This document shows, piece by piece, positions 1 to 64,000 of a DNA stretch of 64,000 bases; the first letter of the stretch is position 1; each line of letters opens with the position of its first letter. The notes under the pieces are model-generated. The model was not told the DNA's origin. It worked only from the letters and a program-made list of their open reading frames with translations, and ran no database searches. Source of the stretch: Azoarcus sp. Aa7 (GTDB lineage: Bacteria; Pseudomonadota; Gammaproteobacteria; Burkholderiales; Rhodocyclaceae); the NCBI RefSeq assembly GCF_014822185.1, contig NZ_QVLR01000001.1:1-64000 (forward strand), read 5' to 3'. A program made the translations under genes and the position numbers.

Positions 1-123
1 GGCATGGAGCCGTATCTGTGGCTGCGCCACGTGCTGCGGGCGCTGCCTACCGCGACCACCGTCGAACACTTCGAGGCCCTCCTGCCCTGGAATCTCAAGG
101 CTGAGCATCTGATCACAGCGTAG
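1..123 (+). CDS. tnpC: IS66 family transposase TnpC, C-terminal fragment
   Basis: Frame 1 is open from the window edge to TAG at 121-123 and gives 40 residues beginning GMEPYLWLRHVLRALP and including EALLPWNL. This is the usual end of the IS66 DDE transposase, where a GxEPYxYLRHVL segment is followed by a TVExxEALLPW tail. TnpC catalyses transposition of the element. Only the tail is visible, so it cannot be judged whether the full gene is intact. The stop codon sits 36 bases before the inferred right terminal repeat, the normal compact arrangement for this family. Confidence 0.75.
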   Translation, partial: GMEPYLWLRHVLRALPTATTVEHFEALLPWNLKAEHLITA

Positions 124-159
124 CGAGTCCGGGAAGGATGGGGTTCGTGGAGCGCTTAC
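1..159 (+). mobile_element. IS66-family insertion sequence, right end (partial)
   Basis: The first 123 bases encode a typical TnpC (IS66 transposase) C-terminus. Thirty bases later the sequence GCGCTTAC (152-159) matches the complement of the GTAAGCG terminal inverted repeat known for IS66 elements. The sequence then turns directly into the body of the SPFH gene. I infer that the element ends at 159 and that most of it lies upstream of the window. The left end and the expected 8-bp target duplication cannot be seen here; if the end is right, the duplication would be GACTGATC (160-167). Confidence 0.7.
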
Positions 160-1193
160 GACTGATCGACTTCGTCAAGAAGCAGTTCATCGACATCATC
201 CAGTGGACCGAGGACGACAGCGACACGCTGGTCCATCGTTACCCGATGGCGGACGCCGAAATCCAGTATGGCGCCAGCCTGACCGTCCGCGAGTCGCAGA
301 TGGCGGTCTTCGTCAATGAAGGCAAGGTGGCCGACGTGTTCGGTCCCGGGATGTACACGCTCACCACGCAGACGCTGCCGGTCCTGACTTACCTGCAGAA
401 CTGGGACAAGCTCTTCGAATCGCCCTTCAAGTCGGATGTCTATTTCTTCTCGACGCGCGGCCGGCTCGACCGCAAGTGGGGCACGCCACAGCCGGTCACC
501 GTGCGCGACAAGGAATTCGGCATGGTGCGCCTGCGCGCGTTCGGCATCTATGCCTATCACCTGACCGATCCGAAGCTGTTCCACACGACGATTTCCGGCA
601 CGCAGGAACGCTATACCGGCGAACTGCTGGAATCGCAGCTGCGCAACACCATCGTCGCCCACATCGCCGACCTGTTCGGCGAATCGGGGGTGCCGTTCAT
701 CGACATGGCGAGCAACCAGCTCGAGTTCGGCAACGCCCTCAAGACCAAGCTGGAGCCGGTCTTCGCCGGCTACGGGCTGGCGCTCGACAGTTTTGCACTG
801 CAGAGCATTTCGCTGCCCGAGGAAATCGAGAAGGTGCTCGACGCGCGGATCGGCATGAACGTCGCCGGCGATCTGCACCGCTACACGCAGTTCCAGACCG
901 CCAATGCGATCCCTCTGGCGGCGCAGAACGAAGGCGGCGTCGCGGGCGCCGGCGCCGGGCTGGGGGCGGGCATTGCCATGGGGCAGGCGATGGCGACGGC
1001 GATGGGAGCCCCGGCCGCGGCAACGCCTACTCCGGCAGCGCCGGCGGCGCCTGCTGCAGCCGCCGACGCCGCGCCGAACGTCGATGAGGTGCTGGCGACA
1101 CTCGAAAAACTGCACGCGCTGGTCGGCAAGGGCATCCTGTCGCAGGCCGAATTCGAGGCCAAGAAAGCAGAACTGATGAAGAAGATCGGCTGA
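138..1193 (+). CDS. SPFH-domain protein with C-terminal SHOCT-like segment (YdjI / 'virion core protein' family)
   Basis: 351 aa. Residues ~10-240 form an SPFH/band-7-like module of the YdjI type (FIDIIQW near the start, then LTVRESQMAVFVNEGKVAD and GPGMYTLTTQTLPVL). A Gly/Ala/Pro-rich linker (~250-312) leads to a C-terminal short helical SHOCT-like segment (~318-351). Proteins of this type scaffold membrane patches and in Bacillus act with PspA-like proteins; that role is family knowledge. The first seven codons appear to come from the IS66 right end, so the native start (expected just before LIDFVKKQF) has been replaced. GGGAAGG at 131-137 abuts the ATG but is well spaced for GTG at 147, an alternative start. 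It heads a close-packed cluster running to speD. Confidence 0.82.
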   Translation: MGFVERLRLIDFVKKQFIDIIQWTEDDSDTLVHRYPMADAEIQYGASLTVRESQMAVFVNEGKVADVFGPGMYTLTTQTLPVLTYLQNWDKLFESPFKSDVYFFSTRGRLDRKWGTPQPVTVRDKEFGMVRLRAFGIYAYHLTDPKLFHTTISGTQERYTGELLESQLRNTIVAHIADLFGESGVPFIDMASNQLEFGNALKTKLEPVFAGYGLALDSFALQSISLPEEIEKVLDARIGMNVAGDLHRYTQFQTANAIPLAAQNEGGVAGAGAGLGAGIAMGQAMATAMGAPAAATPTPAAPAAPAAAADAAPNVDEVLATLEKLHALVGKGILSQAEFEAKKAELMKKIG

Positions 1194-1218
1194 TCCGGCT
1201 GCGCGCTTTCCACCACAC

Positions 1219-3138
1219 ATGGCCAAGACTGCTGCCTGCCCGTCCTGCGGCGCCCCGGTCGTCTTCCGTTCGGTTGCCTCTGTGCTCGCCGTCTGCGAGT
1301 ACTGCCAGAGCACGCTCGTCCGACAGGGGGCCAACCTCGAGAATCTCGGCAAGATGGCCGAATTCCTCGACGACCGCTCGCCCTTGCAGCTCGGCACCGA
1401 AGGCCGCTGGAACGACCGGCATTTCGGCCTGATCGGCCGCCTGCAGCTGCGCTACGACGCCGGTCACTGGAACGAGTGGCACCTCCTGTTCGACGACGGC
1501 AGGAGCGGCTGGCTCTCGGAAGCCGGCGGCGAGCTGGTGATCTCCGAGCCGATGGGGCTGGACGGCACCGTGCCGGCCTTCGAGGCCATCGCGCTCGACG
1601 ACGCCATTCGCCTGCGCGGCCAGAGTTACACCGTCACCAACATCCTCCAGGCCGAATGCGTCGCCGGCGCCGGCGAGTTGCCGTTCAAGGTCGGCGGCGG
1701 ATATCCGGCGCCAATGGTCGATCTGCGTGACAGCGCCGGCCGCTTCGCGACGCTCGACTACAGCGACGCCGCCGACATGAACGGCCGGCCGCTGGTCTTC
1801 CTCGGCGAGGTGGTCGAAGCCAAGGCGCTGGCGCTCGCCAACCTGCGCGATCCGGCGGCGGCAAGCGGCACGCCCACCGTCAAGGCGAAGGTCTTTCAGT
1901 GCCCGTCCTGCGCCGCCCCGCTGTCGGCCCGCTCGCCCGACATCCTGACGGTGGGCTGCGGCAGTTGCGGCACCCTGATCGACACCGGCAAGGAAGTGGC
2001 GAAGCAGGTCGCCAAGGTGCTCGCTTGCGAGCGTTTCGAGCCGCTGCTGCCGCTCGGCGCTACCGGCACGCTGCGCGGCGAGGTGCTCGAGGTGATTGGC
2101 GTCATGCAGCGTCGGATGACCTGCGAAGGCGTCCAGTACTTCTGGCGCGAATATGCACTCACCACGCCGGACGGCAGCATCCGCTGGCTGACCGAGTACG
2201 ATGGTCACTGGAACCTGGCGCGCGTTCTTGCCAAGTCCGTCGCCGCCCTCGGCGCCACGGTAAAGTACGGTGGCCAGAGCTACCAGCACTTCCAGACCTA
2301 CACGGCCCACGTCGACCACGTCGAAGGCGAATTCCCCTGGCGGGTGCGCGCCGACGAGAGCGCACAGGTGCACGATTACGTGGCGCCGCCGGCCATGCTG
2401 TCGCGCGAAGTCACCGACCGCGAATCGACGTGGACGCAGGCCGAGTACCTCGATCCGGAGGAGCTGCGGCAGGCGTTTTCCGCGACGGCGCTGCCCGCAC
2501 CGCGGGGGGTTTACGCCAACCAGCCGAATCCGCAGGCTGAACGACATCGCGGCGTAAGCCGCCATTTTTGGCAGCTGTTCCTCGCGGCCTGGCTGATTCA
2601 TCTCCTGCTGCTGGTTTTCGGCCCCGACACCATGTTGAAGGAAAGCGTGGCCTACAGCACTACCAACGACGAGCCGCGCCTGTCGCCCGGATTCCCGCTG
2701 CCCGACGGCGCCCGCCGGCTTGAAGTGGCGCACGAGGCGAAATTCAGGAATTCATGGGCCGCCTTCAACATGACCCTTGTGAACAAGACCTCGGGCGAAT
2801 CCTGGCAGGCGCAGCGCGAACTCAGTTATTACGAAGGCGTCGATGGCGGCGAAAGCTGGTCGGAGGGTTCGAAGAGCGATGAAATCGTATTCACCGACCT
2901 GTCGCCCGGCACCTACATGCTCGCCGAGGACATCGAGACCGAGCCGGGGCGCCCGGCCATCGTCGCGGAACTGCGCGTAGCCCACCCGGGGCCGCGCTGG
3001 TCGTCCCTGCTCATCCTGCTCCTCGGGCTGGCGACCGTTCCCTTGTACACCTTCACCCGTCACCGCGTATTCGAAGTCGCCCGCTGGGCGGAAAGCGATC
3101 ATCCGATCGTCTCCTCCAGCGACGATGACGACGACTGA
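1219..3138 (+). CDS. DUF4178 protein with two zinc ribbons and a C-terminal membrane anchor
   Basis: 639 aa. An N-terminal zinc ribbon (C7/C10, C26/C29) precedes one DUF4178-like unit (~45-200). A second zinc ribbon (C228/C231, C247/C250) precedes a second DUF4178 unit (~270-400). Two hydrophobic segments (~449-468 and ~594-614) flank a ~125-residue region probably outside the membrane, and the protein ends in an acidic SSSDDDDD tail. DUF4178 has no established biochemical role that I know; family members are repeatedly found beside SpeE/SpeD-like and DUF350 genes. The start is 25 bases after the SPFH stop. The zinc ribbons suggest a cytoplasmic binding scaffold tethered to the membrane, which is inference. 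Confidence 0.8.
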   Translation: MAKTAACPSCGAPVVFRSVASVLAVCEYCQSTLVRQGANLENLGKMAEFLDDRSPLQLGTEGRWNDRHFGLIGRLQLRYDAGHWNEWHLLFDDGRSGWLSEAGGELVISEPMGLDGTVPAFEAIALDDAIRLRGQSYTVTNILQAECVAGAGELPFKVGGGYPAPMVDLRDSAGRFATLDYSDAADMNGRPLVFLGEVVEAKALALANLRDPAAASGTPTVKAKVFQCPSCAAPLSARSPDILTVGCGSCGTLIDTGKEVAKQVAKVLACERFEPLLPLGATGTLRGEVLEVIGVMQRRMTCEGVQYFWREYALTTPDGSIRWLTEYDGHWNLARVLAKSVAALGATVKYGGQSYQHFQTYTAHVDHVEGEFPWRVRADESAQVHDYVAPPAMLSREVTDRESTWTQAEYLDPEELRQAFSATALPAPRGVYANQPNPQAERHRGVSRHFWQLFLAAWLIHLLLLVFGPDTMLKESVAYSTTNDEPRLSPGFPLPDGARRLEVAHEAKFRNSWAAFNMTLVNKTSGESWQAQRELSYYEGVDGGESWSEGSKSDEIVFTDLSPGTYMLAEDIETEPGRPAIVAELRVAHPGPRWSSLLILLLGLATVPLYTFTRHRVFEVARWAESDHPIVSSSDDDDD

Positions 3139-3143
3139 GCATC

Positions 3144-3290
3144 ATGGTCAGGATCTATCTTTTACTCGGTCTCATTGCCCTGTCGGTCTTTTCCTGGGCT
3201 CAGTATCGCGGCGTCGGCCTGTTCGACGACGAGGCGCCGTCGTCCCAATCCCGCAGCGGCAGCGGTGGACATCGCAGCTATCACAAGTAG
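3144..3290 (+). CDS. 48-aa single-pass membrane peptide
   Basis: A short open frame between the DUF4178 and DUF350 genes encodes 48 residues: an N-terminal hydrophobic helix (about residues 3-19, IYLLLGLIALSVFSWA) followed by a short hydrophilic Ser/Gly/His-rich tail. ATG is six bases after the upstream stop (TGA 3136-3138), and its TAG stop (3288-3290) is embedded in the TAGGAGG ribosome-binding site of the next gene, so translation is probably coupled in both directions. No known family is recognised. Small membrane peptides at this position would be easily missed by gene callers. The tight spacing is the main evidence that it is real. Confidence 0.65.
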   Translation: MVRIYLLLGLIALSVFSWAQYRGVGLFDDEAPSSQSRSGSGGHRSYHK

Positions 3291-3299
3291 GAGGCTTCC

Positions 3300-3515
3300 A
3301 TGCCCGATTTCTTCGACCCCAAGATCCTCTTCAACTCGCTGGTGTATTCGATCCTCGGCGTCGTCATGTTCTGGGTCTCGTTCATCGTCATCGACAGGCT
3401 CACGCCCTACGACCTCTGGAACGAAATCGTCGCGAAGAAGAACCAGCCGCTGGCGACCGTGGTGGCAGCGATGTGCCTGGGCATCGCAATCATCGTCGCC
3501 GCCGCGATCCACTGA
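3300..3515 (+). CDS. DUF350 family small membrane protein
   Basis: 71 aa with two transmembrane helices (~9-31 and ~52-70) separated by the characteristic DUF350 segment DRLTPYDLWNEIVAKKNQPLA. It equals one DUF350 repeat; the E. coli YjfL type carries two, so this one may dimerise. DUF350 proteins are integral inner-membrane proteins of unknown activity that cluster with PspA-like, glutathionylspermidine-synthase-like and polyamine genes (family knowledge). TAGGAGG lies eight bases before the ATG, the best ribosome-binding site in this cluster. Its partners here, SPFH, DUF4178, SpeE-like and SpeD, fit a membrane-associated polyamine system. Confidence 0.85.
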   Translation: MPDFFDPKILFNSLVYSILGVVMFWVSFIVIDRLTPYDLWNEIVAKKNQPLATVVAAMCLGIAIIVAAAIH

Positions 3516-3533
3516 CAGCAATTCGGCCAGAAC

Positions 3534-5099
3534 TTGCAAGAATATCCGTCGCCCCCCGCTGACGCGGAGACGCTCGGGCCGCGCGAACGCGCCAGCCCGC
3601 TGCAGGTCGCACTGCTCGCCTCGGTCTTTATCGTCGCCGCATGCGGCCTCGCCTACGAACTGATTGCCGGCGCGCTCGCCTCCTACCTGCTCGGCGATTC
3701 TGTCACCCAGTTCTCGACCATCATCGGCACCTATCTGTTCGCGATGGGGATCGGGTCCTGGCTGGCCAAGTACATCGGACGCGACCTCGTCGGACGCTTC
3801 GTGCAGATCGAGATCGCGGTCGGCCTGCTCGGTGGCTTCGCGGCGACCGGACTGTTCCTCGCCTTCGCCGGCAACTTCGGCCCCTTCCGGGTTCTCCTCT
3901 ACGGTATCGTGCTCCTGATCGGCATCCTGGTCGGACTCGAAATCCCGCTGGTGATGCGCATCCTGAAGCGCGAAGTCGAATTCCGCGAACTCGTCTCGCG
4001 CGTCCTGTCCTTCGACTACCTCGGCGCCCTCGCCGTCTCGCTGCTGTTCCCGCTGGTGCTGGCGCCACACTTGGGCCTCGTCCGCACCGGGCTCCTGTTC
4101 GGTCTCGCCAACACCCTGATCGCGCTCTGGGCGCTACGCCTCTTCCGCGATCAGCTACGCCGCCGGCGGGGGCTGCATCTCGCCGCGTGGAGCGGCATCG
4201 CCGTTCTGTGCGCCGGACTCGCCGGGGCCGGCCACGTCACCACGCTGGCCGAGGGCTGGCTCTACGCCGATGACGTCATACACGCCGAAAACAGCCCCTA
4301 CCAGCGCATCGTCGTCACGCGCTGGCGCGACGACATCCGCCTCTTCCTGAACCAGAACCTGCAGTTCAGCTCGCGCGACGAATACCGCTACCACGAAGCG
4401 CTGGTGCATCCCGGCATGACGATGGGCCCGGCGCCGAAACACGTGCTGGTCCTCGGCGGCGGCGACGGCCTCGCCGTGCGCGAAATCCTCAAGTACCCGC
4501 AGGTGGAGTCGGTCACTCTGGTCGATCTCGACCCGGCGATGACCCGGTTGTTCTCGGCCGCGCCGCTGCTGCGCAAACTGAACGGCGATGCGCTCGCCCA
4601 CCCGAAGGTCCGGGTCATCAACGCCGATGCGGCACGGTGGCTGGAAGACGGCGAACAGAGTTTCGATTTCGTCATCGTGGATTTTCCCGACCCCTCCAAC
4701 CACGCCATCGGCAAACTCTACTCGACGGGCTTTTACCGCCTGCTCGACAAGCGCCTGCGGCCGCAGGCCCGCTTCGTCGTGCAAGCCACCTCGCCCTACT
4801 ACGCCCGCGAGTCGTTCTGGACCGTCGTCGCCACCCTCGAAGCCAGCGGTTTCCAGACCGCGCCCTACCATGCGCTGGTGCCCTCCTTCGGCGAATGGGG
4901 CTACATCCTTGCCGCCCGCGCGTTGCCGCCGCTGCCCGAGCGCATCGAAGTGCCAACACATTTCATCACGCCGGAAACGCTGCCCGACCTCTTCCGCTTC
5001 CCGGCCGACATGGCCCGCGTGCCGGCCGAACCGAACCGCATGAACGAACAGACGCTGGTGCGCACCTTCGAGCGCGAGTGGCGGCACGTCCAGCGCTGA
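3534..5099 (+). CDS. speE: Membrane-bound polyamine aminopropyltransferase (spermidine synthase-like)
   Basis: 521 aa. The N-terminal ~245 residues contain about seven transmembrane helices; the C-terminal half is a spermidine-synthase fold. The AdoMet-type glycine motif LGGGDGLAVRE lies near 307-317 and VDFPDPSN near 382-389, where the DxxD-type acidic residues of aminopropyltransferases sit. The enzyme would move the aminopropyl group of decarboxylated AdoMet onto an amine at the membrane. The acceptor cannot be read from sequence, and this membrane subgroup differs from soluble SpeE. The only start after the previous stop is TTG at 3534. SpeD, which makes the co-substrate, is two genes downstream. 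Confidence 0.85.
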   Translation: MQEYPSPPADAETLGPRERASPLQVALLASVFIVAACGLAYELIAGALASYLLGDSVTQFSTIIGTYLFAMGIGSWLAKYIGRDLVGRFVQIEIAVGLLGGFAATGLFLAFAGNFGPFRVLLYGIVLLIGILVGLEIPLVMRILKREVEFRELVSRVLSFDYLGALAVSLLFPLVLAPHLGLVRTGLLFGLANTLIALWALRLFRDQLRRRRGLHLAAWSGIAVLCAGLAGAGHVTTLAEGWLYADDVIHAENSPYQRIVVTRWRDDIRLFLNQNLQFSSRDEYRYHEALVHPGMTMGPAPKHVLVLGGGDGLAVREILKYPQVESVTLVDLDPAMTRLFSAAPLLRKLNGDALAHPKVRVINADAARWLEDGEQSFDFVIVDFPDPSNHAIGKLYSTGFYRLLDKRLRPQARFVVQATSPYYARESFWTVVATLEASGFQTAPYHALVPSFGEWGYILAARALPPLPERIEVPTHFITPETLPDLFRFPADMARVPAEPNRMNEQTLVRTFEREWRHVQR

Positions 5100-5106
5100 T
5101 CCCCCG

Positions 5107-6720
5107 ATGCTGCGTCGCCAGTTCCTCGCCACCGCTGCCGGCAGCCTCGCCATGCCGCTGATCGCCTGCTCGCGGAAAACGGAAAGCGGGGTGCCACCGG
5201 GAATGTTGCACGACAGCGGGCTGGAGCTCGGCCACCGCCTGCGCGACCGCCGTCCGTTTCCCCCGGCGACCGAGGAACGCCGCATCGACACCCTGATCGT
5301 CGGCGCCGGCATCGGCGGACTCTCGGCCGGCTGGTGGCTGCAAAGAAAGGGCTACGCCGACTTCCGGATCGTCGAACTGGCCGACCGTCCGGGGGGCAAC
5401 GCGCGCTACGTCGACCGCAGCGAAAACCCGGTTTCGGCCCATCCGCTCGGCGCCCACTACCTGCCGCTACCGACCCGCGAAGCGCGCTACGTGCGCGAAT
5501 TGCTGGCCGACCTCGATGCACTTGCCGGCGATCCGCAGGCCGCACGACCGGTCTATGACGAGCGCCGGCTCTGCCACGCACCGCAGGAGCGTCTCTACCG
5601 CGACGGCTTCTGGCAGGAAGGCCTGCTCCCCCAGTTCGGCCTGCCACGCGCCGAGCGCGCCGAGATCACCCGCTTTCTCGAGGCGATGGAGGCGTTCCGC
5701 ACCGCCCGCGACGCCGAGGGCCGGCGCGCCTTCGCCCTGCCGGCCGATCTCTCCTCGCCCGACCCGCGCTGGCGAAATCTCGACCGGATCAGCATGGCCG
5801 ACTGGCTGCGCGATGAAGGTTTTCGCTCGCCCGCGTTGCACTGGTACGTCGATTACGCCTGCCGCGACGATTTCGGCACCACGCTCGCCGATACCTCGGC
5901 CTGGGCCGGCATCCACTACTTCGCCTGCCGCAACGGCGAGGCGGCCAACGCCGCCAGCGACAGCGTGCTGACGGCACCCGAGGGCAACGGCTGGATCGTG
6001 CGCGCGCTGGCTGAACGACTGGCCGCCCAACTCGCCACCGGGAGCACCGTCATCGACGTGCGTCCAGGACGGCCGCACGAGGTCCAGGTCTGGCTCGCTG
6101 CCGAAGCACGCACGGTGCGCTACCGCTGTCGCCACCTCGTCTGGGCCGCCCCGCTTTTCCTGCTGCCGCACTTGGCGTCGGATCTGCCGGCGCCACTCGT
6201 GGCCGCCACCCGCGCCGCAAGCTATGCCCCCTGGCTGGTCGCCAACCTGACCCTCGCCGAGCCCCCGCATGGCGGCGCCGGGGCGCCGCTCGCCTGGGAC
6301 AACGTCCCCTACGGCAGCACCGGACTCGGTTACGTCGTCGCCACCCACCAGAACCTGCGCCTTGCCGACGGCCCGACCGTCCTCACCTGGTATCACGCGC
6401 TCGCGCACCAACCCCCGGCGGCCGCACGCCAGACCCTGCTCGGCACCTCACGCGAACGGTGGGCCGCCAGCATCCTCGGCGAACTCGGTCGCCTGCACCG
6501 CAACCTGCCCGCCGCGACCCGCCGGATCGATGTTTTCCGGCACGGCCACGCGATGATCCGCCCAACACCCGGCGCCCTCTGGCACGGCCCGCGGCAAGCG
6601 GCGCTGACCGCGCTCCCGCCGGGCTTCCACCTCGCCCACGCCGACGCCTCCGGTCTCTCGCTGTTCGAAGAAGCCAACTACCGCGGCGTCATGGCCGCCG
6701 AACGGATTTTGCGTACATGA
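5107..6720 (+). CDS. FAD-dependent amine-oxidase-like protein with Tat/lipoprotein signal
   Basis: 537 aa. The N-terminus carries a twin-arginine-like RRQFL (residues 3-7), a hydrophobic stretch and a lipobox LIAC with Cys at 21, so export as a folded flavoprotein and lipid anchoring is likely. A Rossmann FAD motif VGAGIGGLSAG lies at ~65-75, followed by the RPGGNAR segment typical of NAD(P)-binding flavin monoamine oxidases and phytoene-desaturase-like enzymes. The C-terminus (HADASGLSLFEEANYRGVMAAERIL) is a normal FAD-binding end. Because it is coupled to speE and speD (ATGA overlap with speD), a polyamine or aminopropyl product is the likely substrate. That is inference; no substrate residue is diagnostic. 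Confidence 0.75.
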   Translation: MLRRQFLATAAGSLAMPLIACSRKTESGVPPGMLHDSGLELGHRLRDRRPFPPATEERRIDTLIVGAGIGGLSAGWWLQRKGYADFRIVELADRPGGNARYVDRSENPVSAHPLGAHYLPLPTREARYVRELLADLDALAGDPQAARPVYDERRLCHAPQERLYRDGFWQEGLLPQFGLPRAERAEITRFLEAMEAFRTARDAEGRRAFALPADLSSPDPRWRNLDRISMADWLRDEGFRSPALHWYVDYACRDDFGTTLADTSAWAGIHYFACRNGEAANAASDSVLTAPEGNGWIVRALAERLAAQLATGSTVIDVRPGRPHEVQVWLAAEARTVRYRCRHLVWAAPLFLLPHLASDLPAPLVAATRAASYAPWLVANLTLAEPPHGGAGAPLAWDNVPYGSTGLGYVVATHQNLRLADGPTVLTWYHALAHQPPAAARQTLLGTSRERWAASILGELGRLHRNLPAATRRIDVFRHGHAMIRPTPGALWHGPRQAALTALPPGFHLAHADASGLSLFEEANYRGVMAAERILRT

Positions 6721-7115
6721 AAGGACATCACATCCTCGCCGAACTGCACGACTGCGACTGCCCAAGAACGCTGCTGCACGATCCGCACGCCCTGCAGGCG
6801 CTGTGCCGCACGGCCTGCAATGCCGGCGCACTGACCGTGGTTGCCGAGGCTTTCCATGCCTTCGGAACGTCCGATGCCCCGGCCGGCGCCACCGGCGCCG
6901 TGGTCCTGGCCGAGTCGCACCTCGCCATCCATACCTGGCCGGAAATCGGCCGCAGCGGGGCCGTCACCCTCGACCTCTACGTCTGCAACTTCAGCCGCGA
7001 CAACCGCGAGAACGCCGAACGGGCGTTTGCCCACCTCGTCGCCACGCTTCAACCGCGGCACATCCATCGCCAGGACGTTGCCCGCGGGGTCCTGCCAGCC
7101 TTCCATCCAACGTAA
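6717..7115 (+). CDS. speD: S-adenosylmethionine decarboxylase proenzyme (prokaryotic class 1b type)
   Basis: 132 aa, the size of the short SpeD proenzymes. The self-cleavage site is clear in ESHLAIHTWPE: Glu66-Ser67, with Ser67 becoming the pyruvoyl group, processing His72 and catalytic Cys90 in DLYVC. Compared with the Thermotoga enzyme there are three extra residues between the HTWPE strand and the DLxxC strand. The product, decarboxylated AdoMet, is the aminopropyl donor for the SpeE-like protein. ATG overlaps the previous stop as ATGA. It is the last gene of the cluster; the next gene lies convergently. Confidence 0.9.
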   Translation: MKGHHILAELHDCDCPRTLLHDPHALQALCRTACNAGALTVVAEAFHAFGTSDAPAGATGAVVLAESHLAIHTWPEIGRSGAVTLDLYVCNFSRDNRENAERAFAHLVATLQPRHIHRQDVARGVLPAFHPT

Positions 7116-7306
7116 CGCGCCCGAAAACGCACGCGGGAAGTTGCCCGTCAGCGCGCACCGCATAATGGTTGACATTGTCGTCCCGCTCAGCGATCGCCGT
7201 CACCCGCGCCTCGTTGCCGGGCGCTACGCCACCAACGGGTCGATCGATACGCTCCGATCCGTGAAGCGTCAATCCCCACCCGGGGCGCAGGCGGCCGCGT
7301 TACACC

Positions 7307-7705
7307 CTAACAGGATGCGAGGCGATTCACCCTCGCAACGGCGTCGATCGCGATCCGCGCACCGAGCGGCAGCCGGGATACCTCCACGCACGAGCGCGCG
7401 GGGAAATCCTTCGGGAAGTAGTTGGCATACACCGCATTCACGGCTGACAAGTCATCCATGTCGGTCAGGAAGACGGTCACGCGAACGACCTGATCCAGAG
7501 CGGATCCGGCTGATCGCAGAATCAGCTCGATGTTGTGCAGCGCTCGATTGGCCTGCGTCACTGCATCCGGACCGACCAGCGAACCGGTCGCCGGATCCAG
7601 CCCCAGTTGCCCGGACGTCCACACCCACCCATCCATCAGGACCCCCTGCGAACACGGGCCGACAGGAATGGGGGCGTCCTTGATGAGGACGATCCGCTTG
7701 CTCAT
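7307..7705 (-). CDS. ridA: RidA/YjgF family enamine/imine deaminase
   Basis: 132 aa starting MSKRIVLIKDAPIPVGPCSQ. The signature PARSCVEVSRLP near the C-terminus contains the Arg that binds the carboxylate of 2-aminoacrylate-type substrates. RidA proteins hydrolyse reactive enamines and imines released by PLP enzymes in the cytoplasm. The start was chosen because GGAGG lies seven bases upstream and the family begins here; a longer in-frame extension to 7918 has no family match. It shares strand with epd 137 bases upstream and converges with speD. Confidence 0.9.
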   Translation of the reverse strand: MSKRIVLIKDAPIPVGPCSQGVLMDGWVWTSGQLGLDPATGSLVGPDAVTQANRALHNIELILRSAGSALDQVVRVTVFLTDMDDLSAVNAVYANYFPKDFPARSCVEVSRLPLGARIAIDAVARVNRLASC

Positions 7706-7842
7706 GCACACCTCCGCAGTGACATCGCGTTCCGCCATACACCAGCGGTTGCCGGCCGCCCCCATTCGCGCCACCGGTCGCCGGCTCCGCTGCTCGAAAG
7801 TTACTACGCCGGAGCGAAATCCTTCATCGAAGAGCTTCAGCC

Positions 7843-8883
7843 TCAGTCGTAAGGCCGACGCCGGAGGCGTCCGGCCCAGAACGCCGCGACGTCCAGCATG
7901 CGCCGCGAGAAGGCCCATTCATTGTCGAACCACAGCATCAGGTTGATGAGGCGCTCGCCGCTGGCGCGGGTCTGGCTGCCGTCGACGATGGCGGAGAAGC
8001 CGTTATGGTTGAAGTCCACCGACGCGTGCGGGCCGTCCGAGTACGCGAGCACGCCGTGGCGGTCCTCCTCGGCGACGCGGCGCATCAGGCGGTTGATGGT
8101 CTCGACCGTGGCGTTGCGCCGAAGCGTCACCGTCAGGTCGATGGCCGAGACGTTCGGCACCGGAACGCGGATCGCCTTCGCCGCAATCCGCCCTTCGAGC
8201 GCCGGCAGCAGGCGGGTGATGCCTTTCGCCAGGCCGGTCTGGACCGGGACCATCGACTGCATCGCCGAGCGGGTCATGCGCAGGTCGGTGGCGTGGTAGC
8301 CGTCGATCACCGGCTGGTCGTTCATCACCGAGTGCAGCGTCGTGGTCAGCGCGTGCTCGATGCCGAACGTCTGTTCGAGGATCGCGAGGATGGGCACGAC
8401 GGCATTGGTGGTGCAGGAGGCGGCCGAGACGATGCGTTCGCCGCCGTCGAGCGCCTCGTGGTTCATCCCGAATACGACGGTGCGATCGACGTCGGCGGCG
8501 CTGTGGCCGGGGTGCGAGAGCAGCAGACGCGGGCAGCCGGCGCCGAGGAAGGCTTCGAGTTCGTGCCGATAGCGGTAGCGCCCGGAAGCTTCGACGAGGA
8601 GGTCGACATTGAAGGCCCGCCAGTCGACGCCGTCGGGCGTCGTCGCGTGGGTGACGGCGATGTCCTGGTCGTCGATGTGCAGGCGGCCGTCACGGATGCC
8701 GACGGTGCCGGGAAAACAGCCGTGGGTCGAATCGAAGCGCGTGAGATAGGCCATGCTCTCGATGTCCGCCGGCTCGTTGATGGCGACGACGGAGAGCGAC
8801 TTGCGCAGCGGCGATTCGTGGAGGGCGCGCAGAAAGCAGCGGCCGATGCGGCCGTAGCCGTTGATAGCGATGCGGAAGCTCAT
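7843..8883 (-). CDS. epd: Erythrose-4-phosphate dehydrogenase (Epd-type GAPDH homologue)
   Basis: 346 aa. The Rossmann start RIAINGYGRIGR, catalytic Cys157 in SAASCTTN and His184 in TTLHSVMNDQ are all present. The segment NEPADIESMAYLTRFDSTHG and the pattern DFNHNGFSAIVDGSQTR resemble E. coli Epd more than glycolytic GapA. Epd oxidises erythrose 4-phosphate to 4-phosphoerythronate, the first step of DXP-independent pyridoxal-phosphate synthesis. It stands apart from pgk and fba here but next to ridA, which detoxifies products of PLP enzymes. A glycolytic role is less likely but not excluded by sequence alone. Confidence 0.82.
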   Translation of the reverse strand: MSFRIAINGYGRIGRCFLRALHESPLRKSLSVVAINEPADIESMAYLTRFDSTHGCFPGTVGIRDGRLHIDDQDIAVTHATTPDGVDWRAFNVDLLVEASGRYRYRHELEAFLGAGCPRLLLSHPGHSAADVDRTVVFGMNHEALDGGERIVSAASCTTNAVVPILAILEQTFGIEHALTTTLHSVMNDQPVIDGYHATDLRMTRSAMQSMVPVQTGLAKGITRLLPALEGRIAAKAIRVPVPNVSAIDLTVTLRRNATVETINRLMRRVAEEDRHGVLAYSDGPHASVDFNHNGFSAIVDGSQTRASGERLINLMLWFDNEWAFSRRMLDVAAFWAGRLRRRPYD

Positions 8884-9061
8884 TCAGGGAAGCGGGACGG
8901 ATGGGCCATGCGGATGAATGTTCATACCGAAGCATAGCCGGAGAAAGGGGCTCCCGTCGCGTTCGCCCGATCCGCCTCCCCGCTTGAAGATCATTGCCCC
9001 CTCACCGGACGCGCCCGCACAGGGGCGAGACACTTCCGGCAAGGGGGGGGAAAAGCGGATT

Positions 9062-9403
9062 TCAGACCTGCTTCACCGACGCACGGCAGCTGTCGGTGCC
9101 ATGATCGTCGCAGCCCGTGTCATCGGGACGGGGCTCCGGGCGACCATCGTCCGCGCCCTTCTTCGCGACGAGCGCGCGGCAGACGTCGGTACCGTTGTCG
9201 TCGCACCCGATGTCGTCCGGCCGGGGCTTCCCGCCACCATCGTCCGCGCCCCTCTTGGCCAGCATCGTTACCGGCGCAGCCGGCGGGCTTGCCTGGCTGC
9301 CTTGCGGCGAAACGGTCGCGGACACGGTGGCGGCGTAGCTCGCGGTGGTCGCGAATCCGAGGACGATGATCGCTGCGGCGAGCTTGCGGGGAATGGTTTT
9401 CAT
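9062..9403 (-). CDS. Secreted small protein with two 31-residue Asp/Cys repeats
   Basis: 113 aa. Residues 1-24 form a clean Sec signal peptide (MKTIPRK, hydrophobic core, cleavage after SYA). After an Ala/Pro/Ser-rich stretch come two near-identical 31-residue repeats (49-79 and 80-110). Each has GADDG, PRPDD, a GCDD turn and GTDxCRA, giving one Cys pair per repeat. The Asp-rich spacing suggests metal binding or disulfide-stabilised modules, but no family is recognised. GGAG lies 10 bases before the ATG, which decides against the longer frame from 9535. A perfect TTGA-N6-TCAA palindrome sits 145-160 bases upstream. Confidence 0.7.
   Translation of the reverse strand: MKTIPRKLAAAIIVLGFATTASYAATVSATVSPQGSQASPPAAPVTMLAKRGADDGGGKPRPDDIGCDDNGTDVCRALVAKKGADDGRPEPRPDDTGCDDHGTDSCRASVKQV
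9074..9259 (-). repeat. Tandem 2 x 93-bp in-frame coding repeat
   Basis: Two adjacent 93-base units (9167-9259 and 9074-9166) encode 31-residue copies that differ at about eight positions (for example GGGK versus RPEP, and DIGCDDN versus DTGCDDH). The in-frame duplication doubles the GCDD/CRA cysteine module inside the secreted small protein. Confidence 0.8.
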
Positions 9404-9547
9404 TTTGCGTCTCCTGTCGGGGTTGGGGCACGGGCCGGAACGCCCATTACGGTCTGACTTCGTCGAGCTCGGCCCGACACCCCATACATGCACTGCACGT
9501 GCCAGCCCGTCGCCGCACGGAGAAGCGATCATCAAGAGTCTGTTTTA

Positions 9548-9563
9548 TTTGACTTTAGTCAAA
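9548..9563. promoter_or_regulatory. CRP/FNR-family type operator palindrome
   Basis: TTTGACTTTAGTCAAA is a perfect inverted repeat (7-bp arms, 2-bp spacer) and fits TTGA-N6-TCAA, the general FNR/FixK/DNR-class half-site arrangement. It sits in one of the few AT-rich patches of this GC-rich window, about 145 bases upstream of the repeat-protein gene and 380 bases upstream of the hemerythrin gene. No well-formed -10 element at class II spacing was evident. The regulator is unknown. Confidence 0.45.
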
Positions 9564-9663
9564 CTCAAGCAGGGCCACGCCGTACGCCGACGGCCTCCCC
9601 GTCGCCGTCCACTGCGGGATTCGCCCCACCCGCATGGGGGATATCAACCAGACGCCCCCGAAG

Positions 9664-9823
9664 TCAGGCCCCGATGTCCCTCAGCCATCCCAGCCCGTCC
9701 TCGGGTCCTGCCGCGGGGCCGGTATTCGCAGCCGACCCACCCGGCGTATCCGAGCTCGTCGAGCAGGCGGGACAGGTAGCGATAGTCCAGTTTGCCGTCG
9801 TCAGGTTCGTTGCGCGCCGGCAC
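9664..9823 (-). pseudogene. hyi: Hydroxypyruvate isomerase (hyi) 3' remnant, frameshifted
   Basis: Reading leftward from about 9823, the translation [20 protein letters not shown] continues [21 protein letters not shown], a near-perfect match to the C-terminal signature of hydroxypyruvate isomerase ([37 protein letters not shown]). One extra C (ACCCGAG where ACCGAG is expected) shifts the frame; the adjacent frame then continues [12 protein letters not shown] and stops at 9664. Nothing upstream of 9823 resembles the rest of the ~258-aa enzyme. It is therefore a decayed 3' fragment left by deletion or rearrangement. A sequencing error could explain the shift but not the missing N-terminal 200 residues. 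Confidence 0.75.
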
Positions 9824-9944
9824 CCGCGGCATGACAGGCACCTTTCCGCAGCGCATAATCGGGCGATGCCAATCCGGTACCCGCAATGCGCCCCCGTGGC
9901 CGCCGGTACCGCATAACAGTTCCAAAGTCGCACGGAGAACACCG

Positions 9945-10430
9945 ATGAGCCAAGTCCTGTTCGAATGGTCCGACAGTTTCAACGTCGGCATCCAGGAGAT
10001 CGACGAACAGCACCGCACCCTGGTCGACCTGCTCAACCAGCTTCACGCCGCGATCCGCGACCACAAGGGCAGCCAGGCCTGTCGCGCGATCCTCGACCAG
10101 CTGGCCGAGTACACGCGCACCCACTTCCTTCTGGAAGAAAGCCTGATGCGCGTATCGCACTATCCCGGCTTCGAGCTGCACAAGCAGCAGCACGAAGACC
10201 TCATCGCCCAGGTCAAGTCGCTGCAGGACAAGCTCGACAGCGGCCAGGCGTCGATCAGCTTCGAGCTGCTGCACTTCCTGCAGGTGTGGCTCACGAAACA
10301 CATCAACGAAAGCGACAAGCGCTTCGGCAACCACTTCGTCCGCGACACCGACCTGCAGAGCTATTCGGCATGGTCCGAAGAGGTGAAGACGACAATGAAG
10401 AAAAAGAAGTGGTGGTGGAAGTTCTGGTGA
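9945..10430 (+). CDS. Bacteriohemerythrin with Lys/Trp-rich C-terminal tail
   Basis: 161 aa. All canonical di-iron ligands of hemerythrin are present: His23, His60, Glu64 (HFLLEE), His79, His83 (HKQQH), His119 and Asp124 (HINESD). The protein therefore reversibly binds O2 at a diiron centre and may store or sense oxygen. After the domain ends (~130) a 30-residue extension finishes in [10 protein letters not shown], which is unusual and suggests a membrane- or nucleic-acid-contacting tail. GGAG precedes the ATG by eight bases. It is transcribed alone; the next gene begins 137 bases on. Confidence 0.92.
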
Positions 10431-10567
10431 GCGTCGCGCCGCGGGGCGCCGGGGAAGCGCAGGGGTTTGCGTCACCCGGCGCGAGGGCTCAGAATCGCCG
10501 GCAGCGCCAACGCGCCGACAGACCCTGCACACAGGGCAGCCCCCGAATCCCCCCGACGAGAACACCG

Positions 10568-11059
10568 ATGGATCTTCCCGCACACCAACTCACCATGACG
10601 GTGCTGATGACACCGGACATGGCGAACTTCTCCGGCAAGGTGCACGGCGGCGCCGTGCTCAAGCTGCTCGACCAGGTCGCCTACGCCTGCGCGAGCCGCT
10701 ACGCCGCGCGCTACGTCGTCACGCTGTCGGTGGACCAGGTGATGTTCCGCCAGCCGATCATGGTGGGTGAACTCGTGACCTTCCTCGCGAGCGTCAACTA
10801 CACCGGCAAGTCGTCGATGGAAGTCGGCGTCAAGGTCGTCGCGGAGAACATCCGCACGCAGGAAGTGCGCCACGCCAACAGCTGCTTCTTCACGATGGTC
10901 GCGGTCGACGACGACGGCAAGCCGGTGCCGGTGCCGGCGCTGCGCCCCTTCAGCCCGAAGGAGAAGCAGCGCTTCGAGGCGGCCGAGGCGCGCAAAGCGC
11001 TGCGGCTGGAACTCGAACGGCGCTTCGCCGAGACCCGCGGTTCGGCCGACAAGGCCTGA
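10568..11059 (+). CDS. Hotdog-fold acyl-CoA thioesterase (YciA/ACOT-like)
   Basis: 163 aa. A single hotdog domain begins LTMTVLMTPDMANFSGKVHGG, with the HGGAVLKLLDQVAYACASRYA helix that carries the catalytic Asp of the YciA/BFIT class. These enzymes hydrolyse acyl-CoA esters in the cytoplasm. The C-terminal ~25 residues are charged and helical (EAAEARKALRLELERRF), a frequent extension in this family. Substrate chain length cannot be read from sequence. It lies between the hemerythrin and methyltransferase genes on the same strand, with a perfect 7-bp hairpin at 11068-11089 after its stop that lacks a U tract. Confidence 0.87.
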   Translation: MDLPAHQLTMTVLMTPDMANFSGKVHGGAVLKLLDQVAYACASRYAARYVVTLSVDQVMFRQPIMVGELVTFLASVNYTGKSSMEVGVKVVAENIRTQEVRHANSCFFTMVAVDDDGKPVPVPALRPFSPKEKQRFEAAEARKALRLELERRFAETRGSADKA

Positions 11060-11107
11060 TCCGGCACCTGCGCCCCGCGGGTGGCGCAGTCATTCAAAGG
11101 AAACCCC

Positions 11108-12259
11108 ATGCAAGATCACCCGCAAATCGTCTGGCAGGACGAGACCGGCGCCGCCCATTCGGCCCGCTGGCGCTCGGAAAGCGGCAGCCCGCCGCCCCGG
11201 CGGGTGGTGCTCGCGGACGACCAGACGCCGGCCGACCAGGCCTACCGGCTCGCGTGCGAGGGCACGGCCCTGCTGTACCACGGCGACTTCCACAACGCGA
11301 AGCAGCTGCTGCAGGCGATGGCGCGGCGCATCGAGCGCAAGCCGCGCCGCCCCGGCAAACCGGCCGCGGCGAAGAGTGCGGCGGAGAGCTTCCACCTGCA
11401 CCGCCAGGCGCAGGCGCAGCGCGCGCGGGTGCTGGGCATGCTCCTGCTGCCCTTCGATGCCGGCCACAGCCTGCCGCTGCGCCGTGCGCCGGAGGTGCGG
11501 CAGGCCTGCCTCGAAGCCTACGGCGCCGCCGACGAACCCTATGTCGCGTCGCTGCGCGAACTGCTGGGCCTGATCGGCGCGCACGAATGGCGCAAGAAGG
11601 GGGTTCCGGTCCCGGCGCTGGGCGCGGCGATCCACCCGCATTACGGCGTATTCTCGCCGGTGCGCGGCGAATACGTCGATCTCGTCGCCAAGGCGCCCCT
11701 GCCCGCGGCCTTGTCGGGCGATGCGGCGGCCTTCGACGTGGGGACCGGCACGGGCGTGATCGCGGCAGTGCTCGCCCGCCGCGGCGTCGCGCACATTGTC
11801 GCGACCGACCAGGATCCGCGCGCGCTGGCCTGCGCGGGCGAGAACATCGCGCGCCTCGGCTATTCGGGACAGGTCGAGGTCGTGCAGGCCGACATGTTCC
11901 CCGAGGGCCGCGCGGCGCTGGTCGTGTGCAATCCGCCGTGGGTGCCGGCGCGCCCGAGCTCGCCCGTCGAATACGCCGTCTACGACCCCGACAGCCGCAT
12001 GCTGCGCGCCTTCCTCGACGGCCTCGCGGCGCATCTCGCCCCCAGCGGCGAAGGCTGGCTGATCCTGTCGGATCTCGCCGAACATCTGGGCCTGCGCTCG
12101 CGAGAGGAGCTGCTCGCCGCGATCGAGGCGGGCGGCCTGGAGGTGCTGGGGCGGCTCGATGCGCGCCCCCGCCACGGCAAGGCGAGCGACGCGGACGATC
12201 CGCTGCACGCGGCGCGCGCCGCGGAAGTCACGTCGCTGTGGCGCCTCGCCGCACGCTGA
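11108..12259 (+). CDS. Class I SAM-dependent methyltransferase (HemK/RlmG-like, NPPW motif)
   Basis: 383 aa. The AdoMet motif FDVGTGTGVIAAVLARRG lies near 213-230 and the catalytic NPPW motif (VVCNPPWVPARP) near 276-287. NPPY/W marks amino- or amide-N methyltransferases acting on RNA, DNA or protein Gln. The N-terminal ~190 residues form a family-specific region with the conserved GVFSPVRGEYVDLV just before the Rossmann domain. AAAGGA seven bases before ATG at 11108 fixes the start; a slightly upstream start (11081) is possible. The substrate is unknown. It converges with the yejK-like gene, 21 bases apart. Confidence 0.82.
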   Translation: MQDHPQIVWQDETGAAHSARWRSESGSPPPRRVVLADDQTPADQAYRLACEGTALLYHGDFHNAKQLLQAMARRIERKPRRPGKPAAAKSAAESFHLHRQAQAQRARVLGMLLLPFDAGHSLPLRRAPEVRQACLEAYGAADEPYVASLRELLGLIGAHEWRKKGVPVPALGAAIHPHYGVFSPVRGEYVDLVAKAPLPAALSGDAAAFDVGTGTGVIAAVLARRGVAHIVATDQDPRALACAGENIARLGYSGQVEVVQADMFPEGRAALVVCNPPWVPARPSSPVEYAVYDPDSRMLRAFLDGLAAHLAPSGEGWLILSDLAEHLGLRSREELLAAIEAGGLEVLGRLDARPRHGKASDADDPLHAARAAEVTSLWRLAAR

Positions 12260-12280
12260 GCAGCAGCGCCCGCCGGCGCC

Positions 12281-13291
12281 TCATTCCTCCTGCAGCATCT
12301 TCTTGAGGTATTCCGGCAGCCCCGACAGCACCAGCGTGTCGCTCGCACGGTCGTAGTGCACGGCGCCCGAGTGCAGGCTGCTGCGGTCGAATTCGAGCTT
12401 CCATTGCTCGCCGGCGGCGCGGAAGCGCACCAGCGGGCGGATCGCGCGGCGGTCGGGGACAAAGCCGCTCGCGAGCGGCGCCTCGCCGGATGAGAGGACC
12501 GCATCGAGGCGTTCCGGCTGCTCGGGCCACACCTTGCGCGCGATCTCGTCGAGCGCCAGCGGCGAGCCGGCCTCGCCCAGTTCGTCGAGGTAGCCGTGCG
12601 CGCGTTCCAGCATCGCGTCGCGCGCAGGCGCCTCCAGGCGCTGCGTGTCGGCGAAGTCGGAGAGACGCTGCACGAGCTTCTTCGTTTCCTTCAGCGCGAT
12701 CACGACGTCGCCGCAGCCGAGGAAGCGCTTGAACCACGGCGCGACGTCGCCACGCCCCTTGAGGAAGCTGATGTAGCGCTCGTCGCCGCGCTGCCAGCCG
12801 GTGAGGTCGATGCGCCCCACCGCGGGCAGCACCGAGAAGTCGAGATGCAGGCAGTCGACGATGTCGAGCGCGCCGGTGACGGCGCTGCCGACCGCTTCGC
12901 CGACCACGGCGATCCACAGGCAGTCGCTCGCGCCTTCGAGGATGCGCGCGATCACGACGTGACCGGTGACCTCCGCGCCTTCCTCGTCCGCACACAGGCG
13001 CAGCGCGTCCATCATGCGCTGCGACACTGCGGCAAAGTCGAGGCTCTTGTCGACGACGTATTCACGCACGAGACGCGGCAGCGGCGTGTCCGTCTCCGCC
13101 TCCTCCGCGAAGCGCCCGTAGCCCCTGCTGCTGCGGTCCGCGTAGTGTCCGCACAGGCGCTCGACCAGGCGCACCGCGGCATCGTCGACGCGGCAGGCGC
13201 CGTCGCGCAACTCGGCGCTCGCGGGGCTCTCGCCGGCGCGGTGGAGCTTGTGGACGACGAGGTGGGTGATGGTGTGCTGGACCTGGCTCAT
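12281..13291 (-). CDS. Nucleoid-associated protein YejK/NdpA family
   Basis: 336 aa, the normal length of the 37-kDa nucleoid-associated family. It starts MSQVQHTITHLVVHKL, with the LxxHxLxR-like opening of YejK, and contains a central FSVLPAVGRIDLTGWQRGDERYISFLKGRG segment matching the conserved YISF(L/I)KGR core. The C-terminal region carries the HSGAVHYDRASDTLVLSGLPEYLKKML end. The family binds nucleoid DNA with modest sequence specificity; its cellular function is not well defined. It is followed downstream (convergently) by the methyltransferase and is probably monocistronic. Confidence 0.85.
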   Translation of the reverse strand: MSQVQHTITHLVVHKLHRAGESPASAELRDGACRVDDAAVRLVERLCGHYADRSSRGYGRFAEEAETDTPLPRLVREYVVDKSLDFAAVSQRMMDALRLCADEEGAEVTGHVVIARILEGASDCLWIAVVGEAVGSAVTGALDIVDCLHLDFSVLPAVGRIDLTGWQRGDERYISFLKGRGDVAPWFKRFLGCGDVVIALKETKKLVQRLSDFADTQRLEAPARDAMLERAHGYLDELGEAGSPLALDEIARKVWPEQPERLDAVLSSGEAPLASGFVPDRRAIRPLVRFRAAGEQWKLEFDRSSLHSGAVHYDRASDTLVLSGLPEYLKKMLQEE

Positions 13292-13358
13292 GGCGGCATC
13301 TCGTGCAGACGGGGGCGCGATTCTCGCACGCCCCGGCCCGCCCGGGACCGCCTTCGCG

Positions 13359-13910
13359 TCACTGATGCCAAGCGTTGAAGCGCGCTTCCGCCTGCTCGAA
13401 CAGCGCCTTCACCTTCTCCACCTCCCACGCCTGCTCGGCCAGCGTCTCGTGGTCCCACAGGCTGCGCGGCTGTGGCGGGGCGAAGAAATCGCCGCCGTAC
13501 ACATGAATCGCGCAGCTCATCTTGCCGATCGGGTTGAGCACCGAATGGATCGCGTCGCGTTCGAGCGCGGTGACGTCCCCCGCACCCAGCGAGGTCGCGC
13601 CGATCGCCTCGATGCTGTCCGCCCTGCGCCGCCAGAACACGTTGTCCTCGCGCCCCGCGTAGATGCCGACCACCGAGAACATCCGGTGGTTGTGCGGCAT
13701 CAGGCTCATGCACGGCGCCCACACGAAATTGATGATCGTGATCTCCGGCGAACGGTATAGCGCATTAATGCCCGCGTGCTTCGGTTCGCCGAGTTGCGCG
13801 ACGATCGCCGCGCCGTCCGAAACCGCCTCGGCCACCAGTTCGCGCACGGCCGCCGGCCCTTCGGCCACGGCCTGCGTGCAGTCGTCGATGAATCGCTCCT
13901 TGTCGAACAT
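13359..13910 (-). CDS. Cysteine dioxygenase-like cupin protein
   Basis: 183 aa. The cupin metal site is visible as HNH at 73-75 (MPHNHRMFSVVGIYAG) with a third His at 136 (SCAIHVYGGDFF), consistent with a 3-His Fe(II) thiol dioxygenase. Bacterial relatives oxidise cysteine or 3-mercaptopropionate to the sulfinate. The segment TSLGAGDVTALERDAIHSVLNPIGKMSCAIHVYG is typical of the CDO-like group. GGGAG lies nine bases before the ATG. It shares strand with the LysR gene, whose stop is 155 bases upstream, so the two may be co-transcribed. Thiol substrate specificity cannot be assigned. Confidence 0.75.
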   Translation of the reverse strand: MFDKERFIDDCTQAVAEGPAAVRELVAEAVSDGAAIVAQLGEPKHAGINALYRSPEITIINFVWAPCMSLMPHNHRMFSVVGIYAGREDNVFWRRRADSIEAIGATSLGAGDVTALERDAIHSVLNPIGKMSCAIHVYGGDFFAPPQPRSLWDHETLAEQAWEVEKVKALFEQAEARFNAWHQ

Positions 13911-14065
13911 GATCGATGCTCCCGCCAAAATCCACTTCCCCGCGCCGCTCCCCGTGAATCTGCTTCCTTCCCTTGCGCTCGGCACCGCCCGCTTGCGGAC
14001 ATTGCCTGATTCATTATTAGGACATGCCGGCAAGCAGGGCAACGGTGGCAGGCATCCGCTTCCCC

Positions 14066-14965
14066 TCACGCGGGCTTTTTCTCCAGCTCGCCGAACAGCC
14101 AGTCCTGGAAGTTGCGGATCTTCGGCAGCTCGGCGCGGGACTTGAGCAGGTTGAACGTATAGCCCTGCACCTTCGGCCCGTCGAGACCCAGCGGCGCGAC
14201 GAGCCGCCCCGTTTCGAGCTCGCGCTGCGCGAGCAGCAGGCTTTCCAGGCACACGCCGAGGCCATCGACGGCCGCGCTGAGCGCCATGAAGGAGCGGTCG
14301 AAGCGCAGGCCGCGCGAGATGTCGAGCTTGACCTTGCGGTGCTGGCGCATCCAGTCGCGCCAGCCGACGAGGCACACCTCGCTGTGGATCAGCGTGTAGT
14401 GGAGCAGGTCGTCGGGCGTGCGGATCGGGTGCGGGCCGTTCATCAATGCCGGTGAGCACATCGGCACGATGGTCTCGGGCGGGAAGGTCAGCACCATCGT
14501 GCCGGCCGGCTGCAGCCGCTTCATGCCGTAGCGGATGTCGATGTCGACGGTCTCCGCGACCAGATCGACGGTATCGGTCGAAGCGTTGAGGCGCACGTCG
14601 ACGTCGGGGTTGAGCGAGCTGAAGCGCGCGAGCCGCGGCATCAGCCACTGCGTCGCGAAGCTGGGCGTCGCATGCACCGTGAGGATGTCGCTCTTTTCCG
14701 TGCGCCCGAGCTCGCGCGTCGCGAGGTCGATGCGCGCGAAGGCCGCCGACACCTCCTCCGCGTAGCGCCGGCCCGAGTCCGTCAGCACCACCGCGCGATG
14801 CACGCGATGGAAGAGCTGCACCCCGAATTGGTCCTCCAGCAGCTTGATCTGATGGCTCACCGCCGAGGGGGTCACGAACAGTTCTTCTGCTGCAAGCGCG
14901 AAAGACGACAGCCGCGCGGCAGCCTCGAACGCTTGTATGGCCTTGAGAGGGACCCGATGCTGCAT
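14066..14965 (-). CDS. LysR-family transcriptional regulator (GcvA-like)
   Basis: 299 aa. The N-terminal winged HTH (about 4-62) reads LKAIQAFEAAARLSSFALAAEELFVTPSAVSHQIKLLED, very like GcvA-type LTTRs, followed by a ~200-residue co-inducer domain. It is divergent from the transketolase/TRAP cluster with 199 bases between starts, the usual arrangement of an LTTR with its target. A perfect T-N11-A palindrome lies at 14979-14991, close to its own start, suggesting autoregulation. The inducer is unknown; a metabolite of the imported substrate is the natural guess. Confidence 0.87.
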   Translation of the reverse strand: MQHRVPLKAIQAFEAAARLSSFALAAEELFVTPSAVSHQIKLLEDQFGVQLFHRVHRAVVLTDSGRRYAEEVSAAFARIDLATRELGRTEKSDILTVHATPSFATQWLMPRLARFSSLNPDVDVRLNASTDTVDLVAETVDIDIRYGMKRLQPAGTMVLTFPPETIVPMCSPALMNGPHPIRTPDDLLHYTLIHSEVCLVGWRDWMRQHRKVKLDISRGLRFDRSFMALSAAVDGLGVCLESLLLAQRELETGRLVAPLGLDGPKVQGYTFNLLKSRAELPKIRNFQDWLFGELEKKPA

Positions 14966-14978
14966 CGCAAAACTCACA

Positions 14979-14991
14979 TGAATTGAATTCA
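14979..14991. promoter_or_regulatory. Candidate LysR operator (T-N11-A palindrome)
   Basis: TGAATTGAATTCA is a perfect 6-1-6 inverted repeat with the T-N11-A spacing of LTTR sites. It sits 14 bases upstream of the LysR start and 174 bases upstream of the first transketolase gene, within the divergent promoter region (14966-15164) whose AT-rich patch extends to about 15012. Confidence 0.5.
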
Positions 14992-15164
14992 CCGATAAGG
15001 CTAATTTATTCGTTTGAGCGACATCGAGCAAGGGAATACGCTTTCTCCCACTCGCCGGACGTTGTGCAGACAGCCCGAGCGAAGGCGGGGAGCCCCCTCT
15101 CCCGACAGAGAGCAACGATTCGTCCCGACGCCCCTGGGCAGCGGACCCAACCAAGGAGAACTGC

Positions 15165-16010
15165 GTGGATACCAGCGTTACCGCCACCCGCGCCAAGATC
15201 GCCGAGCACGCCTACCGCATCCGCCGCAACGCGCTGCGGATGGGCGAAGTGCAAGGCCAGGGCTACATCGCCCAGGCGCTGGACATCGCCGACGTGCTGG
15301 CGACGGCTTACTTTCATGCGATGCGCTACCGGCCGGAAGATCCGGCGTGGGAAGGGCGCGACCGCTTCCTGCTGTCGAACGGCCACTATGCGATCGCGCT
15401 GTACGCGGCGCTGATCGAGGCCGGCATCGTTCCGGAAGAAGAACTGGAGACCTACGGCAGCGACGACAGCCGCCTGCCGATGTCGGGCATGGCGAGCTAC
15501 ACGCCGGGCATGGAGATGTCGGGCGGCTCGCTCGGCCAGGGCCTGACGATCGCCGTCGGCCGCGGCCTGGGCCTCAAGCGCAAGGGCTCGAAGTCCTTCG
15601 TGTATACGCTGTTCTCGGACGGCGAGCTCGACGAGGGTGCGGTGTGGGAAGGCCTGATGTCGGCCGCACACCACAAGCTCGACAACCTGATCGCGATCGT
15701 CGACGTCAATAACCAGCAGGCCGACGGTCCGTCCTCGCAGGTGATGGCCTTCGAACCGCTGACCGAGAAGATGCAGGCCTTCGGCTGGTTTACCCAGCGC
15801 ATCGACGGCAACGACCTCGACGCCGTGATCGCCGCCTTCGACGCCGCGCGCAACCACCCCGGCCCCGAGCCCCGCATGATCATCGCCGACACCCTGATGG
15901 GCTGCGGCGTGCCCTTCCTCGAAGCGCGCGAAAAGAACCACTTCATCCGCGTCGAGCCGAACGAGTGGCAGCTGGCCCTCGAAGCGCTGGACGCCGGGAG
16001 GACCGCATGA
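15165..16010 (+). CDS. Transketolase, N-terminal (TPP-binding) subunit
   Basis: 281 aa. This is the stand-alone N-terminal half of transketolase: the TPP/Mg motif FSDGELDEGAVWEGLMSAAHHKLDNLIAIVDVNNQQADG (about 146-184) has the GDG...N pattern with SDG in place of GDG. GTG at 15165 is strongly supported by AAGGAGAA seven bases upstream. With the next gene it forms a split transketolase transferring a C2 ketol unit between sugars. Split transketolases are common in archaea and in specialised sugar catabolic operons. The substrate is unknown. It is the first gene of the LysR-controlled cluster. Confidence 0.88.
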   Translation: MDTSVTATRAKIAEHAYRIRRNALRMGEVQGQGYIAQALDIADVLATAYFHAMRYRPEDPAWEGRDRFLLSNGHYAIALYAALIEAGIVPEEELETYGSDDSRLPMSGMASYTPGMEMSGGSLGQGLTIAVGRGLGLKRKGSKSFVYTLFSDGELDEGAVWEGLMSAAHHKLDNLIAIVDVNNQQADGPSSQVMAFEPLTEKMQAFGWFTQRIDGNDLDAVIAAFDAARNHPGPEPRMIIADTLMGCGVPFLEAREKNHFIRVEPNEWQLALEALDAGRTA

Positions 16011-17008
16011 GCACCGCCACCGCACAGAAGCCCAAGCTGAAGACCTCGGCGATGATCGCCTCGATCGCCGGCGACGGCCAGCGCACCCAGGCCGCGCCCT
16101 TCGGCCACGCCCTGGTCAAGCTCGCCGCCGAGCGCCCCGAGATCGTCGGCATGACCGCGGACCTTGCGAAATACACCGACCTGCATATCTTCGCGCAGGC
16201 CTACCCCGAGCGCTTCTACCAGATGGGCATGGCCGAGCAGTTGCTGATGGGTGCGGCGGCCGGCTTCGCGCATGAAGGCGCGATGCCCTTCGTGACGACC
16301 TACGCGGTGTTCGCGACGCGCCGCGCCTACGACTTCATGCACCAGACGATCGCCGAGGACGGCCTCAACGTGAAGATCGCCTGCGCGCTGCCGGGCCTGA
16401 CGACGGGCTACGGCCCGAGCCACCAGGCGGCCGAGGATCTGGCGCTGATGCGCGCGATGCCCGGCATGACCGTGATCGACCCGTGCGATGCGCTCGACAT
16501 CGAGCAGATGGTGCCGGCGGTGGCCGAGCACAAGGGGCCGGTGTACATGCGTCTCTTGCGCGGCCAGGTGCCGCTGGTGCTTGACGAGTACGACTACAAG
16601 TTCGAGCTCGGCAAGGCCAAGCTCGTGCGCGACGGCCGCGACGTGCTGGTGATCTCGTCCGGGATCATGACGATGCGGGCGCTGGAAGTCGCCAAGGCGC
16701 TCGCGGCCGACCGCGTCGATGTCGGCGTGCTGCACGTGCCGACGATCAAGCCGCTGGATACCTCGACGATCCTGCGCGAAGCCGGCCGCTCCGGGCGCCT
16801 GGTCGTCGTCGCCGAGAACCACACGACGATCGGCGGCCTCGGCGAGGCGATCGCGACCGCGCTGCTGCGCGCCGGCGTGACGCCGCAGTTCCGCCAGATC
16901 GCGCTGCCCGACGCCTTCCTCGACGCCGGCGCGCTGCCGACGCTGCACGACCGCTACGGTATCTCGACCGAGGCGATGAGCACAACGATCAAGGGCTGGC
17001 TGGGCTAG
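16007..17008 (+). CDS. Transketolase, C-terminal (pyrimidine-binding) subunit
   Basis: 333 aa. It holds the transketolase pyrimidine-binding domain (catalytic Glu in FYQMGMAEQLLMGAAAGFA, about 76-94; TTYAVFATRRAYDFMHQTI) and the C-terminal transketolase domain (VLVISSGIMTMRALEVAKAL). It overlaps the N-subunit by ATGA, ensuring coupled, equimolar synthesis. The first ~30 residues are an extra charged leader relative to the minimal domain. Same-family pairs include DXP-synthase-like enzymes, but the DRYG/GHAL features favour a true ketol transfer. A palindromic repeat element follows four bases after the stop. Confidence 0.88.
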   Translation: MSTATAQKPKLKTSAMIASIAGDGQRTQAAPFGHALVKLAAERPEIVGMTADLAKYTDLHIFAQAYPERFYQMGMAEQLLMGAAAGFAHEGAMPFVTTYAVFATRRAYDFMHQTIAEDGLNVKIACALPGLTTGYGPSHQAAEDLALMRAMPGMTVIDPCDALDIEQMVPAVAEHKGPVYMRLLRGQVPLVLDEYDYKFELGKAKLVRDGRDVLVISSGIMTMRALEVAKALAADRVDVGVLHVPTIKPLDTSTILREAGRSGRLVVVAENHTTIGGLGEAIATALLRAGVTPQFRQIALPDAFLDAGALPTLHDRYGISTEAMSTTIKGWLG

Positions 17009-17011
17009 GAC

Positions 17012-17109
17012 CGTAGGGCGGGAAAGCGAAGCGCATCCCGCCACACGGCGATCGAGCCCACCTCCACCGTTGGAATGGCGGGATGCGCCTTCGGCTTTCC
17101 CGCCCTACG
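17012..17109. repeat. Long palindromic interspersed repeat, copy 1
   Basis: The sequence starts CGTAGGGCGGGAAAGCG and ends with its near-complement CGGCTTTCCCGCCCTACG, with inner arms GCATCCCGCCA/TGGCGGGATGC; the arms are ~32 bases around a ~32-base loop. It is a REP/MITE-like intergenic element of a type widespread in beta- and gammaproteobacteria. A second copy lies at 20815-20913. It could form a strong RNA hairpin separating the transketolase genes from the SDR gene. Confidence 0.85.
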
Positions 17110-17146
17110 AAACCGCAACACACGAACCACACAAAGGACCACGAAC

Positions 17147-17908
17147 ATGTCGCAATCCCAACTCCTCGAAGGCAAGGTCGCCGTGATCACCGGCGGTGCC
17201 GGTCTCAACGGCCTGGGCTTCGCCACCGCCCGCATGCTCGCCGCACAGGGCGCGCGCATCGCGATCCTCGACCTCGAGCAGGCCAACCCTGCCGGCGCCG
17301 CCGCCGAGCTCGGCCCGCAGCACATCGGCCTGGTCGCCAACGTGACCGACAAGGCCTCGTGCGACGCCGCCGCCGCCGAGATCCTGAAGCAACTCGGCCG
17401 CATCGACGTGCTGGTGAACAACGCCGGCATCACCCAGCCGCGCAAGACGCTGGACATCACCGGCGCCGACTACGACGCAGTGCTCGACGTCAGCCTGCGC
17501 GGCACGCTGTACATGTCGCAGGCCGTGATCCCGGCGATGCAGCAGCAGAAGAACGGCTCGATCGTGTGCATCTCGTCGGTATCGGCGCAGCGGGGCGGCG
17601 GCATCCTCGGCGGCCCGCACTACTCGGCCGCCAAAGCCGGCGTGCTGGGTCTGGCCCGCGCGATGGCGCGGGAATACGGCGCCGACAACATCCGCGTCAA
17701 CTGCATCACCCCGGGCCTGATCGCGACCGACATCAACAAGGGCAAGATCCCCGAAGACCGCCGCGCCGCGATCCTGGAATCGATCCCGCTGGGCCGCATC
17801 GGCGAACCCAACGACGTCGCCGGCTGCATCGTGTTCCTCGCGAGCGACCTCTCCAAGTACTGCACCGGCGTCACGCTCGACGTCAACGGGGGCATGCTGA
17901 TCCACTGA
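17147..17908 (+). CDS. Short-chain dehydrogenase/reductase
   Basis: 253 aa. A classical SDR: cofactor motif TGGAGLNGLGFA (about 15-26, a GGxGxxG variant), NNAG at ~92-95, catalytic Ser in ISSVSAQRGGG and YSAAK (Tyr/Lys about 163-167), and the C-terminal LDVNGGMLIH typical of FabG-like polyol or sugar-acid dehydrogenases. An Asp at the end of beta-2 (ILDLEQ) favours NAD+. In this operon it probably oxidises the imported polyol or hydroxy acid. It sits between two copies of the palindromic repeat together with the TRAP genes. Confidence 0.87.
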   Translation: MSQSQLLEGKVAVITGGAGLNGLGFATARMLAAQGARIAILDLEQANPAGAAAELGPQHIGLVANVTDKASCDAAAAEILKQLGRIDVLVNNAGITQPRKTLDITGADYDAVLDVSLRGTLYMSQAVIPAMQQQKNGSIVCISSVSAQRGGGILGGPHYSAAKAGVLGLARAMAREYGADNIRVNCITPGLIATDINKGKIPEDRRAAILESIPLGRIGEPNDVAGCIVFLASDLSKYCTGVTLDVNGGMLIH

Positions 17909-17976
17909 TTCGCAGCACCACGCTTCGACACGGCCTGCGCCAGACGCGGGCGATATGCAAAAAGAAGGAGGAGACC

Positions 17977-18996
17977 ATGTCCAAGGAAGCCATCAACCTG
18001 TCGCGCCGCGCCCTGCTGCGCAACACCGCCGTACTCGGCGCCGCCAGCCTCTTCGGCGCCCCCGCCATCGTCGGCGCCGCGAGCCCGATCCGCATCACCT
18101 TTGGCCACGGCGCCGCGCCGGGCAATCCACGCTCGGTGGCGGCCGAGAAGTTTGCCGAGTTGGTCAAGGCGAAGAGCAACGGCGCAATCGAGGTCACCGT
18201 GGCCGGCGCGGCCCAGCTCGGCGACGACGCCGCGATGCTGACCAGTCTGCGCACCGGCAGCCTCGGCATCTCGGCGAACAGCCAGGGCACCACGTCGTCG
18301 GTGGTCCCCGAACTGGCCGCTCTCGGCATGCCCTTCCTGTTCGCCGACAGCGCCTCGGCGGTCAAGGTCGTCAGCGGCAGGATCGGCGACCAGCTGCGGC
18401 CCAAGTTCGACGCGATCGGCCTCGTGCCGATCGGCTGGTGGGACAACGGCATCCGCCACATCACCAACAGCAAGCGCCCGATCCGCGCGCCGGACGACCT
18501 GAAGGGGCTGAAGATCCGCACCCCGGCCGACCCCTCGACGATCGACATCTTCCAGTCGCTCGGCGCGGCAACGGCGCAGATCGCCTTCGCCGAACTCTAC
18601 GTCGCCCTGCAACAGGGCGTCGTCGACGGCCAGGAAAATCCGCTCACCAACATCGCGAGCTCCAAGCTCTACGAGGTGAACAAGTACATCAGCCTGTCCG
18701 CGCACAAGTGGGAAAGCACCCCGGTGCTGATGTCGAAGATCGCCTGGGGCCGACTCAACAAGCAACAGCAGCAACTCGTCATGGAGGCGATGGCCGAGGC
18801 GACCGCGCTGCAGATCAGCCTGTCTTCCGAAGCCAACACGAAACTGCTCGCCGACTTCAAGGGCAACCCGGCCGTCGCCGTCAATGAGGTCGACCGCGCG
18901 GCCTTCCAGAAGCAGACGGCGAGCGTGTTCGACAAGTGGGAACAGAAGGAATTCGGCGCCTTCGTGAAAGCCCTCCGCGCGACGATGGGTGCATGA
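17977..18996 (+). CDS. dctP: TRAP transporter substrate-binding protein DctP
   Basis: 339 aa. A twin-arginine-like signal (SRRALLR, then a hydrophobic stretch to about residue 36) precedes a DctP fold beginning IRITFGHGAAPGNPRSVAAEKFAELV. The specificity region KGLKIRTPADPSTIDIFQSLGA carries the conserved Arg that clamps the substrate carboxylate, and the VVDGQENPLTN segment is characteristic. It captures an organic acid in the periplasm for DctQM. AAGGAGGAG just before the ATG is the best ribosome-binding site of the cluster, consistent with a need for abundant binding protein. The ligand is unknown. Confidence 0.92.
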   Translation: MSKEAINLSRRALLRNTAVLGAASLFGAPAIVGAASPIRITFGHGAAPGNPRSVAAEKFAELVKAKSNGAIEVTVAGAAQLGDDAAMLTSLRTGSLGISANSQGTTSSVVPELAALGMPFLFADSASAVKVVSGRIGDQLRPKFDAIGLVPIGWWDNGIRHITNSKRPIRAPDDLKGLKIRTPADPSTIDIFQSLGAATAQIAFAELYVALQQGVVDGQENPLTNIASSKLYEVNKYISLSAHKWESTPVLMSKIAWGRLNKQQQQLVMEAMAEATALQISLSSEANTKLLADFKGNPAVAVNEVDRAAFQKQTASVFDKWEQKEFGAFVKALRATMGA

Positions 18997-19559
18997 TGAT
19001 CAGCGCGACGTCGGAAATTCCCATGAACCGCTCACTCGCCATCGCCCTGCTCGACACCGTGGATCGGACCATCGCCCTGCTCTGCAAGAGCGTCGTGCTC
19101 GCCACCGGCGCGGCCCTGCTCGTGTCGATCGGGATCGGCGTCGCCGCACGCTACGTCATCAGCGTCGGCGGCGTCGACTGGGCGGAGGAGCTGCCGAAGC
19201 TCCTCTTCGCCTGGTTCATCATGGCCGGCGTCGTGCTGGCGGTGCAGGGCGGCAACCATATCGCGGTCGACCTGGTGATGCGCTTTCTCGGCGAGCGCGG
19301 CAAGCGCTGGCTGATCGTGCTCACCAATCTGCTGGTGTTCGTCGCCTACCTCTACCTGACCAACACCGCGCTCGAGGTCGCGGAGATCGCCGCAGCGGAG
19401 AAGAACCCGCTGCTCGGCACCCCCGGCAGCCTGCCCTTCTACGCGCTTGCGTCCGGTTCGGTACTCACTGCCATCGGCACCCTGTCGATCGCGATCCGCG
19501 TCGCGCTGCTCGGCCCGGAAGCCGCCCCGCAAGGCAAACCTGAGGATAGCGTGCAATGA
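18993..19559 (+). CDS. dctQ: TRAP transporter small permease DctQ
   Basis: 188 aa from ATG at 18993, which overlaps the dctP stop as ATGA. Internal starts at 18996 or 19023 are alternatives. Four transmembrane helices (about 34-57, 67-90, 105-127 and 147-170) and the conserved VDWAEELPKLLFAWFIMAG and GNHIAVDLVM motifs identify DctQ. It pairs with DctM in the inner membrane to form the sodium-driven TRAP permease. Its 3' end overlaps dctM (ATGA). Confidence 0.9.
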   Translation: MMISATSEIPMNRSLAIALLDTVDRTIALLCKSVVLATGAALLVSIGIGVAARYVISVGGVDWAEELPKLLFAWFIMAGVVLAVQGGNHIAVDLVMRFLGERGKRWLIVLTNLLVFVAYLYLTNTALEVAEIAAAEKNPLLGTPGSLPFYALASGSVLTAIGTLSIAIRVALLGPEAAPQGKPEDSVQ

Positions 19560-20812
19560 TTCTCATCATGATCCTGGCCTTTTTCGGCCTCCTCGCCCTC
19601 GCGATCCCGGTCGCCCACGTGCTGGTGATCGCCTCCGGCAGCGCCATCCTGTGGGGACAGGAACTACCCCTGATGCTGGTCGCCCAGCAGATGGTGAACC
19701 AGACCCAGTCCTTCCCGATGCTGGCCCTGCCCTTCTTCATCCTCGCCGGCAGCCTGATGATGAGCGGCCGGCTCGGCGAGAAGCTGATCGGCTTCGCGAC
19801 AGAACTGGTGCAGCGCTACCGCGGCGGCCTCGGCTCCGTGAGCGTGGTCGGCAGCTGCGTGTTCGGCGGCGTGTCGGGCTCGGCGGTCGCCGACGCAACG
19901 GCGCTCGGCGGCATGCTGATCCCGTGGCAGAAGCGCGAGGGCTACCCGGCCGGCTTCACCGCGGCGAACAACGCCGCCGCGGCGACGATCGCGATCCTGA
20001 TCCCACCCTCGATCCCCTTCATCCTGTACTCGCTGGTGTCCAACGTCTCGGTCGCGGATCTCTTCCTCGCCGGCGTGCTGCCGGGCCTGATGCTCACCGT
20101 GGGCTTCGTCGCGGTGTGCAACCTGTCGGCGCGCCTGCGCGGCTTCCCGCACACGGCCACGCCCTTCGACGGCGCGAAGTGCCGCAAGCTCTTCATCCAG
20201 GCCTTGCCGGCACTGCTGATGCCGGTGCTGATCCTGACGCTGCTGCGCTTCGGCATCGCGACGCCGACCGAAGTATCCGTGATCGCGGTGTTCTACGCGA
20301 TTGCCGCCGGGGTCTTCGTGTATCGCGACATGACGGTCCGCCGCTTCAGCCAGGCACTGATCGCCGCCGGTGTCGCGACCGGCGTCGTCATGCTGGTGAT
20401 CATGGGCTCGGCGGTCGTCGGCTGGCTGATGACCTACGCACAGGTGCCACAGCAGTTCGCCGAATGGTGCCTCGAGACGCTCAAGGAGCCGTGGCTGATC
20501 ATCCTCGCGATGATCCTCATCATGATGGTCGCCGGCATGTTCATCGACCTGCCCGCCGCGATCCTGCTGCTCGGCCCGATCTTCGTGCCGCTCGCGGACG
20601 CGATCGGCCTCGACCTGATGCAGCTCGGCCTGATGATGGTGCTCACGCTGGCGATCGGCCTCTACACACCGCCGGTCGGCACGACGCTCTTCATCAGCAG
20701 TTCGATCGCGCAGAGCTCGATCGTGAGCACGACGCGCGAACTGTGGCCCTTCTACGGGGTTGCGCTGATCACGGTGCTGCTCTTCAGCTACGTGCCGGTG
20801 CTGACACTCTGA
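19556..20812 (+). CDS. dctM: TRAP transporter large permease DctM
   Basis: 418 aa with about a dozen membrane segments. Conserved features include LPFFILAGSLMMSGRLGEKLI, GVSGSAVADATALGGMLIP, AANNAAAATIAILIPPSIPFILYS and the late IGLYTPPVGTTLFISSSIA motif. DctM forms the transport core that takes up the DctP-delivered acid with Na+. It is coupled to dctQ by ATGA. A second palindromic repeat begins two bases after its stop and may terminate or attenuate transcription before the full-length transketolase gene. Confidence 0.93.
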   Translation: MILIMILAFFGLLALAIPVAHVLVIASGSAILWGQELPLMLVAQQMVNQTQSFPMLALPFFILAGSLMMSGRLGEKLIGFATELVQRYRGGLGSVSVVGSCVFGGVSGSAVADATALGGMLIPWQKREGYPAGFTAANNAAAATIAILIPPSIPFILYSLVSNVSVADLFLAGVLPGLMLTVGFVAVCNLSARLRGFPHTATPFDGAKCRKLFIQALPALLMPVLILTLLRFGIATPTEVSVIAVFYAIAAGVFVYRDMTVRRFSQALIAAGVATGVVMLVIMGSAVVGWLMTYAQVPQQFAEWCLETLKEPWLIILAMILIMMVAGMFIDLPAAILLLGPIFVPLADAIGLDLMQLGLMMVLTLAIGLYTPPVGTTLFISSSIAQSSIVSTTRELWPFYGVALITVLLFSYVPVLTL

Positions 20813-20814
20813 AC

Positions 20815-20913
20815 CGTAGGGCGGGAGAAGCGCAGCGCATCCCGCCAGCCCGACGTGCGTGGAGGCTCCACCGCCGACTGGCGGGATACGCCTCCGGCTC
20901 CTCCCGCCCTACG
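20815..20913. repeat. Long palindromic interspersed repeat, copy 2
   Basis: The outer arms CGTAGGGCGGGAGAAGCG and CGGCTCCTCCCGCCCTACG match copy 1 (17012-17109), with inner arms GCATCCCGCCAG/CTGGCGGGATAC. Length is 99 bases versus 98, and the loops differ. The two copies bracket the SDR and dctPQM genes exactly, each placed directly after an upstream stop codon. Confidence 0.85.
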
Positions 20914-20977
20914 AATTGCCCTTATCGAATTGACTGCCGCCTCCCCTCACCGGGAGGCGCACAGGAGACCCTTTGCC

Positions 20978-22957
20978 ATGTCGTCCGTCGAACCGCGGCT
21001 GCTCGCCAACGCGATCCGCTTCCTGTCCATCGACACCATCGTCCACGCGACCGAAGGCCATCAGGGCGTGCCGCTCGGCATGGCCGAGATCGCGACGACC
21101 CTCTTCACCCGCCACATGAAGTTCAACCCGGCCGCCCCCACCTGGCCCGACCGAGACCGTTTCGTGATCTCCAACGGCCACGGCTCGATGCTTCTGTACT
21201 CGCTGCTATACCTCACCGGCTACGACAAGATCAGCCTCGACCAGGTGAAGTCCTTCCGCGAGCTCGGCTCGCACTGCGCCGGCCACCCCGAGTTCGACCC
21301 CGCTGCCGGCATCGAGGTCACGACCGGCCCGCTCGGCCAGGGCATCGCCAACGCCTTCGGCATGGCGGTCGCCGAGGCCTACCTGAACGCGAAGTTCGGC
21401 GCCGGCCTCGTCGACCACTACACCTGGGCCTTCGTCGGCGACGGCTGCCTGCAGGAGGGCATCGGCCAGGAGATGATCTCGCTCGCCGGCCACCTCAAAC
21501 TCGGCAAGCTGGTCCTGTTCTGGGACGACAACAAGATCACCGACGACGGCGCCACCTCGCTGTCGATCAGCGAGGACGTCGCCGCGCGCTTCCGCGTTGC
21601 CGACTGGCACGTCATCGAGGTCGACGGCCACGACGTGGAGGGCGTGTCCGCCGCGATCACGCTGGCAAAGAAGGATCCGCGGCCGTCCCTGATCGCCTGC
21701 CGCACCGTGATCGGCCGCGGCATCCCGCGCCTGCAGGGCAGCCGCGGCGGGCACAGCGCACGCCTCTATGCGGAAGACGCCGACGCCGCGCGCGAACTCC
21801 TCGGCTGGACTCACCAAGCTTTCGACATCCCCGGCGACATCCTCGCCGCGTGGCGCGCCGCCGGCCGGCGCAGCGACGCCGACCATGCCGCCTGGCAGAC
21901 CCGTCTCGCCGCCCTGCCCGCTGCCGAACGCGCCGAGTTCGAGCGTGTGCAGGCGGGCGAGCTGCCCGAAGGCTGGCGCGAGGTCCTGCTCGGATACAAG
22001 CGCGATGCCGCCGCGGCCACCGAACCCAAGCCCGGCATCTTCGCCTCGGGCGAGATCAACGATCTCCTCGCCGCGGTGCTGCCCGAGCGCATCGTCGGCT
22101 GTGCCGACCTCGAAGCGCCGACCTCGCACAAACGCAGCCTCAAGGCCTTCACCGCGGAAGATCGCAGCGGCGCCTACGTCCACTGCGGCGTGCGCGAGCA
22201 CCTGATGGGTTCGATGGCGAACGGCATCGCCGCGCACGGCGGCGCGATCGCGCTCGCGGTGACCTACCTCGCCTTCTCGGACTACGAGCGCCCGTCGATG
22301 CGCATGGCCGCGCTGATGGGACTGCCGGTGAGGTTCGTGTTCAGCCACGACTCGATCGGCGTCGGCAAGAACGGCCCGACGCACCAGCCCGTCGAAATTC
22401 TCGCGTCGCTGCGCGCGATGCCCAACATGCTCGTGATGCGCCCGGCCGACGCGGTCGAGGCCGCCGAATGCTGGGAGGTCGCGCTCGAGCAGCGCAGCAC
22501 CCCGGCGAGCCTGATTTTCGCGCGCCAGGCCCTGCCGACCGTGCGCAGGACGCACACCGACGACAACCTCTCGCGCCGCGGCGCCTACGTGCTGGCCCAG
22601 CCCGACGGGGGCAAGCGCGCCGTCACGCTGCTCGCAACCGGCTCCGAAGTCGCCGTCGCGCTCGCCGCGCGCGCGCTGCTGCAAGCCGACGGCATCCCCA
22701 CCGCGGTCGTGTCGATGCCGTGCTGGGAACTCTTCGACGCCCAGGACGCCGCCTACCGCAACGCCGTGCTCGGCGAAGGCACGGTGCGCATCGGCGTCGA
22801 GGCCGCGATGCGCTTCGGCTGGGACCAGTACCTCGGCAGCCGCGGCGGCTTCGTCGGCATGACCGGCTTCGGCGCCTCCGGCCCGGCCGATCAACTGTAC
22901 GAACACTTCGGCATCACCCCGGCGGCCGTCGCCGCCGAGGCGAAGCGCCACCTCTGA
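20978..22957 (+). CDS. tkt: Transketolase, full length
   Basis: 659 aa, all three transketolase domains. The TPP motif [35 protein letters not shown] is at ~149-183, substrate His motifs EGHQGVPLG and [14 protein letters not shown] are near 28 and 115, and the catalytic Glu is in [15 protein letters not shown] near 410. It resembles housekeeping TktA but lies in a catabolic cluster that already has a split transketolase, so a specialised donor or acceptor is likely. CAGGAG eight bases before the ATG fixes the start. The following genes handle hydroxypyruvate and glycerate, and hydroxypyruvate is a known irreversible ketol donor for transketolase. Confidence 0.92.
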
Positions 22958-22979
22958 CCCCGACCCTGCAGAGAACACC

Positions 22980-23945
22980 ATGCACAAGATCGTCTTCCTC
23001 GACCGCGCGACCATCGCCCCGCAGATCCGCCTGCGCCGCCCCGCCTTCGCTCACGAGCTGGTCGTGCACGAACGCACCCGCCCCGACGAGGTCGTCGAGC
23101 GCCTCAAGGGCGCGAGCATCGCGATCACCAACAAGGTGGCGCTCACCGCGGCCGTCCTCGAACAGCTGCCCGAGCTGCGCCTCGTTGCGGTCGCCGCGAC
23201 CGGCACCGACTGCGTGGACAAGGCGTACTGCCAGCGCCACGACATCGCCGTCGCCAACATCCGCGGCTACGCCGTGAACACCGTGCCCGAGCACACCTTC
23301 GCGCTGATGCTCGCGCTGCGCCGGAACATCGTGGCGTACCGCGACGACGTGATCAACGGCGAATGGCAGAAGTCCGGTCAGTTCTGCTTCTTCAACCACA
23401 CGATCCACGACCTCGCCGGCGCGCGCCTCGGCATCATCGGCGAAGGCGCGCTCGGCCAGAGCGTCGCCGCGATCGCGCGCGCCTTCGGCATGGTGCCGCT
23501 GTTCGCGGAGCACAAGGGCAGGAGCGGCTTCGGCCAGCTCTACACGCCGTGGGACGAGATGCTCGCGACCAGCGACATCATCACCCTCCACAGCCCGCTC
23601 ACGCCCGAGACGCGCAACATGATCGCGCTGCCCGAGTTCCGCAAGATGGCGCGCCGCCCGCTGCTGATCAACACCGCGCGCGGCGGCCTCGTCGACGAGG
23701 AAGCGCTGGTGCAGGCACTGGACGAGGGCCTCATCAGCGGCGCCGGCTTCGACGTCACCGCCGGCGAGCCGCCCGCCGCCGACAGCCCGATGATGCGCAT
23801 CGCCGCCCGGCCCGATGTGATCCTCACGCCGCACGTCGCGTGGGCCTCGGACGAGGCGCAGCAGACGCTGGCCGACCAGCTGATCGACAACATCGAGCAC
23901 TTCGTCGCGGGCACGCCGACGAACCTCGTCAAAGGCGCCTACTGA
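22980..23945 (+). CDS. hprA: D-2-hydroxyacid dehydrogenase (glycerate dehydrogenase / hydroxypyruvate reductase)
   Basis: 321 aa. NAD-binding motif GEGALGQSVA (about 150-159, Glu replacing the usual Tyr/Phe), with AEHKGR after beta-2 as in HprA-type enzymes. Catalytic Arg is in NTARGGLVDEEAL, Glu in TAGEPP and His in LTPHVAWAS. It most likely interconverts hydroxypyruvate and D-glycerate with NAD(P)H in the cytoplasm. Its stop overlaps the glycerate kinase start (TGATG), giving a two-step route to 2-phosphoglycerate. Glyoxylate or other 2-oxoacids are possible alternative substrates. Confidence 0.85.
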   Translation: MHKIVFLDRATIAPQIRLRRPAFAHELVVHERTRPDEVVERLKGASIAITNKVALTAAVLEQLPELRLVAVAATGTDCVDKAYCQRHDIAVANIRGYAVNTVPEHTFALMLALRRNIVAYRDDVINGEWQKSGQFCFFNHTIHDLAGARLGIIGEGALGQSVAAIARAFGMVPLFAEHKGRSGFGQLYTPWDEMLATSDIITLHSPLTPETRNMIALPEFRKMARRPLLINTARGGLVDEEALVQALDEGLISGAGFDVTAGEPPAADSPMMRIAARPDVILTPHVAWASDEAQQTLADQLIDNIEHFVAGTPTNLVKGAY

Positions 23946-25213
23946 TGGCAGCGCACCTCGACCCGCGTAACCTGCTGCGCCGCATGTTCGACGCGGCGAT
24001 CGCCGCCGCCCAGCCCGCGCGCTGCATCCCGCCGCACCTGCCGGCGCCGCCCAAGGGCCGGCTCGTCGTCATCGGCGCGGGCAAGGCCTCCGCGGCGATG
24101 GCGCGCGCGGTCGAGGACCATTGGCCGGGGCCACTCGAAGGCCTCGTCATCACGCGCTACGGCTACGCTGTGCCCTGCGCGCGCATCGAGATCGTCGAGG
24201 CCGCCCACCCCGTGCCCGACGCCGCCGGGCTCGCCGCGACGCAGCGCGTGTTCGAACGCGTGCGCGGCCTCGGGCCCGACGATCTCGTGCTATGCCTGAT
24301 CTCGGGCGGTGGCTCCGCGTTGCTGAACGCTCCGCTCGAAGGGCTGACGCTGGAAGACAAGCAGGCCGTGAACCGCGCCCTGCTGAAGTCCGGCGCGACG
24401 ATCTCGGAGATGAACTGCATCCGCCGCCATCTCTCCGCAGTCAAGGGCGGACGCCTCGCCGCGGCCTGCCATCCGGCGCGCGTCGTCACACTGCTGCTCT
24501 CGGACGTGCCCGGCGACGACCCGATCGACATCGCCTCCGGCCCCACCGTCGCCGACCCCACGAGCTGCGACGACGCCCTCGCGATCGTGCGCCGCTACGG
24601 CATCGAGCTGCCGCCGGCGGTGCTCGAGGTGCTGGAAAGCGGGCGCGGCGAGAGCGTCAAACCCGGCGACAGGCGGCTCGAAGGCCACCAGACGCGCATC
24701 GTCGCCGCACCGCAGCTCGCGCTCGAAGCCGCCGCGCAGGTCGCACGCGACGCGGGCCTCGCGGTGCACATCCTCGGCGACAGCCTCGAAGGCGAAGCCC
24801 GCGACGTCGGCAAGGTGCTGGCCGGCATCGCGCTGCAGGTCGACCGGCGCGACCAGCCCTTCGCGAAGCCCTGCGTGCTGCTCTCCGGCGGCGAGACCAC
24901 TGTGACCGTGCGCGGAAACGGGCGCGGCGGACGCAACGTCGAGTTCCTCCTCTCGCTCGCCCTCGGGCTCGACGGCGCACCGGGCATCTTTGCCCTCGCC
25001 GGCGACACCGACGGCGTCGACGGCCAGGAGGAGATCGCCGGCGCGATCGTCACCCCCGACACGCTGGCCCGCGCCTGGGATCTCGGGCTTCGCCCCGCCG
25101 ACCGCCTCGCCGACAACGACGCCCACGCCTTCTTCGAGGTACTCGGCGACTCGCTCGTGACCGGCCCGACCCTCACCAACGTCAACGACTTCCGCGCGAT
25201 CCTCGTGCGCTGA
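23945..25213 (+). CDS. Glycerate 2-kinase (class II, MOFRL type)
   Basis: 422 aa. VIGAGKASAAMARAVE (about 41-56) and the LISGGGSALLNAPLEGLTLEDKQ loop are hallmarks of the GckA/TtuD family, with the C-terminal MOFRL domain (GGRNVEFLLSLAL and GDTDGVDG). It phosphorylates D-glycerate to 2-phosphoglycerate, feeding lower glycolysis. Start ATG overlaps the hydroxyacid dehydrogenase stop by one base. It is the last gene of the LysR/TRAP cluster; 208 bases with a GC-rich hairpin-like stretch near 25221-25246 separate it from the kinase gene. Confidence 0.9.
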   Translation: MAAHLDPRNLLRRMFDAAIAAAQPARCIPPHLPAPPKGRLVVIGAGKASAAMARAVEDHWPGPLEGLVITRYGYAVPCARIEIVEAAHPVPDAAGLAATQRVFERVRGLGPDDLVLCLISGGGSALLNAPLEGLTLEDKQAVNRALLKSGATISEMNCIRRHLSAVKGGRLAAACHPARVVTLLLSDVPGDDPIDIASGPTVADPTSCDDALAIVRRYGIELPPAVLEVLESGRGESVKPGDRRLEGHQTRIVAAPQLALEAAAQVARDAGLAVHILGDSLEGEARDVGKVLAGIALQVDRRDQPFAKPCVLLSGGETTVTVRGNGRGGRNVEFLLSLALGLDGAPGIFALAGDTDGVDGQEEIAGAIVTPDTLARAWDLGLRPADRLADNDAHAFFEVLGDSLVTGPTLTNVNDFRAILVR

Positions 25214-25421
25214 CGACCTGCCCGCCCCCTCGCAGGCGGGGGCACGCACAACGCCACACAACGCCGCACAATTCCGCCCCGCTCACCGTCTGCCTGGACT
25301 ACGATGTCCTTTTGGGGCATGGCCGGCGACCGCGGGAACCGATAGCCGCCACGCCGGACCAACAACAAACGAACCACGAGAACAGGGCGGCGGAGCCGAG
25401 TCGCAAACACGGATCGCCCGC

Positions 25422-27164
25422 ATGTCCCGCAACAACCGCAGAGAGGCGCGGATGGAAGGACTCGGCACGTCGCACGCAGCGGAAATCGCCCGCCTCGAGG
25501 ACGAGCTCGCCCGCAGCCGGGCGATGGCGGAGCGCGCGCGCCAACTCATCGAATCGGCCCCCGACGCAATCGTCGTCGTGGACAACGGCGGCCGCATCAT
25601 CCTCGTCAATGCGCAGACCGAGCGGCTCTTCGGCTATACGCGCGATGAACTCGCCGGCCAGTCGATCGAAATGCTGGTCCCGCAGCAGCTGCGGACCGGC
25701 CACGTGGACAAGCGCAACGCCTACATCGGCAAACCCACCGTACGCCCGATGGGTACCGGGCTGGACCTCGCCGGCCAGCGCAAGGACGGCTCGCTGGTGC
25801 CGATCGAGATCAGCCTCAGCCCCCTGCGTACCGGCGACACCGTACTGATCTCGGCGGCGATCCGCGACATCAGCGAGCGCCGCGCGGCCCAGGAGGCGCT
25901 GCGCCAGGCGCGCGACGAACTCGAACAGCGCGTGCGCGAGCGCACCGCCGAACTCGAACAGGCCAATCGCGCCCTGCAATCGGAGATGGAGGACCGCGCC
26001 ACGGCCGAGCGCGCGCTGCATCAGGCGCAGAAGATGGAGGCCGTCGGCCAGCTCACCGGCGGCATCGCCCACGATTTCAACAACCTGCTGACCGTCGTGA
26101 TGGGCAACCTGCAGCTCCTCGCGCGCCGCGTGCGGGACGACCCGGCGGCGGCCGAACTCATCACGGGCGCGCTGGAGGCGGCCTGGCGCGGAGCCGAACT
26201 CAACCGGCGCCTGCTCGCGTTCTCGCGCAAGCAGCGCCTGGCCCCCGTGCCGCTGGATCTCAACGACCTCATCGCCGGCATGACCAGCCTGCTGCGGCGC
26301 AGTCTCGGCGAGCACATCAACATCAAGTTCCATGCCGCCACCGACCTGCCGCCCGCGCTCGCCGACATCACCCAGCTCGAATCGGCGCTGCTTAACCTCG
26401 CGGTGAATTCGCGCGATGCGATGCCCGAAGGCGGCACCCTCACGATCGAAACGGGCGCCATGAGCCTCGACGAGCACTACGCCGCGCTCGAGGGCGACGT
26501 GAAACCCGGCGCCTACGTGATGCTCGCCGTATCGGACACCGGCTGCGGCATGCCGCCGGAGGTGGTCCAACGTGCCTTCGACCCCTTCTTCACGACCAAG
26601 GAAACCGGCAAGGGCAGCGGCCTCGGCCTCGCGATGGTGTACGGCTTCGTGAAGCAGTCGGGCGGCCACGTGAAGATCTACAGTGAGCCGGACACCGGCA
26701 CCACGGTGAAGCTCTTCCTCCCGATCGTCGCCCGCCCGGCGGGCGCACTGCGCGCCGACGCGCCCGCACCCCGTCCCGACGCCTCGGGTAGCGAGACCAT
26801 CCTCGTCGTCGAGGACGAGGACAAGGTCCGCGAACTCGTCTGTCGCGTGCTGGGGGGACTCGGCTACCGCATCCTGCAGGCGCCCGAAGGCAAGACGGCG
26901 CTCGCGCTCCTCGCGCAGGAACCCGGCATCGACCTGCTGTTCACCGACATCGTCCTGCCCGGCGGCATGAACGGACCGGAGATCGCGCGCCGCGCACGGC
27001 AGCTGCGCCCGGACCTGAAGCTGCTCTACACCTCGGGCTACACCGGCAACGCCCTGCTGGAGCTGGAAGCCATTCCCGGCGAATTCCGGATGATCAGCAA
27101 GCCCTACCGGATCGAGGACCTCGCACAGATCGTACGCGAAGTCCTCGATACCGGGCCCGCGTAG
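25422..27164 (+). CDS. Hybrid sensor histidine kinase (PAS - HisKA - HATPase - receiver)
   Basis: 580 aa. Soluble: a coiled N-terminus (to ~40) leads to a PAS domain (~42-150, [30 protein letters not shown]), a coiled-coil linker with [13 protein letters not shown], and a dimerisation/phosphoacceptor domain with His217 in [12 protein letters not shown] HATPase follows ([33 protein letters not shown]), then a receiver with phospho-acceptor Asp509 in [12 protein letters not shown]. No output domain is present and no partner regulator is adjacent. ATG at 25452 has a better ribosome-binding site (GAGAGG) than 25422 and may be the true start. The signal is unknown; lack of membrane segments suggests a cytosolic or redox cue. 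Confidence 0.9.
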
Positions 27165-27187
27165 GCCTCAGGGCATCGCGTCGACGC

Positions 27188-28318
27188 TCAGGGCATCACT
27201 TCGACATACTCGTAGATCTCGCAATCCGAGATCTCGCGCCGCACCGGCAGCGCCGCCTGCGCGTACCACGCGTGCGGATCGCGCCGGTCGATCTCCGCGC
27301 CCATGAACTTCACCAGCTCGCAGATCGGCTCGACGACCTGCTCGCGGTAGGGCGCATCGTCGAGCACGTAGCCCACGTACAGGTTCTTCATGCAGTTGCG
27401 GCGGCAGAAGGAAAGCGCCTCGCAGCCCTCGCAGGGCATCTCGGGCGCCGGCTGCAGCGCGCTCGGCTTGAGCCAGTTGGCGTTCAGGTCGCCACTCTGC
27501 AGCTCGGGCAGATGCGTCAGATCCGGACACGGGAAGATGCGCCCGTCCGGCAGGATGTTGAGGATGTGCGTCGATGAGCGGCACTGCGTGTGCCCGCTGC
27601 ACGCCTCGCGCGCGCGCGACGGCAGCACCTTGTTGCGCACCGTGCCCATCAGCGGGATGAAGGGATACAGCCCGTCGGCCGTGAAAAACTTGTCGATCAG
27701 CCGCACGAGCGCCGCCTTCTTGCGCCGCATGTTCTCCGCATCGTAGAAACCCTCGGCCTGCGCGAACTGCCAGTACACATAGTCGAAGGTCGGCAGCAGG
27801 CTGTCGAGTTCCTCGAAGCTGATGTCCTCGTGCCCCCAGGTCACGCGCGCGGTGAGCTTGCCGCCCAGCTTCGGGCGAATCCTCTCGATGTTCGAGGTCA
27901 CCTTGCGATACACGCCGCGACCGCGGTAATGGTCGGTCGTGTGCTCCGCCCCATCCACCGACACCAGCACGTTCGACAGCTTCGCCAGCACCGCATCGGG
28001 CAGGCGGTGCAGCAGCGTGCCGTTGGTCTGCAGCTGGTAGCGCCAGGTCGGGTGGCGATCCATCAGCCCGACGATGAAGGGGATGTTGAGCGTCGGCTCG
28101 CCGCCGTAGAAGGTGACGTAGATCTCCTTGTCCGCGAGATGCGTCGCGACGAAGGCATCCAGCGTATCGAGCGAATACTGGGCCTTGCCCTGCGAGCCGA
28201 CGACGTCGCCAACCGCGATCGAGCAGTACGAGCACTTGAGGTTGCACGTCAGCGTCGTGAAGATGTTCAGTTCGACGCGGTTGCCGACAATGGGCGAACG
28301 CAGTTCCGGCGCATTCAT
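27188..28318 (-). CDS. Radical SAM protein with C-terminal SPASM-like cysteines
   Basis: 376 aa. The [4Fe-4S]/AdoMet motif CNLKCSYC (Cys25, Cys29, Cys32) is followed by TFYGGEPTLN, the GGEP motif. The C-terminal half has a Cys-rich region: CSGHTQC, PDGRIFPCPD and PCEGCEALSFCRRNC, matching SPASM/twitch auxiliary-cluster architecture. SPASM enzymes modify peptides or act as sulfatase maturases. No sulfatase and no obvious precursor peptide gene lies next to it, so the substrate is unknown. It is separated from ftsX by 129 bases and probably has its own promoter in 28319-28447. Confidence 0.85.
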   Translation of the reverse strand: MNAPELRSPIVGNRVELNIFTTLTCNLKCSYCSIAVGDVVGSQGKAQYSLDTLDAFVATHLADKEIYVTFYGGEPTLNIPFIVGLMDRHPTWRYQLQTNGTLLHRLPDAVLAKLSNVLVSVDGAEHTTDHYRGRGVYRKVTSNIERIRPKLGGKLTARVTWGHEDISFEELDSLLPTFDYVYWQFAQAEGFYDAENMRRKKAALVRLIDKFFTADGLYPFIPLMGTVRNKVLPSRAREACSGHTQCRSSTHILNILPDGRIFPCPDLTHLPELQSGDLNANWLKPSALQPAPEMPCEGCEALSFCRRNCMKNLYVGYVLDDAPYREQVVEPICELVKFMGAEIDRRDPHAWYAQAALPVRREISDCEIYEYVEVMP

Positions 28319-28447
28319 GTGCGTATCCGATCCCGAAAAAGATTTACCCCAAACATTGGGGGCGGAGATTATAGCGAGGACCGCGCAATGCGGGGCGGGT
28401 CATTGCATGCGCAAGCCCGAACCCGTTCCCACACGGCCCCCGGCCTC

Positions 28448-29350
28448 TCAGCGCAGGCGCTCGGCGAGGTGGCGGCGCACCGAGATCGCGCTGCCGAGCC
28501 ACCCGAGGAAGGCCGCGAAGCCGAGGATCGCCGCGCTCTCGTGCGGCCCCGGCCCCGCCAGCGCGAACACCGCGCCGTAGGTCTCCGCGAGACTCGCGAC
28601 CGGCCCGCCGAGCGCATGCACGGTCGCCCACACGGTCGCGAGCGCCACGCAACCGCCGAGCAGTCCCTGCAGGCTGCCGAACCAGTAGAACGGACGGCGG
28701 ATGAACGGATCGGTCGCACCCAGCAGCCGGCTCACGTCGATCTCGTGGCGCTGCGTGAGGATCTGCAGCCGAATCGTGTTGAAGGTCACGATCACGAGCG
28801 CGAAACCCAGCAGGCCCGCGAGCAGCAGCACCGCCGAACGGCCCAGCCCCAGCAGCGCGTGCAGGCGCTTCACCCAGGCGGAATCGAGCTGCACGTGGGC
28901 GACGCCCGGCCAGGCTGCGAAACGCGCGTGCAGGCTGTCGTAGGCCGCGGGATCCTCGCCGCGCGGCGTGACGATGAACGCATCCGGCAGCGGATTGGCG
29001 GTGAGCCCGCCGAGCACGTCGCCCAGCCCGCTCTTCTCGAGCTGGCGCAAGGCCTCGTCCTTCGTCACATGGCGGTAGCCCGCGAGCTGCGTATCCCCGC
29101 GCAGCCGCTTTTCGGCCGCGGCGATGTCCTCCGCCGACGCATCCTGCGCCATGAACACGCTGATCTCGGGCGTACCGGACACCCCGCGCGCAAGCGAGGC
29201 GACGTTGTCGATCAGCAGGTAGCCCGCGGCCGGCAGCGACAGCGCGATGCCCACGACCAGCGCCGACAGCAGCGTGCCCAGCGGCTGCGAGGCGAGGCGC
29301 TGCAGTGCCTGCATGAAGGCGCGGCCGTGCAGGTAGAACCAGTTGCTCAC
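28448..29350 (-). CDS. ftsX: Cell division protein FtsX
   Basis: 300 aa from GTG at 29350, which overlaps the ftsE stop as GTGA. Four transmembrane helices (one near 22-48, three at about 170-295) with a ~120-residue periplasmic domain between the first two (PEISVFMAQDAS... to ...VAHVQLDSAWVKRL) are the FtsX plan. The permease-like protein works with the FtsE ATPase to control septal peptidoglycan hydrolases. Gene order ftsY-ftsE-ftsX is the standard one, but rpoH does not follow here; a radical SAM gene does. Confidence 0.92.
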   Translation of the reverse strand: MSNWFYLHGRAFMQALQRLASQPLGTLLSALVVGIALSLPAAGYLLIDNVASLARGVSGTPEISVFMAQDASAEDIAAAEKRLRGDTQLAGYRHVTKDEALRQLEKSGLGDVLGGLTANPLPDAFIVTPRGEDPAAYDSLHARFAAWPGVAHVQLDSAWVKRLHALLGLGRSAVLLLAGLLGFALVIVTFNTIRLQILTQRHEIDVSRLLGATDPFIRRPFYWFGSLQGLLGGCVALATVWATVHALGGPVASLAETYGAVFALAGPGPHESAAILGFAAFLGWLGSAISVRRHLAERLR

Positions 29351-30009
29351 TGCACGCCCCCTTGCAGCAGCCCCTTGTGCAGCATCAGGCGGCGCGGACT
29401 GTGCTGTGCGAACAGGCGCTCGTCGTGCGTCGACACCAGCACGGTGACCCCCGCGGCGTTGAAGGACTTGAACAGGCTTGCGATCTCGTTCGCGTAGGCG
29501 GTGTCGAGGTGCGCGGTCGGCTCGTCGGCGATCAGGATGGACGGGCGATTCACGATCGCACGCGCGATCGCGACGCGCTGCTGCTCGCCGCCCGACAGCC
29601 CCGCCGGCATCTCGCGCCCGCGCCCGGACAGCCCGACGCGCTCGAGCGCCGCCGCCACGCGCTTGGCCGCATCGCGCGGCGGATGCCCCGTGATCACCAG
29701 CGGCAGCATCACGTTGTCGGACACGCTGCGGTCGTACAGCAGGCGGTGCTCCTGCAGCACGAGGCCGAGGTTGCGGCGCAGGTAGGGAATCGCGCGCGGG
29801 CGCAGCGCCGAGACATCCTGCCCGTTGATGCTCACGCTGCCCGAAGTCGGCCGCTCGATCGCGGCGATCAGCTTCAGCAGCGTGCTCTTGCCCGCCCCCG
29901 AGTGGCCCGACAGCACCGCCAGCTCGCCGTGGCGGATCTCGAAGCTGACCCCGGCGAGCGCCGTATAGCCGCCGGGGTACTGCTTCACGACTTCGTTGAA
30001 GACGATCAT
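29347..30009 (-). CDS. ftsE: Cell division ATP-binding protein FtsE
   Basis: 220 aa ABC ATPase. Walker A GHSGAGKST (about 35-43), signature LSGGEQQR (about 138-145), Walker B ILIADEPT and switch His in VSTHDERLF are intact. It begins MIVFNEVVKQYPGGYTAL, as FtsE proteins do. It powers FtsX-mediated regulation of cell-wall hydrolysis at the septum. ATG overlaps the ftsY stop (ATGA), making the three genes one translationally coupled operon. Confidence 0.95.
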   Translation of the reverse strand: MIVFNEVVKQYPGGYTALAGVSFEIRHGELAVLSGHSGAGKSTLLKLIAAIERPTSGSVSINGQDVSALRPRAIPYLRRNLGLVLQEHRLLYDRSVSDNVMLPLVITGHPPRDAAKRVAAALERVGLSGRGREMPAGLSGGEQQRVAIARAIVNRPSILIADEPTAHLDTAYANEIASLFKSFNAAGVTVLVSTHDERLFAQHSPRRLMLHKGLLQGGVQ

Positions 30010-31073
30010 GCCGCGCCGCTGGCTCCTGGGACGGGTTCGAACAGCGCATCGACGAATTCGCGCGCATTGAACGGCTGCAGGTCGTCGATCCCCTCGCCGA
30101 CGCCGATGAAGCGCAGCGGACGCGGATACTGGCGCGCGATCGCCGCGACGACGCCGCCCTTCGCGGTGCCGTCAAGCTTCGTGACGACCAGCCCGGTGAC
30201 GCCGATCGACGCATCGAAGGCCTTCACCTGCGCCAGCGCGTTCTGCCCGATGTTGGCGTCGAGCACCAGCAGCACCTCATGCGGCCCGGACGGCTCGGCC
30301 TTCGCGATCACGCGGCGTACCTTCGCGATCTCCTCCATCAGGTGCAACTGCGTCGGCAGCCGGCCCGCGGTATCCGCCAGCACGACGTCGATGCCGCGCG
30401 CCTTGGCGGCGTTGATCGCGTCGAAGATCACCGCCGCAGCGTCGCCGCCTTCCTGCGCGATCACCGTCACGTTGTTGCGCTCGCCCCAGGTCGTCAGCTG
30501 CTCGCGCGCCGCCGCGCGGAAGGTGTCGCCGGCCGCAAGCAGCACGCTCTTGCCCTGCAACTGGAAGTATTTCGCCAGCTTGCCGATCGAGGTCGTCTTC
30601 CCGGAGCCGTTCACGCCCGCGATCATGATGATGTAGGGCGAATGCCCCGAAACGTCCAGCGGCTGCTCGAGCGGAGCGAGGATCGCGAGGAGTTCCTCCG
30701 CAAGCGCCCCCTGCAGCTGGTCCGCGGTCTCGAGCTTGTCGCGCTTCCAGCGCTTGCGCAGCTCGTCCAGCAGGTGCTGCGTCGCATCCACGCCGCAGTC
30801 GGCCATCAGCAGCGTCGCTTCGAGTTCTTCGAGCAGCTCCTCGTCGATCTTGCGCCGGCCGAACAGGCTCGCGAGCCCGCCGCCGATCTGCTGCCGCGTG
30901 CGCGACAGGCCCGCTTTCAGGCGGTCCGCCCAGGAACGCTTGACCACCGGCTCGGCCACGGGCGCCGAAATGGGCGCCGAAGGGGACGCCTCGACTGCGG
31001 CCGGAGGCGCGGGCTCGGCCTGCGGCTGCGCCGCCGGCTCGGGCTTCGGGGACTTCTTCAGGAAACCAAACAT
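30006..31073 (-). CDS. ftsY: Signal recognition particle receptor FtsY
   Basis: 355 aa. A short N-terminal Pro/Ala/Glu-rich A-region (to ~45) is followed by the NG domain. The P-loop is GVNGSGKTTSIGKLAKY (about 156-172), with DTFRAAAREQL, DTAGRLPTQ, TKLDGTAKGG and the closing GVGEGIDDLQPFNAREFVDALF. FtsY receives SRP-bound ribosomes at the inner membrane. It is divergent from the M16 peptidase genes; the 141-base gap (31074-31214) must hold both promoters, although no clear -35/-10 pair stands out. Confidence 0.97.
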   Translation of the reverse strand: MFGFLKKSPKPEPAAQPQAEPAPPAAVEASPSAPISAPVAEPVVKRSWADRLKAGLSRTRQQIGGGLASLFGRRKIDEELLEELEATLLMADCGVDATQHLLDELRKRWKRDKLETADQLQGALAEELLAILAPLEQPLDVSGHSPYIIMIAGVNGSGKTTSIGKLAKYFQLQGKSVLLAAGDTFRAAAREQLTTWGERNNVTVIAQEGGDAAAVIFDAINAAKARGIDVVLADTAGRLPTQLHLMEEIAKVRRVIAKAEPSGPHEVLLVLDANIGQNALAQVKAFDASIGVTGLVVTKLDGTAKGGVVAAIARQYPRPLRFIGVGEGIDDLQPFNAREFVDALFEPVPGASGAA

Positions 31074-31214
31074 GCTCACTCGGGTCTCTTGTGAGGTTTT
31101 AACGACGGCGGACGCCAAGCCGCCAATAACGCTAAGATGCGGCTTCGCGCCGAATCGGATGCCCGGATCGCGGGCCACGTGAACCGCAAATTCTACCAGA
31201 TGCAGGACATGTCC

Positions 31215-32591
31215 ATGTTTCGCCAGACCTTTCCACGCACCGCATTCGTGGCCGCCGCGCTCACCGTGGCGGCCGGCCCGCTGCAAGCCAATCCGTACGA
31301 GACCACGCTTGCGAACGGCATGAAGATCATCGTCAAGGAAGACCGCCGCGCCCCGTCCGTCGTGCACATGGTGTGGTACGGAGTCGGCGCGATGGACGAG
31401 CCCGCCGGCGTCTCCGGCATCGCCCACCTGCTCGAACACATGATGTTCAAGGGCACCGACAAGGTCGGCCCGGGCGAATTCAACAAGCGCGTCGCCGCGG
31501 TCGGCGGCCGCGACAATGCCTTCACGTCGCATGACTACACGGCCTACTTCCAGCAGATCCCGTCCTCGCGCCTCGCCGACGTGATGCAGCTCGAAGCCGA
31601 CCGCATGAGCAACCTCCGGATCACCGACGCCAACTTCAAGCCCGAACTCGAGGTCGTGAAGGAAGAGCGCCGCCTGCGCACCGACGACCAGCCCCGTTCG
31701 CTCGTCAGCGAGCAGCTGATGGCGACCGCCTTCCAGGCCAATCCCTACGGCCGCCCGATCATCGGCTGGATGACTGACCTCGACACGATGACCGCGGAAG
31801 ACGCGCGCAAGTGGCACAAGACCTGGTACACGCCCGGCAACGCGCGCCTCGTCGTCGTCGGCGACGTCGATCACAAGACCGTGTTCGACATGGCGCGCAA
31901 GCACTACGGCCCCATCAAGCCGCAAGCACTGCCGCCGCGGCGCATCACCGCCGAACCCGAACAGATCGGGCCGCGCGAGACCGTCGTCAAGGCGCCGGCC
32001 GAGCTGCCCTACCTCGCCCTCGCGTGGCGCGCGCCGACCCTGCGCGATCCCGAGAACGACCGCGACGTGCACGCGCTGAAGGTGCTTGCCGCGATCCTCG
32101 ACGGCTACGACGGCGCCCGCCTGCCGCGCCGCCTCGTGCGCGAGAACCAGGTCGCCGTGTCCGCCGGCGCCGGCTACGACGGCACCGGCCGCGGCCCGCA
32201 GCTCTTCGTCGTCGACGGCTCGCCCGCCGCCGGCAAGACCGTCGCGGACGTCGAGGCCGCACTGCGCGCCGAGATCGAACGCATCCAGAAGGAAGGCGTC
32301 GCCGAGGACGAGCTGCGCCGGGTCAAGACGCAGACCGTCGCCGGCCAGGTCTACAAGCGCGACTCGCTGATGGGACAGGCGATGGAGATCGGCTTCCTCG
32401 AAGCCACCGGCCTGTCCTGGCGCGACGACGACAAGCTCCTCGAAGGCATCCGCAAGGTCACCTCCGACGACGTCCAGGCCGTCGCCCGCAAGTACTTCAC
32501 CGACAACACCCTCACCCGCGCCCGTCTCGACCCGCTGCCGCTGCCCGCCGACGCGAAGCCGCGCGCCGCCGTCCCGGGAGCGAGACACTGA
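31215..32591 (+). CDS. M16 family zinc metallopeptidase, catalytic subunit
   Basis: 458 aa. A signal peptide covers residues 1-25 (FPRTAFVAAALTVAAGPLQA). The inverted zinc motif HLLEH is at 71-75 with a downstream Glu in the LEVVKEERRLR helix, so this copy should be active. M16 proteases of this pitrilysin/processing-peptidase type act in the periplasm on small polypeptides. The third of three clustered ATGs (31200, 31209, 31215) has AGGA at the right distance and the signal peptide begins there. It is paired with the following inactive homologue, as usual for M16 heterodimers. Confidence 0.9.
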   Translation: MFRQTFPRTAFVAAALTVAAGPLQANPYETTLANGMKIIVKEDRRAPSVVHMVWYGVGAMDEPAGVSGIAHLLEHMMFKGTDKVGPGEFNKRVAAVGGRDNAFTSHDYTAYFQQIPSSRLADVMQLEADRMSNLRITDANFKPELEVVKEERRLRTDDQPRSLVSEQLMATAFQANPYGRPIIGWMTDLDTMTAEDARKWHKTWYTPGNARLVVVGDVDHKTVFDMARKHYGPIKPQALPPRRITAEPEQIGPRETVVKAPAELPYLALAWRAPTLRDPENDRDVHALKVLAAILDGYDGARLPRRLVRENQVAVSAGAGYDGTGRGPQLFVVDGSPAAGKTVADVEAALRAEIERIQKEGVAEDELRRVKTQTVAGQVYKRDSLMGQAMEIGFLEATGLSWRDDDKLLEGIRKVTSDDVQAVARKYFTDNTLTRARLDPLPLPADAKPRAAVPGARH

Positions 32592-32592
32592 C

Positions 32593-34013
32593 ATGCAGAC
32601 GAAGCCCATGACCGCGTTGCGCAATCTCCACCCGAATTTCCGCTCCTTCCGCTCCTTCCGCTCCTTCCGCACCCTGCTCGCCTGCGCCGCCCTGCTCGGC
32701 CCGCTCGCGAGCCCGGAAGCCGCCGCCGGCCCCGACATCAAGCACTGGAACGCCGCGACCGGCGCGCGCGTGTATTTCGTCGAAAGCCACGCCCTGCCGC
32801 TCATCGACATCCAGATCTCCTTCCCCGCGGGCAGCGCCTACGAGCCCGAAGGCGGCACGGGCGTCGCCAGCCTCACGCGCAGCCTGCTCGACGCCGGCAC
32901 CGAAGGCCTGAACGAACAGGAGATCGCCGAGCGCATCGCCGACACCGGCGCACGCATCGGTGGCGGCGCCGACACCGACATGGCGACGCTGTCGGTGCGC
33001 ACGCTATCGAGTGCCGCCGAGCGCGACGCCGCGATCGCGCTGGCCGCCCGCCTGCTCGCGAAGCCGACCTTCCCCGCCGAGATCCTCGAACGCGAACGTG
33101 CCCGCGCGATCGCCGGCCTGAAGGAAGCGCTCACCCAGCCCGACACCCTCGCGTCGCGCCGCTTCATGGCGATGATCTACGGCAACCACCCCTACGGCCG
33201 TTCGACCACCGTCGAATCGCTGCAGGGCATCACGCGCGACCAGCTGCAGGCCTTCCACCGCACGCACTACAACGCGAGCAGCGCCGCGGTCACCATCGTC
33301 GGCGACGTCAGCCGCGACGAGGCCGACGCGATCGCGCGCCAGCTCACCGAAGGACTGCCCGGCGGCGCCGCGCCCGCGCCGATCCCCGCGCCGCAACTGC
33401 CCGCACGCGGCACCGAGCGCATCGCCCACCCGTCGGCGCAGGCCCACATCCTGATGGGCATGCCCGGCATGAGCCGCGACGACCAGGACTACTTCCCGCT
33501 GCTCGTCGGCAACTACGTGCTCGGCGGCGGCGGCTTCGTGTCGCGCCTGACCAAGGAGGTGCGCGAGAAGCGCGGCTTCGCCTACAGCGTGTCGAGCTAC
33601 TTCATGCCGCTGCGCGTCGCCGGCCCCTTCGAGATCGGCCTGCAGACCCGCGGCAGCCAGGCGGACGAGGCCCTGAAAGTCACCAATGGCGTCCTCCAGG
33701 ACTTCGTCGCCAAAGGGCCGACGCCGGCCGAGCTCAAGGCCGCGCGCGACAACCTCGTCAACGGCTTCGGCCTGCGCCTCGACTCGAACCGCAAGATCCT
33801 CGACTACGTCGGCATGATCGCCTTCTACCAGCTGCCGCTCGACTGGCTCGAAACCTATCCGAAGAAGGTCGCGGCAGTTACGGTCGAATCCGTGCGCGAC
33901 GCCTTCGCCCGCCGCGTGAAGGCGGAGAACCTCGTCACGGTGGTCGCCGGCGGCGACGGCGACACCGCCGCAGGCAGTGCCGCTCCGGCAACAAAGAAGG
34001 CAGGCCACGGCAA

Positions 34014-34017
<4 letters not shown>
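32593..34017 (+). CDS. M16 family protein, non-catalytic partner subunit
   Basis: 474 aa. Same fold as the preceding gene, but at the zinc site it reads GVASLTRSLLDAGTEG, so both His residues of HxxEH are missing and it should not hydrolyse peptides. It retains the glycine-rich loop YVLGGGGFVSRLTKEVREKRGFAYSV that helps substrate binding in the second subunit. The N-terminal export signal contains three in-frame copies of a 9-base unit encoding RSF. It starts two bases after the catalytic subunit's stop; a second ATG at 32608 is possible. The pair probably forms a periplasmic heterodimer. Confidence 0.88.
32641..32667 (+). repeat. Triplicate 9-bp direct repeat (CGCTCCTTC)
   Basis: Three perfect tandem copies of CGCTCCTTC lie within the signal-peptide region of the non-catalytic M16 gene and encode RSF-RSF-RSF ahead of the hydrophobic core. 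Copy-number change would be in frame and alter the positively charged n-region length. Confidence 0.85.
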
Positions 34018-35038
<1,021 letters not shown>

Positions 35039-35052
35039 ATACGAGGAATTGA

Positions 35053-35310
<258 letters not shown>

Positions 35311-35345
35311 ACACCCCCGGCCGGCGCCGGAGGATTCACGCAAGG

Positions 35346-35369
35346 GCGGACCGCAACGGTCCGCTTTTT
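35346..35369 (+). terminator. Rho-independent terminator after the ferredoxin gene
   Basis: A perfect 8-bp stem GCGGACCG/CGGTCCGC with a CAA loop is directly followed by TTTTT. It closes the M16-rsmD-coaD-ferredoxin operon. Confidence 0.92.
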
Positions 35370-35446
35370 CGTTTACGTGGCCGTTCGCGTGGCATTTGGC
35401 GGCCCCCGGCGGCAAGCGCAAGCGCGCCGCCCCCCCCCCGGAAAGC

Positions 35447-37417
35447 TCAGGCCGCGCGCCCCTGCGTGATGCCGGCCTTTGCACCGGCCTGTACCGGCGC
35501 CCCCATCGCCGCGCGGATGCCGCCGGCGATCGCCTTCAGTTCGGCAAGCTGCGCGAGCATCGCACTTTCGGCCTGTTCCAGCTCCGAGACGCGCTCCTCC
35601 AGCGTGTCGGTCGCCTGATGGATGCGCTTGACGCTCTCGAGGCGGCGCTTCAACTGCAGCTGGTACTCGCGCACCTGCGTCTCCAGCGGCGACATCACCG
35701 CGCGCAGCCACTGCTCGACGTCGCGGTTGGCGACCTCGAAAGTCCGCCGCGCCTCGACCGCGACCGTCTCGAAGAACTTCTGCGTCAGCGTGTGCTTCTC
35801 GGTCGTCACCAGCGCCAGCGCGGAATTGATCTGGCGGTTGAAGGCCGACTCCAGCCGGTCGAGTTCGCGCTCGTAGCGCAACGTCGAAAAAGCCTCGGGC
35901 GCGGCGAGCTTGAGCCCGTGCTCGACGCTGAAGCGCTTGTACATGCTGTCGAGCATGCGCGTGATCTCGGCGATCTCGTCCGACGAACGCGAGAGATTGC
36001 CGCGCAGCGACAGGAAGAAGCTCTCCATCGCCTGACGCAGGCCCTTCGTGAAGGTCGACTCCAGCATCGCCTCGCGCGTGCGTCGCGTCTCGTCTCGCAA
36101 GGCGTCCATGCCCAGATGGCCGAGCAGGTTGTTCGTCAGCGTCGAGAACACGCTGCGCACCGCGTAATATTTCTGCAGACCCTGCTCGAACTCGGTCTTC
36201 TCGCTGCGGATCTTGCGCATCATGTACTCGATCACGCTCTGGTTCTTGCCGCGCAGGTCGGTCAGCTCCTGCAGTTGCTCGCGCAGGCCCGAAAGCCGCG
36301 CCCGGAGCAGCGTATCGGTCTGCTTCGCCAGGTCGTCGATCTCCGCGAGCGTGCTGTCGCGCACGATCTCCTGCTTGGTCGGCAGCAGATCCTCGGCCAA
36401 TGCCCGCTCCAGTTCGCCCAGACGGCTGCGCTCGACGAGCCCGGCGTCGCCGGAAATCCGCCCCACCAACCCCTTCTGCGCCGACACCGGAAACACCGTC
36501 GTCTCGGGAACGTCCAGCGTTTCCGCGACCGAGCTCACCTGGCGCGCGATCTCCGCGTCGATCTGCGCCTCATCGCGCAAGCCGTCCCACAGCCCGTCGA
36601 TCTTGTTCAGCACGACGAGCCGGCCCTTGCGCCGGCTCTGCCCACCCTGCACGTACTCGCGCCACACCGCCATGTCGCTCTGCGTTACGCCCGTATCGGC
36701 CGCCAGCACGAACAGCACCGCATGGGCGTTGGGCAGCAGCGACAGCGTCAGCTCCGGTTCCGCGCCGATCGCGTTGAGGCCGGGCGTGTCGAGCACGACC
36801 AGCCCCTGCTCGAGCAGCGGATGCGGGAACTGGATCACCGCATGACGCCAGCTCGGGATCTCGACCATGCCGTCGGCACCCGGCTTGAGGCCGGTTTCGC
36901 CCTTCTCGTCGATGTCGAAACCCAGGCGCGACGCCAGCTCGGTCGACACCCGCTCGGTCTCGCCGACACGTGCAAAAGCCTGCTGCAGATCCGCGAGCGA
37001 CCCGGCATCGAGCCGCAGCACCATCCACTCTTCCGGAAACTGCTTGAGTTCGCTCACGCTCGCGTGCGTCGCACGCGTGCGGATCGGCAGCATGCGGATC
37101 TCGGCCCGCGCGCCGGGCGTCCACTGCAGCTCGGTCGGGCACATCGTCGTGCGCCCGGCGCTCGACGGCAGCACGCGATCGCCGTGCCCGGAGAAGAAGA
37201 TCGCATTGATGAGCTCCGACTTCCCGCGCGAGAACTCGGCAACGAAAGCCACCGTCAGCTTGTCGTCGCGCAGGCGGTCGAGCACGTATTGCAGCCGCAG
37301 GTCGCCCTGCACGTCGCCGAGCTCGTTGCGCGACAGCCATTGCCGCAGGCGCGCGACCGCCCCCGCCGCATCGGCACGCCACTGGCTGTAAGCGGAAAAT
37401 TGATCCACGAGGGTCAT
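35447..37417 (-). CDS. Dynamin-like GTPase
   Basis: 656 aa. GTPase G1 motif AEFSRGKSE (Gly65-Lys66-Ser67-Glu68, with Glu where Ser/Thr is usual), G2 Thr in SSAGRTTMCPTEL, G3 DTPGLN near 230 and G4 NKID near 272. The rest (~330-620) is long alpha-helical, coiled-coil stalk, e.g. the TLEERVSELEQAESAMLAQLAEL stretch close to the end. Bacterial dynamin-like proteins remodel or protect membranes; no transmembrane segment is visible. It is transcribed alone, convergent with the ferredoxin operon, and its stop is followed by a run of ten C (35430-35439). Nearby genes give no functional clue. Confidence 0.85.
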   Translation of the reverse strand: MTLVDQFSAYSQWRADAAGAVARLRQWLSRNELGDVQGDLRLQYVLDRLRDDKLTVAFVAEFSRGKSELINAIFFSGHGDRVLPSSAGRTTMCPTELQWTPGARAEIRMLPIRTRATHASVSELKQFPEEWMVLRLDAGSLADLQQAFARVGETERVSTELASRLGFDIDEKGETGLKPGADGMVEIPSWRHAVIQFPHPLLEQGLVVLDTPGLNAIGAEPELTLSLLPNAHAVLFVLAADTGVTQSDMAVWREYVQGGQSRRKGRLVVLNKIDGLWDGLRDEAQIDAEIARQVSSVAETLDVPETTVFPVSAQKGLVGRISGDAGLVERSRLGELERALAEDLLPTKQEIVRDSTLAEIDDLAKQTDTLLRARLSGLREQLQELTDLRGKNQSVIEYMMRKIRSEKTEFEQGLQKYYAVRSVFSTLTNNLLGHLGMDALRDETRRTREAMLESTFTKGLRQAMESFFLSLRGNLSRSSDEIAEITRMLDSMYKRFSVEHGLKLAAPEAFSTLRYERELDRLESAFNRQINSALALVTTEKHTLTQKFFETVAVEARRTFEVANRDVEQWLRAVMSPLETQVREYQLQLKRRLESVKRIHQATDTLEERVSELEQAESAMLAQLAELKAIAGGIRAAMGAPVQAGAKAGITQGRAA

Positions 37418-37579
37418 GAAGGTCTCGCTCGCGCGGTCCCGCAGGTCGGGCGCGCACAGGTTTCAGATCATGCGAGCATAGCGCCGAATCGGGCGCGGTC
37501 CAATGCGTGGAACCGCGGGCTCGACCGGCGGCATGCCGACGCCGACGAACGACGTCCGCGGCCGGCGGCGCCATTCCAT

Positions 37580-38395
37580 TCACATGCGCTGGCAGCGCGG
37601 ACAGAAGAAGGTCGAGCGCTGCCCGCACACCACCCGCAGCACGACCGTACCGCACACGCGGCACGGCAGCCCCTCGCGGCTGTAGACGAAATACTCCTGC
37701 TGGAAGTACCCCTTCTTCCCGTCGCCGCCGACGAAGTCGCGCAGGGTGCTGCCGCCCGCGGCGATCGCCGCCTGCAGCGTCGCGCGCACCGCCTCCACGA
37801 GCCGGGCGATGCGCCGCGGCCCGACGCTGCCGGCTGGCGCCAGCGGGTGGATGCGCGCCCGGAACAGGCTCTCGGACGCATAGATGTTGCCGACTCCGAC
37901 GAGACGGTGCCCGTCCATCAGCGCCTGCTTGATCGGCGCCCGCACGCCCCGGAAGGCGCGGTGCAGCCACGGGCCGGTGAACTCGTCGCCGAGCGGCTCG
38001 ATGCCGAGGCGTGCGAGCAGCGGATGCGCGAGCGCATCGCCCGGCTGCCACACGACCAGCCCGAAGCGCCGCGGATCGCGCAGACGCAGCGCCCGGTCGC
38101 CGAAGACCAGATCCACATGGTCGTGCACGCCCGGCGGCTGGTCCGCATCGACCACCCGCAGGCTGCCCGACATGCCCAGATGCACGATCACGCTGCCGGC
38201 GGGAAAATCGAGCAGCAGGTACTTCGCCCGTCGCCTCACGCCCTGCAGCGGCGCACCGACCGCGCGCTCGCCCAGGTCCGGCGGCACCGGTACGCGCAGG
38301 CGGCCGTTGCGCACGCACACGCCGGTCATGGTCCGGCCGTCGACCGCCGGGCGTATGCCGCGGCAGGTCGTTTCGACTTCAGGCAATTCAGGCAT
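37580..38395 (-). CDS. mutM: Formamidopyrimidine-DNA glycosylase (Fpg)
   Basis: 271 aa. It begins PELPEVETTCRGI with catalytic Pro2 and Glu3, the conserved Lys in RRRAKYLLLDF (about 58), the helix-two-turn-helix VGVGNIYASESLFRA, and a C-terminal zinc finger CRVC-X16-CPRC. It excises 8-oxoguanine and formamidopyrimidines from DNA. It is divergent from the TPR/lolB/ispE genes, a common betaproteobacterial arrangement, with 215 bases between starts in which I see no distinctive site. Confidence 0.96.
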   Translation of the reverse strand: MPELPEVETTCRGIRPAVDGRTMTGVCVRNGRLRVPVPPDLGERAVGAPLQGVRRRAKYLLLDFPAGSVIVHLGMSGSLRVVDADQPPGVHDHVDLVFGDRALRLRDPRRFGLVVWQPGDALAHPLLARLGIEPLGDEFTGPWLHRAFRGVRAPIKQALMDGHRLVGVGNIYASESLFRARIHPLAPAGSVGPRRIARLVEAVRATLQAAIAAGGSTLRDFVGGDGKKGYFQQEYFVYSREGLPCRVCGTVVLRVVCGQRSTFFCPRCQRM

Positions 38396-38610
38396 TCACG
38401 ACACTCGAAGGCAATGGGCGCAAGCCCCGGAAACCGGCGAGTACCGCCGCCGCGCTTGCCCGCAAACGAAGAAACTGCATAACATCGGGCGAACGCATCC
38501 GCATTCGGGCCTTCTAACGCACGACTGCCGACGCACCGCGGCAACAGCATACGTCAGACACGACCGCAGGGCCGGTTTGAAGTTCGTGCAATTCCCTCTG
38601 GGCCAAGTAC

Positions 38611-40326
38611 ATGAATCGCCTCATCTCCTTGTTCGCTTCCGGTCTGGGACTGGCCATCGCACTGGCCTTCCCGACCTCCGCGCAAGCCGCGCCCGCCCCC
38701 GACGAGGCGGCGGCCGCCGCCTCGCTGCCCGCCCAGGAACTCAGCGCGCGCACGCTATACACCTTCCTGCTGGCCGAAATCGCCGGCGCACGCGGCGAGG
38801 TCGGCATCGCCGTGCAGGCCTATGCCGACCTCGCACAGCGCACCCGCGACCCGCGCATCGCGCGCCGGGCGATGGAAATCGCACTGTTCGCACGCAACAT
38901 GCCTGCGGCAATCGAAGCCGCCCGCATCTGGTCCGAATCCGACCCGAGCTCCGAGGAGGCGCGCCGCATCCTCGCGGGCCTCCTCGCGGGCGGCGACGGC
39001 CAGCTCGAACAGGTACAGACCCAGCTCGCCCGCCTGCTCGCGCAGTCACCCGAAAACGTCGACAACCACCTGATGGGCCTCAACCGCGCCTTCTCGCGCG
39101 TACAGGACAAGGAAGCCGTGAAGGGCATCGTGATGCGCCTGACGGAGCCCTACACCAGCCATCCGGAAGCCCATTTCGCTCGCGCCCAGGCCGCCGTCGG
39201 AGCCGGCGACATGATGGAATCCGTCGCCTCGATCGACACCGCGCTGCGCCTGCGCCCGGACTGGGAGCCCGCCATCCTGTTCAAGGCGCAGCTCCTGTCG
39301 CAGTCCGGCGCGATGCAGGAGGCCACGAAGCTCGTCGGCGAATACCTCGAACGCCACCCCGACAGCCGCAACGCCCGCCTCGCCCATGCGCGCGCCCTGG
39401 TGTCGACGCGCCAGTTCGAGGCGGCGCGCAAGGAATTCCGCCAGCTCCTCGACACCACCCCCGACGACCGCGAGCTGATGTACGCCGTGGGCCTGCTGTC
39501 GGCCCAGCTCGAAGACTACGACGTCTCGGCGACCCAGCTCGAACGCGCGCTGAATGCCGGCCACCCCGACGGCGACAGCATCCGCCTCAACCTCGGCCAG
39601 GTCGCGGAAAGGCGCAAGGACAGCGAAACCGCCCTGCGCTGGTACCGCGCCGTCGAACCGGGACCGCAACACTTCGACGCCCAGCTGCGCATCGCCTCGG
39701 TGCTCGCACGCGACGGCAAGCTCAAGGAAGCGCGCGAGCACCTGCGCAGCGTCAAGGTCGAAGAGTCCGAGCGCAAGCGTCTGCTGCTTGCCGAAGCGCA
39801 GCTCCTGCGCAGCGCCGGCAAGGAGGCCGAAGCCTTCGAACTCATCGACGGCGCCCTGCGCGACAGCGCGGACGACGCCGATCTGCTGTACGAATCGTCC
39901 ATGCTCGCCGAAAGCCTCGGCAGGCTCGAGATCATGGAAGGGCGGCTGCGCAAGCTGATCGCGCTGCGCCCCGACTTCTCGCACGCCTACAACGCGCTGG
40001 GCTACTCCCTTGCCGATCGCGGCGTGCGCCTGGACGAGGCCGAAGCGCTGATCGTGCGCGCGCTCGAGCTCACTCCCGACGACCCCTTCATCCTCGACAG
40101 CATGGGCTGGGTGCGCTTCCGCCGCAACGACGCCACCGGCGCCCTCGCCCATCTCGAAAAAGCCTATGGACTGCGCCAGGATCCCGAGATCGCCGCCCAC
40201 CTCGGCGAAGTCCTGTGGACCCTCAAGCGCCAGTCCGACGCGTCGCGCGTGTGGGACGAGGCGCTGAAGAACAACCCCGACAACGGCGCGCTGAAGTCCG
40301 TCGTCAAGCGTCTGCGCGGCCAATGA
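38611..40326 (+). CDS. TPR-repeat protein, periplasmic
   Basis: 571 aa. A signal peptide (about 1-25, ISLFASGLGLAIALAFPTSAQA) precedes an almost wholly alpha-helical array of tetratricopeptide-like repeats. Clear units include RPDFSHAYNALGYSLADRGVRLDEA and TPDDPFILDSMGWVRFRRNDATGALAHLEKAYGLRQDPEIAAHLGEVLW near the C-terminus. TPR proteins assemble complexes; members between mutM and lolB are conserved in betaproteobacteria, suggesting a role in outer-membrane lipoprotein or envelope assembly, but no activity is established. It overlaps lolB by ATGA. Confidence 0.85.
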   Translation: MNRLISLFASGLGLAIALAFPTSAQAAPAPDEAAAAASLPAQELSARTLYTFLLAEIAGARGEVGIAVQAYADLAQRTRDPRIARRAMEIALFARNMPAAIEAARIWSESDPSSEEARRILAGLLAGGDGQLEQVQTQLARLLAQSPENVDNHLMGLNRAFSRVQDKEAVKGIVMRLTEPYTSHPEAHFARAQAAVGAGDMMESVASIDTALRLRPDWEPAILFKAQLLSQSGAMQEATKLVGEYLERHPDSRNARLAHARALVSTRQFEAARKEFRQLLDTTPDDRELMYAVGLLSAQLEDYDVSATQLERALNAGHPDGDSIRLNLGQVAERRKDSETALRWYRAVEPGPQHFDAQLRIASVLARDGKLKEAREHLRSVKVEESERKRLLLAEAQLLRSAGKEAEAFELIDGALRDSADDADLLYESSMLAESLGRLEIMEGRLRKLIALRPDFSHAYNALGYSLADRGVRLDEAEALIVRALELTPDDPFILDSMGWVRFRRNDATGALAHLEKAYGLRQDPEIAAHLGEVLWTLKRQSDASRVWDEALKNNPDNGALKSVVKRLRGQ

Positions 40327-40913
40327 GGCGCGCCGCCTTCCGGACCGCCGGGCGGGCTGTCGCCGCGGCGCTCGCCGTCCTGCTCCTGGCCGGCTGCGCA
40401 AGCCAGGCCACACGCGGCCTCACCGCCGCACCGCGCCCCGTGGCCGCAGCCTTCGAACTCGAAGGACGCCTCGCCGCCAGCGACGGCGAACGCGCCGCCA
40501 ACGGCACCCTGACCTGGTCGCACACGCCGGCGACCGACGAATGGACCGTTTACAGCCCCCTCGGCCAGATCGTCGGCCAGCTCGTGCGCACCCCGCGCGG
40601 CGCCATGCTGCTCACTGCCGACGGCCGCGCCGAACAGGCCGACGACGCCGACGCCATCCTGCCGCGCCTGCTGGGCGTACCCGCACCGATCGACGGTCTG
40701 CAGCACTGGGTGCAAGCCTCGGCGCGGCCCGGCGCGCGAGTGCTGAGCCTGGACGAAGCCGGCCGCCCGATGCGCATCGCCGACGCCGGCTGGATCATCG
40801 ACTATACCGAATACGCCGGCCCCGCAGCCGACGCCGCGCCGCGCCGCATCGACGCCGCCTGGGGCGAAGCACGCATCCGGCTCGTCATCGACCAATGGAC
40901 ACCCCGCCGTTGA
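40323..40913 (+). CDS. lolB: Outer-membrane lipoprotein receptor LolB
   Basis: 196 aa. Signal with lipobox LLAGC (Cys25) followed by a LolB fold: FELEGRLAASDGERAANGTLTWSHTPATDEWTVYSPLGQIVGQL and the late WGEARIRLVIDQW. LolB receives lipoproteins from LolA and inserts them in the outer membrane. It overlaps the TPR gene (ATGA) and extends 19 bases into ispE in another frame, a tight arrangement kept in related genomes. Confidence 0.92.
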   Translation: MRRAAFRTAGRAVAAALAVLLLAGCASQATRGLTAAPRPVAAAFELEGRLAASDGERAANGTLTWSHTPATDEWTVYSPLGQIVGQLVRTPRGAMLLTADGRAEQADDADAILPRLLGVPAPIDGLQHWVQASARPGARVLSLDEAGRPMRIADAGWIIDYTEYAGPAADAAPRRIDAAWGEARIRLVIDQWTPRR

Positions 40914-41749
40914 CCCGCCTCGAACACTGCCCCGCACCGGCCAAGCTGAACCTCTTCCTGCACGTCGTCGGCCGCCGCGCCGACGGTTACCACCTGCTGC
41001 AGACCGCCTTCCGCATGCTCGACTGGGGCGACAGCCTAGGCTTCGCGCTGCGCGCGGACGGCGCCGTGCGCCGAACGACGGAAGTCGCAGGCGTGCCCGA
41101 GGAGCAGGATCTGGTCGTACGTGCGGGCCGGCTGCTGCAACAGGCGAGCGGCAGCCGCCTCGGCGCCGACATCTCGCTCGACAAGCGCCTGCCGATGGGT
41201 GGCGGCCTGGGCGGCGGCAGCTCGGACGCCGCCACCACCCTGATCGCCCTCAACCGCCTGTGGAACACCGGCCTGAGCCGCGCTGCGCTCGCGCAACTCG
41301 GCCTGCAGCTCGGCGCCGACATCCCCTTCTTCATCTTCGGGCGCGACGCCTTCGCCGAGGGCGTGGGCGAGGAACTACAGCCGCTACCCCTGCCGCCGAC
41401 GTGGTACGTGGTCATCGCGCCCCCGGTCCTGGTGCCCACCGCCGAAATTTTCCGCGCAGGGGAGTTGACGCGCGATACGGGACCCATCAGAATAACGGAC
41501 TTCGCAGCAAGCACCACCCGTAACGATTTGCAAGCGGTAGCGTGTAATCGGTATCCCGAGGTCGGTGCGGCAATCGAGTGGCTGGCGCAGTTTGCGCCCG
41601 CGCGGATGACCGGATCAGGCGCCTGCGTGTTTGCCGAGGTTGGCAGCGAGATGGAAGCGAACGACATTGTCGGGAAGTGCCCAGCGCCGATGCGGGCATG
41701 GAAGGCGAAAAGTCTGGCGAGACATCCGCTGTACGACTGGCTCGATTGA
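40895..41749 (+). CDS. ispE: 4-diphosphocytidyl-2-C-methyl-D-erythritol kinase
   Basis: 284 aa GHMP kinase. It starts near CPAPAKLNLFLHVVGRRADGYHLLQTAF, the IspE signature, with the ATP loop MGGGLGGGSSDAATTL (about 101-116) and a MTGSGACVFAE motif near the C-terminus. It phosphorylates the 2-hydroxyl of CDP-methylerythritol in the MEP isoprenoid pathway. Start ATG at 40895 lies inside the end of lolB; no closer ATG exists. The tRNA-Gln gene follows 18 bases after the stop. Confidence 0.95.
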   Translation: MDTPPLTRLEHCPAPAKLNLFLHVVGRRADGYHLLQTAFRMLDWGDSLGFALRADGAVRRTTEVAGVPEEQDLVVRAGRLLQQASGSRLGADISLDKRLPMGGGLGGGSSDAATTLIALNRLWNTGLSRAALAQLGLQLGADIPFFIFGRDAFAEGVGEELQPLPLPPTWYVVIAPPVLVPTAEIFRAGELTRDTGPIRITDFAASTTRNDLQAVACNRYPEVGAAIEWLAQFAPARMTGSGACVFAEVGSEMEANDIVGKCPAPMRAWKAKSLARHPLYDWLD

Positions 41750-41767
41750 GCGGGCGAAAAGGTTTAT

Positions 41768-41844
41768 TGGGGAGTCGCCAAGTTGGTCAAGGCACCGGAT
41801 TTTGATTCCGGCATTCGAAGGTTCGAATCCTTCTTCCCCAGCCA
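41768..41844 (+). tRNA. tRNA-Gln (anticodon UUG)
   Basis: A 77-base cloverleaf: acceptor TGGGGAG/TTCCCCA, D arm GCC...GGC, anticodon stem CCGGA/TCCGG around loop TTTTGAT (anticodon TTG), T arm with GTTCGAATC, discriminator G and encoded CCA. It sits between ispE and prs, as in many betaproteobacteria. Confidence 0.95.
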
Positions 41845-41919
41845 ACACATCCGGGCAGGCCTCGCGCCTGCCCGAGTCGTTTTTACCCTCGCCATTCTAG
41901 CGGCATCGGAGATTCGGAC

Positions 41920-42870
41920 ATGGCCTACGGCAGCCTGATGGTCTTCACCGGCAACGCCAACCCCAAACTCGCGGCGGATGTCGTTCGAAGACTGGGCATT
42001 TCCATCGGATCGGCCACGGTGGGCCGCTTCTCCGACGGCGAGGTCAACGTCGAACTGCTCGAAAACGTGCGCGGCAAGGATGTCTTCATCCTCCAGCCGA
42101 CCTGCACGCCGACGAACGAAAACCTGATGGAACTGATGGTCCTCGTCGACGCCCTCAAGCGCGCGTCTGCCGGTCGCATCACCGCCGCCATCCCCTACTT
42201 CGGCTATGCCCGCCAGGATCGCCGTCCGCGTTCGGCGCGCGTGCCGATCACTGCGAAGGTCGTCGCCAACATGCTGCAGGCCGTCGGTGTCCAGCGCCTG
42301 CTGACGATGGACCTGCACGCCGACCAGATCCAGGGCTTCTTCGACATCCCGGTCGACAACGTCTATGCAGCGCCGGTTCTGCTCGCCGACCTCGACAAGC
42401 AGAACTACGACGACCTGCTGGTCGTCTCGCCCGATGTCGGCGGCGTCGTGCGCGCCCGCGCCTTCGCGAAGCGCATGGAATGCGATCTGGCGATCATCGA
42501 CAAGCGCCGTCCGAAGGCCAACGTCTCCGAGGTGATGAACATCATCGGCGAGGTCAAGGACCGCACCTGCGTGATCATGGACGACATCGTCGACACCGCC
42601 GGCACGCTGTGCAAGGCCGCCACCGCACTGAAGGAACACGGCGCCCGCCGCGTCCTGTCCTACTGTACCCACGCAGTGCTGTCGGGCGCCGCGGTGTCGC
42701 GCATCTCCGATTCGGATCTCGACGAGCTGGTCGTCACCGACACCATCCCGCTGCGCGACGACGCCAAGGCCTGCCCGCGCATCCGCCAGATCTCGGTCGC
42801 CTCGCTGCTCGCCGACACCATGCTGCGCATCAGCAACGAAGAGTCGGTCAGCTCGCTGTTCATGGAATGA
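41920..42870 (+). CDS. prs: Ribose-phosphate pyrophosphokinase
   Basis: 316 aa. It opens [22 protein letters not shown] and carries the pyrophosphate-handling [21 protein letters not shown], the [17 protein letters not shown] helix and the PRPP-binding loop [18 protein letters not shown] near 210-227. It makes PRPP from ribose 5-phosphate and ATP for nucleotide, His and NAD synthesis. It is preceded by tRNA-Gln and followed by two stem-loops before rplY. Confidence 0.97.
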
Positions 42871-42875
42871 ATTTC

Positions 42876-42924
42876 GTCCCCGGCTGTCCGGGGACCCAAC
42901 CCATCCGTCTGGTCGCGGACGGAT
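42876..42924 (+). promoter_or_regulatory. Two tandem stem-loops between prs and rplY
   Basis: GTCCCCGG/CCGGGGAC (42876-42895, 8-bp perfect stem, CTGT loop) is followed by ATCCGTC/GACGGAT (42903-42924, 8-base loop). No U tract follows the first, and the second is followed by CGTTTC. They may limit read-through from prs or form an rplY leader structure; the function is inferred only from structure and position. Confidence 0.4.
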
Positions 42925-42946
42925 CGTTTCAACCAGGAGTATCACC

Positions 42947-43549
42947 ATGCAAATCGAATTCAAGGCCACCAAGCGCGTGGAACAGGGCACGGGTGCGAGC
43001 CGCCGCCTGCGTCGCGCCGGCCAGATCCCGGGCATCATCTACGGTTCGGGCGAAGCCCAGAACATCGCTCTGGACCACAACGAACTGTACCACCTGCTGC
43101 GCAAGGAAGCCTTCCACGCGTCGATCCTGTCGATCAACCTCGAAGGCGCCAAGCAGCCCGTCCTGCTGCGCGACACCCAGTGGCATCCGTTCCGCCAGCA
43201 AGTCCTGCACCTGGACTTCCAGCGCATCGACGCGAACCAGAAGATCCACCTGAAGGTGCCGCTGCACTTCGTCAACGCCGACACCAACCCGGCGGTCAAG
43301 CTCGGCGGCTGCATGATCTCGCACACCATCACCGAACTCGACGTGCAGTGCCTCCCGGCCAAGCTGCCGGAATACGTCGAAGTCGACCTGAAGGATCTCG
43401 AGGCCGGCCAGTCGATCCACGTTTCGCAGCTCAAGCTGCCGGAAGGCGTCGAACTGGTCGCACACGGCGAAGGCGACCCGGTCGTGGCGACCGCCCTGAT
43501 GGTCAAGGGCGCTGCCGCTGACGAGGCTGCCGAAGGCGCCGCTGCCTGA
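42947..43549 (+). CDS. rplY: 50S ribosomal protein L25 (CTC family)
   Basis: 200 aa, the long CTC form: an N-terminal 5S-rRNA-binding domain ([30 protein letters not shown]) and a C-terminal beta domain ([31 protein letters not shown]) ending in an Ala-rich tail. It binds 5S rRNA in the large subunit and is stress-related in some bacteria. AGGAG nine bases upstream supports the ATG. The order prs-rplY-pth-ychF is the standard betaproteobacterial block. Confidence 0.96.
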
Positions 43550-43599
43550 GGCTCCCGCCTCGGCTCGCGGCAAACCGGGATGACGGAGACACCGACACG

Positions 43600-44220
43600 A
43601 TGACCGCTGCAGCACCGCGTCTCGTTGTCGGGCTCGGCAATCCCGGCGCCGAATACACCGAAACCCGGCACAACGCCGGGTTTTGGTTTTGTGAGCGGCT
43701 TGCCGACGAACTCGGCGTGCGCTTCAACCACGAATCCCGGTTCCACGGGCTGGTCGCGAATGCCCGCGACGCCGGCGTCTGGCTGCTGATGCCGCAGACC
43801 TTCATGAACCGTTCCGGACAAGCCATCGGCGCGCTCGCGCGCTTCTACCGCATCGCCCCCGCCGAGATCCTCGTCGTGCATGACGAGCTCGACGTCCCGC
43901 CCGGCCAGCTGCGCCTGAAGTTCGGCGGCGGTCTCGGTGGCCACAACGGTCTCAAGGACACCTCGGCGCACCTCGGCACGAACGACTACTGGCGCCTGCG
44001 CATCGGCATCGGCCATCCGGGCGACCGCAACGAGGTCGTGAACTTCGTGCTGAAACCCGCGCGCCGCGAGGAACAGGCCCTGATCGACGAAGCCATGGAG
44101 CGCGCCCTCGCGACCTGGCCGACGATCGCCCGCGGCGACTGGAACGCTGCCTCCACCCGACTCAACGCCCGCCCGGCTGCGCCGAAGCCGGCGAAACCCA
44201 AGGACGAATCGCGCTCATGA
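43600..44220 (+). CDS. pth: Peptidyl-tRNA hydrolase
   Basis: 206 aa. The [21 protein letters not shown] motif contains the catalytic His (about 26) and adjacent Asn, followed by [49 protein letters not shown] and the IGIGHPG loop. It recycles peptidyl-tRNA dropped from ribosomes. A charged Pro/Lys-rich C-terminal extension of ~15 residues is present. It overlaps ychF by ATGA. Confidence 0.97.
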
Positions 44221-45308
44221 GCCTCAAATGCGGAATCGTCGGCCTGCCCAACGTTGGCAAGTCGACCCTGTTCAACGCCCTCACGAAAGCCGGCATCGAA
44301 GCGGCCAACTACCCCTTCTGCACGATCGAGCCGAACGTCGGCATCGTCGAGGTGCCGGATCAGCGTCTCGCCGCACTGTCCGAGATCGTCAAGCCGCAAA
44401 AGGTGCAGCCCGCGATCGTCGAGTTCGTCGATATCGCCGGCCTCGTTGCCGGTGCCTCCAAGGGTGAAGGCCTGGGCAACCAGTTCCTCGCAAACATCCG
44501 CGAAACCGACGCGATCGTGCATGTCGTGCGCTGCTTTGCCGACGACAACGTCGTGCATGTCTCCGGCAACATCGATCCGATCCGCGACATCGAGGTCATC
44601 GACACCGAACTCGCACTCGCCGACATGGCCACCGTCGAGAAGGCTGTGAACCGCTACAAGCGCCCCGCCGCCGCCGGCGACAAGGACGCCAAGGTCCTCG
44701 TCGCAGTGCTCGAGAAGTGCCTCGCCCAGCTCAACGAGGCGAAGCCCGTGCGCGCACTCGATCTCGGCAAGGAGGAATGGGCGAGCCTCAAGCCCCTCTG
44801 CCTGATCACCGCGAAGCCCGTGCTGTACGCCGCCAACGTCGCTGAGGACGGCTTCGAAAACAATCCGCATCTGGACGCCGTGCGCGCCCATGCAAAAGAG
44901 GAAGGTGCCGAGGTCGTCGCGCTGTGCGCCGCGATCGAGGCCGAGATCGCCGACCTCGATGACGCCGACAAGAAGGACTTCCTCGAGTCGATGGGCCTCG
45001 AGGAACCCGGCCTGGATCGCCTGATCCGCGCCGGCTACAAGCTGCTGGGGCTGCAGACCTACTTCACCGCGGGCGTCAAGGAAGTGCGCGCCTGGACGAT
45101 CCACGTCGGCGACACGGCCCCGCAGGCCGCAGGCGTGATCCACACCGACTTCGAGCGCGGCTTCATCCGCGCGCAGACAATCGCCTACGACGACTTCATC
45201 GCCTACAAGGGCGAAGCAGGCGCGAAGGAAGCCGGCAAGATGCGCGCGGAAGGCAAGGAATACGTCGTCAAGGACGGCGACGTGCTGAACTTCCTGTTCA
45301 ACGTCTAA
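44217..45308 (+). CDS. ychF: Redox-regulated ATPase YchF (OBG/Ola1 family)
   Basis: 363 aa. P-loop [17 protein letters not shown] (about 8-24), [25 protein letters not shown], and a C-terminal TGS domain ([36 protein letters not shown]) ending DVLNFLFNV. YchF binds ATP in preference to GTP and associates with ribosomes. It ends the rplY-pth-ychF block; a stem-loop follows its stop. Confidence 0.97.
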
Positions 45309-45315
45309 GCAGAAA

Positions 45316-45354
45316 CGCCCGGAGCCCCCTGCTTCAGGAGGACACATCCGGGCG
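45316..45354 (+). terminator. Stem-loop after ychF, possible terminator
   Basis: CGCCCGGA (45316-45323) pairs with TCCGGGCG (45347-45354) around a loop containing a smaller CCT/AGG hairpin. No U run follows, so Rho-independent termination is uncertain. Confidence 0.35.
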
Positions 45355-45428
45355 CTCTGTCGAATATGCCGGCTTTGTTCAGCACAGCTCCAACCTTTCC
45401 GGTCGGTTTCACGAACTCAGGCAGATAC

Positions 45429-45617
45429 TCACTCGCGTGAAGGGTCTGCCGCGCTCGGCAGGACAGTCTCCTTCACCAACCGTCCTTCTCTTACGACGAC
45501 GAACTTAGTGTGCGTCTGCGCAGCCAGCGCTCGAGCTCGCTGCGCGGCACGCACTAGAGCTGCTTCTACATGCCGAGCATCTTCGTCTCGCGCCTGATTC
45601 AGTGGCTTCATGTTCAT
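45429..45617 (-). CDS. Small protein partnered with zeta-like kinase (putative antitoxin)
   Basis: 62 aa. It starts MNMKPLNQARDEDARHVEAALVRAAQRARALAAQ, a helical charged stretch, followed by a short strand KFVVVREGRLVKETV. Its ATG overlaps the stop of the zeta-like kinase (ATGA), so the two are translationally coupled. Small proteins with this R..A..G..L/VVREGR(L/I)V pattern commonly accompany stand-alone zeta-like P-loop kinases. An antitoxin role is inferred from that pairing; the order (toxin first) is the reverse of the classical epsilon-zeta operon. Confidence 0.65.
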   Translation of the reverse strand: MNMKPLNQARDEDARHVEAALVRAAQRARALAAQTHTKFVVVREGRLVKETVLPSAADPSRE

Positions 45618-46135
45618 CGTTCACTCCAGTCAATCAACTGCGGGACATCGCCTGCGTTGTCGAAATGCAACCACACGTCCACTAGTGGTTGGTAGACGTT
45701 CCGAAAGTTCCGCAGCCCTGCTTCGAAACGTCGGCGGATAATGGCCTCTGGAATATCGTGGCCACCTTGTCGAACTCGCTCAGCCACCCGCGCGACGGCC
45801 GCGTCGGCATCCGGCAACTGCAGGAACACCAGCTTGACGTGATACCCCAAGGCACGCCAATGTGGTATCGCTCGCGCATACCCCAGCCCGCTCAGCGTCG
45901 TTTCAAGGGCAAAACTGTCACCCTTGCTCACATGCTCGTCAATGGCCTGCAACATCAGTCGCGCCGCCTTCACTGCGGCGAGTTCTGGAGCAAACGGAGA
46001 GAGGCCCGCCGCGATCAAGTCCGCGTTGATGAAGACGGGGCAATGCGCTTCGTTAGGCAAGAACTCGCGGGCAAAAGTCGTTTTGCCGGCGCCGTTCGGC
46101 CCGGCAATGATCACGATCTTCTTCTCTGTATTCAC
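45614..46135 (-). CDS. Zeta-toxin-like P-loop kinase
   Basis: 173 aa. Walker A is GPNGAGKTTFAREFLP (about 12-27), followed by FINADLIAAGLSPF with the Asp expected to activate the sugar hydroxyl in zeta kinases, and FALETTLSGLGYARAI. The later RVRQGGHDIPEAIIRRRFEAGLRNF contains the Arg-rich lid. Zeta toxins phosphorylate UDP-N-acetylglucosamine; stand-alone homologues like this one are less studied. GC content looks lower than in neighbouring genes, suggesting recent acquisition. It is coupled to the 62-aa gene. Confidence 0.8.
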   Translation of the reverse strand: MNTEKKIVIIAGPNGAGKTTFAREFLPNEAHCPVFINADLIAAGLSPFAPELAAVKAARLMLQAIDEHVSKGDSFALETTLSGLGYARAIPHWRALGYHVKLVFLQLPDADAAVARVAERVRQGGHDIPEAIIRRRFEAGLRNFRNVYQPLVDVWLHFDNAGDVPQLIDWSER

Positions 46136-46309
46136 GCCTCCCCCATCTGCTGATCGAAGGACTATCGAAAGAGGCCCATCGCGTAGGAAATATCATCCTT
46201 TGACACCCGACTAAGCTCCACATCGCTCAGTTCGCTTAAGACCATAAATACGTGGATCTGCATGGCTATTTTGCGCTTTAACGTCTGATCCGCTCGACGC
46301 ATCGCCCGA

Positions 46310-46335
46310 AAAGCCCGGTCCGCCGGGCTTTTTCA
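46310..46335 (-). terminator. Rho-independent terminator downstream of rluA (bidirectional shape)
   Basis: AAGCCCGG/CCGGGCTT with a TCCG loop lies just beyond the rluA stop. The minus-strand transcript has CTTTTC after the stem and the plus-strand has TTTTT. Only rluA ends towards it, so it is assigned to the minus strand. Confidence 0.8.
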
Positions 46336-46347
46336 TTTACGCCGCAC

Positions 46348-47076
46348 TCAGAACGGCACAGGGCTGACGAACTTCATCCGCTGCTTCGTCTCCGGATGGT
46401 CGAAGGCGAGCATCGCCGCGTGCAGGTGCAGCCGCGCGTGGCGCTCGGCGCTTTCGGGCGGGGCGTAGAGGGTGTCGCCGAGGATCGCGTGGCCGATCGT
46501 CATCATGTGCACACGCAGCTGGTGCGAGCGTCCGGTGACGGGTTCGAGCTCGACGCGCGAAACGGCGTCCGCCCCCGTGCCACCGAGCTCGACGACGCGG
46601 TAGTTGGTGAGCGCGCGCCGGCCATTCACGGGATCGACCATCTGGCGCGGACGGTTCGGCCAGTCGACGATCAGAGGCAGGTCGACTTCGCCATCTTGCG
46701 ACAGCACGTGGCCGTGCACGAGCGCGAAGTAGCGCTTGTCCACCTCGCGCTTCTCGAAGGCCATGCTGAGCCGGCGGTGCATCTCCGCGCCACGCGCAAG
46801 GACGATCAGACCCGAGGTGTCGAAGTCGAGCCGATGAACGATGCGCGCGTCGGGGTAGGTCGCCTGGATGCGGGCGATCAGGCAATCCTGCTTGTGTTCG
46901 CCGCGCCCCGGCACGGACAGCAGGCCGGCGGGCTTTTCGGCGACGATGATGTAGTCGTCGACATGGACGATCCGGGGTTCGAGATGCGGCACGGTAATCG
47001 AGGCTTGAGAAACGACGGATGCGCGCGGCGCGCGCGACACGATGTGCAATGGAGCGCCTATTCTACCGCCCACCAC
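46348..47076 (-). CDS. rluA: RluA family pseudouridine synthase
   Basis: Up to 242 aa. The catalytic motif HRLDFDTSGLIVLARG (Asp in RLDFDTSG) and the opening VDDYIIVAEKPAGLLSVPGRGEHKQD match RluA (tRNA U32 and 23S U746) rather than RluC/D, which carry an extra S4 domain. The annotated GTG at 47076 gives ~20 residues not typical of the family; GTG at 46992, just before PHLEPRIVHVDD, is a plausible true start, and no clear ribosome-binding site decides. The 5' end would otherwise overlap gtrA by 14 bases. Confidence 0.88.
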   Translation of the reverse strand: MVGGRIGAPLHIVSRAPRASVVSQASITVPHLEPRIVHVDDYIIVAEKPAGLLSVPGRGEHKQDCLIARIQATYPDARIVHRLDFDTSGLIVLARGAEMHRRLSMAFEKREVDKRYFALVHGHVLSQDGEVDLPLIVDWPNRPRQMVDPVNGRRALTNYRVVELGGTGADAVSRVELEPVTGRSHQLRVHMMTIGHAILGDTLYAPPESAERHARLHLHAAMLAFDHPETKQRMKFVSPVPF

Positions 47077-47488
47077 GGTTACCGGCCGGACGCTTGCGGA
47101 AGGTCCACAGTGCGTTGCCGACGTAGTGCCAGCCGAGCAGGATGGCGGTCGTGACGATCTGGGCGATCAGGTAGTGCACGCCGACAAGATCGACGAAGAG
47201 ATACATCAGCAGGGCATTCCAGCACAGCCCCATGCCGGCGATCGCGAGGAAGCGCGGCAACGCCTCCGCGTGCGCGCGGTCGGAGCGGAACACCAGGGTG
47301 CGATTCATCGTGTAATTGACCAGCGCGCCGAGCAGGAAGCCCGCGACCGATCCGGCGATCGGATCGACGCCGGCGCCCTCCACCAGCACGAGCAACAGCG
47401 CGTAGTGGGCCGCAGTGCCGACCGCGCCGACGAGCGCGAAGCGCAGGAGGCGGCCGCCATGGCCGCGCAGACGGTCGGTGTCGCTCAT
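47063..47488 (-). CDS. GtrA-family membrane protein (putative lipid-linked sugar flippase)
   Basis: 141 aa with four transmembrane helices. The family signature is FALVGAVGTAAHYALLLVLVEG, then GFLLGALVNYTMNRTLVFRS and WHYVGNALWTFRK. GtrA proteins are thought to flip polyprenyl-phosphate-linked sugars. It is coupled to the upstream GT-C transferase (ATGA), which in turn is coupled to a GT2, giving a synthesis-flip-transfer set. Confidence 0.88.
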   Translation of the reverse strand: MSDTDRLRGHGGRLLRFALVGAVGTAAHYALLLVLVEGAGVDPIAGSVAGFLLGALVNYTMNRTLVFRSDRAHAEALPRFLAIAGMGLCWNALLMYLFVDLVGVHYLIAQIVTTAILLGWHYVGNALWTFRKRPAGNRGGR

Positions 47489-49131
47489 TGCGGCAGGCGC
47501 GGCTCGCGATCGGCGTCGACGAGCATGCGGCGGTCGCGCACGACCGCAAGGGCAACGCCTTCGCGCGCAATCTCGCCGATGATCTTGCCCTTCACCGCCG
47601 TGTCGCAGTCCATGTGCGTCGGCGACAGGAAGAAGTCCGCCGCGCGCCAGTCGCGCGTGACCTCCAGCCCCGGCGCGAGCCAGGCCGTGCCCTGCAGCGA
47701 CTCGGCGCACACGGCGACGGTCCAGGTACGCGGCGCCACGCCCTCGGCAGCGACGTGGGCGTTGAGGAGGCCGGCAGCCTCACGCAGCGCGTCGCCCCAG
47801 TAGTCCTGCTCCCAGCGCCCTTCGGTACCGCGCAGGCCGCCGGTGAAACCGTTGTACGCCACGTATTCGTATGGGTGCAGGCGCACCAGGGTGACGAGGT
47901 GGGTCGCGGCCAGCAGCCCACAGCCCGCGATCGCCGCAAGCCGCCCCCTGGGCCAGCGCGACGCGCGTGCGGCGGTCGCGCACAGGCCGGCGGCAGCGAG
48001 CACCGCCAGCGGCGGCAGCAGGAAGGTGAAGTGCCGGATGCCGTTGTAGAGCGGCGGCGCGGCGAGCAGCGTGTAGGCGAGCGGGAAGCAGGCCGCGAGC
48101 GTCACGGGGAGCCAGCGCAGGGCCTGCGCTCGCCCGGGCGCCGACGCGAACAGGCCGGGCAGCACGCGCAATCCGCTCAACGCGGCGAGCGCGATGCCGA
48201 GCAGGAACAGTTCCGGCAGGCGCACGAGCAGGTAGCTCGCGAGGTAACGGCCGGGCACGTCGCCGTTCTTCATCACTGCCCCGTCGAGGATCGTGTACAG
48301 CTCGAACGAGAAGCGCGAGAAGGTCGTCATCGCCTTCACGAGGTTGCCGCCCGACTGGACCGCCCAGGGCCAGAAGAGGCCCAGCAGGGCGAACGCGAGC
48401 GCCGCCGCGGGCAACAGCGCAAGGACCGCGCGGCGCAGCACGGCAAACCGTCCGCGCAGATCCTCGCCGTTCAGCCAGGCCGCGGCGAGCACGGCGACGC
48501 CGAGGTAGAACACCGCGAACACGGCACCGACGCGCAGGCCGAAGGCGCTGCCGATCGCGATGCCGAGACCGACGAGGTCGCCCGCCTTCACCGCCGGCAA
48601 GCGGACCGCGAAGCGCGTCGTGAAATGCAGCGACCACACCATCGTCGTCGCGAAGGGCACGTCCTTGGTGTGAGTGAACATCGCGCCGGACCACGCCCCG
48701 GTGAGGGCGAGCAGCACCAGCGCGACCAGCCCCGCGGCCTCGCCCATCAGCAGGCGCGCGAGCAGCCAGGTTCCCGCCAGCCCGAGCAGGCCGAAACCGG
48801 CCGACAGCAGGTGGCGCAGGTCCCATACGTTCATCGGCACGACGCGTTCGAGCGCCGCGGCGATCAGGTCGAAGAGGCCGCCGTAGAGATAGAGGTTCTT
48901 GTACGCGAAGGCGCTGCGGTCGGCAAAACCCGAGGCATAGAAGTCGAGCAGCAGACGGCCGTAAACGTGCTGCACCTCCTCGTCGTTGCTGATGCCGTGC
49001 TGGTCGAACGAGAACAGCACGTAGGCGCCGAGGACGGTGAAGACGAGCAGCGCGAGGCGGAAGGCAAGCTGCGGCGACAGCAGGCCTGCGGGCGCGATCG
49101 GCGCGCCCGGAACGGCGGCAGGAGCGCTCAC
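47485..49131 (-). CDS. GT-C family (GT39/ArnT-like) membrane glycosyltransferase
   Basis: 548 aa with about ten or more transmembrane helices. The acidic motif of the first extracytoplasmic loop is seen in FDQHGISNDEEVQHVYGRLLLDFYASGF (Asp-Glu-Glu pair) and a THTKDVPFATTMV segment lies in the middle. A ~100-residue non-membrane C-terminus holds YVAYNGFTGGLRGTEGRWEQDYWGDALREA. GT-C enzymes use polyprenyl-phosphate sugars on the periplasmic face. The acceptor is unknown. GTG start at 49131 overlaps the GT2 stop and its own stop overlaps gtrA. Confidence 0.82.
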   Translation of the reverse strand: MSAPAAVPGAPIAPAGLLSPQLAFRLALLVFTVLGAYVLFSFDQHGISNDEEVQHVYGRLLLDFYASGFADRSAFAYKNLYLYGGLFDLIAAALERVVPMNVWDLRHLLSAGFGLLGLAGTWLLARLLMGEAAGLVALVLLALTGAWSGAMFTHTKDVPFATTMVWSLHFTTRFAVRLPAVKAGDLVGLGIAIGSAFGLRVGAVFAVFYLGVAVLAAAWLNGEDLRGRFAVLRRAVLALLPAAALAFALLGLFWPWAVQSGGNLVKAMTTFSRFSFELYTILDGAVMKNGDVPGRYLASYLLVRLPELFLLGIALAALSGLRVLPGLFASAPGRAQALRWLPVTLAACFPLAYTLLAAPPLYNGIRHFTFLLPPLAVLAAAGLCATAARASRWPRGRLAAIAGCGLLAATHLVTLVRLHPYEYVAYNGFTGGLRGTEGRWEQDYWGDALREAAGLLNAHVAAEGVAPRTWTVAVCAESLQGTAWLAPGLEVTRDWRAADFFLSPTHMDCDTAVKGKIIGEIAREGVALAVVRDRRMLVDADREPRLPQ

Positions 49132-50126
49132 TTCGCGGCCTCGTCGAAGCCGACGCGCTCGGAGACCAGGTACAGCGGCCGCTGCTTGACCTCGGTGAAG
49201 ATGCGCCCGACGTATTCGCCGAGCACGCCCAGGCTGATCAGCTGGATGCCGGACAGGAACAGCACCGAGACGATGATCGACGCGTAGCCGGGAAGGTCGA
49301 TACCGAAGATCGCCGTGCGCACGACCAGCCAGCCGCCGTACAGCACGGACAGGCCGGAAATGCAGATGCCGGCCATCGACCACACGCGCAGCGGCAGCGT
49401 GCTGAAGGCCGACAGGCCGTCGATCGCGTAGCGCAGCAGGCGCAGCAGGGACCACGCGGAAGCGCCGGCGGCGCGCTCGGCAGGCTCGAAGTCGATCGTC
49501 TCCTGGCGGAAGCCCACCCAGCTCGTGATGCCCTTCATGAAACGGGTGCGCTCGGGCAGGCTGTTGATCGCATCGACGACCGCACGGTCGAAGAGGCGGA
49601 AGTCGCCTCCCCCTTCCTCGAGAGCGACTTCCGACACGCGCTTGAACAGACCATAGAAACCGCGCGAGAGCTGGCGCCGCAGCCACGGGTCGGTGTCGCG
49701 CGAGCGGCGCACGGCAGTGACCATCTTCGCGCCGTTGTGCCAGCGCGCGAGCATCTCGGGAATGAGCTCGGGCGGATGCTGCAGGTCACCGTCCATCAGC
49801 ACGACGATGTCGCCGCGCGCCGCACGCAGGCCGGCCGCCATCGCGGCCTCCTTGCCGAAGTTGCGCGCGAAGCGGATCGCCCGGATCGCCGGGTCGATTG
49901 CCGCCAGCGCGGCGACCTCGTCGAAGGTCGTGTCGCGACTGCCGTCGTCGACGAAGACGAACTCGTGGCCGGCCAGCGGCAGGTCCGCGATCGCCGCCTT
50001 CAGGCGCTCGTGCAGGGCTCCGAGCGAGCCGCTTTCGTTGTACAGCGGGATCACGACCGACAGCAGCGGCGCGGAGACGGGGGACGGGGCGACGCGCACG
50101 GTGGCGCGGGGGGTGGGAGCTGACAC
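49128..50126 (-). CDS. GT2 glycosyltransferase, polyprenyl-phosphate type (GtrB/ArnC-like)
   Basis: 332 aa from GTG at 50126. GT2 domain: LSVVIPLYNESGSL, FVFVDDGSRDTT, RFARNFGKEAAMAAGL, MDGDLQHPPELIPEM and DFRLFDRAVVDAINSL. The C-terminus has two transmembrane helices (about 240-300), the GtrB/ArnC/Dpm1 plan. These enzymes move a sugar from a nucleotide to polyprenyl phosphate on the cytoplasmic face. An upstream TTG (50162) would add 12 residues. Divergent from the YdjC-like gene with ~100 bases between them. Confidence 0.88.
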   Translation of the reverse strand: MSAPTPRATVRVAPSPVSAPLLSVVIPLYNESGSLGALHERLKAAIADLPLAGHEFVFVDDGSRDTTFDEVAALAAIDPAIRAIRFARNFGKEAAMAAGLRAARGDIVVLMDGDLQHPPELIPEMLARWHNGAKMVTAVRRSRDTDPWLRRQLSRGFYGLFKRVSEVALEEGGGDFRLFDRAVVDAINSLPERTRFMKGITSWVGFRQETIDFEPAERAAGASAWSLLRLLRYAIDGLSAFSTLPLRVWSMAGICISGLSVLYGGWLVVRTAIFGIDLPGYASIIVSVLFLSGIQLISLGVLGEYVGRIFTEVKQRPLYLVSERVGFDEAAK

Positions 50127-50225
50127 GTTATTCCGGCGGATGATGAATGGGCGAGGCGCCAAACCTCGCAGGATAAACGCAAACAGGCGCTGGCGCGTTG
50201 ACGCGGGAGCCGCTATAAGGGGGCG

Positions 50226-51167
50226 ATGAACGAACAGCCCCCCGCCAACCGCCTACAGACCCGCCCGATCATCGTCTGCGCCGACGACTACGGCATCGCG
50301 CCAGGCGTCAGCGAGGCGATCGCCGGTCTGATCGCGGCCAGACGCCTGTCCGCGACGAGCTGCATGACGCCCCTGCCGGACTGGAAACGGCGCGCGGGCC
50401 TGCTGCGCGAAACGGCCGCAGCACATCCGGCCGATGTCGGCCTGCACCTCACGCTGACGGATCACGTGCCGCTCACCGCTGCGGCCGGACTTGCACAGGC
50501 AGGACGACTGCCGTCGATGGGCCGGCTACTCCCGCGCGCGCTCGCACGGGCGCTGCCGCGGCAGGCGATCCGCGACGAGCTGCGCGCCCAGCTCGACGCC
50601 TTCGAGGACGCCTGGAACGCCCCGCCGGACTACATCGACGGCCACCAGCACGCGCACGTGCTGCCGGGCATCCGCGAGGTGCTGGTCGAGGAGCTGCTGC
50701 GCCGCTACCCGTCCGGGTCCGTGTGGGTGCGCGACTGCCGCGAGCCGCTGGCGCGCTGCGTGCGCCGTCGCACGGCGTTGCCCAAGGCGCTGCTGATCTC
50801 ATCGCTCGGCCTCGGCCTGCACCGGCTGCTGCACCGCCACGGCCTGCCCGCCAACGACGGATTCGCCGGCCTGCACGACTTTTCCGGCCGGGTTCCGTTC
50901 CGCACGCTGATGCAATCCTTCCTTGCCGGCAGCGGTCCGCAACCGCTCGTGCATGTACACCCGGGCCGCGTCGACGACGAGTTGCGCGCCTGCGACGTGC
51001 TTACGACACCACGCGAGACGGAACTCGCCTACCTCGCGTCACCCGCGTTCGCCGAGGACCTGTCCGCGGCGGGACTTCACCCCGCGCGCTTCGCCGATTT
51101 TCCCCGCCAAATACAGACGACCAGCCAGATCAGTCCGCCCGACACGAGCAGCGGATCGATCAGGTAA
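50226..51167 (+). CDS. YdjC/ChbG/HpnK-family carbohydrate deacetylase
   Basis: 313 aa. Metal/catalytic signature IVCADDYGIAPGVSEAI (Asp-Asp near 20), DVGLHLTLTDHVPL (His near 75) and DYIDGHQHAHVLPGI (His-x-His near 137-140) identify the YdjC family, which deacetylates N-acetylated sugars. HpnK homologues act near hopanoid or glycan genes. Its neighbours here are glycosyltransferases, so a glycan or lipid-linked sugar substrate is likely. The last 91 bases overlap the opposite-strand membrane gene. Confidence 0.85.
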   Translation: MNEQPPANRLQTRPIIVCADDYGIAPGVSEAIAGLIAARRLSATSCMTPLPDWKRRAGLLRETAAAHPADVGLHLTLTDHVPLTAAAGLAQAGRLPSMGRLLPRALARALPRQAIRDELRAQLDAFEDAWNAPPDYIDGHQHAHVLPGIREVLVEELLRRYPSGSVWVRDCREPLARCVRRRTALPKALLISSLGLGLHRLLHRHGLPANDGFAGLHDFSGRVPFRTLMQSFLAGSGPQPLVHVHPGRVDDELRACDVLTTPRETELAYLASPAFAEDLSAAGLHPARFADFPRQIQTTSQISPPDTSSGSIR

Positions 51168-51661
51168 TCCCACAGGTTGGTCGATTCGAGCAGCTGCAAC
51201 CGCCACGCCGCCAGCCCGGCCGTGAGCGCCCCGGCAGTCACCCAACGCCCGGTCGCAGCCGCGGCAAGCGCGACCGCACCTGCCGCCAGCGGCATCACCG
51301 CGCCGCCGTAGCCCCACGCATAGGGGTCGATAGCGCCCAGCCCCAGCGCGGGCGGATAGAACGCCAGCCCGGCGACGGCAGCCAGCGCGGCGACGAGCGC
51401 ACGCTTGCCGCGAGGGAAGACGCATTCGCACGCACAACGCGCGCACAGCAGGGCCGCGAGCGTCGCAGCGGTCGTCACCGAGGCAGCCCCGACCGCGCCG
51501 CGGAACACACCCAGCAGGCTGGTGCCGCCGACGGGCAGCCACAGTAGGGCCACGATCGCGAACACCGCCGCCGCAGCGTACGCAGGCCGTCGGCGCAGTC
51601 CCGGCACGCACAGCGCAAACGCGCAGGCCCAGGCGAGAGAATCGAAGAGCGCGGGGATCAC
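51077..51661 (-). CDS. Hypothetical membrane protein in glycan block
   Basis: 194 aa, about six hydrophobic segments, e.g. ALFDSLAWACAFALCVPGL at the start, AAAAVFAIVALLWLPVGGTSLLG and DYLIDPLLVSGGLIWLVVCIW at the end. No family recognised. GTG at 51661 overlaps the sialidase-like stop (GTGA), so it is the third gene of a GT39-sialidase-membrane protein operon. Its 3' end overlaps the YdjC-like gene convergently for 91 bases. Likely an accessory for envelope polymer handling, by position only. Confidence 0.65.
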   Translation of the reverse strand: MIPALFDSLAWACAFALCVPGLRRRPAYAAAAVFAIVALLWLPVGGTSLLGVFRGAVGAASVTTAATLAALLCARCACECVFPRGKRALVAALAAVAGLAFYPPALGLGAIDPYAWGYGGAVMPLAAGAVALAAAATGRWVTAGALTAGLAAWRLQLLESTNLWDYLIDPLLVSGGLIWLVVCIWRGKSAKRAG

Positions 51662-52950
51662 AGCCTTGCCTCCAGCCACGCGCGATTGAAGCGCAGGTGG
51701 CGGATGAACGAGCGGTTCCACGTATACACGAGGTGGAAGTCGCCGTCGGCGCCGCGCACCAGATGGGGATAGTCGTACTGCCACGCGCAGGTCTCGCCAC
51801 GGCACAGGTTGGCCTCCGCGTTGCGCAGGACGGAGGCCACAGCCGGCCCGGGCCCCAGCGACTCGACATCCTTTGCGAGCAGCGGACGCAGCGCCTCCGG
51901 GCCGAAGCTGCGGCCGAGGAAGTCCTCGCGGTCCTCGAAGCGGTGAATCGCACGCCAGTGCCGGCCGTCGTCCTCGCTCACGAGAAGCGACAGGCGCAGG
52001 CGCTCATCCTCGGTGTCGTTGGCGACCGCGATCAGGCGGCCGTCTTCCAGCGCGAGCGCGGCCAGCGCCGAATTGGGATTCGCGAGATCGCTCGCTTCGA
52101 CCGCGGACCACGTGCGCCCGCCGTCGCGCGTCTCGCTGCGCCACGCACGCGGCGGTTTGGTTTCGCCGGCGAAGCGCTGCAGCACGACCGCATGCTGCGC
52201 ATCCTTGACCAGGATCACCGGCTGCAGCGAGCGGTTACCATGATCCAGGCGCTGCTTGCGGCGCACCCTGCCCTCGGGTGTGAGCACGAGCAGCTCGCCG
52301 AACTTGCCGGCCATTTCGTGATACACGGGCAGGCCGATATCGCCATTGTCGAAGAACACTGGGGCCCCCTTCGCGAGGGTGCTCAGGTTGAAGAAGGGCG
52401 AGGCGACGAAGCGCGTGGCGGACGTCCAGCTGCGCCCCATGTCGGCCGAGCGGATCAGGTTGAGATGGCTGGTCGCCCAGCCGCCCAGGGTCACGCTCAC
52501 ATACACCACCCACAGCTCGCCCGACGGCACCATGAAGGCGACCGGATTGCCCATCTTCCGCACGAGGCGGCCGAGGTCGCGCGAGGTCTGCGCGGGCGTC
52601 GCAATCGTGAGCTGCTCCCCCCAACGTCCGGCAGCGGGATCGAAGAAGGCGCCATAGACCTTCACGTCGGTCGCGCCCTCGCGCGAACCACCGAACCAGG
52701 TCGAGAACAGGCGCCCGTCGGGCAGCGCGGCAATCGATGCGGCATGCACGCGCGCCGGATCGGCCGCATTGACGACGAAGCTGGCGAGCATCGGCTCGCC
52801 CCCCTTGCCGACGTGCTCCCCCGCCGCAGCCGGCGTGACGAACCCCGCCGCCGGTGCCGCATGGAAACCCGGCCAGGCCGCCCACACGCTGACGCCGGCG
52901 ATCGCCGCGAGCGCGAGCGCGCGCAGCCCGCCCGATACGTTCCGATTCAT
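51658..52950 (-). CDS. Membrane-anchored sialidase-fold (BNR/Asp-box) protein
   Basis: 430 aa. The N-terminal hydrophobic segment (about 9-30) is a signal anchor or signal peptide, followed by a six-bladed-propeller-type sialidase region of the BNR_2 class. Three Asp boxes fit S/T-x-D-x-G-x-x-W: 168-175, 274-281 and 325-332. An early Arg (GGSREG near 90) is in the position of the first sialidase Arg. It would act in the periplasm on a glycosidic or glycan substrate. It is ATGA-coupled to the GT-C gene upstream, an unusual pairing. True sialic-acid specificity is not shown. Confidence 0.8.
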   Translation of the reverse strand: MNRNVSGGLRALALAAIAGVSVWAAWPGFHAAPAAGFVTPAAAGEHVGKGGEPMLASFVVNAADPARVHAASIAALPDGRLFSTWFGGSREGATDVKVYGAFFDPAAGRWGEQLTIATPAQTSRDLGRLVRKMGNPVAFMVPSGELWVVYVSVTLGGWATSHLNLIRSADMGRSWTSATRFVASPFFNLSTLAKGAPVFFDNGDIGLPVYHEMAGKFGELLVLTPEGRVRRKQRLDHGNRSLQPVILVKDAQHAVVLQRFAGETKPPRAWRSETRDGGRTWSAVEASDLANPNSALAALALEDGRLIAVANDTEDERLRLSLLVSEDDGRHWRAIHRFEDREDFLGRSFGPEALRPLLAKDVESLGPGPAVASVLRNAEANLCRGETCAWQYDYPHLVRGADGDFHLVYTWNRSFIRHLRFNRAWLEARL

Positions 52951-54578
52951 TGCCGATCTTCCCCCGAAACGCGCAGCACGTAGTGGCGCGACAAGGTTTC
53001 CTCGCGCCGATGCGGATCGAGGAAGCGGATGTTGAGCCGCGTGACGCGGAACTCCGGACTCGCCGCGAGCTCCTCGACCCTCAGCCCCGCGCCCTCGATC
53101 GTCTTGCGCCCCGCATCGGCCGCGTACACCAGCACCGGGCCCCGGGCCGCCTTCAGCTCGTCGAGCGTCACCGGCGACGTGAGTTGTCCGGTGTAGAAAT
53201 CGAAGCTGTTCGCGCGCGCGCCGAAATGCCGCACCCCGCCGACGTCAATGCCACGCGCCTGCATGGGCTGTGCGAGATTGTTGCCTGCCTGGTAGCGCAA
53301 CAGCTGCGGATAGAAATTGAAGTTCTGCAGGAAATTGAACATCGCCGCGACCGCCACCGAGGCGAACACCAGCCGCGCCATGCCGTGCGCCGACCGCACC
53401 AGCACCACTCCCGCAAGCGCCAGCGCCACGACGCCGGCCGCGACGGCGACGCGGTCGAGCGGGAAGGCCCAGGCGTTGAACGCGAGCGCCAGCACGCCCA
53501 TCAGCCCCCACACCAACCCCTGCGCCAGCTTCGCGCCGCGCGGCGCCGGCGCCCGCATGCGCGGCACGAGCCAGGCGGCGAGCAGCACCGAGAACAGCGG
53601 CAGCAGGATGTTCAGGTAGTGCGGCAGTTTGAACCCGGAGCTCGAGATGATCCCGAACATCACCGCGATCGTGCCCAGCGTCAGCATCTCCTGCCCGGGC
53701 ACCGGCCGCAGGCGCGCCGCGACCAGTTCGCGCCCGCGCGCCCACACCGCCGCGGCGCCGAGCAGGCACCACGGCAGGAAGGCCCACACGAAGGTGTGGA
53801 AGAAGAACAGCGGATCGCTCCCGCCCGCCATGCCGAAGCGACCGCCGGACAGGCGCTCGAAGTTCTGCGACCACAGGATGAATTTCACGCCGTCGATGCC
53901 GAACTGGCGGTGGTAGGACCACAGCACCGGCGTCGCCAGGACCAGCGTCAGCAGCGCGAGCACCAGCCAGCGCGGATCGAAGAGCCCGCGCCAGTCGCGG
54001 CGGTACAGCAGATGCACGAAGATCGCGATCGCCGGCATCGCCACGCCGATCATCCCCTTGGTCGCGAAGCCCAGCGCGAGTCCGAGCGCGGCGAGCACGA
54101 GATTGCGCCAGCGGCGGTAGGTGGCGAACTCTGCGAGTTGCCAGATCGACAACGCGATCGCCGCGGTGAGCACCGCGTCCATGCGCACGTCGTTGTTCGC
54201 GAGGATGAAGGCGAGCGAGCTCGCGAGGAGCAGCGCCGCGATCCGCCCGACCTCGCGCGAATACAGCACCCGCCCGAGCCCGTAGGTCGCGTAGACGCCC
54301 AGCACGCTGAACAGCAGCGACGGCAGCTTGAACGCGAGCGTCGTCACGCCCAGCAGCTCGTAGGCGCCGGCCGCGAGCCAGAACAGCAGGTGCGGCTTGT
54401 CCAGATAGGGCTCGCCCTGGGTCACGAGCGACGCGTAGTCGCCGGTGAGATACATGTGCAGCGCGATCGTCGCGTGGTGCGCCGAATCGTTGTTCATCAG
54501 CGGCACGCAGAGACCGCCCAGATACACCACGCCCAACATCAGGTAGAAGCCGTACAGGTTTCGGGAATCGGGCGTCAC
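52947..54578 (-). CDS. GT-C family (ArnT/PMT-like) glycosyltransferase
   Basis: 543 aa with about twelve membrane helices. It opens with the ArnT-like loop LCVPLMNNDSAHHATIALHMYLTGDYASLVTQGEPYLDKPHLLFWLAAGAYELLG, where the acidic/YxDKP(P/H)L motif is the hallmark of this class. The final ~120 residues are a non-membrane domain. It transfers a sugar from polyprenyl phosphate to an extracytoplasmic acceptor (lipid A, lipid or protein). GTG start. First gene of the operon with the sialidase-like and small membrane proteins; divergent from gluQ with a 171-base gap. Confidence 0.88.
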   Translation of the reverse strand: MTPDSRNLYGFYLMLGVVYLGGLCVPLMNNDSAHHATIALHMYLTGDYASLVTQGEPYLDKPHLLFWLAAGAYELLGVTTLAFKLPSLLFSVLGVYATYGLGRVLYSREVGRIAALLLASSLAFILANNDVRMDAVLTAAIALSIWQLAEFATYRRWRNLVLAALGLALGFATKGMIGVAMPAIAIFVHLLYRRDWRGLFDPRWLVLALLTLVLATPVLWSYHRQFGIDGVKFILWSQNFERLSGGRFGMAGGSDPLFFFHTFVWAFLPWCLLGAAAVWARGRELVAARLRPVPGQEMLTLGTIAVMFGIISSSGFKLPHYLNILLPLFSVLLAAWLVPRMRAPAPRGAKLAQGLVWGLMGVLALAFNAWAFPLDRVAVAAGVVALALAGVVLVRSAHGMARLVFASVAVAAMFNFLQNFNFYPQLLRYQAGNNLAQPMQARGIDVGGVRHFGARANSFDFYTGQLTSPVTLDELKAARGPVLVYAADAGRKTIEGAGLRVEELAASPEFRVTRLNIRFLDPHRREETLSRHYVLRVSGEDRQ

Positions 54579-54749
54579 GATGGGGCGGGGCGGGAAGCCT
54601 TTGCAGGGGAGCGTGGTCGGATACCGCAGGCGGTTCGGGCATAGCCCGCGCCCCGCGGCGGCGGCAGGTTGCCGCGGGGCGCAATGTTATCATGCGCGGC
54701 TTGCGCCCCTGCGACCGCGCAGCGCCGCGCCCGCGACGTCCTCCGCCCC

Positions 54750-55676
54750 ATGCCCCCAGCACCCTCACCGTACATCGGCCGCTTCGCGCCCTCCCCGACC
54801 GGGCCGCTGCATTTCGGCTCGCTCGTCGCCGCGATCGGCAGCTATCTGGAGGCGCGCAGCCGCGGGGGGCGCTGGCTGCTGCGCATCGAGGACGTCGACG
54901 CCCCGCGCACGATCCCCGGCGCCGCCGACGCCATCATCGCGACACTGGCGCGCTTCGGCTTCGAATGGGACGGAGACATCGTCTGGCAGAGCCGGCGACT
55001 GGACGCCTACCGCACCGCCTTCGAACAGCTCAGGGCCGCAGGCCACGTCTTCCCCTGCGCCTGCACGCGCCGCGAGATGGCCGACTCCGCGCTCGCGCGC
55101 GACGGCTCGCGCATCTATCCCGGCACCTGCCGCAACGGCCTGCCGCCGGGCCGCAGCGCCCATGCGTGGCGCGTGCGCGCGCAAGGGACGGTGGCGTTCG
55201 ACGACCGCATCCAGGGCCGGCAGGAAGAGGATCTCGCGCGGGACGTCGGCGACTTCGTCGTGCTGCGCGGCGACGGGCAGTTCGCCTACCAGCTCGCGGT
55301 CGTCGTCGACGACGCGGCAACCGGCGTCACCGACATCGTGCGCGGCGCCGACCTCCTCGGCTCCACCGGCCGCCAGATCCACCTGCAGCATCTGCTGGGC
55401 GCGCCGACGCCCGGCTATGCGCATCTGCCGGTGGTCGTCAATGCGGCAGGCGAGAAGCTGTCGAAGCAGACGCTCGCCGCACCGATCGACGCCCTGCCGC
55501 CCGCCGCCGCGCTGGCGGCCGCGCTGGAATTCCTCGGCCACACGCCGCCCGCCGAGCTCGCGCGCGGGCCGCTGTCCGGGCTGTGGGCGTGGGCACGTGC
55601 AAACTGGAAGCTCGATCGCGTGCCGCGACGGAGTCAGGCGCAAGCACCGGCCGGGCTCGCCGCTACCGAGTCCTGA
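54750..55676 (+). CDS. gluQ: Glutamyl-Q tRNA(Asp) synthetase
   Basis: 308 aa. A truncated GluRS: the HIGH-like FAPSPTGPLHFGSLVAAIGSYLEARS, RIEDVDAPRTIPGAADAI, zinc ligands in CACTRRE and the distal YPGTC, and the KMSKS-like EKLSKQ near 236. It lacks the anticodon-binding domain, as GluQ-RS does, and attaches glutamate to queuosine in tRNA(Asp). The ATG at 54750 immediately precedes the family's normal N-terminus; no strong ribosome-binding site is evident. It converges with the SDR gene. Confidence 0.94.
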   Translation: MPPAPSPYIGRFAPSPTGPLHFGSLVAAIGSYLEARSRGGRWLLRIEDVDAPRTIPGAADAIIATLARFGFEWDGDIVWQSRRLDAYRTAFEQLRAAGHVFPCACTRREMADSALARDGSRIYPGTCRNGLPPGRSAHAWRVRAQGTVAFDDRIQGRQEEDLARDVGDFVVLRGDGQFAYQLAVVVDDAATGVTDIVRGADLLGSTGRQIHLQHLLGAPTPGYAHLPVVVNAAGEKLSKQTLAAPIDALPPAAALAAALEFLGHTPPAELARGPLSGLWAWARANWKLDRVPRRSQAQAPAGLAATES

Positions 55677-55683
55677 CGCCGCC

Positions 55684-56394
55684 CTACCACGGGATCGGCT
55701 GGCAATCGCGGAAGAAGCCGCCGGTCGGCCCGTCCTCGGGCAGCGTCGCCGCCCACACCACGCATTCGATGCCCTCCTCGGGCAGGCGCGGGGCCTCCGG
55801 CCCGCCGAGATCCGTGCGGCACCAGCCGGGGCACACCGAATTGACCTTGATCCGGGTTCCCGCAAGTTCGGCCGCAAGGATGCGCGTCAGCGCGTTGAGC
55901 GCCGTCTTCGACATGCGGTAGGCGGGCGTGCCCGCGTCCATTTCCGCCAGCTGCCCCATGCTCGACGCGAGATTGACGACCCGCCCCGCGCGGCTCGTGC
56001 GCATCAGCGGCACCAGCGCCTGCGTGAGGCGCAGCGTCCCGATCAGGTTCGTCTCCAGCGTCTCGCGCACCTGCTCGAGCGGCAGATCGAGGATGCTGGT
56101 GGAGTGGCGATCGATCAGGATGCCGGCGTTGTTGATGAGCACGTCGACACGCCCGAAGCGCCCTGCGATCCGGTCGCGCAGCGCATTCACCGAGGCGTCG
56201 TCGGTGATGTCGAGCTGCTGCGGCTCGACGACGTGGCCGCTGATGGCGAGCTTCGAGCGCAGCGGCTCGAGGTCGTCGGGGTTGCGTGCGGTGGCGACGA
56301 CCAGGTAGCCGTCCATCGTCGCGAGGCGTTGCGCCGCCGCGCGCCCGAGGCCACGGCTCGCCCCGCTGACGACCGAGATGATGCGATCTTCCAT
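55684..56394 (-). CDS. Short-chain dehydrogenase/reductase (classical)
   Basis: 236 aa. TG-like cofactor motif SGASRGLGRAAAQRL (about 10-24), DITDDASVN, INNAG near 88-92, catalytic Ser in NLASSMGQL and YRMSK (Tyr/Lys about 158-162), PGWCRTDLGG after it. The fold is carbonyl-reductase-like (family similar to plant/animal carbonyl reductases), NADP-preferring by ARN after beta-2. The substrate is unknown. It is followed upstream by DUF2789 on the same strand; the 48-base gap suggests co-transcription. Confidence 0.85.
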   Translation of the reverse strand: MEDRIISVVSGASRGLGRAAAQRLATMDGYLVVATARNPDDLEPLRSKLAISGHVVEPQQLDITDDASVNALRDRIAGRFGRVDVLINNAGILIDRHSTSILDLPLEQVRETLETNLIGTLRLTQALVPLMRTSRAGRVVNLASSMGQLAEMDAGTPAYRMSKTALNALTRILAAELAGTRIKVNSVCPGWCRTDLGGPEAPRLPEEGIECVVWAATLPEDGPTGGFFRDCQPIPW

Positions 56395-56442
56395 GATGGG
56401 CCTCCCCGTCGCGCGCTGAACCGCAACGCGCGGAAGCGGGTT

Positions 56443-56676
56443 TCAGGAGCGCAGGCGCGCGTTGAGCTGGTCGACGATCTCGGCCCAGTCCGCGTCCTCC
56501 TTCAGCTCCTCGCTGAGAAAGGCCGCCTGCTGCGGCGACCAGAACGGCGCCTGGGCGAGTTCCACGCCGCACGGCAGGGGCGCGTGCGCGGCGATGAAAC
56601 GCTCGATCGCGGAGTCGTCGGACGGCAGCCCGAGCTGGGCAAACAGATTGCTCATCGTGTGGAGCGGCTGTTCCAT
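56443..56676 (-). CDS. DUF2789 family protein
   Basis: 77 aa beginning MEQPLHTMSNLFAQLGLPSDDSAIERFI, the conserved DUF2789 opening, and ending AFLSEELKEDADWAEIVDQLNARL. Small soluble helical protein; no function is known for the family. AGGAGGTGACCC directly before the ATG is an ideal ribosome-binding site. It probably shares a transcript with the SDR gene downstream. Confidence 0.9.
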   Translation of the reverse strand: MEQPLHTMSNLFAQLGLPSDDSAIERFIAAHAPLPCGVELAQAPFWSPQQAAFLSEELKEDADWAEIVDQLNARLRS

Positions 56677-56779
56677 GGGTCACCTCCTGGGGATGGGCGG
56701 CACCTGTGCGACGCGCATCGCACAGCGCCAAACAGATTTTCGACCTTGCCGCCCCGGTCGAGTTCAGCCCGGCACGGCC

Positions 56780-57937
56780 TCAGTTGTGCCGGCCGTAGCC
56801 GGCCACGCCGATCGCCAGACGCACCACCTGATAGGCCGCCCAGCTCGCCGCCCGGCGTAGCCGCGACAAGCGCCCCCAGTCTCCGCTGCGCAACTCGTGC
56901 GCGCCGTTCGCGCGCGCGCGCTCGAGGCTCGCGCGCAGGTCCGCGGCAAACCCCGCATCGTCGATCACGACGTTCGCCTCGCGCGCGAGCAACAGGCTGA
57001 ACGGATCGATGTTGCTCGACCCGACCGTCGCCCACTGACCGTCGACCACGGCGACCTTTGCGTGCAGGACGCTCTGCCGGTACTCGAACAGGCGGATGCC
57101 GCGCGCGAGGAAGAAGGGGTACAGCGCGCGCGTTGCGTACTGCAGCATCGGATGATCCGACACCCCCTGCAGCAGCAGCAGCACCTCCACGCCACGCTCG
57201 GCGGCATCCACCAGCGCTTGTCGGAAGCGCCGTCCGGGAAAGAAATACGCGCAGGCGATCACCACCTCGCGCCGTGCCGCGCCGATCGCGTCGAGGTAGG
57301 CCTCCTCGATGTCGCGACGATGGCGCAGGTTGTCCCGGATCAGGAAGCACGCGCGCACGCCGCCCGCCGGCTCGGTGCGCGCCGGCGCGACGAGCGGCTG
57401 CGGACGCCGCCGCCGCAGCCCGGCCCACGCGACCAGCCGCCACACGTGATGCATCGAATGCAGGATCGGCTCGACCAGCGGCCCCTCGACGCGCACCGCG
57501 TAGTCGTAGCGCGGATGCGGGGGACCGTCGCGCGTCAGGTCGTCGACGATGTTGATGCCGCCGACGAAAGCCACGCGCCCGTCGACGACCACGAGCTTGC
57601 GATGCAGGCGGCGCAGGCGGTGGCGGCGCATCGCGAAGACGCGCAGCTCGCGGCGGTAGATCTGCACGCCGACGCCGCTGGCGACGAGGCCCGGCATCAC
57701 CGAACGCACGAAGGCACGGCCACCGAAGCCGTCCACCAGCACGCGCACCGCGACGCCGCGCGCGACCGCGCGCGCCAGGGCCGCCGCAACCTGGGTTCCG
57801 GCCCCATCGTTCTCGAAGATATAGGTCTCGAGGAAGATCTCGCGCTCGGCCGCATCGATCGCTTTCAGCAAGGCGGGGAAATAGTCCGCGCCGTTTTCCA
57901 GCAGGGCGATCGCATTGCCGCCGACGAAGGCGCTCAC
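56780..57937 (-). CDS. clsB: Cardiolipin synthase ClsB (phospholipase D superfamily)
   Basis: 385 aa. Two HKD motifs: HRKLVVVDGRVAFVGGIN (about 107) and HAKVAVVDGQWATVGSSNID (about 290), each followed by the usual GG/GS-N. No N-terminal membrane segments, as in ClsB (E. coli YbhO). ClsB makes cardiolipin or phosphatidylglycerol from phospholipids at the inner membrane. GTG at 57937 overlaps the stop of the EEP gene (GTGA), matching the ybhP-ybhO order of enterobacteria. Confidence 0.9.
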   Translation of the reverse strand: MSAFVGGNAIALLENGADYFPALLKAIDAAEREIFLETYIFENDGAGTQVAAALARAVARGVAVRVLVDGFGGRAFVRSVMPGLVASGVGVQIYRRELRVFAMRRHRLRRLHRKLVVVDGRVAFVGGINIVDDLTRDGPPHPRYDYAVRVEGPLVEPILHSMHHVWRLVAWAGLRRRRPQPLVAPARTEPAGGVRACFLIRDNLRHRRDIEEAYLDAIGAARREVVIACAYFFPGRRFRQALVDAAERGVEVLLLLQGVSDHPMLQYATRALYPFFLARGIRLFEYRQSVLHAKVAVVDGQWATVGSSNIDPFSLLLAREANVVIDDAGFAADLRASLERARANGAHELRSGDWGRLSRLRRAASWAAYQVVRLAIGVAGYGRHN

Positions 57938-58683
57938 CCGGCCGGCTCCAGTTCCGCGGTAAGGGCGGCGTGATCGGAAATCCGCGACCAGGGCGGACCG
58001 GAATGCACCTCGGCATGCTTAACGACGAAGCCCCGCACGTAGATGCGATCGAGCCGGAACACCGGCAACCTGCTCGGGAAGCTGCGCGGCGGACGACCGC
58101 GCCCGGAGTCGAACGCATCCTGGACGCGCAAACGCTCGACCAGCAGATCCTGCGCCCGGTTGCGCCAGTCGTTGAAGTCGCCCGCGATGATCAGCGGCGC
58201 ACCATCCGGCGCCAGGCACTCCATGCGGTCGGCCAGCGCCTCCATCTGCCTTCGCCGGCTGCCCGCGAAGAGCCCCAGGTGCGCACACACGCAATGCACC
58301 GGCAGCTCGATCCCGGGCACCTGCACCTCGCAATGCAGCAGCCCGCGGCGCTCGAAGCGGTGATCGGAAACGTCCTGGTTGCTCGACGAGACAATCGGGA
58401 ATCGGCTCAGGATCGCGTTGCCGTGGTGGCCGTGGTCATAGACAGCGTTACCGCCATAGGCGGTCTGGTGCCACACGTCCTCGGCGAGGAACTCATGCTG
58501 CGGCGGCTCGGGCCAGCCAGGATGGCGGCTCGCATGCCCCAGGTGCAGCCCCTGCACCTCTTGCAGGAACACGAGGTCGACGTCGAGGCTGCGCAGGCGG
58601 TCGCGCAGTTCGTGGATCACCATGCGGCGATTGAACTGCGAGAACCCCTTGTGGATGTTGTAGGTGCAGATGCGCAGCGTCAT
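57934..58683 (-). CDS. Endonuclease/exonuclease/phosphatase family protein (YbhP-like)
   Basis: 249 aa. EEP fold motifs: RICTYNIHKGFSQFN (Asn for metal), FLQEVQGLHLGH (catalytic Glu near 42), HCVCAHLGLF, IIAGDFNDWRN and the final ISDHAALTAEL. Homologues are encoded next to clsB and may act on phospholipid head groups or nucleic acids; the substrate is not settled. It heads the pair with clsB; nadA lies 22 bases upstream on the same strand, so all three may be one transcript. Confidence 0.88.
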   Translation of the reverse strand: MTLRICTYNIHKGFSQFNRRMVIHELRDRLRSLDVDLVFLQEVQGLHLGHASRHPGWPEPPQHEFLAEDVWHQTAYGGNAVYDHGHHGNAILSRFPIVSSSNQDVSDHRFERRGLLHCEVQVPGIELPVHCVCAHLGLFAGSRRRQMEALADRMECLAPDGAPLIIAGDFNDWRNRAQDLLVERLRVQDAFDSGRGRPPRSFPSRLPVFRLDRIYVRGFVVKHAEVHSGPPWSRISDHAALTAELEPAG

Positions 58684-58705
58684 GGTCTGGCCTCCGCACC
58701 GTTGG

Positions 58706-59806
58706 TCAGGACACCGCCAACATCCGGTCCAGCGCCACCTTCGCGAGTTCGGCCTCGTGCGGGGGCACCTGAATGTGATTGACGATCTTGCCGTCGGCGA
58801 GATTCTCCAGCGTCCATGCCAGATGCTGCGGGTCGATGCGCTGCATCGTCGAGCACATGCACACCGTGGGCGCCATGAACTGCACGATCTTGCCTTCCGG
58901 CTTCACTTCCTCGGCCAGGCGATTGACCAGGTTCAGCTCCGTGCCGACCAGCCAGCGCGTGTTCGGCGCGGCGTTCTTGATCACGTTGATGATGTACTCG
59001 GTCGAACCGACATAGTCGGAATTCACGCACACCTCAAGGCTGCTTTCCGGGTGCGAGATCACCAGCCCCTCCGGATGCTGCATGCGCCAGCGGCGGATGT
59101 GGTTTTCCTGGAACATCTGGTGCACCGAGCAGTGCCCCTTCCACAGCAGGATCTTCGCGTTGCGGATCTGCTCCGGCGTAAGGCCGCCGTATTCGAGATC
59201 CGGATCCCACACCACCATCTGCTCGAGCGGAATGCCCTTCTTGTAGCCCGTCCAGCGCCCGAGATGCTGATCGGGGAAGAACAGCACCTTCTCGCGCTGC
59301 GCGAACGCCCAGTCGAGGATCGTCGGCGCGTTCGTCGACGTGCACACGATGCCGCCGTGCTCGCCGCAGAAGGCCTTCAGGTCGGCTGCCGAATTGATGT
59401 AGGTCACCGGCGTGATCAGCGCATCGGGAGCACCGAGCACTTCGCGCAGTTCGCGCCAGCAGCGCTCGACCTTCGCGAGGTTGGCCATGTCCGCCATCGA
59501 GCAGCCGGCCGCGAGATCGGGCAGGATCGCCTTCTGGTGCGGCTGCGACATGATGTCCGCCACTTCGGCCATGAAATGCACGCCGCAGAAAACGATGAAC
59601 TCCGCGTCGGTCTGCGACGCGAGCCGCGACAGCTTGAGCGAGTCGCCGGTCAGGTCGGCGTGCTGGTACACATCGGCGCGCTGGTAGTGATGGCACAACA
59701 GCACGGCCCGCTCGCCGAGGCGCGCGCGCGCGGCGCGGATGCGCTCCTGGGCCTCGTCGTCGCGCAAGGCATTGAATCGGTCGAAACTGATGGTGGCAGT
59801 CGGCAT
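58706..59806 (-). CDS. nadA: Quinolinate synthase A
   Basis: 366 aa from ATG at 59806. Conserved segments CHHYQRADVYQHADLTGDSLKLSRLA, CGVHFMAEVADIM (first cluster Cys), the SADLKAFCGEHGGIVCTSTNA motif (second Cys), HPESSLEVC and FMAPTVCMCSTMQRIDPQHLAWTLENL (third Cys) are those of [4Fe-4S] NadA. It condenses iminoaspartate and DHAP into quinolinate for NAD synthesis. An in-frame TTG at 59839 would add 11 residues. nadB and nadC are not in the window. Confidence 0.96.
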   Translation of the reverse strand: MPTATISFDRFNALRDDEAQERIRAARARLGERAVLLCHHYQRADVYQHADLTGDSLKLSRLASQTDAEFIVFCGVHFMAEVADIMSQPHQKAILPDLAAGCSMADMANLAKVERCWRELREVLGAPDALITPVTYINSAADLKAFCGEHGGIVCTSTNAPTILDWAFAQREKVLFFPDQHLGRWTGYKKGIPLEQMVVWDPDLEYGGLTPEQIRNAKILLWKGHCSVHQMFQENHIRRWRMQHPEGLVISHPESSLEVCVNSDYVGSTEYIINVIKNAAPNTRWLVGTELNLVNRLAEEVKPEGKIVQFMAPTVCMCSTMQRIDPQHLAWTLENLADGKIVNHIQVPPHEAELAKVALDRMLAVS

Positions 59807-59894
59807 CGTCTTCGGTACTTCGGTCGCAATAATCGTCAATCAAACCGGCTGCGCGCCGGCGTGTCAAATCGCTGAGAACGGCAAAAGCACGCGC

Positions 59895-60356
59895 TCAGCC
59901 CTGGTGCCAGGGCAGCCCGGCATGACGCCAGCCGCCGATGTGGTTGCGCCGGCCGTTCGCGTCGCGGTCGCCCTCGAACCCTTCCAGCACGTTGTAGCAG
60001 CTCCGGTAGCCGGCCTCGGTCGCAGCCCGCGCAGCCTTGTCGGAGCGTGCCCCCGAACGGCACATGAACATCACCAGCGCTTCGGGATCGACTTCGCGCC
60101 CGAACTGCGCGAGGAAGTGCGAATTGGGCACGTTGCCCGGATAGCCCATCCACTCGATCTCGACCGCGCCGGGCACGCGACCGACCCAGTCCCATTCGGC
60201 GCGCGTGCGCACGTCGACGAGCTTCGCGCCGGGCGCGAGCTGCCACACCTCATAGGCCTCGGCCGGCGTCAGCGCGCCCGCATACGGCAGCTTCATCTCC
60301 TGCGCTCGCTGCTGGGCGAGGCGGAGCAGGTCGGTCAACTTTCCCATTGCATCCAT
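59895..60356 (-). CDS. Rhodanese-domain protein
   Basis: 153 aa from ATG at 60356 (ATG at 60347 is also possible). A single rhodanese domain: LVDVRTRAEWDWVGRVPGAVEIEWMGYP and active-site loop MCRSGARSDKAARAA (Cys near 100), then GYRSCYNVLEGFEGDRDANGRRNHIGGWR, a typical bacterial single-domain rhodanese ending. It probably carries persulfide sulfur. It is divergent from the CDF gene with ~50 bases between starts. Confidence 0.88.
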   Translation of the reverse strand: MDAMGKLTDLLRLAQQRAQEMKLPYAGALTPAEAYEVWQLAPGAKLVDVRTRAEWDWVGRVPGAVEIEWMGYPGNVPNSHFLAQFGREVDPEALVMFMCRSGARSDKAARAATEAGYRSCYNVLEGFEGDRDANGRRNHIGGWRHAGLPWHQG

Positions 60357-60407
60357 CCGGATAGAATTGCTCGATCGAAACTTGAGTATACCCATACCGC
60401 TGGCGCC

Positions 60408-61586
60408 ATGGACCACCCGACATCAGGCAAGTCGCGTCGCAGCGGCGCCGACGAGGCGCGCAGCCGCGGCATACAGCGCGTCGCGCTCGCGGCGATCGCC
60501 ACGAACACAGTGCTATTCATCGGCCAGATCGCCGTCGGACTGTTCGCACACGCGTTCAGCCTGGTCGCCGATTCCGCGCACACGCTCTCCGACCTCTTCA
60601 CCGACCTGCTCGTCCTCATGGCCGGGCGGCGCGGCGCCGAGCCGGCCGACCGCGACCACCCCTACGGCCATGGCCGCATCGAGACCGCCGTCTCGCTGCT
60701 GCTGGGGCTCGTGCTCGCCGGCGTCGGCACGGGCTTCCTGTGGAGCTCGGGCCAGCGCCTGCAGCACATGGACGCGGCCCTGCCGCTGCACCCCGCGGCC
60801 CTCGGCATGGCCCTCGTGACCCTCGTCGCGAAGGAGGTCCTGTTCCGCTACACCCTCGCCGCGAGCCGGCGCCTGAAGGCCCCCGTGCTGGAAGCCAACG
60901 CCTGGCATGCACGCTCCGACGCCGCATCCTCGCTGGTCGTCGCGGTCGGCATCGGCGGCAGCCTGGCCGGCTACCCCTTTCTCGAGCCGCTCGCGGCCGC
61001 CCTCGTCGGCTTCCTGATCCTGCACATGGGCCTGCGCCTCGCCTGGAAGGCCGTGCGCGAACTCATCGACACCGGCCTGTCCGAGCAGGAAGTCGCACGC
61101 ATCCGCGACACCATCCGCGCAACGCCGGGCGTCATCGGCCTGCACGACCTGCGCACCCGCCGCATGGCCGATCGCGTGTTGTGCGACGCCCACATCCAGG
61201 TCGACCCGCGCATCACCGTGTCCGAAGGGCACCAGATTTCCGACACGGTGTACCTCCGCGTGCGCGCCGCACACCCCGAAGTGCGCGAGGTGCTGGTGCA
61301 TGTCGATGCCGAAAACGATGCAGCCCTGCAGGGCGCCGGCCCCACCCCTCTGCCCGAACGCACCGAAATCGTGTACACCCTTGAAGCCCTGTTCGACCGG
61401 CCGCTCGCAACACCGCCGCGCGTGCTGATCCACTACCTCGGCGACCGCATCGAGGCCGAGGTGATCCTCGGCGCGGCCGACCTCGACGGAATCCCCCGCG
61501 ACGAGCTGCGCCTGCGCATCGACGCCCTGCTCGCGGAGCGTCCGCACTACCGGGCCGTCACCATCCTGGGCCGGATTGCACCTTGA
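60408..61586 (+). CDS. Cation diffusion facilitator (CDF) transporter with extended C-terminus
   Basis: 392 aa. Six transmembrane helices with metal-binding motifs in TM2 (SLVADSAHTLSDLFTD) and TM5 (HARSDAASS), both of the H/D-x3-D type. A standard CDF cytoplasmic domain covers ~205-295 (VRELIDTGLSEQEVARI...HIQVDPRITVSEGHQIS...VHVDAEND). A further ~85 residues (LPERTEIVYTLEALF...AVTILGRIAP) resemble a second, degenerate copy of that domain, making it longer than the usual ~300 aa. It exports a divalent cation such as Zn, Fe or Mn. The stop codon lies inside an NtrC-type site of glnA. Confidence 0.87.
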   Translation: MDHPTSGKSRRSGADEARSRGIQRVALAAIATNTVLFIGQIAVGLFAHAFSLVADSAHTLSDLFTDLLVLMAGRRGAEPADRDHPYGHGRIETAVSLLLGLVLAGVGTGFLWSSGQRLQHMDAALPLHPAALGMALVTLVAKEVLFRYTLAASRRLKAPVLEANAWHARSDAASSLVVAVGIGGSLAGYPFLEPLAAALVGFLILHMGLRLAWKAVRELIDTGLSEQEVARIRDTIRATPGVIGLHDLRTRRMADRVLCDAHIQVDPRITVSEGHQISDTVYLRVRAAHPEVREVLVHVDAENDAALQGAGPTPLPERTEIVYTLEALFDRPLATPPRVLIHYLGDRIEAEVILGAADLDGIPRDELRLRIDALLAERPHYRAVTILGRIAP

Positions 61587-61623
61587 CGGTGCATACACAG
61601 CGCACGGCGCACTATTTCGGTGC
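61577..61623. promoter_or_regulatory. Two NtrC-type enhancer sites upstream of glnA
   Basis: TGCACC-N5-GGTGCA at 61577-61593 is a perfect NtrC consensus dyad, and GCAC-N7-GTGC at 61609-61623 repeats the same half-sites. Their centres are 31 bases apart, about three helical turns, which allows two NtrC dimers on one DNA face. The first overlaps the end of the CDF gene. Confidence 0.75.
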
Positions 61624-61779
61624 ATGCGCAGACCTTCTCGCCGCCTAGCCCGAACCCGCAGTGCTTTCCGTCCCTTCTTCCGCCACTTCGGCCGCAGCCT
61701 TGCGCGCATCGTTCACGCGCGTCCGTGATACGCGCGGTCGCCCTTGTGGCACAATGCCCGGCAAAGTTGAACTTACGCA

Positions 61780-61795
61780 TGGCATGGATACTGCT
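61780..61795 (+). promoter_or_regulatory. Sigma-54 (-24/-12) promoter of glnA
   Basis: TGGCATGGATACTGCT matches TGGCAC-N5-TTGCW with the invariant GG and GC exactly 10 bases apart. The start of transcription would be near 61806, leaving a ~58-base leader to the glnA ATG and placing the NtrC sites about 190 and 220 bases upstream. Confidence 0.65.
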
Positions 61796-61863
61796 TACCT
61801 CCGCCCCATCGGAAGTTTTCCGTTACCAACAACCGCTTTCGCCTCTTCTCACCAGGAGTGAAT

Positions 61864-63273
61864 ATGAACGCTCAAGACGTCATGAAGATGATCCAGGAAA
61901 ACGAAGTCCGCTTCGTCGACCTGCGCTTTACCGATACGCGTGGCAAGGAACACCACGTCGGCCTGCCCGTTTCGGCGTTCGAGGAAGATCACTTCGAACA
62001 CGGTCACCCCTTCGACGGCTCCTCGCTGGCCGGCTGGAAGGGCATCCAGGCCTCCGACATGATCCTGCTGCCGGAAGCCCGCACCGCCTACATCGACCCG
62101 TTCTTCGACGAAACCACGCTCGTCCTGACCTGCGACGTCATCGAACCGTCCGACGGCAAGGGCTATGACCGCGACCCGCGCTCGATCGCCAAGCGCGCCG
62201 AAGCCTATCTGAAGAGCACCGGTCTGGGCGACACCGCCTTCTTCGGTCCGGAACCCGAATTCTTCATCTTCGACTCCGTCGAGTGGTCCGTCGACATGTC
62301 GGGCGTGTACAGCAAGATCATCTCGGAAGAAGCCGCGTGGTCGACCGCCGACAAGTTCGAAGGCGGCAACACCGGCCACCGTCCGCGCGTCAAGGGCGGC
62401 TACTTCCCGGTTCCCCCGGTCGACAGCCTGAACGACGTGCGCGCCGCCATGGTGCTCGCACTCGAAGCCGCCGGCGTGCCGGTCGAAGTGCATCACCACG
62501 AAGTCGCGAACGCCGGCCAGTGCGAGATCGGCACCAAGTTCAGCACGCTGACCCAGCGCGCCGACTGGACCCAGATCCTCAAGTACATCGTGCATAACGT
62601 CGCGCACCAGTACGGCAAGACCGCGACCTTCATGCCGAAGCCGATCGTCGGCGACAACGGCTCGGGCATGCACGTGCACCAGTCGATCTGGAAGGACGGC
62701 CAGAACCTGTTCGCGGGCAACGGCTACGCCGGCCTGTCGGAACTCGCGCTGTACTACATCGGCGGCATCATCAAGCACGCCCGCGCGCTGAACGCCATCA
62801 CCAACCCGGGCACCAACTCGTACAAGCGCCTGGTGCCGCACTACGAAGCCCCGACCAAGCTGGCCTACTCGGCCCGCAACCGTTCGGCCTCGATCCGCAT
62901 CCCGTACGTCGCCAACCCGAAGGGCCGCCGCATCGAAGCGCGCTTCCCGGATCCCCTGGCCAACCCGTACCTGTGCTTCGCCGCCCTGATGATGGCCGGC
63001 CTGGACGGCATCCAGAACAAGATCCACCCGGGCGATCCGGCCGACAAGAACCTGTACGACCTGCCGCCGGAAGAGGATGCAATGATCCCGACCGTGTGCA
63101 CCAGTCTCGACCAGGCGCTCGAGTACCTCGACAAGGACCGCGAGTTCCTGACCCGCGGCGGCGTGTTCTCGAACGACTTCATCGACGCCTACATCGCGCT
63201 GAAGATGGAAGAAGTCGACCGCATGCGCATCACCACCCACCCGGTGGAATTCGACATGTACTACAGCCTGTAA
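61864..63273 (+). CDS. glnA: Glutamine synthetase type I
   Basis: 469 aa. GSI-beta features: [46 protein letters not shown], the ATP-binding [32 protein letters not shown] and the adenylylation loop around Tyr in [11 protein letters not shown] near 399. It makes glutamine from glutamate and ammonia. ATG at 61864 follows CAGGAG by five bases; GTG at 61858 is less well placed. NtrC sites and a -24/-12 promoter upstream show nitrogen control, and ntrB lies downstream. Confidence 0.98.
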
Positions 63274-63295
63274 TCTCCGGACTGCACTGAGGTCG

Positions 63296-63326
63296 AAAAG
63301 GGACGGGCATTGCCCGTCCCTTTTTT
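63296..63326 (+). terminator. Rho-independent terminator of glnA
   Basis: GGGACGGGCA pairs with TGCCCGTCCC as a 10-bp stem with almost no loop, preceded by AAAA and followed by six T. It ends the glnA transcript before the DUF4124 gene. Confidence 0.92.
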
Positions 63327-63408
63327 ATGGGGTCTAATGCCCCACGTATGCATTGCGGGAGGGCCCACCGCCACACCGCATGCATCCCTGACTCTCCGAC
63401 CGACGGAC

Positions 63409-63876
63409 ATGCGAACACTTCCGGTACTGCTCCTTCTGCTCGTGTCACCCCTGGCCCAGGCCCAGGTCTTCAAGTGCGTGGACGCCAACGGCGCCGTCAC
63501 CTATACCAACGACCGCAACCAGGGCCGCGGCTGCAAGCAGCTGAGCGAGGATCAGACCGTGTCCTCGGTCCCTGCCCCGCCGAAGCGCCCGTCTTCGGCC
63601 GCGCAACCGACTCCGTCGAATTTCCCGCGCGTCGCCCCCGACGCACAACGCGCCCGCGACGACACCCGCCGCCAAGTGCTGGAAAAGGAACTCGCCACCG
63701 AGGAAGAGGCCCTAGCCGAAGCCGAAAAGGCCGTCGCCGAGCAGGAAGGGCGCTACCAGGGCGCCGAGCGCCGGCTGCCCGTCGTCCAGAACCGCCTGCA
63801 ACCGCTGCGCGACACGGTCGAACTGCACCAGCGCAACATCGAGGCCCTCAGGAAGGAACTCGGCAACCTGAAGTAG
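63409..63876 (+). CDS. DUF4124-domain periplasmic protein with coiled coil
   Basis: 155 aa. A signal peptide (residues 1-19, cleavage after AQA) is followed by the DUF4124 motif QVFKCVDANGAVTYTNDRNQGRGCKQL (two Cys), a Pro/Ser-rich linker and an ~75-residue coiled coil (RRQVLEKELATEEEALAEAEKAVAEQEGRYQGAERRL...). Proteins of this kind are common between glnA and ntrB in Rhodocyclales; their function is unknown. ATG at 63409 is chosen because the signal peptide begins there. Confidence 0.85.
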   Translation: MRTLPVLLLLLVSPLAQAQVFKCVDANGAVTYTNDRNQGRGCKQLSEDQTVSSVPAPPKRPSSAAQPTPSNFPRVAPDAQRARDDTRRQVLEKELATEEEALAEAEKAVAEQEGRYQGAERRLPVVQNRLQPLRDTVELHQRNIEALRKELGNLK

Positions 63877-63890
63877 GGGCAACTGCGACC

Positions 63891-63906
63891 TGGCGTGCTT
63901 TTTGCG
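63891..63906 (+). promoter_or_regulatory. Sigma-54-type (-24/-12) promoter motif before ntrB
   Basis: TGGCGTGCTTTTTGCG has GG and GC 10 bases apart and the TTTGC -12 region of the sigma-54 consensus. A start near 63917 would give a ~19-base leader to ntrB. No NtrC site was seen close by. Confidence 0.5.
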
Positions 63907-63935
63907 AGACCCAAAGGGATTCCGAGAACACACCC

Positions 63936-64000
63936 ATGCCGAACACGCCCAAACTCCCCGGTCTCGCGGGCCCCTTCGCCGGGCTCGATCTGCTGTCGTC
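63936..64000 (+). CDS. ntrB: Nitrogen regulation sensor kinase NtrB, N-terminal start (cut by window edge)
   Basis: The frame from ATG at 63936 is open to the edge and gives MPNTPKLPGLAGPFAGLDLL. The FAGLDLL opening, just before the PAS domain, matches betaproteobacterial NtrB (GlnL) proteins. NtrB phosphorylates NtrC under nitrogen limitation through PII. Position after glnA and the DUF4124 gene agrees. Only 21 codons are visible. Confidence 0.65.
   Translation, partial: MPNTPKLPGLAGPFAGLDLLS

What the first reader, a model, noticed from the sequence alone, without database searches (positions are those of the whole stretch)
138..7115. Coupled SPFH-DUF4178-DUF350-SpeE-FAD oxidase-SpeD cluster: a polyamine-linked membrane system
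Seven genes on one strand have gaps of 5-25 bases or overlap. They include two polyamine enzymes (membrane SpeE-like, pyruvoyl SpeD), an exported FAD amine-oxidase-like lipoprotein and three membrane or scaffold proteins of unknown function. DUF350 and SPFH/YdjI proteins are known to associate with PspA-like membrane-stress genes and polyamine-modifying enzymes. The arrangement suggests that decarboxylated AdoMet is used at the membrane to make or attach an aminopropylated product. No canonical ornithine/arginine decarboxylase is present, so the acceptor may not be putrescine. The product and role are unknown.
Basis: partly seen in the sequence, partly recalled or inferred. Interest (0 to 1): 0.8.

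Follow-up and report, generated by a model that had tools for sequence, protein, structure and literature searches.

The report
Membrane aminopropyl-transfer operon, known class
A seven-gene bacterial operon that probably adds small amine groups to some component of the cell envelope; its gene set is already in print, but its enzyme looks as if it works on the outer side of the membrane, which would be new and can be tested.

Summary
In detail: seven same-strand genes, 138-7115, gaps 5-25 bases, last pair overlapping by 4. Correction: the first gene's apparent start lies inside an IS66 end. The association is real: in a 299-genome sample of the window's phylum DUF4178 occurs in 20, all among the 31 with membrane SpeE; the FAD subfamily occurs in 10, all among those 20. 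But the operon class, its band-7/SHOCT, AdoMet decarboxylase and polyamine oxidase variant, and 'aminopropylation of other substrates' are in print (PMC11237479, passages). Most likely this is an envelope-modifying aminopropyltransferase system. My addition: seven helices, charge pattern and a nearly cysteine-free catalytic domain suggest that the SpeE domain faces outward, where the Tat-signalled FAD enzyme goes. A six-crossing, inside-facing form is not excluded, and peak counting misjudged one control. Acceptor and product are unknown. New member of a known kind, with a testable novel reading.

The parts
1..159 (+). right end of an IS66-family element (transposase tail 1-123 and terminal repeat); contig boundary; not part of the operon but replaces its 5' end
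   Evidence: Pfam DDE_Tnp_IS66_C; other genomic matches end at window base 160 and 159
138..1193 (+). SPFH/Band_7_1 protein with C-terminal SHOCT; about the first 8 residues come from the IS66 end
1219..3138 (+). DUF4178 protein: two zinc-ribbon + DUF4178 units, helix 440-466, beta-sandwich about 468-591 (outside if the zinc ribbons are inside), helix 594-623
3144..3290 (+). 48-aa protein with one hydrophobic segment, no family; like proteins found in 12 of 110 loci
3300..3515 (+). DUF350, half-length (71 aa), two hydrophobic segments by eye
3534..5099 (+). 7TM-SpeE: seven-helix membrane domain (helices within 22-230) fused to an aminopropyltransferase domain (about 245-500); TTG start uncertain
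5107..6720 (+). FAD-dependent protein of the amine-oxidase superfamily with twin-arginine signal and lipobox
6717..7115 (+). SpeD, class 1b-type AdoMet decarboxylase with processing Ser, His and Cys; only one found in this genome

Best explanation
It is an envelope-modifying aminopropyl-transfer system of a known operon class. SpeD makes decarboxylated AdoMet (dcAdoMet) in the cytoplasm (inferred from conserved residues). The 7TM-SpeE transfers its aminopropyl group to an acceptor at the inner membrane that is probably not a housekeeping polyamine (inferred). My best guess is that the catalytic domain lies outside: the cationic donor would pass through the seven-helix domain, whose invariant or nearly invariant residues include E42, E93, E136, R142, D161 and N193, and be used on the periplasmic face, in an EptA-like layout. 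The Tat-exported FAD protein then oxidises the aminopropylated product, or removes its aminopropyl group, outside (inferred). DUF4178, DUF350 and the SPFH-SHOCT protein act as sensor and scaffold (inferred from class membership).
Against: A charge-only enumeration scores six helices with C inside (9.59) above seven with C outside (7.69), so the claim rests on segment 7 truly crossing. Peak counting gave six segments in EptA, where five are known (recalled), so parity from peaks alone can fail. Segment 7 is below 1.6 in 5 of 64 and 1.64 in the window protein. The local flank test goes the wrong way for segment 5 (58 of 64) and is neutral for segment 3. Low Cys is not a clean marker: exported FAD 1.0% (7 proteins), SPFH 0.33% (60). 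The control genome of C. glutamicum has DUF4178 but no hit to either AdoMet decarboxylase family; G037 and G057 also lack both. SpeD is on the SpeE strand in only 11 of the 28 loci where it is near. No acceptor is identified. This SpeD may also serve ordinary spermidine synthesis. IS66 sits at the operon's 5' end, so its expression in this strain is unknown.
Confidence: 0.48

Rival explanations
1. Same system, but the SpeE domain is cytoplasmic: segment 7 is interfacial or re-entrant, dcAdoMet is used inside, and the membrane domain carries or flips the product out to the FAD enzyme.
For: The donor is made inside; the charge score alone prefers it; an amphipathic helix 232-244 follows segment 7; peak counting misjudged EptA.
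Against: Segment 7 averages 1.80 where the other six have 1.37-2.14, is a 20-residue helix and has inside-to-outside flanking charge in 63 of 64; domain Cys depletion.
Confidence: 0.38
2. Polyamine export and homeostasis: the enzyme makes spermidine, thermospermine or norspermidine at the membrane and delivers it to the cell surface, where the FAD protein acts as a polyamine oxidase.
For: The SpeE domain is structurally nearest to triamine/agmatine aminopropyltransferase and thermospermine synthase; P. aeruginosa speE2 has been described as a spermidine, norspermidine or thermospermine synthase, with a cited title on surface-localized spermidine (passages); the FAD profile's solved relatives include monoamine and putrescine oxidases and spermidine dehydrogenase; the genome has an OKR-type decarboxylase.
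Against: The acceptor loop differs from E. coli SpeE; Li et al. 2019 (recalled abstract, paper not held) reported no spermidine and no complementation for membrane-fused SpeE proteins.
Confidence: 0.25
3. Housekeeping: SpeD serves the cytosolic SpeE elsewhere in the genome and merely sits beside an otherwise separate membrane operon.
For: Only AdoMet decarboxylase found in the genome; soluble SpeE on another contig; two relatives with the operon (G082, G196) have their only SpeD hit in one open frame with a soluble SpeE elsewhere (the G082 frame read); SpeD is the least linked partner, 28 of 47, and on the SpeE strand in 11 of those 28.
Against: SpeD is linked in Acidobacteriota, Gemmatimonadota and Betaproteobacteria in different gene orders and overlaps the FAD gene by 4 bases here.
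Confidence: 0.15

Closest known systems
PspA/CesT-Tir-linked 7TM-SpeE, DUF350, DUF4178 operons and the band-7/SHOCT + AdoMet decarboxylase + polyamine oxidase variant (Ravi et al. 2024, PMC11237479)
   Same: Same gene families and the same proposed theme, polyamine levels or aminopropylation of other substrates at the membrane (passages).
   Different: Here no PspA/CesT gene in the cluster; half-length DUF350; DUF4178 protein with a helix-beta-sandwich-helix tail; a 48-aa extra protein. The word periplasm does not occur in the paper's main text, and the passages seen do not say on which side the SpeE domain lies.
Bacterial AdoMet decarboxylase with MFS-SpdSyn-like fusions, Li et al. 2019, Biochem J (recalled abstract; paper not held)
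   Same: AdoMet decarboxylase accompanying a membrane-fused spermidine-synthase-like protein thought not to make spermidine.
   Different: Whether it discusses sidedness or an FAD partner was not checked.
Soluble spermidine/thermospermine synthases (SpeE)
   Different: Seven-helix N-terminal domain, shortened acceptor loop, family-invariant S420, F452, G453, W455, G456, almost no Cys.
EptA / LapC layout (membrane helices plus periplasmic catalytic domain)
   Same: Works-like comparison only: charge direction at the last helix.
   Different: No sequence relationship was tested or claimed; different catalytic fold (recalled).

Membership tests
Membrane polyamine aminopropyltransferase NF002956 (PRK03612) | score above the curated cut-off over the full model | tested here: met
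   681.7 bits against 472, model positions 18-521 of 522
Spermidine synthase (functional) | aminopropyltransferase fold with donor-binding and catalytic Asp positions | tested here: met
   fold; positions aligned with E. coli SpeE, (residue roles recalled)
Spermidine synthase (functional) | acceptor loop of the P-T-Y-x-G-G type seen in E. coli SpeE | tested here: not met
   P-S-F-G-E-W-G, two residues shorter; F452, G453, W455, G456 invariant in 64
Spermidine synthase (functional) | makes spermidine from putrescine | not testable with these tools
   needs an assay
AdoMet decarboxylase class 1b | processing Ser, His and Cys, and the Pro that separates it from arginine decarboxylase forms | tested here: met
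   E-S-H-x-x-x-H-T-W-P-E and the later Cys present; criteria from PMC10407285 passages; which Pro is meant is inferred, the figure was not seen
Flavin polyamine/monoamine oxidase | FAD-binding Rossmann fold related to amine oxidases | tested here: met
   Pfam NAD_binding_8; profile of 7 sequences matches solved monoamine and putrescine oxidases, best E 7e-14
Flavin polyamine/monoamine oxidase | conserved active-site lysine (recalled) | tested here: inconclusive
   no lysine is invariant in the 7 aligned proteins, but the equivalent position was not mapped
Ravi-type 7TM-SpeE operon, band-7 variant | 7TM-SpeE with DUF350, DUF4178, band-7/SHOCT, AdoMet decarboxylase and oxidase | tested here: met
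   against the passage (the paper's band-7 protein has a 2TM segment before SHOCT, not tested here)

The most novel reading that the evidence does not exclude
The SpeE domain is an extracytoplasmic aminopropyltransferase: the seven-helix domain exports cytosolic decarboxylated AdoMet, and the outer domain adds aminopropyl groups to lipids or other envelope molecules on the periplasmic face, with the co-conserved Tat-exported FAD enzyme processing or erasing the mark. This would be a new kind of envelope charge modification.
Probability: 0.32. Interest if true: 0.85.

Novelty: new member of a known kind. Interest (0 to 1): 0.5.

Why it matters
AdoMet decarboxylase is known for polyamine synthesis. 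A membrane aminopropyltransferase linked to its own donor supply and to an exported oxidase, in loci named for six phyla in this sample (several are single metagenome contigs), suggests a second, unassigned use of decarboxylated AdoMet in the cell envelope. If the catalytic side is outside, the missing acceptor should be sought among lipids, lipid A or periplasmic polymers rather than cytosolic diamines, which makes the open question directly testable with one fusion experiment and one lipidomics comparison.

Full report
What is there. Seven frames run in one direction from 138 to 7115. Pfam and NCBIfam give Band_7_1 plus SHOCT, DUF4178 (two stretches), nothing for a 48-aa protein, half a DUF350, PRK03612 polyamine aminopropyltransferase, an NAD_binding_8 FAD protein and AdoMet_dc. 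Gaps are 25, 5, 9, 18 and 7 bases and the last two genes overlap by 4. Downstream, the next ORF with a recognisable protein (RidA-like by eye) is on the other strand.

The 5' end. Bases 1-123 encode an IS66 transposase tail. Two long matches elsewhere in the genome run up to window base 160 (C19) and 159 (C34) and no further; two short ones cover only 134-161 and 134-159. The SPFH start codon at 138 is therefore inside the IS66 end. Many relatives start like M-x-x-x-D/S-F-I/L-K-K-Q-F, so IS66 seems to have replaced only the first few codons. The window is the start of contig C1; native promoter and any earlier genes are out of sight.

Co-occurrence. The same 299-genome sample of the window's phylum (Pseudomonadota, judged by its nearest named relatives) was searched four times. 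Membrane SpeE (NF002956 over cut-off): 31 of 299. DUF4178: 20 of 299, 19 over the cut-off, all 20 among those 31. FAD subfamily (profile of 7 sequences, E up to 1e-20): 10 of 299, all among the 20. AdoMet decarboxylase PF02675: 71 of 299, 25 of the 31; of the 6 without, 3 have the class 2 family PF01536, leaving G057, G037 and G169 (71% complete). Hypergeometric values are 1e-23, 1e-13 and 1e-12, without correction for shared descent. Against a strict donor pairing: the control genome of C. glutamicum has DUF4178 but neither decarboxylase family.

Neighbourhoods. One genome-collection scan gave 80 named loci, the best of 498 relatives. Of the 47 with more than 5.5 kb on both sides of SpeE, within 9 kb lie DUF350 in 42, DUF4178 in 41, FAD in 39, SPFH in 38 and SpeD in 28; the first four together in 34. 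FAD is on the SpeE strand in 39 of 39, SpeD in 11 of 28. Among all 80, many cut by contig ends, the counts are 65, 67, 62, 53 and 39. Order and strand vary: SPFH-DUF4178-DUF350-SpeE-FAD is a common order, SpeD moves, and in one group a block SpeD-DUF4178-SPFH-DUF350 points away from SpeE-FAD. L161 (Neisseria elongata), L137 and L099 have SpeE without any of the four. On a tree of 64 SpeE proteins the 38 FAD-linked ones lie within one supported group of 46 rows (100/98) with rows named for Pseudomonadota, Acidobacteriota, Gemmatimonadota, Spirochaetota, Elusimicrobiota and Fibrobacterota (several are metagenome contigs, so some names may be wrong); label changes 7, shuffled mean 20.5. Distances of SpeE, DUF4178, SPFH and FAD trees over 49 shared loci correlate at 0.80-0.95, as expected of a module inherited together, though species descent alone could also do this.

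What is known. Ravi et al. 2024 (PMC11237479; [quoted passage not shown] they suggest monitoring of polyamine or 'aminopropylation of other substrates'. They cite Li et al. 2019 (Biochem J), which is not held; I recall its abstract as saying that membrane-fused SpdSyn-like proteins accompany AdoMet decarboxylase, make no spermidine and do not complement. So the operon and its broad interpretation are not new.

Housekeeping polyamines. The genome has an OKR_DC_1 decarboxylase whose best NCBIfam matches are arginine, lysine and ornithine decarboxylases, all below their cut-offs, and a soluble SpeE above the PRK00811 cut-off (309 against 260 bits) though below that of TIGR00417 (210 against 250). 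The SpeD here is the only AdoMet decarboxylase found. In G082, which has the operon without a SpeD nearby, SpeD is fused to a soluble SpeE elsewhere (447 aa).

Which side? Seven hydrophobic segments appear in the averaged profile of 64 SpeE proteins, segment 7 at 1.80 where the weakest of the others has 1.37 and the catalytic domain never exceeds 0.98; taken singly, segment 7 is at least 1.33 in all 64 and below 1.6 in 5. AlphaFold2 gives seven long helices (22-53, 56-80, 85-113, 118-145, 150-180, 182-203, 211-230) and a helix 232-244 before the domain, mean pLDDT 91, pTM 0.78; the last is amphipathic. Positive residues alternate: N-terminus 2.7, loops 0.23, 1.83, 0.73, 3.38, 1.09, 2.80; even loops beat odd loops in 64 of 64. 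Segment 7 has net +2.27 before and -1.09 after, in that direction in 63 of 64 with 1 tie. In E. coli controls the last segment shows +3/+1 and +6/+1 for EptA and LapC (C-out, recalled) and 0/+2 and 0/+3 for MsbA and BasS (C-in, recalled); the window protein shows +5/-1. The catalytic domain has 0.11% Cys (46 of 64 none) against 1.11% in 22 soluble SpeE, while the membrane part of the same proteins has 0.94%; the depletion holds in each clade. Seven crossings with the N-terminus inside put the domain outside. Against: charge scoring alone cannot exclude six crossings; the same peak count gave six segments for EptA instead of five (recalled), so it can misjudge parity; segment 5's local flank points the other way in 58 of 64 and segment 3 is neutral; EptA's outer domain has 10 Cys, the exported FAD proteins have 1.0% Cys and the SPFH proteins 0.33%, so Cys content is a weak marker.

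Verdict. A real, old module and a member of a class already in print. The most useful addition is the prediction that the aminopropyltransferase domain faces the periplasm, where the exported oxidase sits; I put that at about 0.5, and the fuller picture of an envelope aminopropyl mark at about 0.32.

Noticed in passing
window 1-160: An IS66 element ends inside the first codons of the SPFH gene and supplies an in-frame ATG; the contig starts within it. Other matches lie at C19 and C34.
   Followed up: partly
L202 318-1661 (G082): A 447-aa fusion of SpeD and a soluble SpeE; SpeD and SpeE matches in G270, G102 and G196 report the same open-frame length, so they are probably fused too.
   Followed up: partly
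G216, G162, G290: Membrane-SpeE genomes without a PF02675 hit carry the class 2 (eukaryote-type) AdoMet decarboxylase family PF01536.
   Followed up: yes
C. glutamicum control genome; G037, G057: DUF4178 (C. glutamicum, G037) or membrane SpeE (G037, G057) without any AdoMet decarboxylase hit; the donor there is unexplained.
   Followed up: no
L036 10842-12989: A protein that looks like a TonB-dependent receptor (by eye) lies between DUF350 and SpeE.
   Followed up: no
G000 C9 (L178): An exosortase-linked PLP decarboxylase next to an acyl-CoA ligase-like gene (by eye).
   Followed up: no
window 7307-7918 and 7843-8883, minus strand: RidA-like and glyceraldehyde-3-phosphate dehydrogenase-like genes (by eye) face the operon's end.
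   Followed up: no
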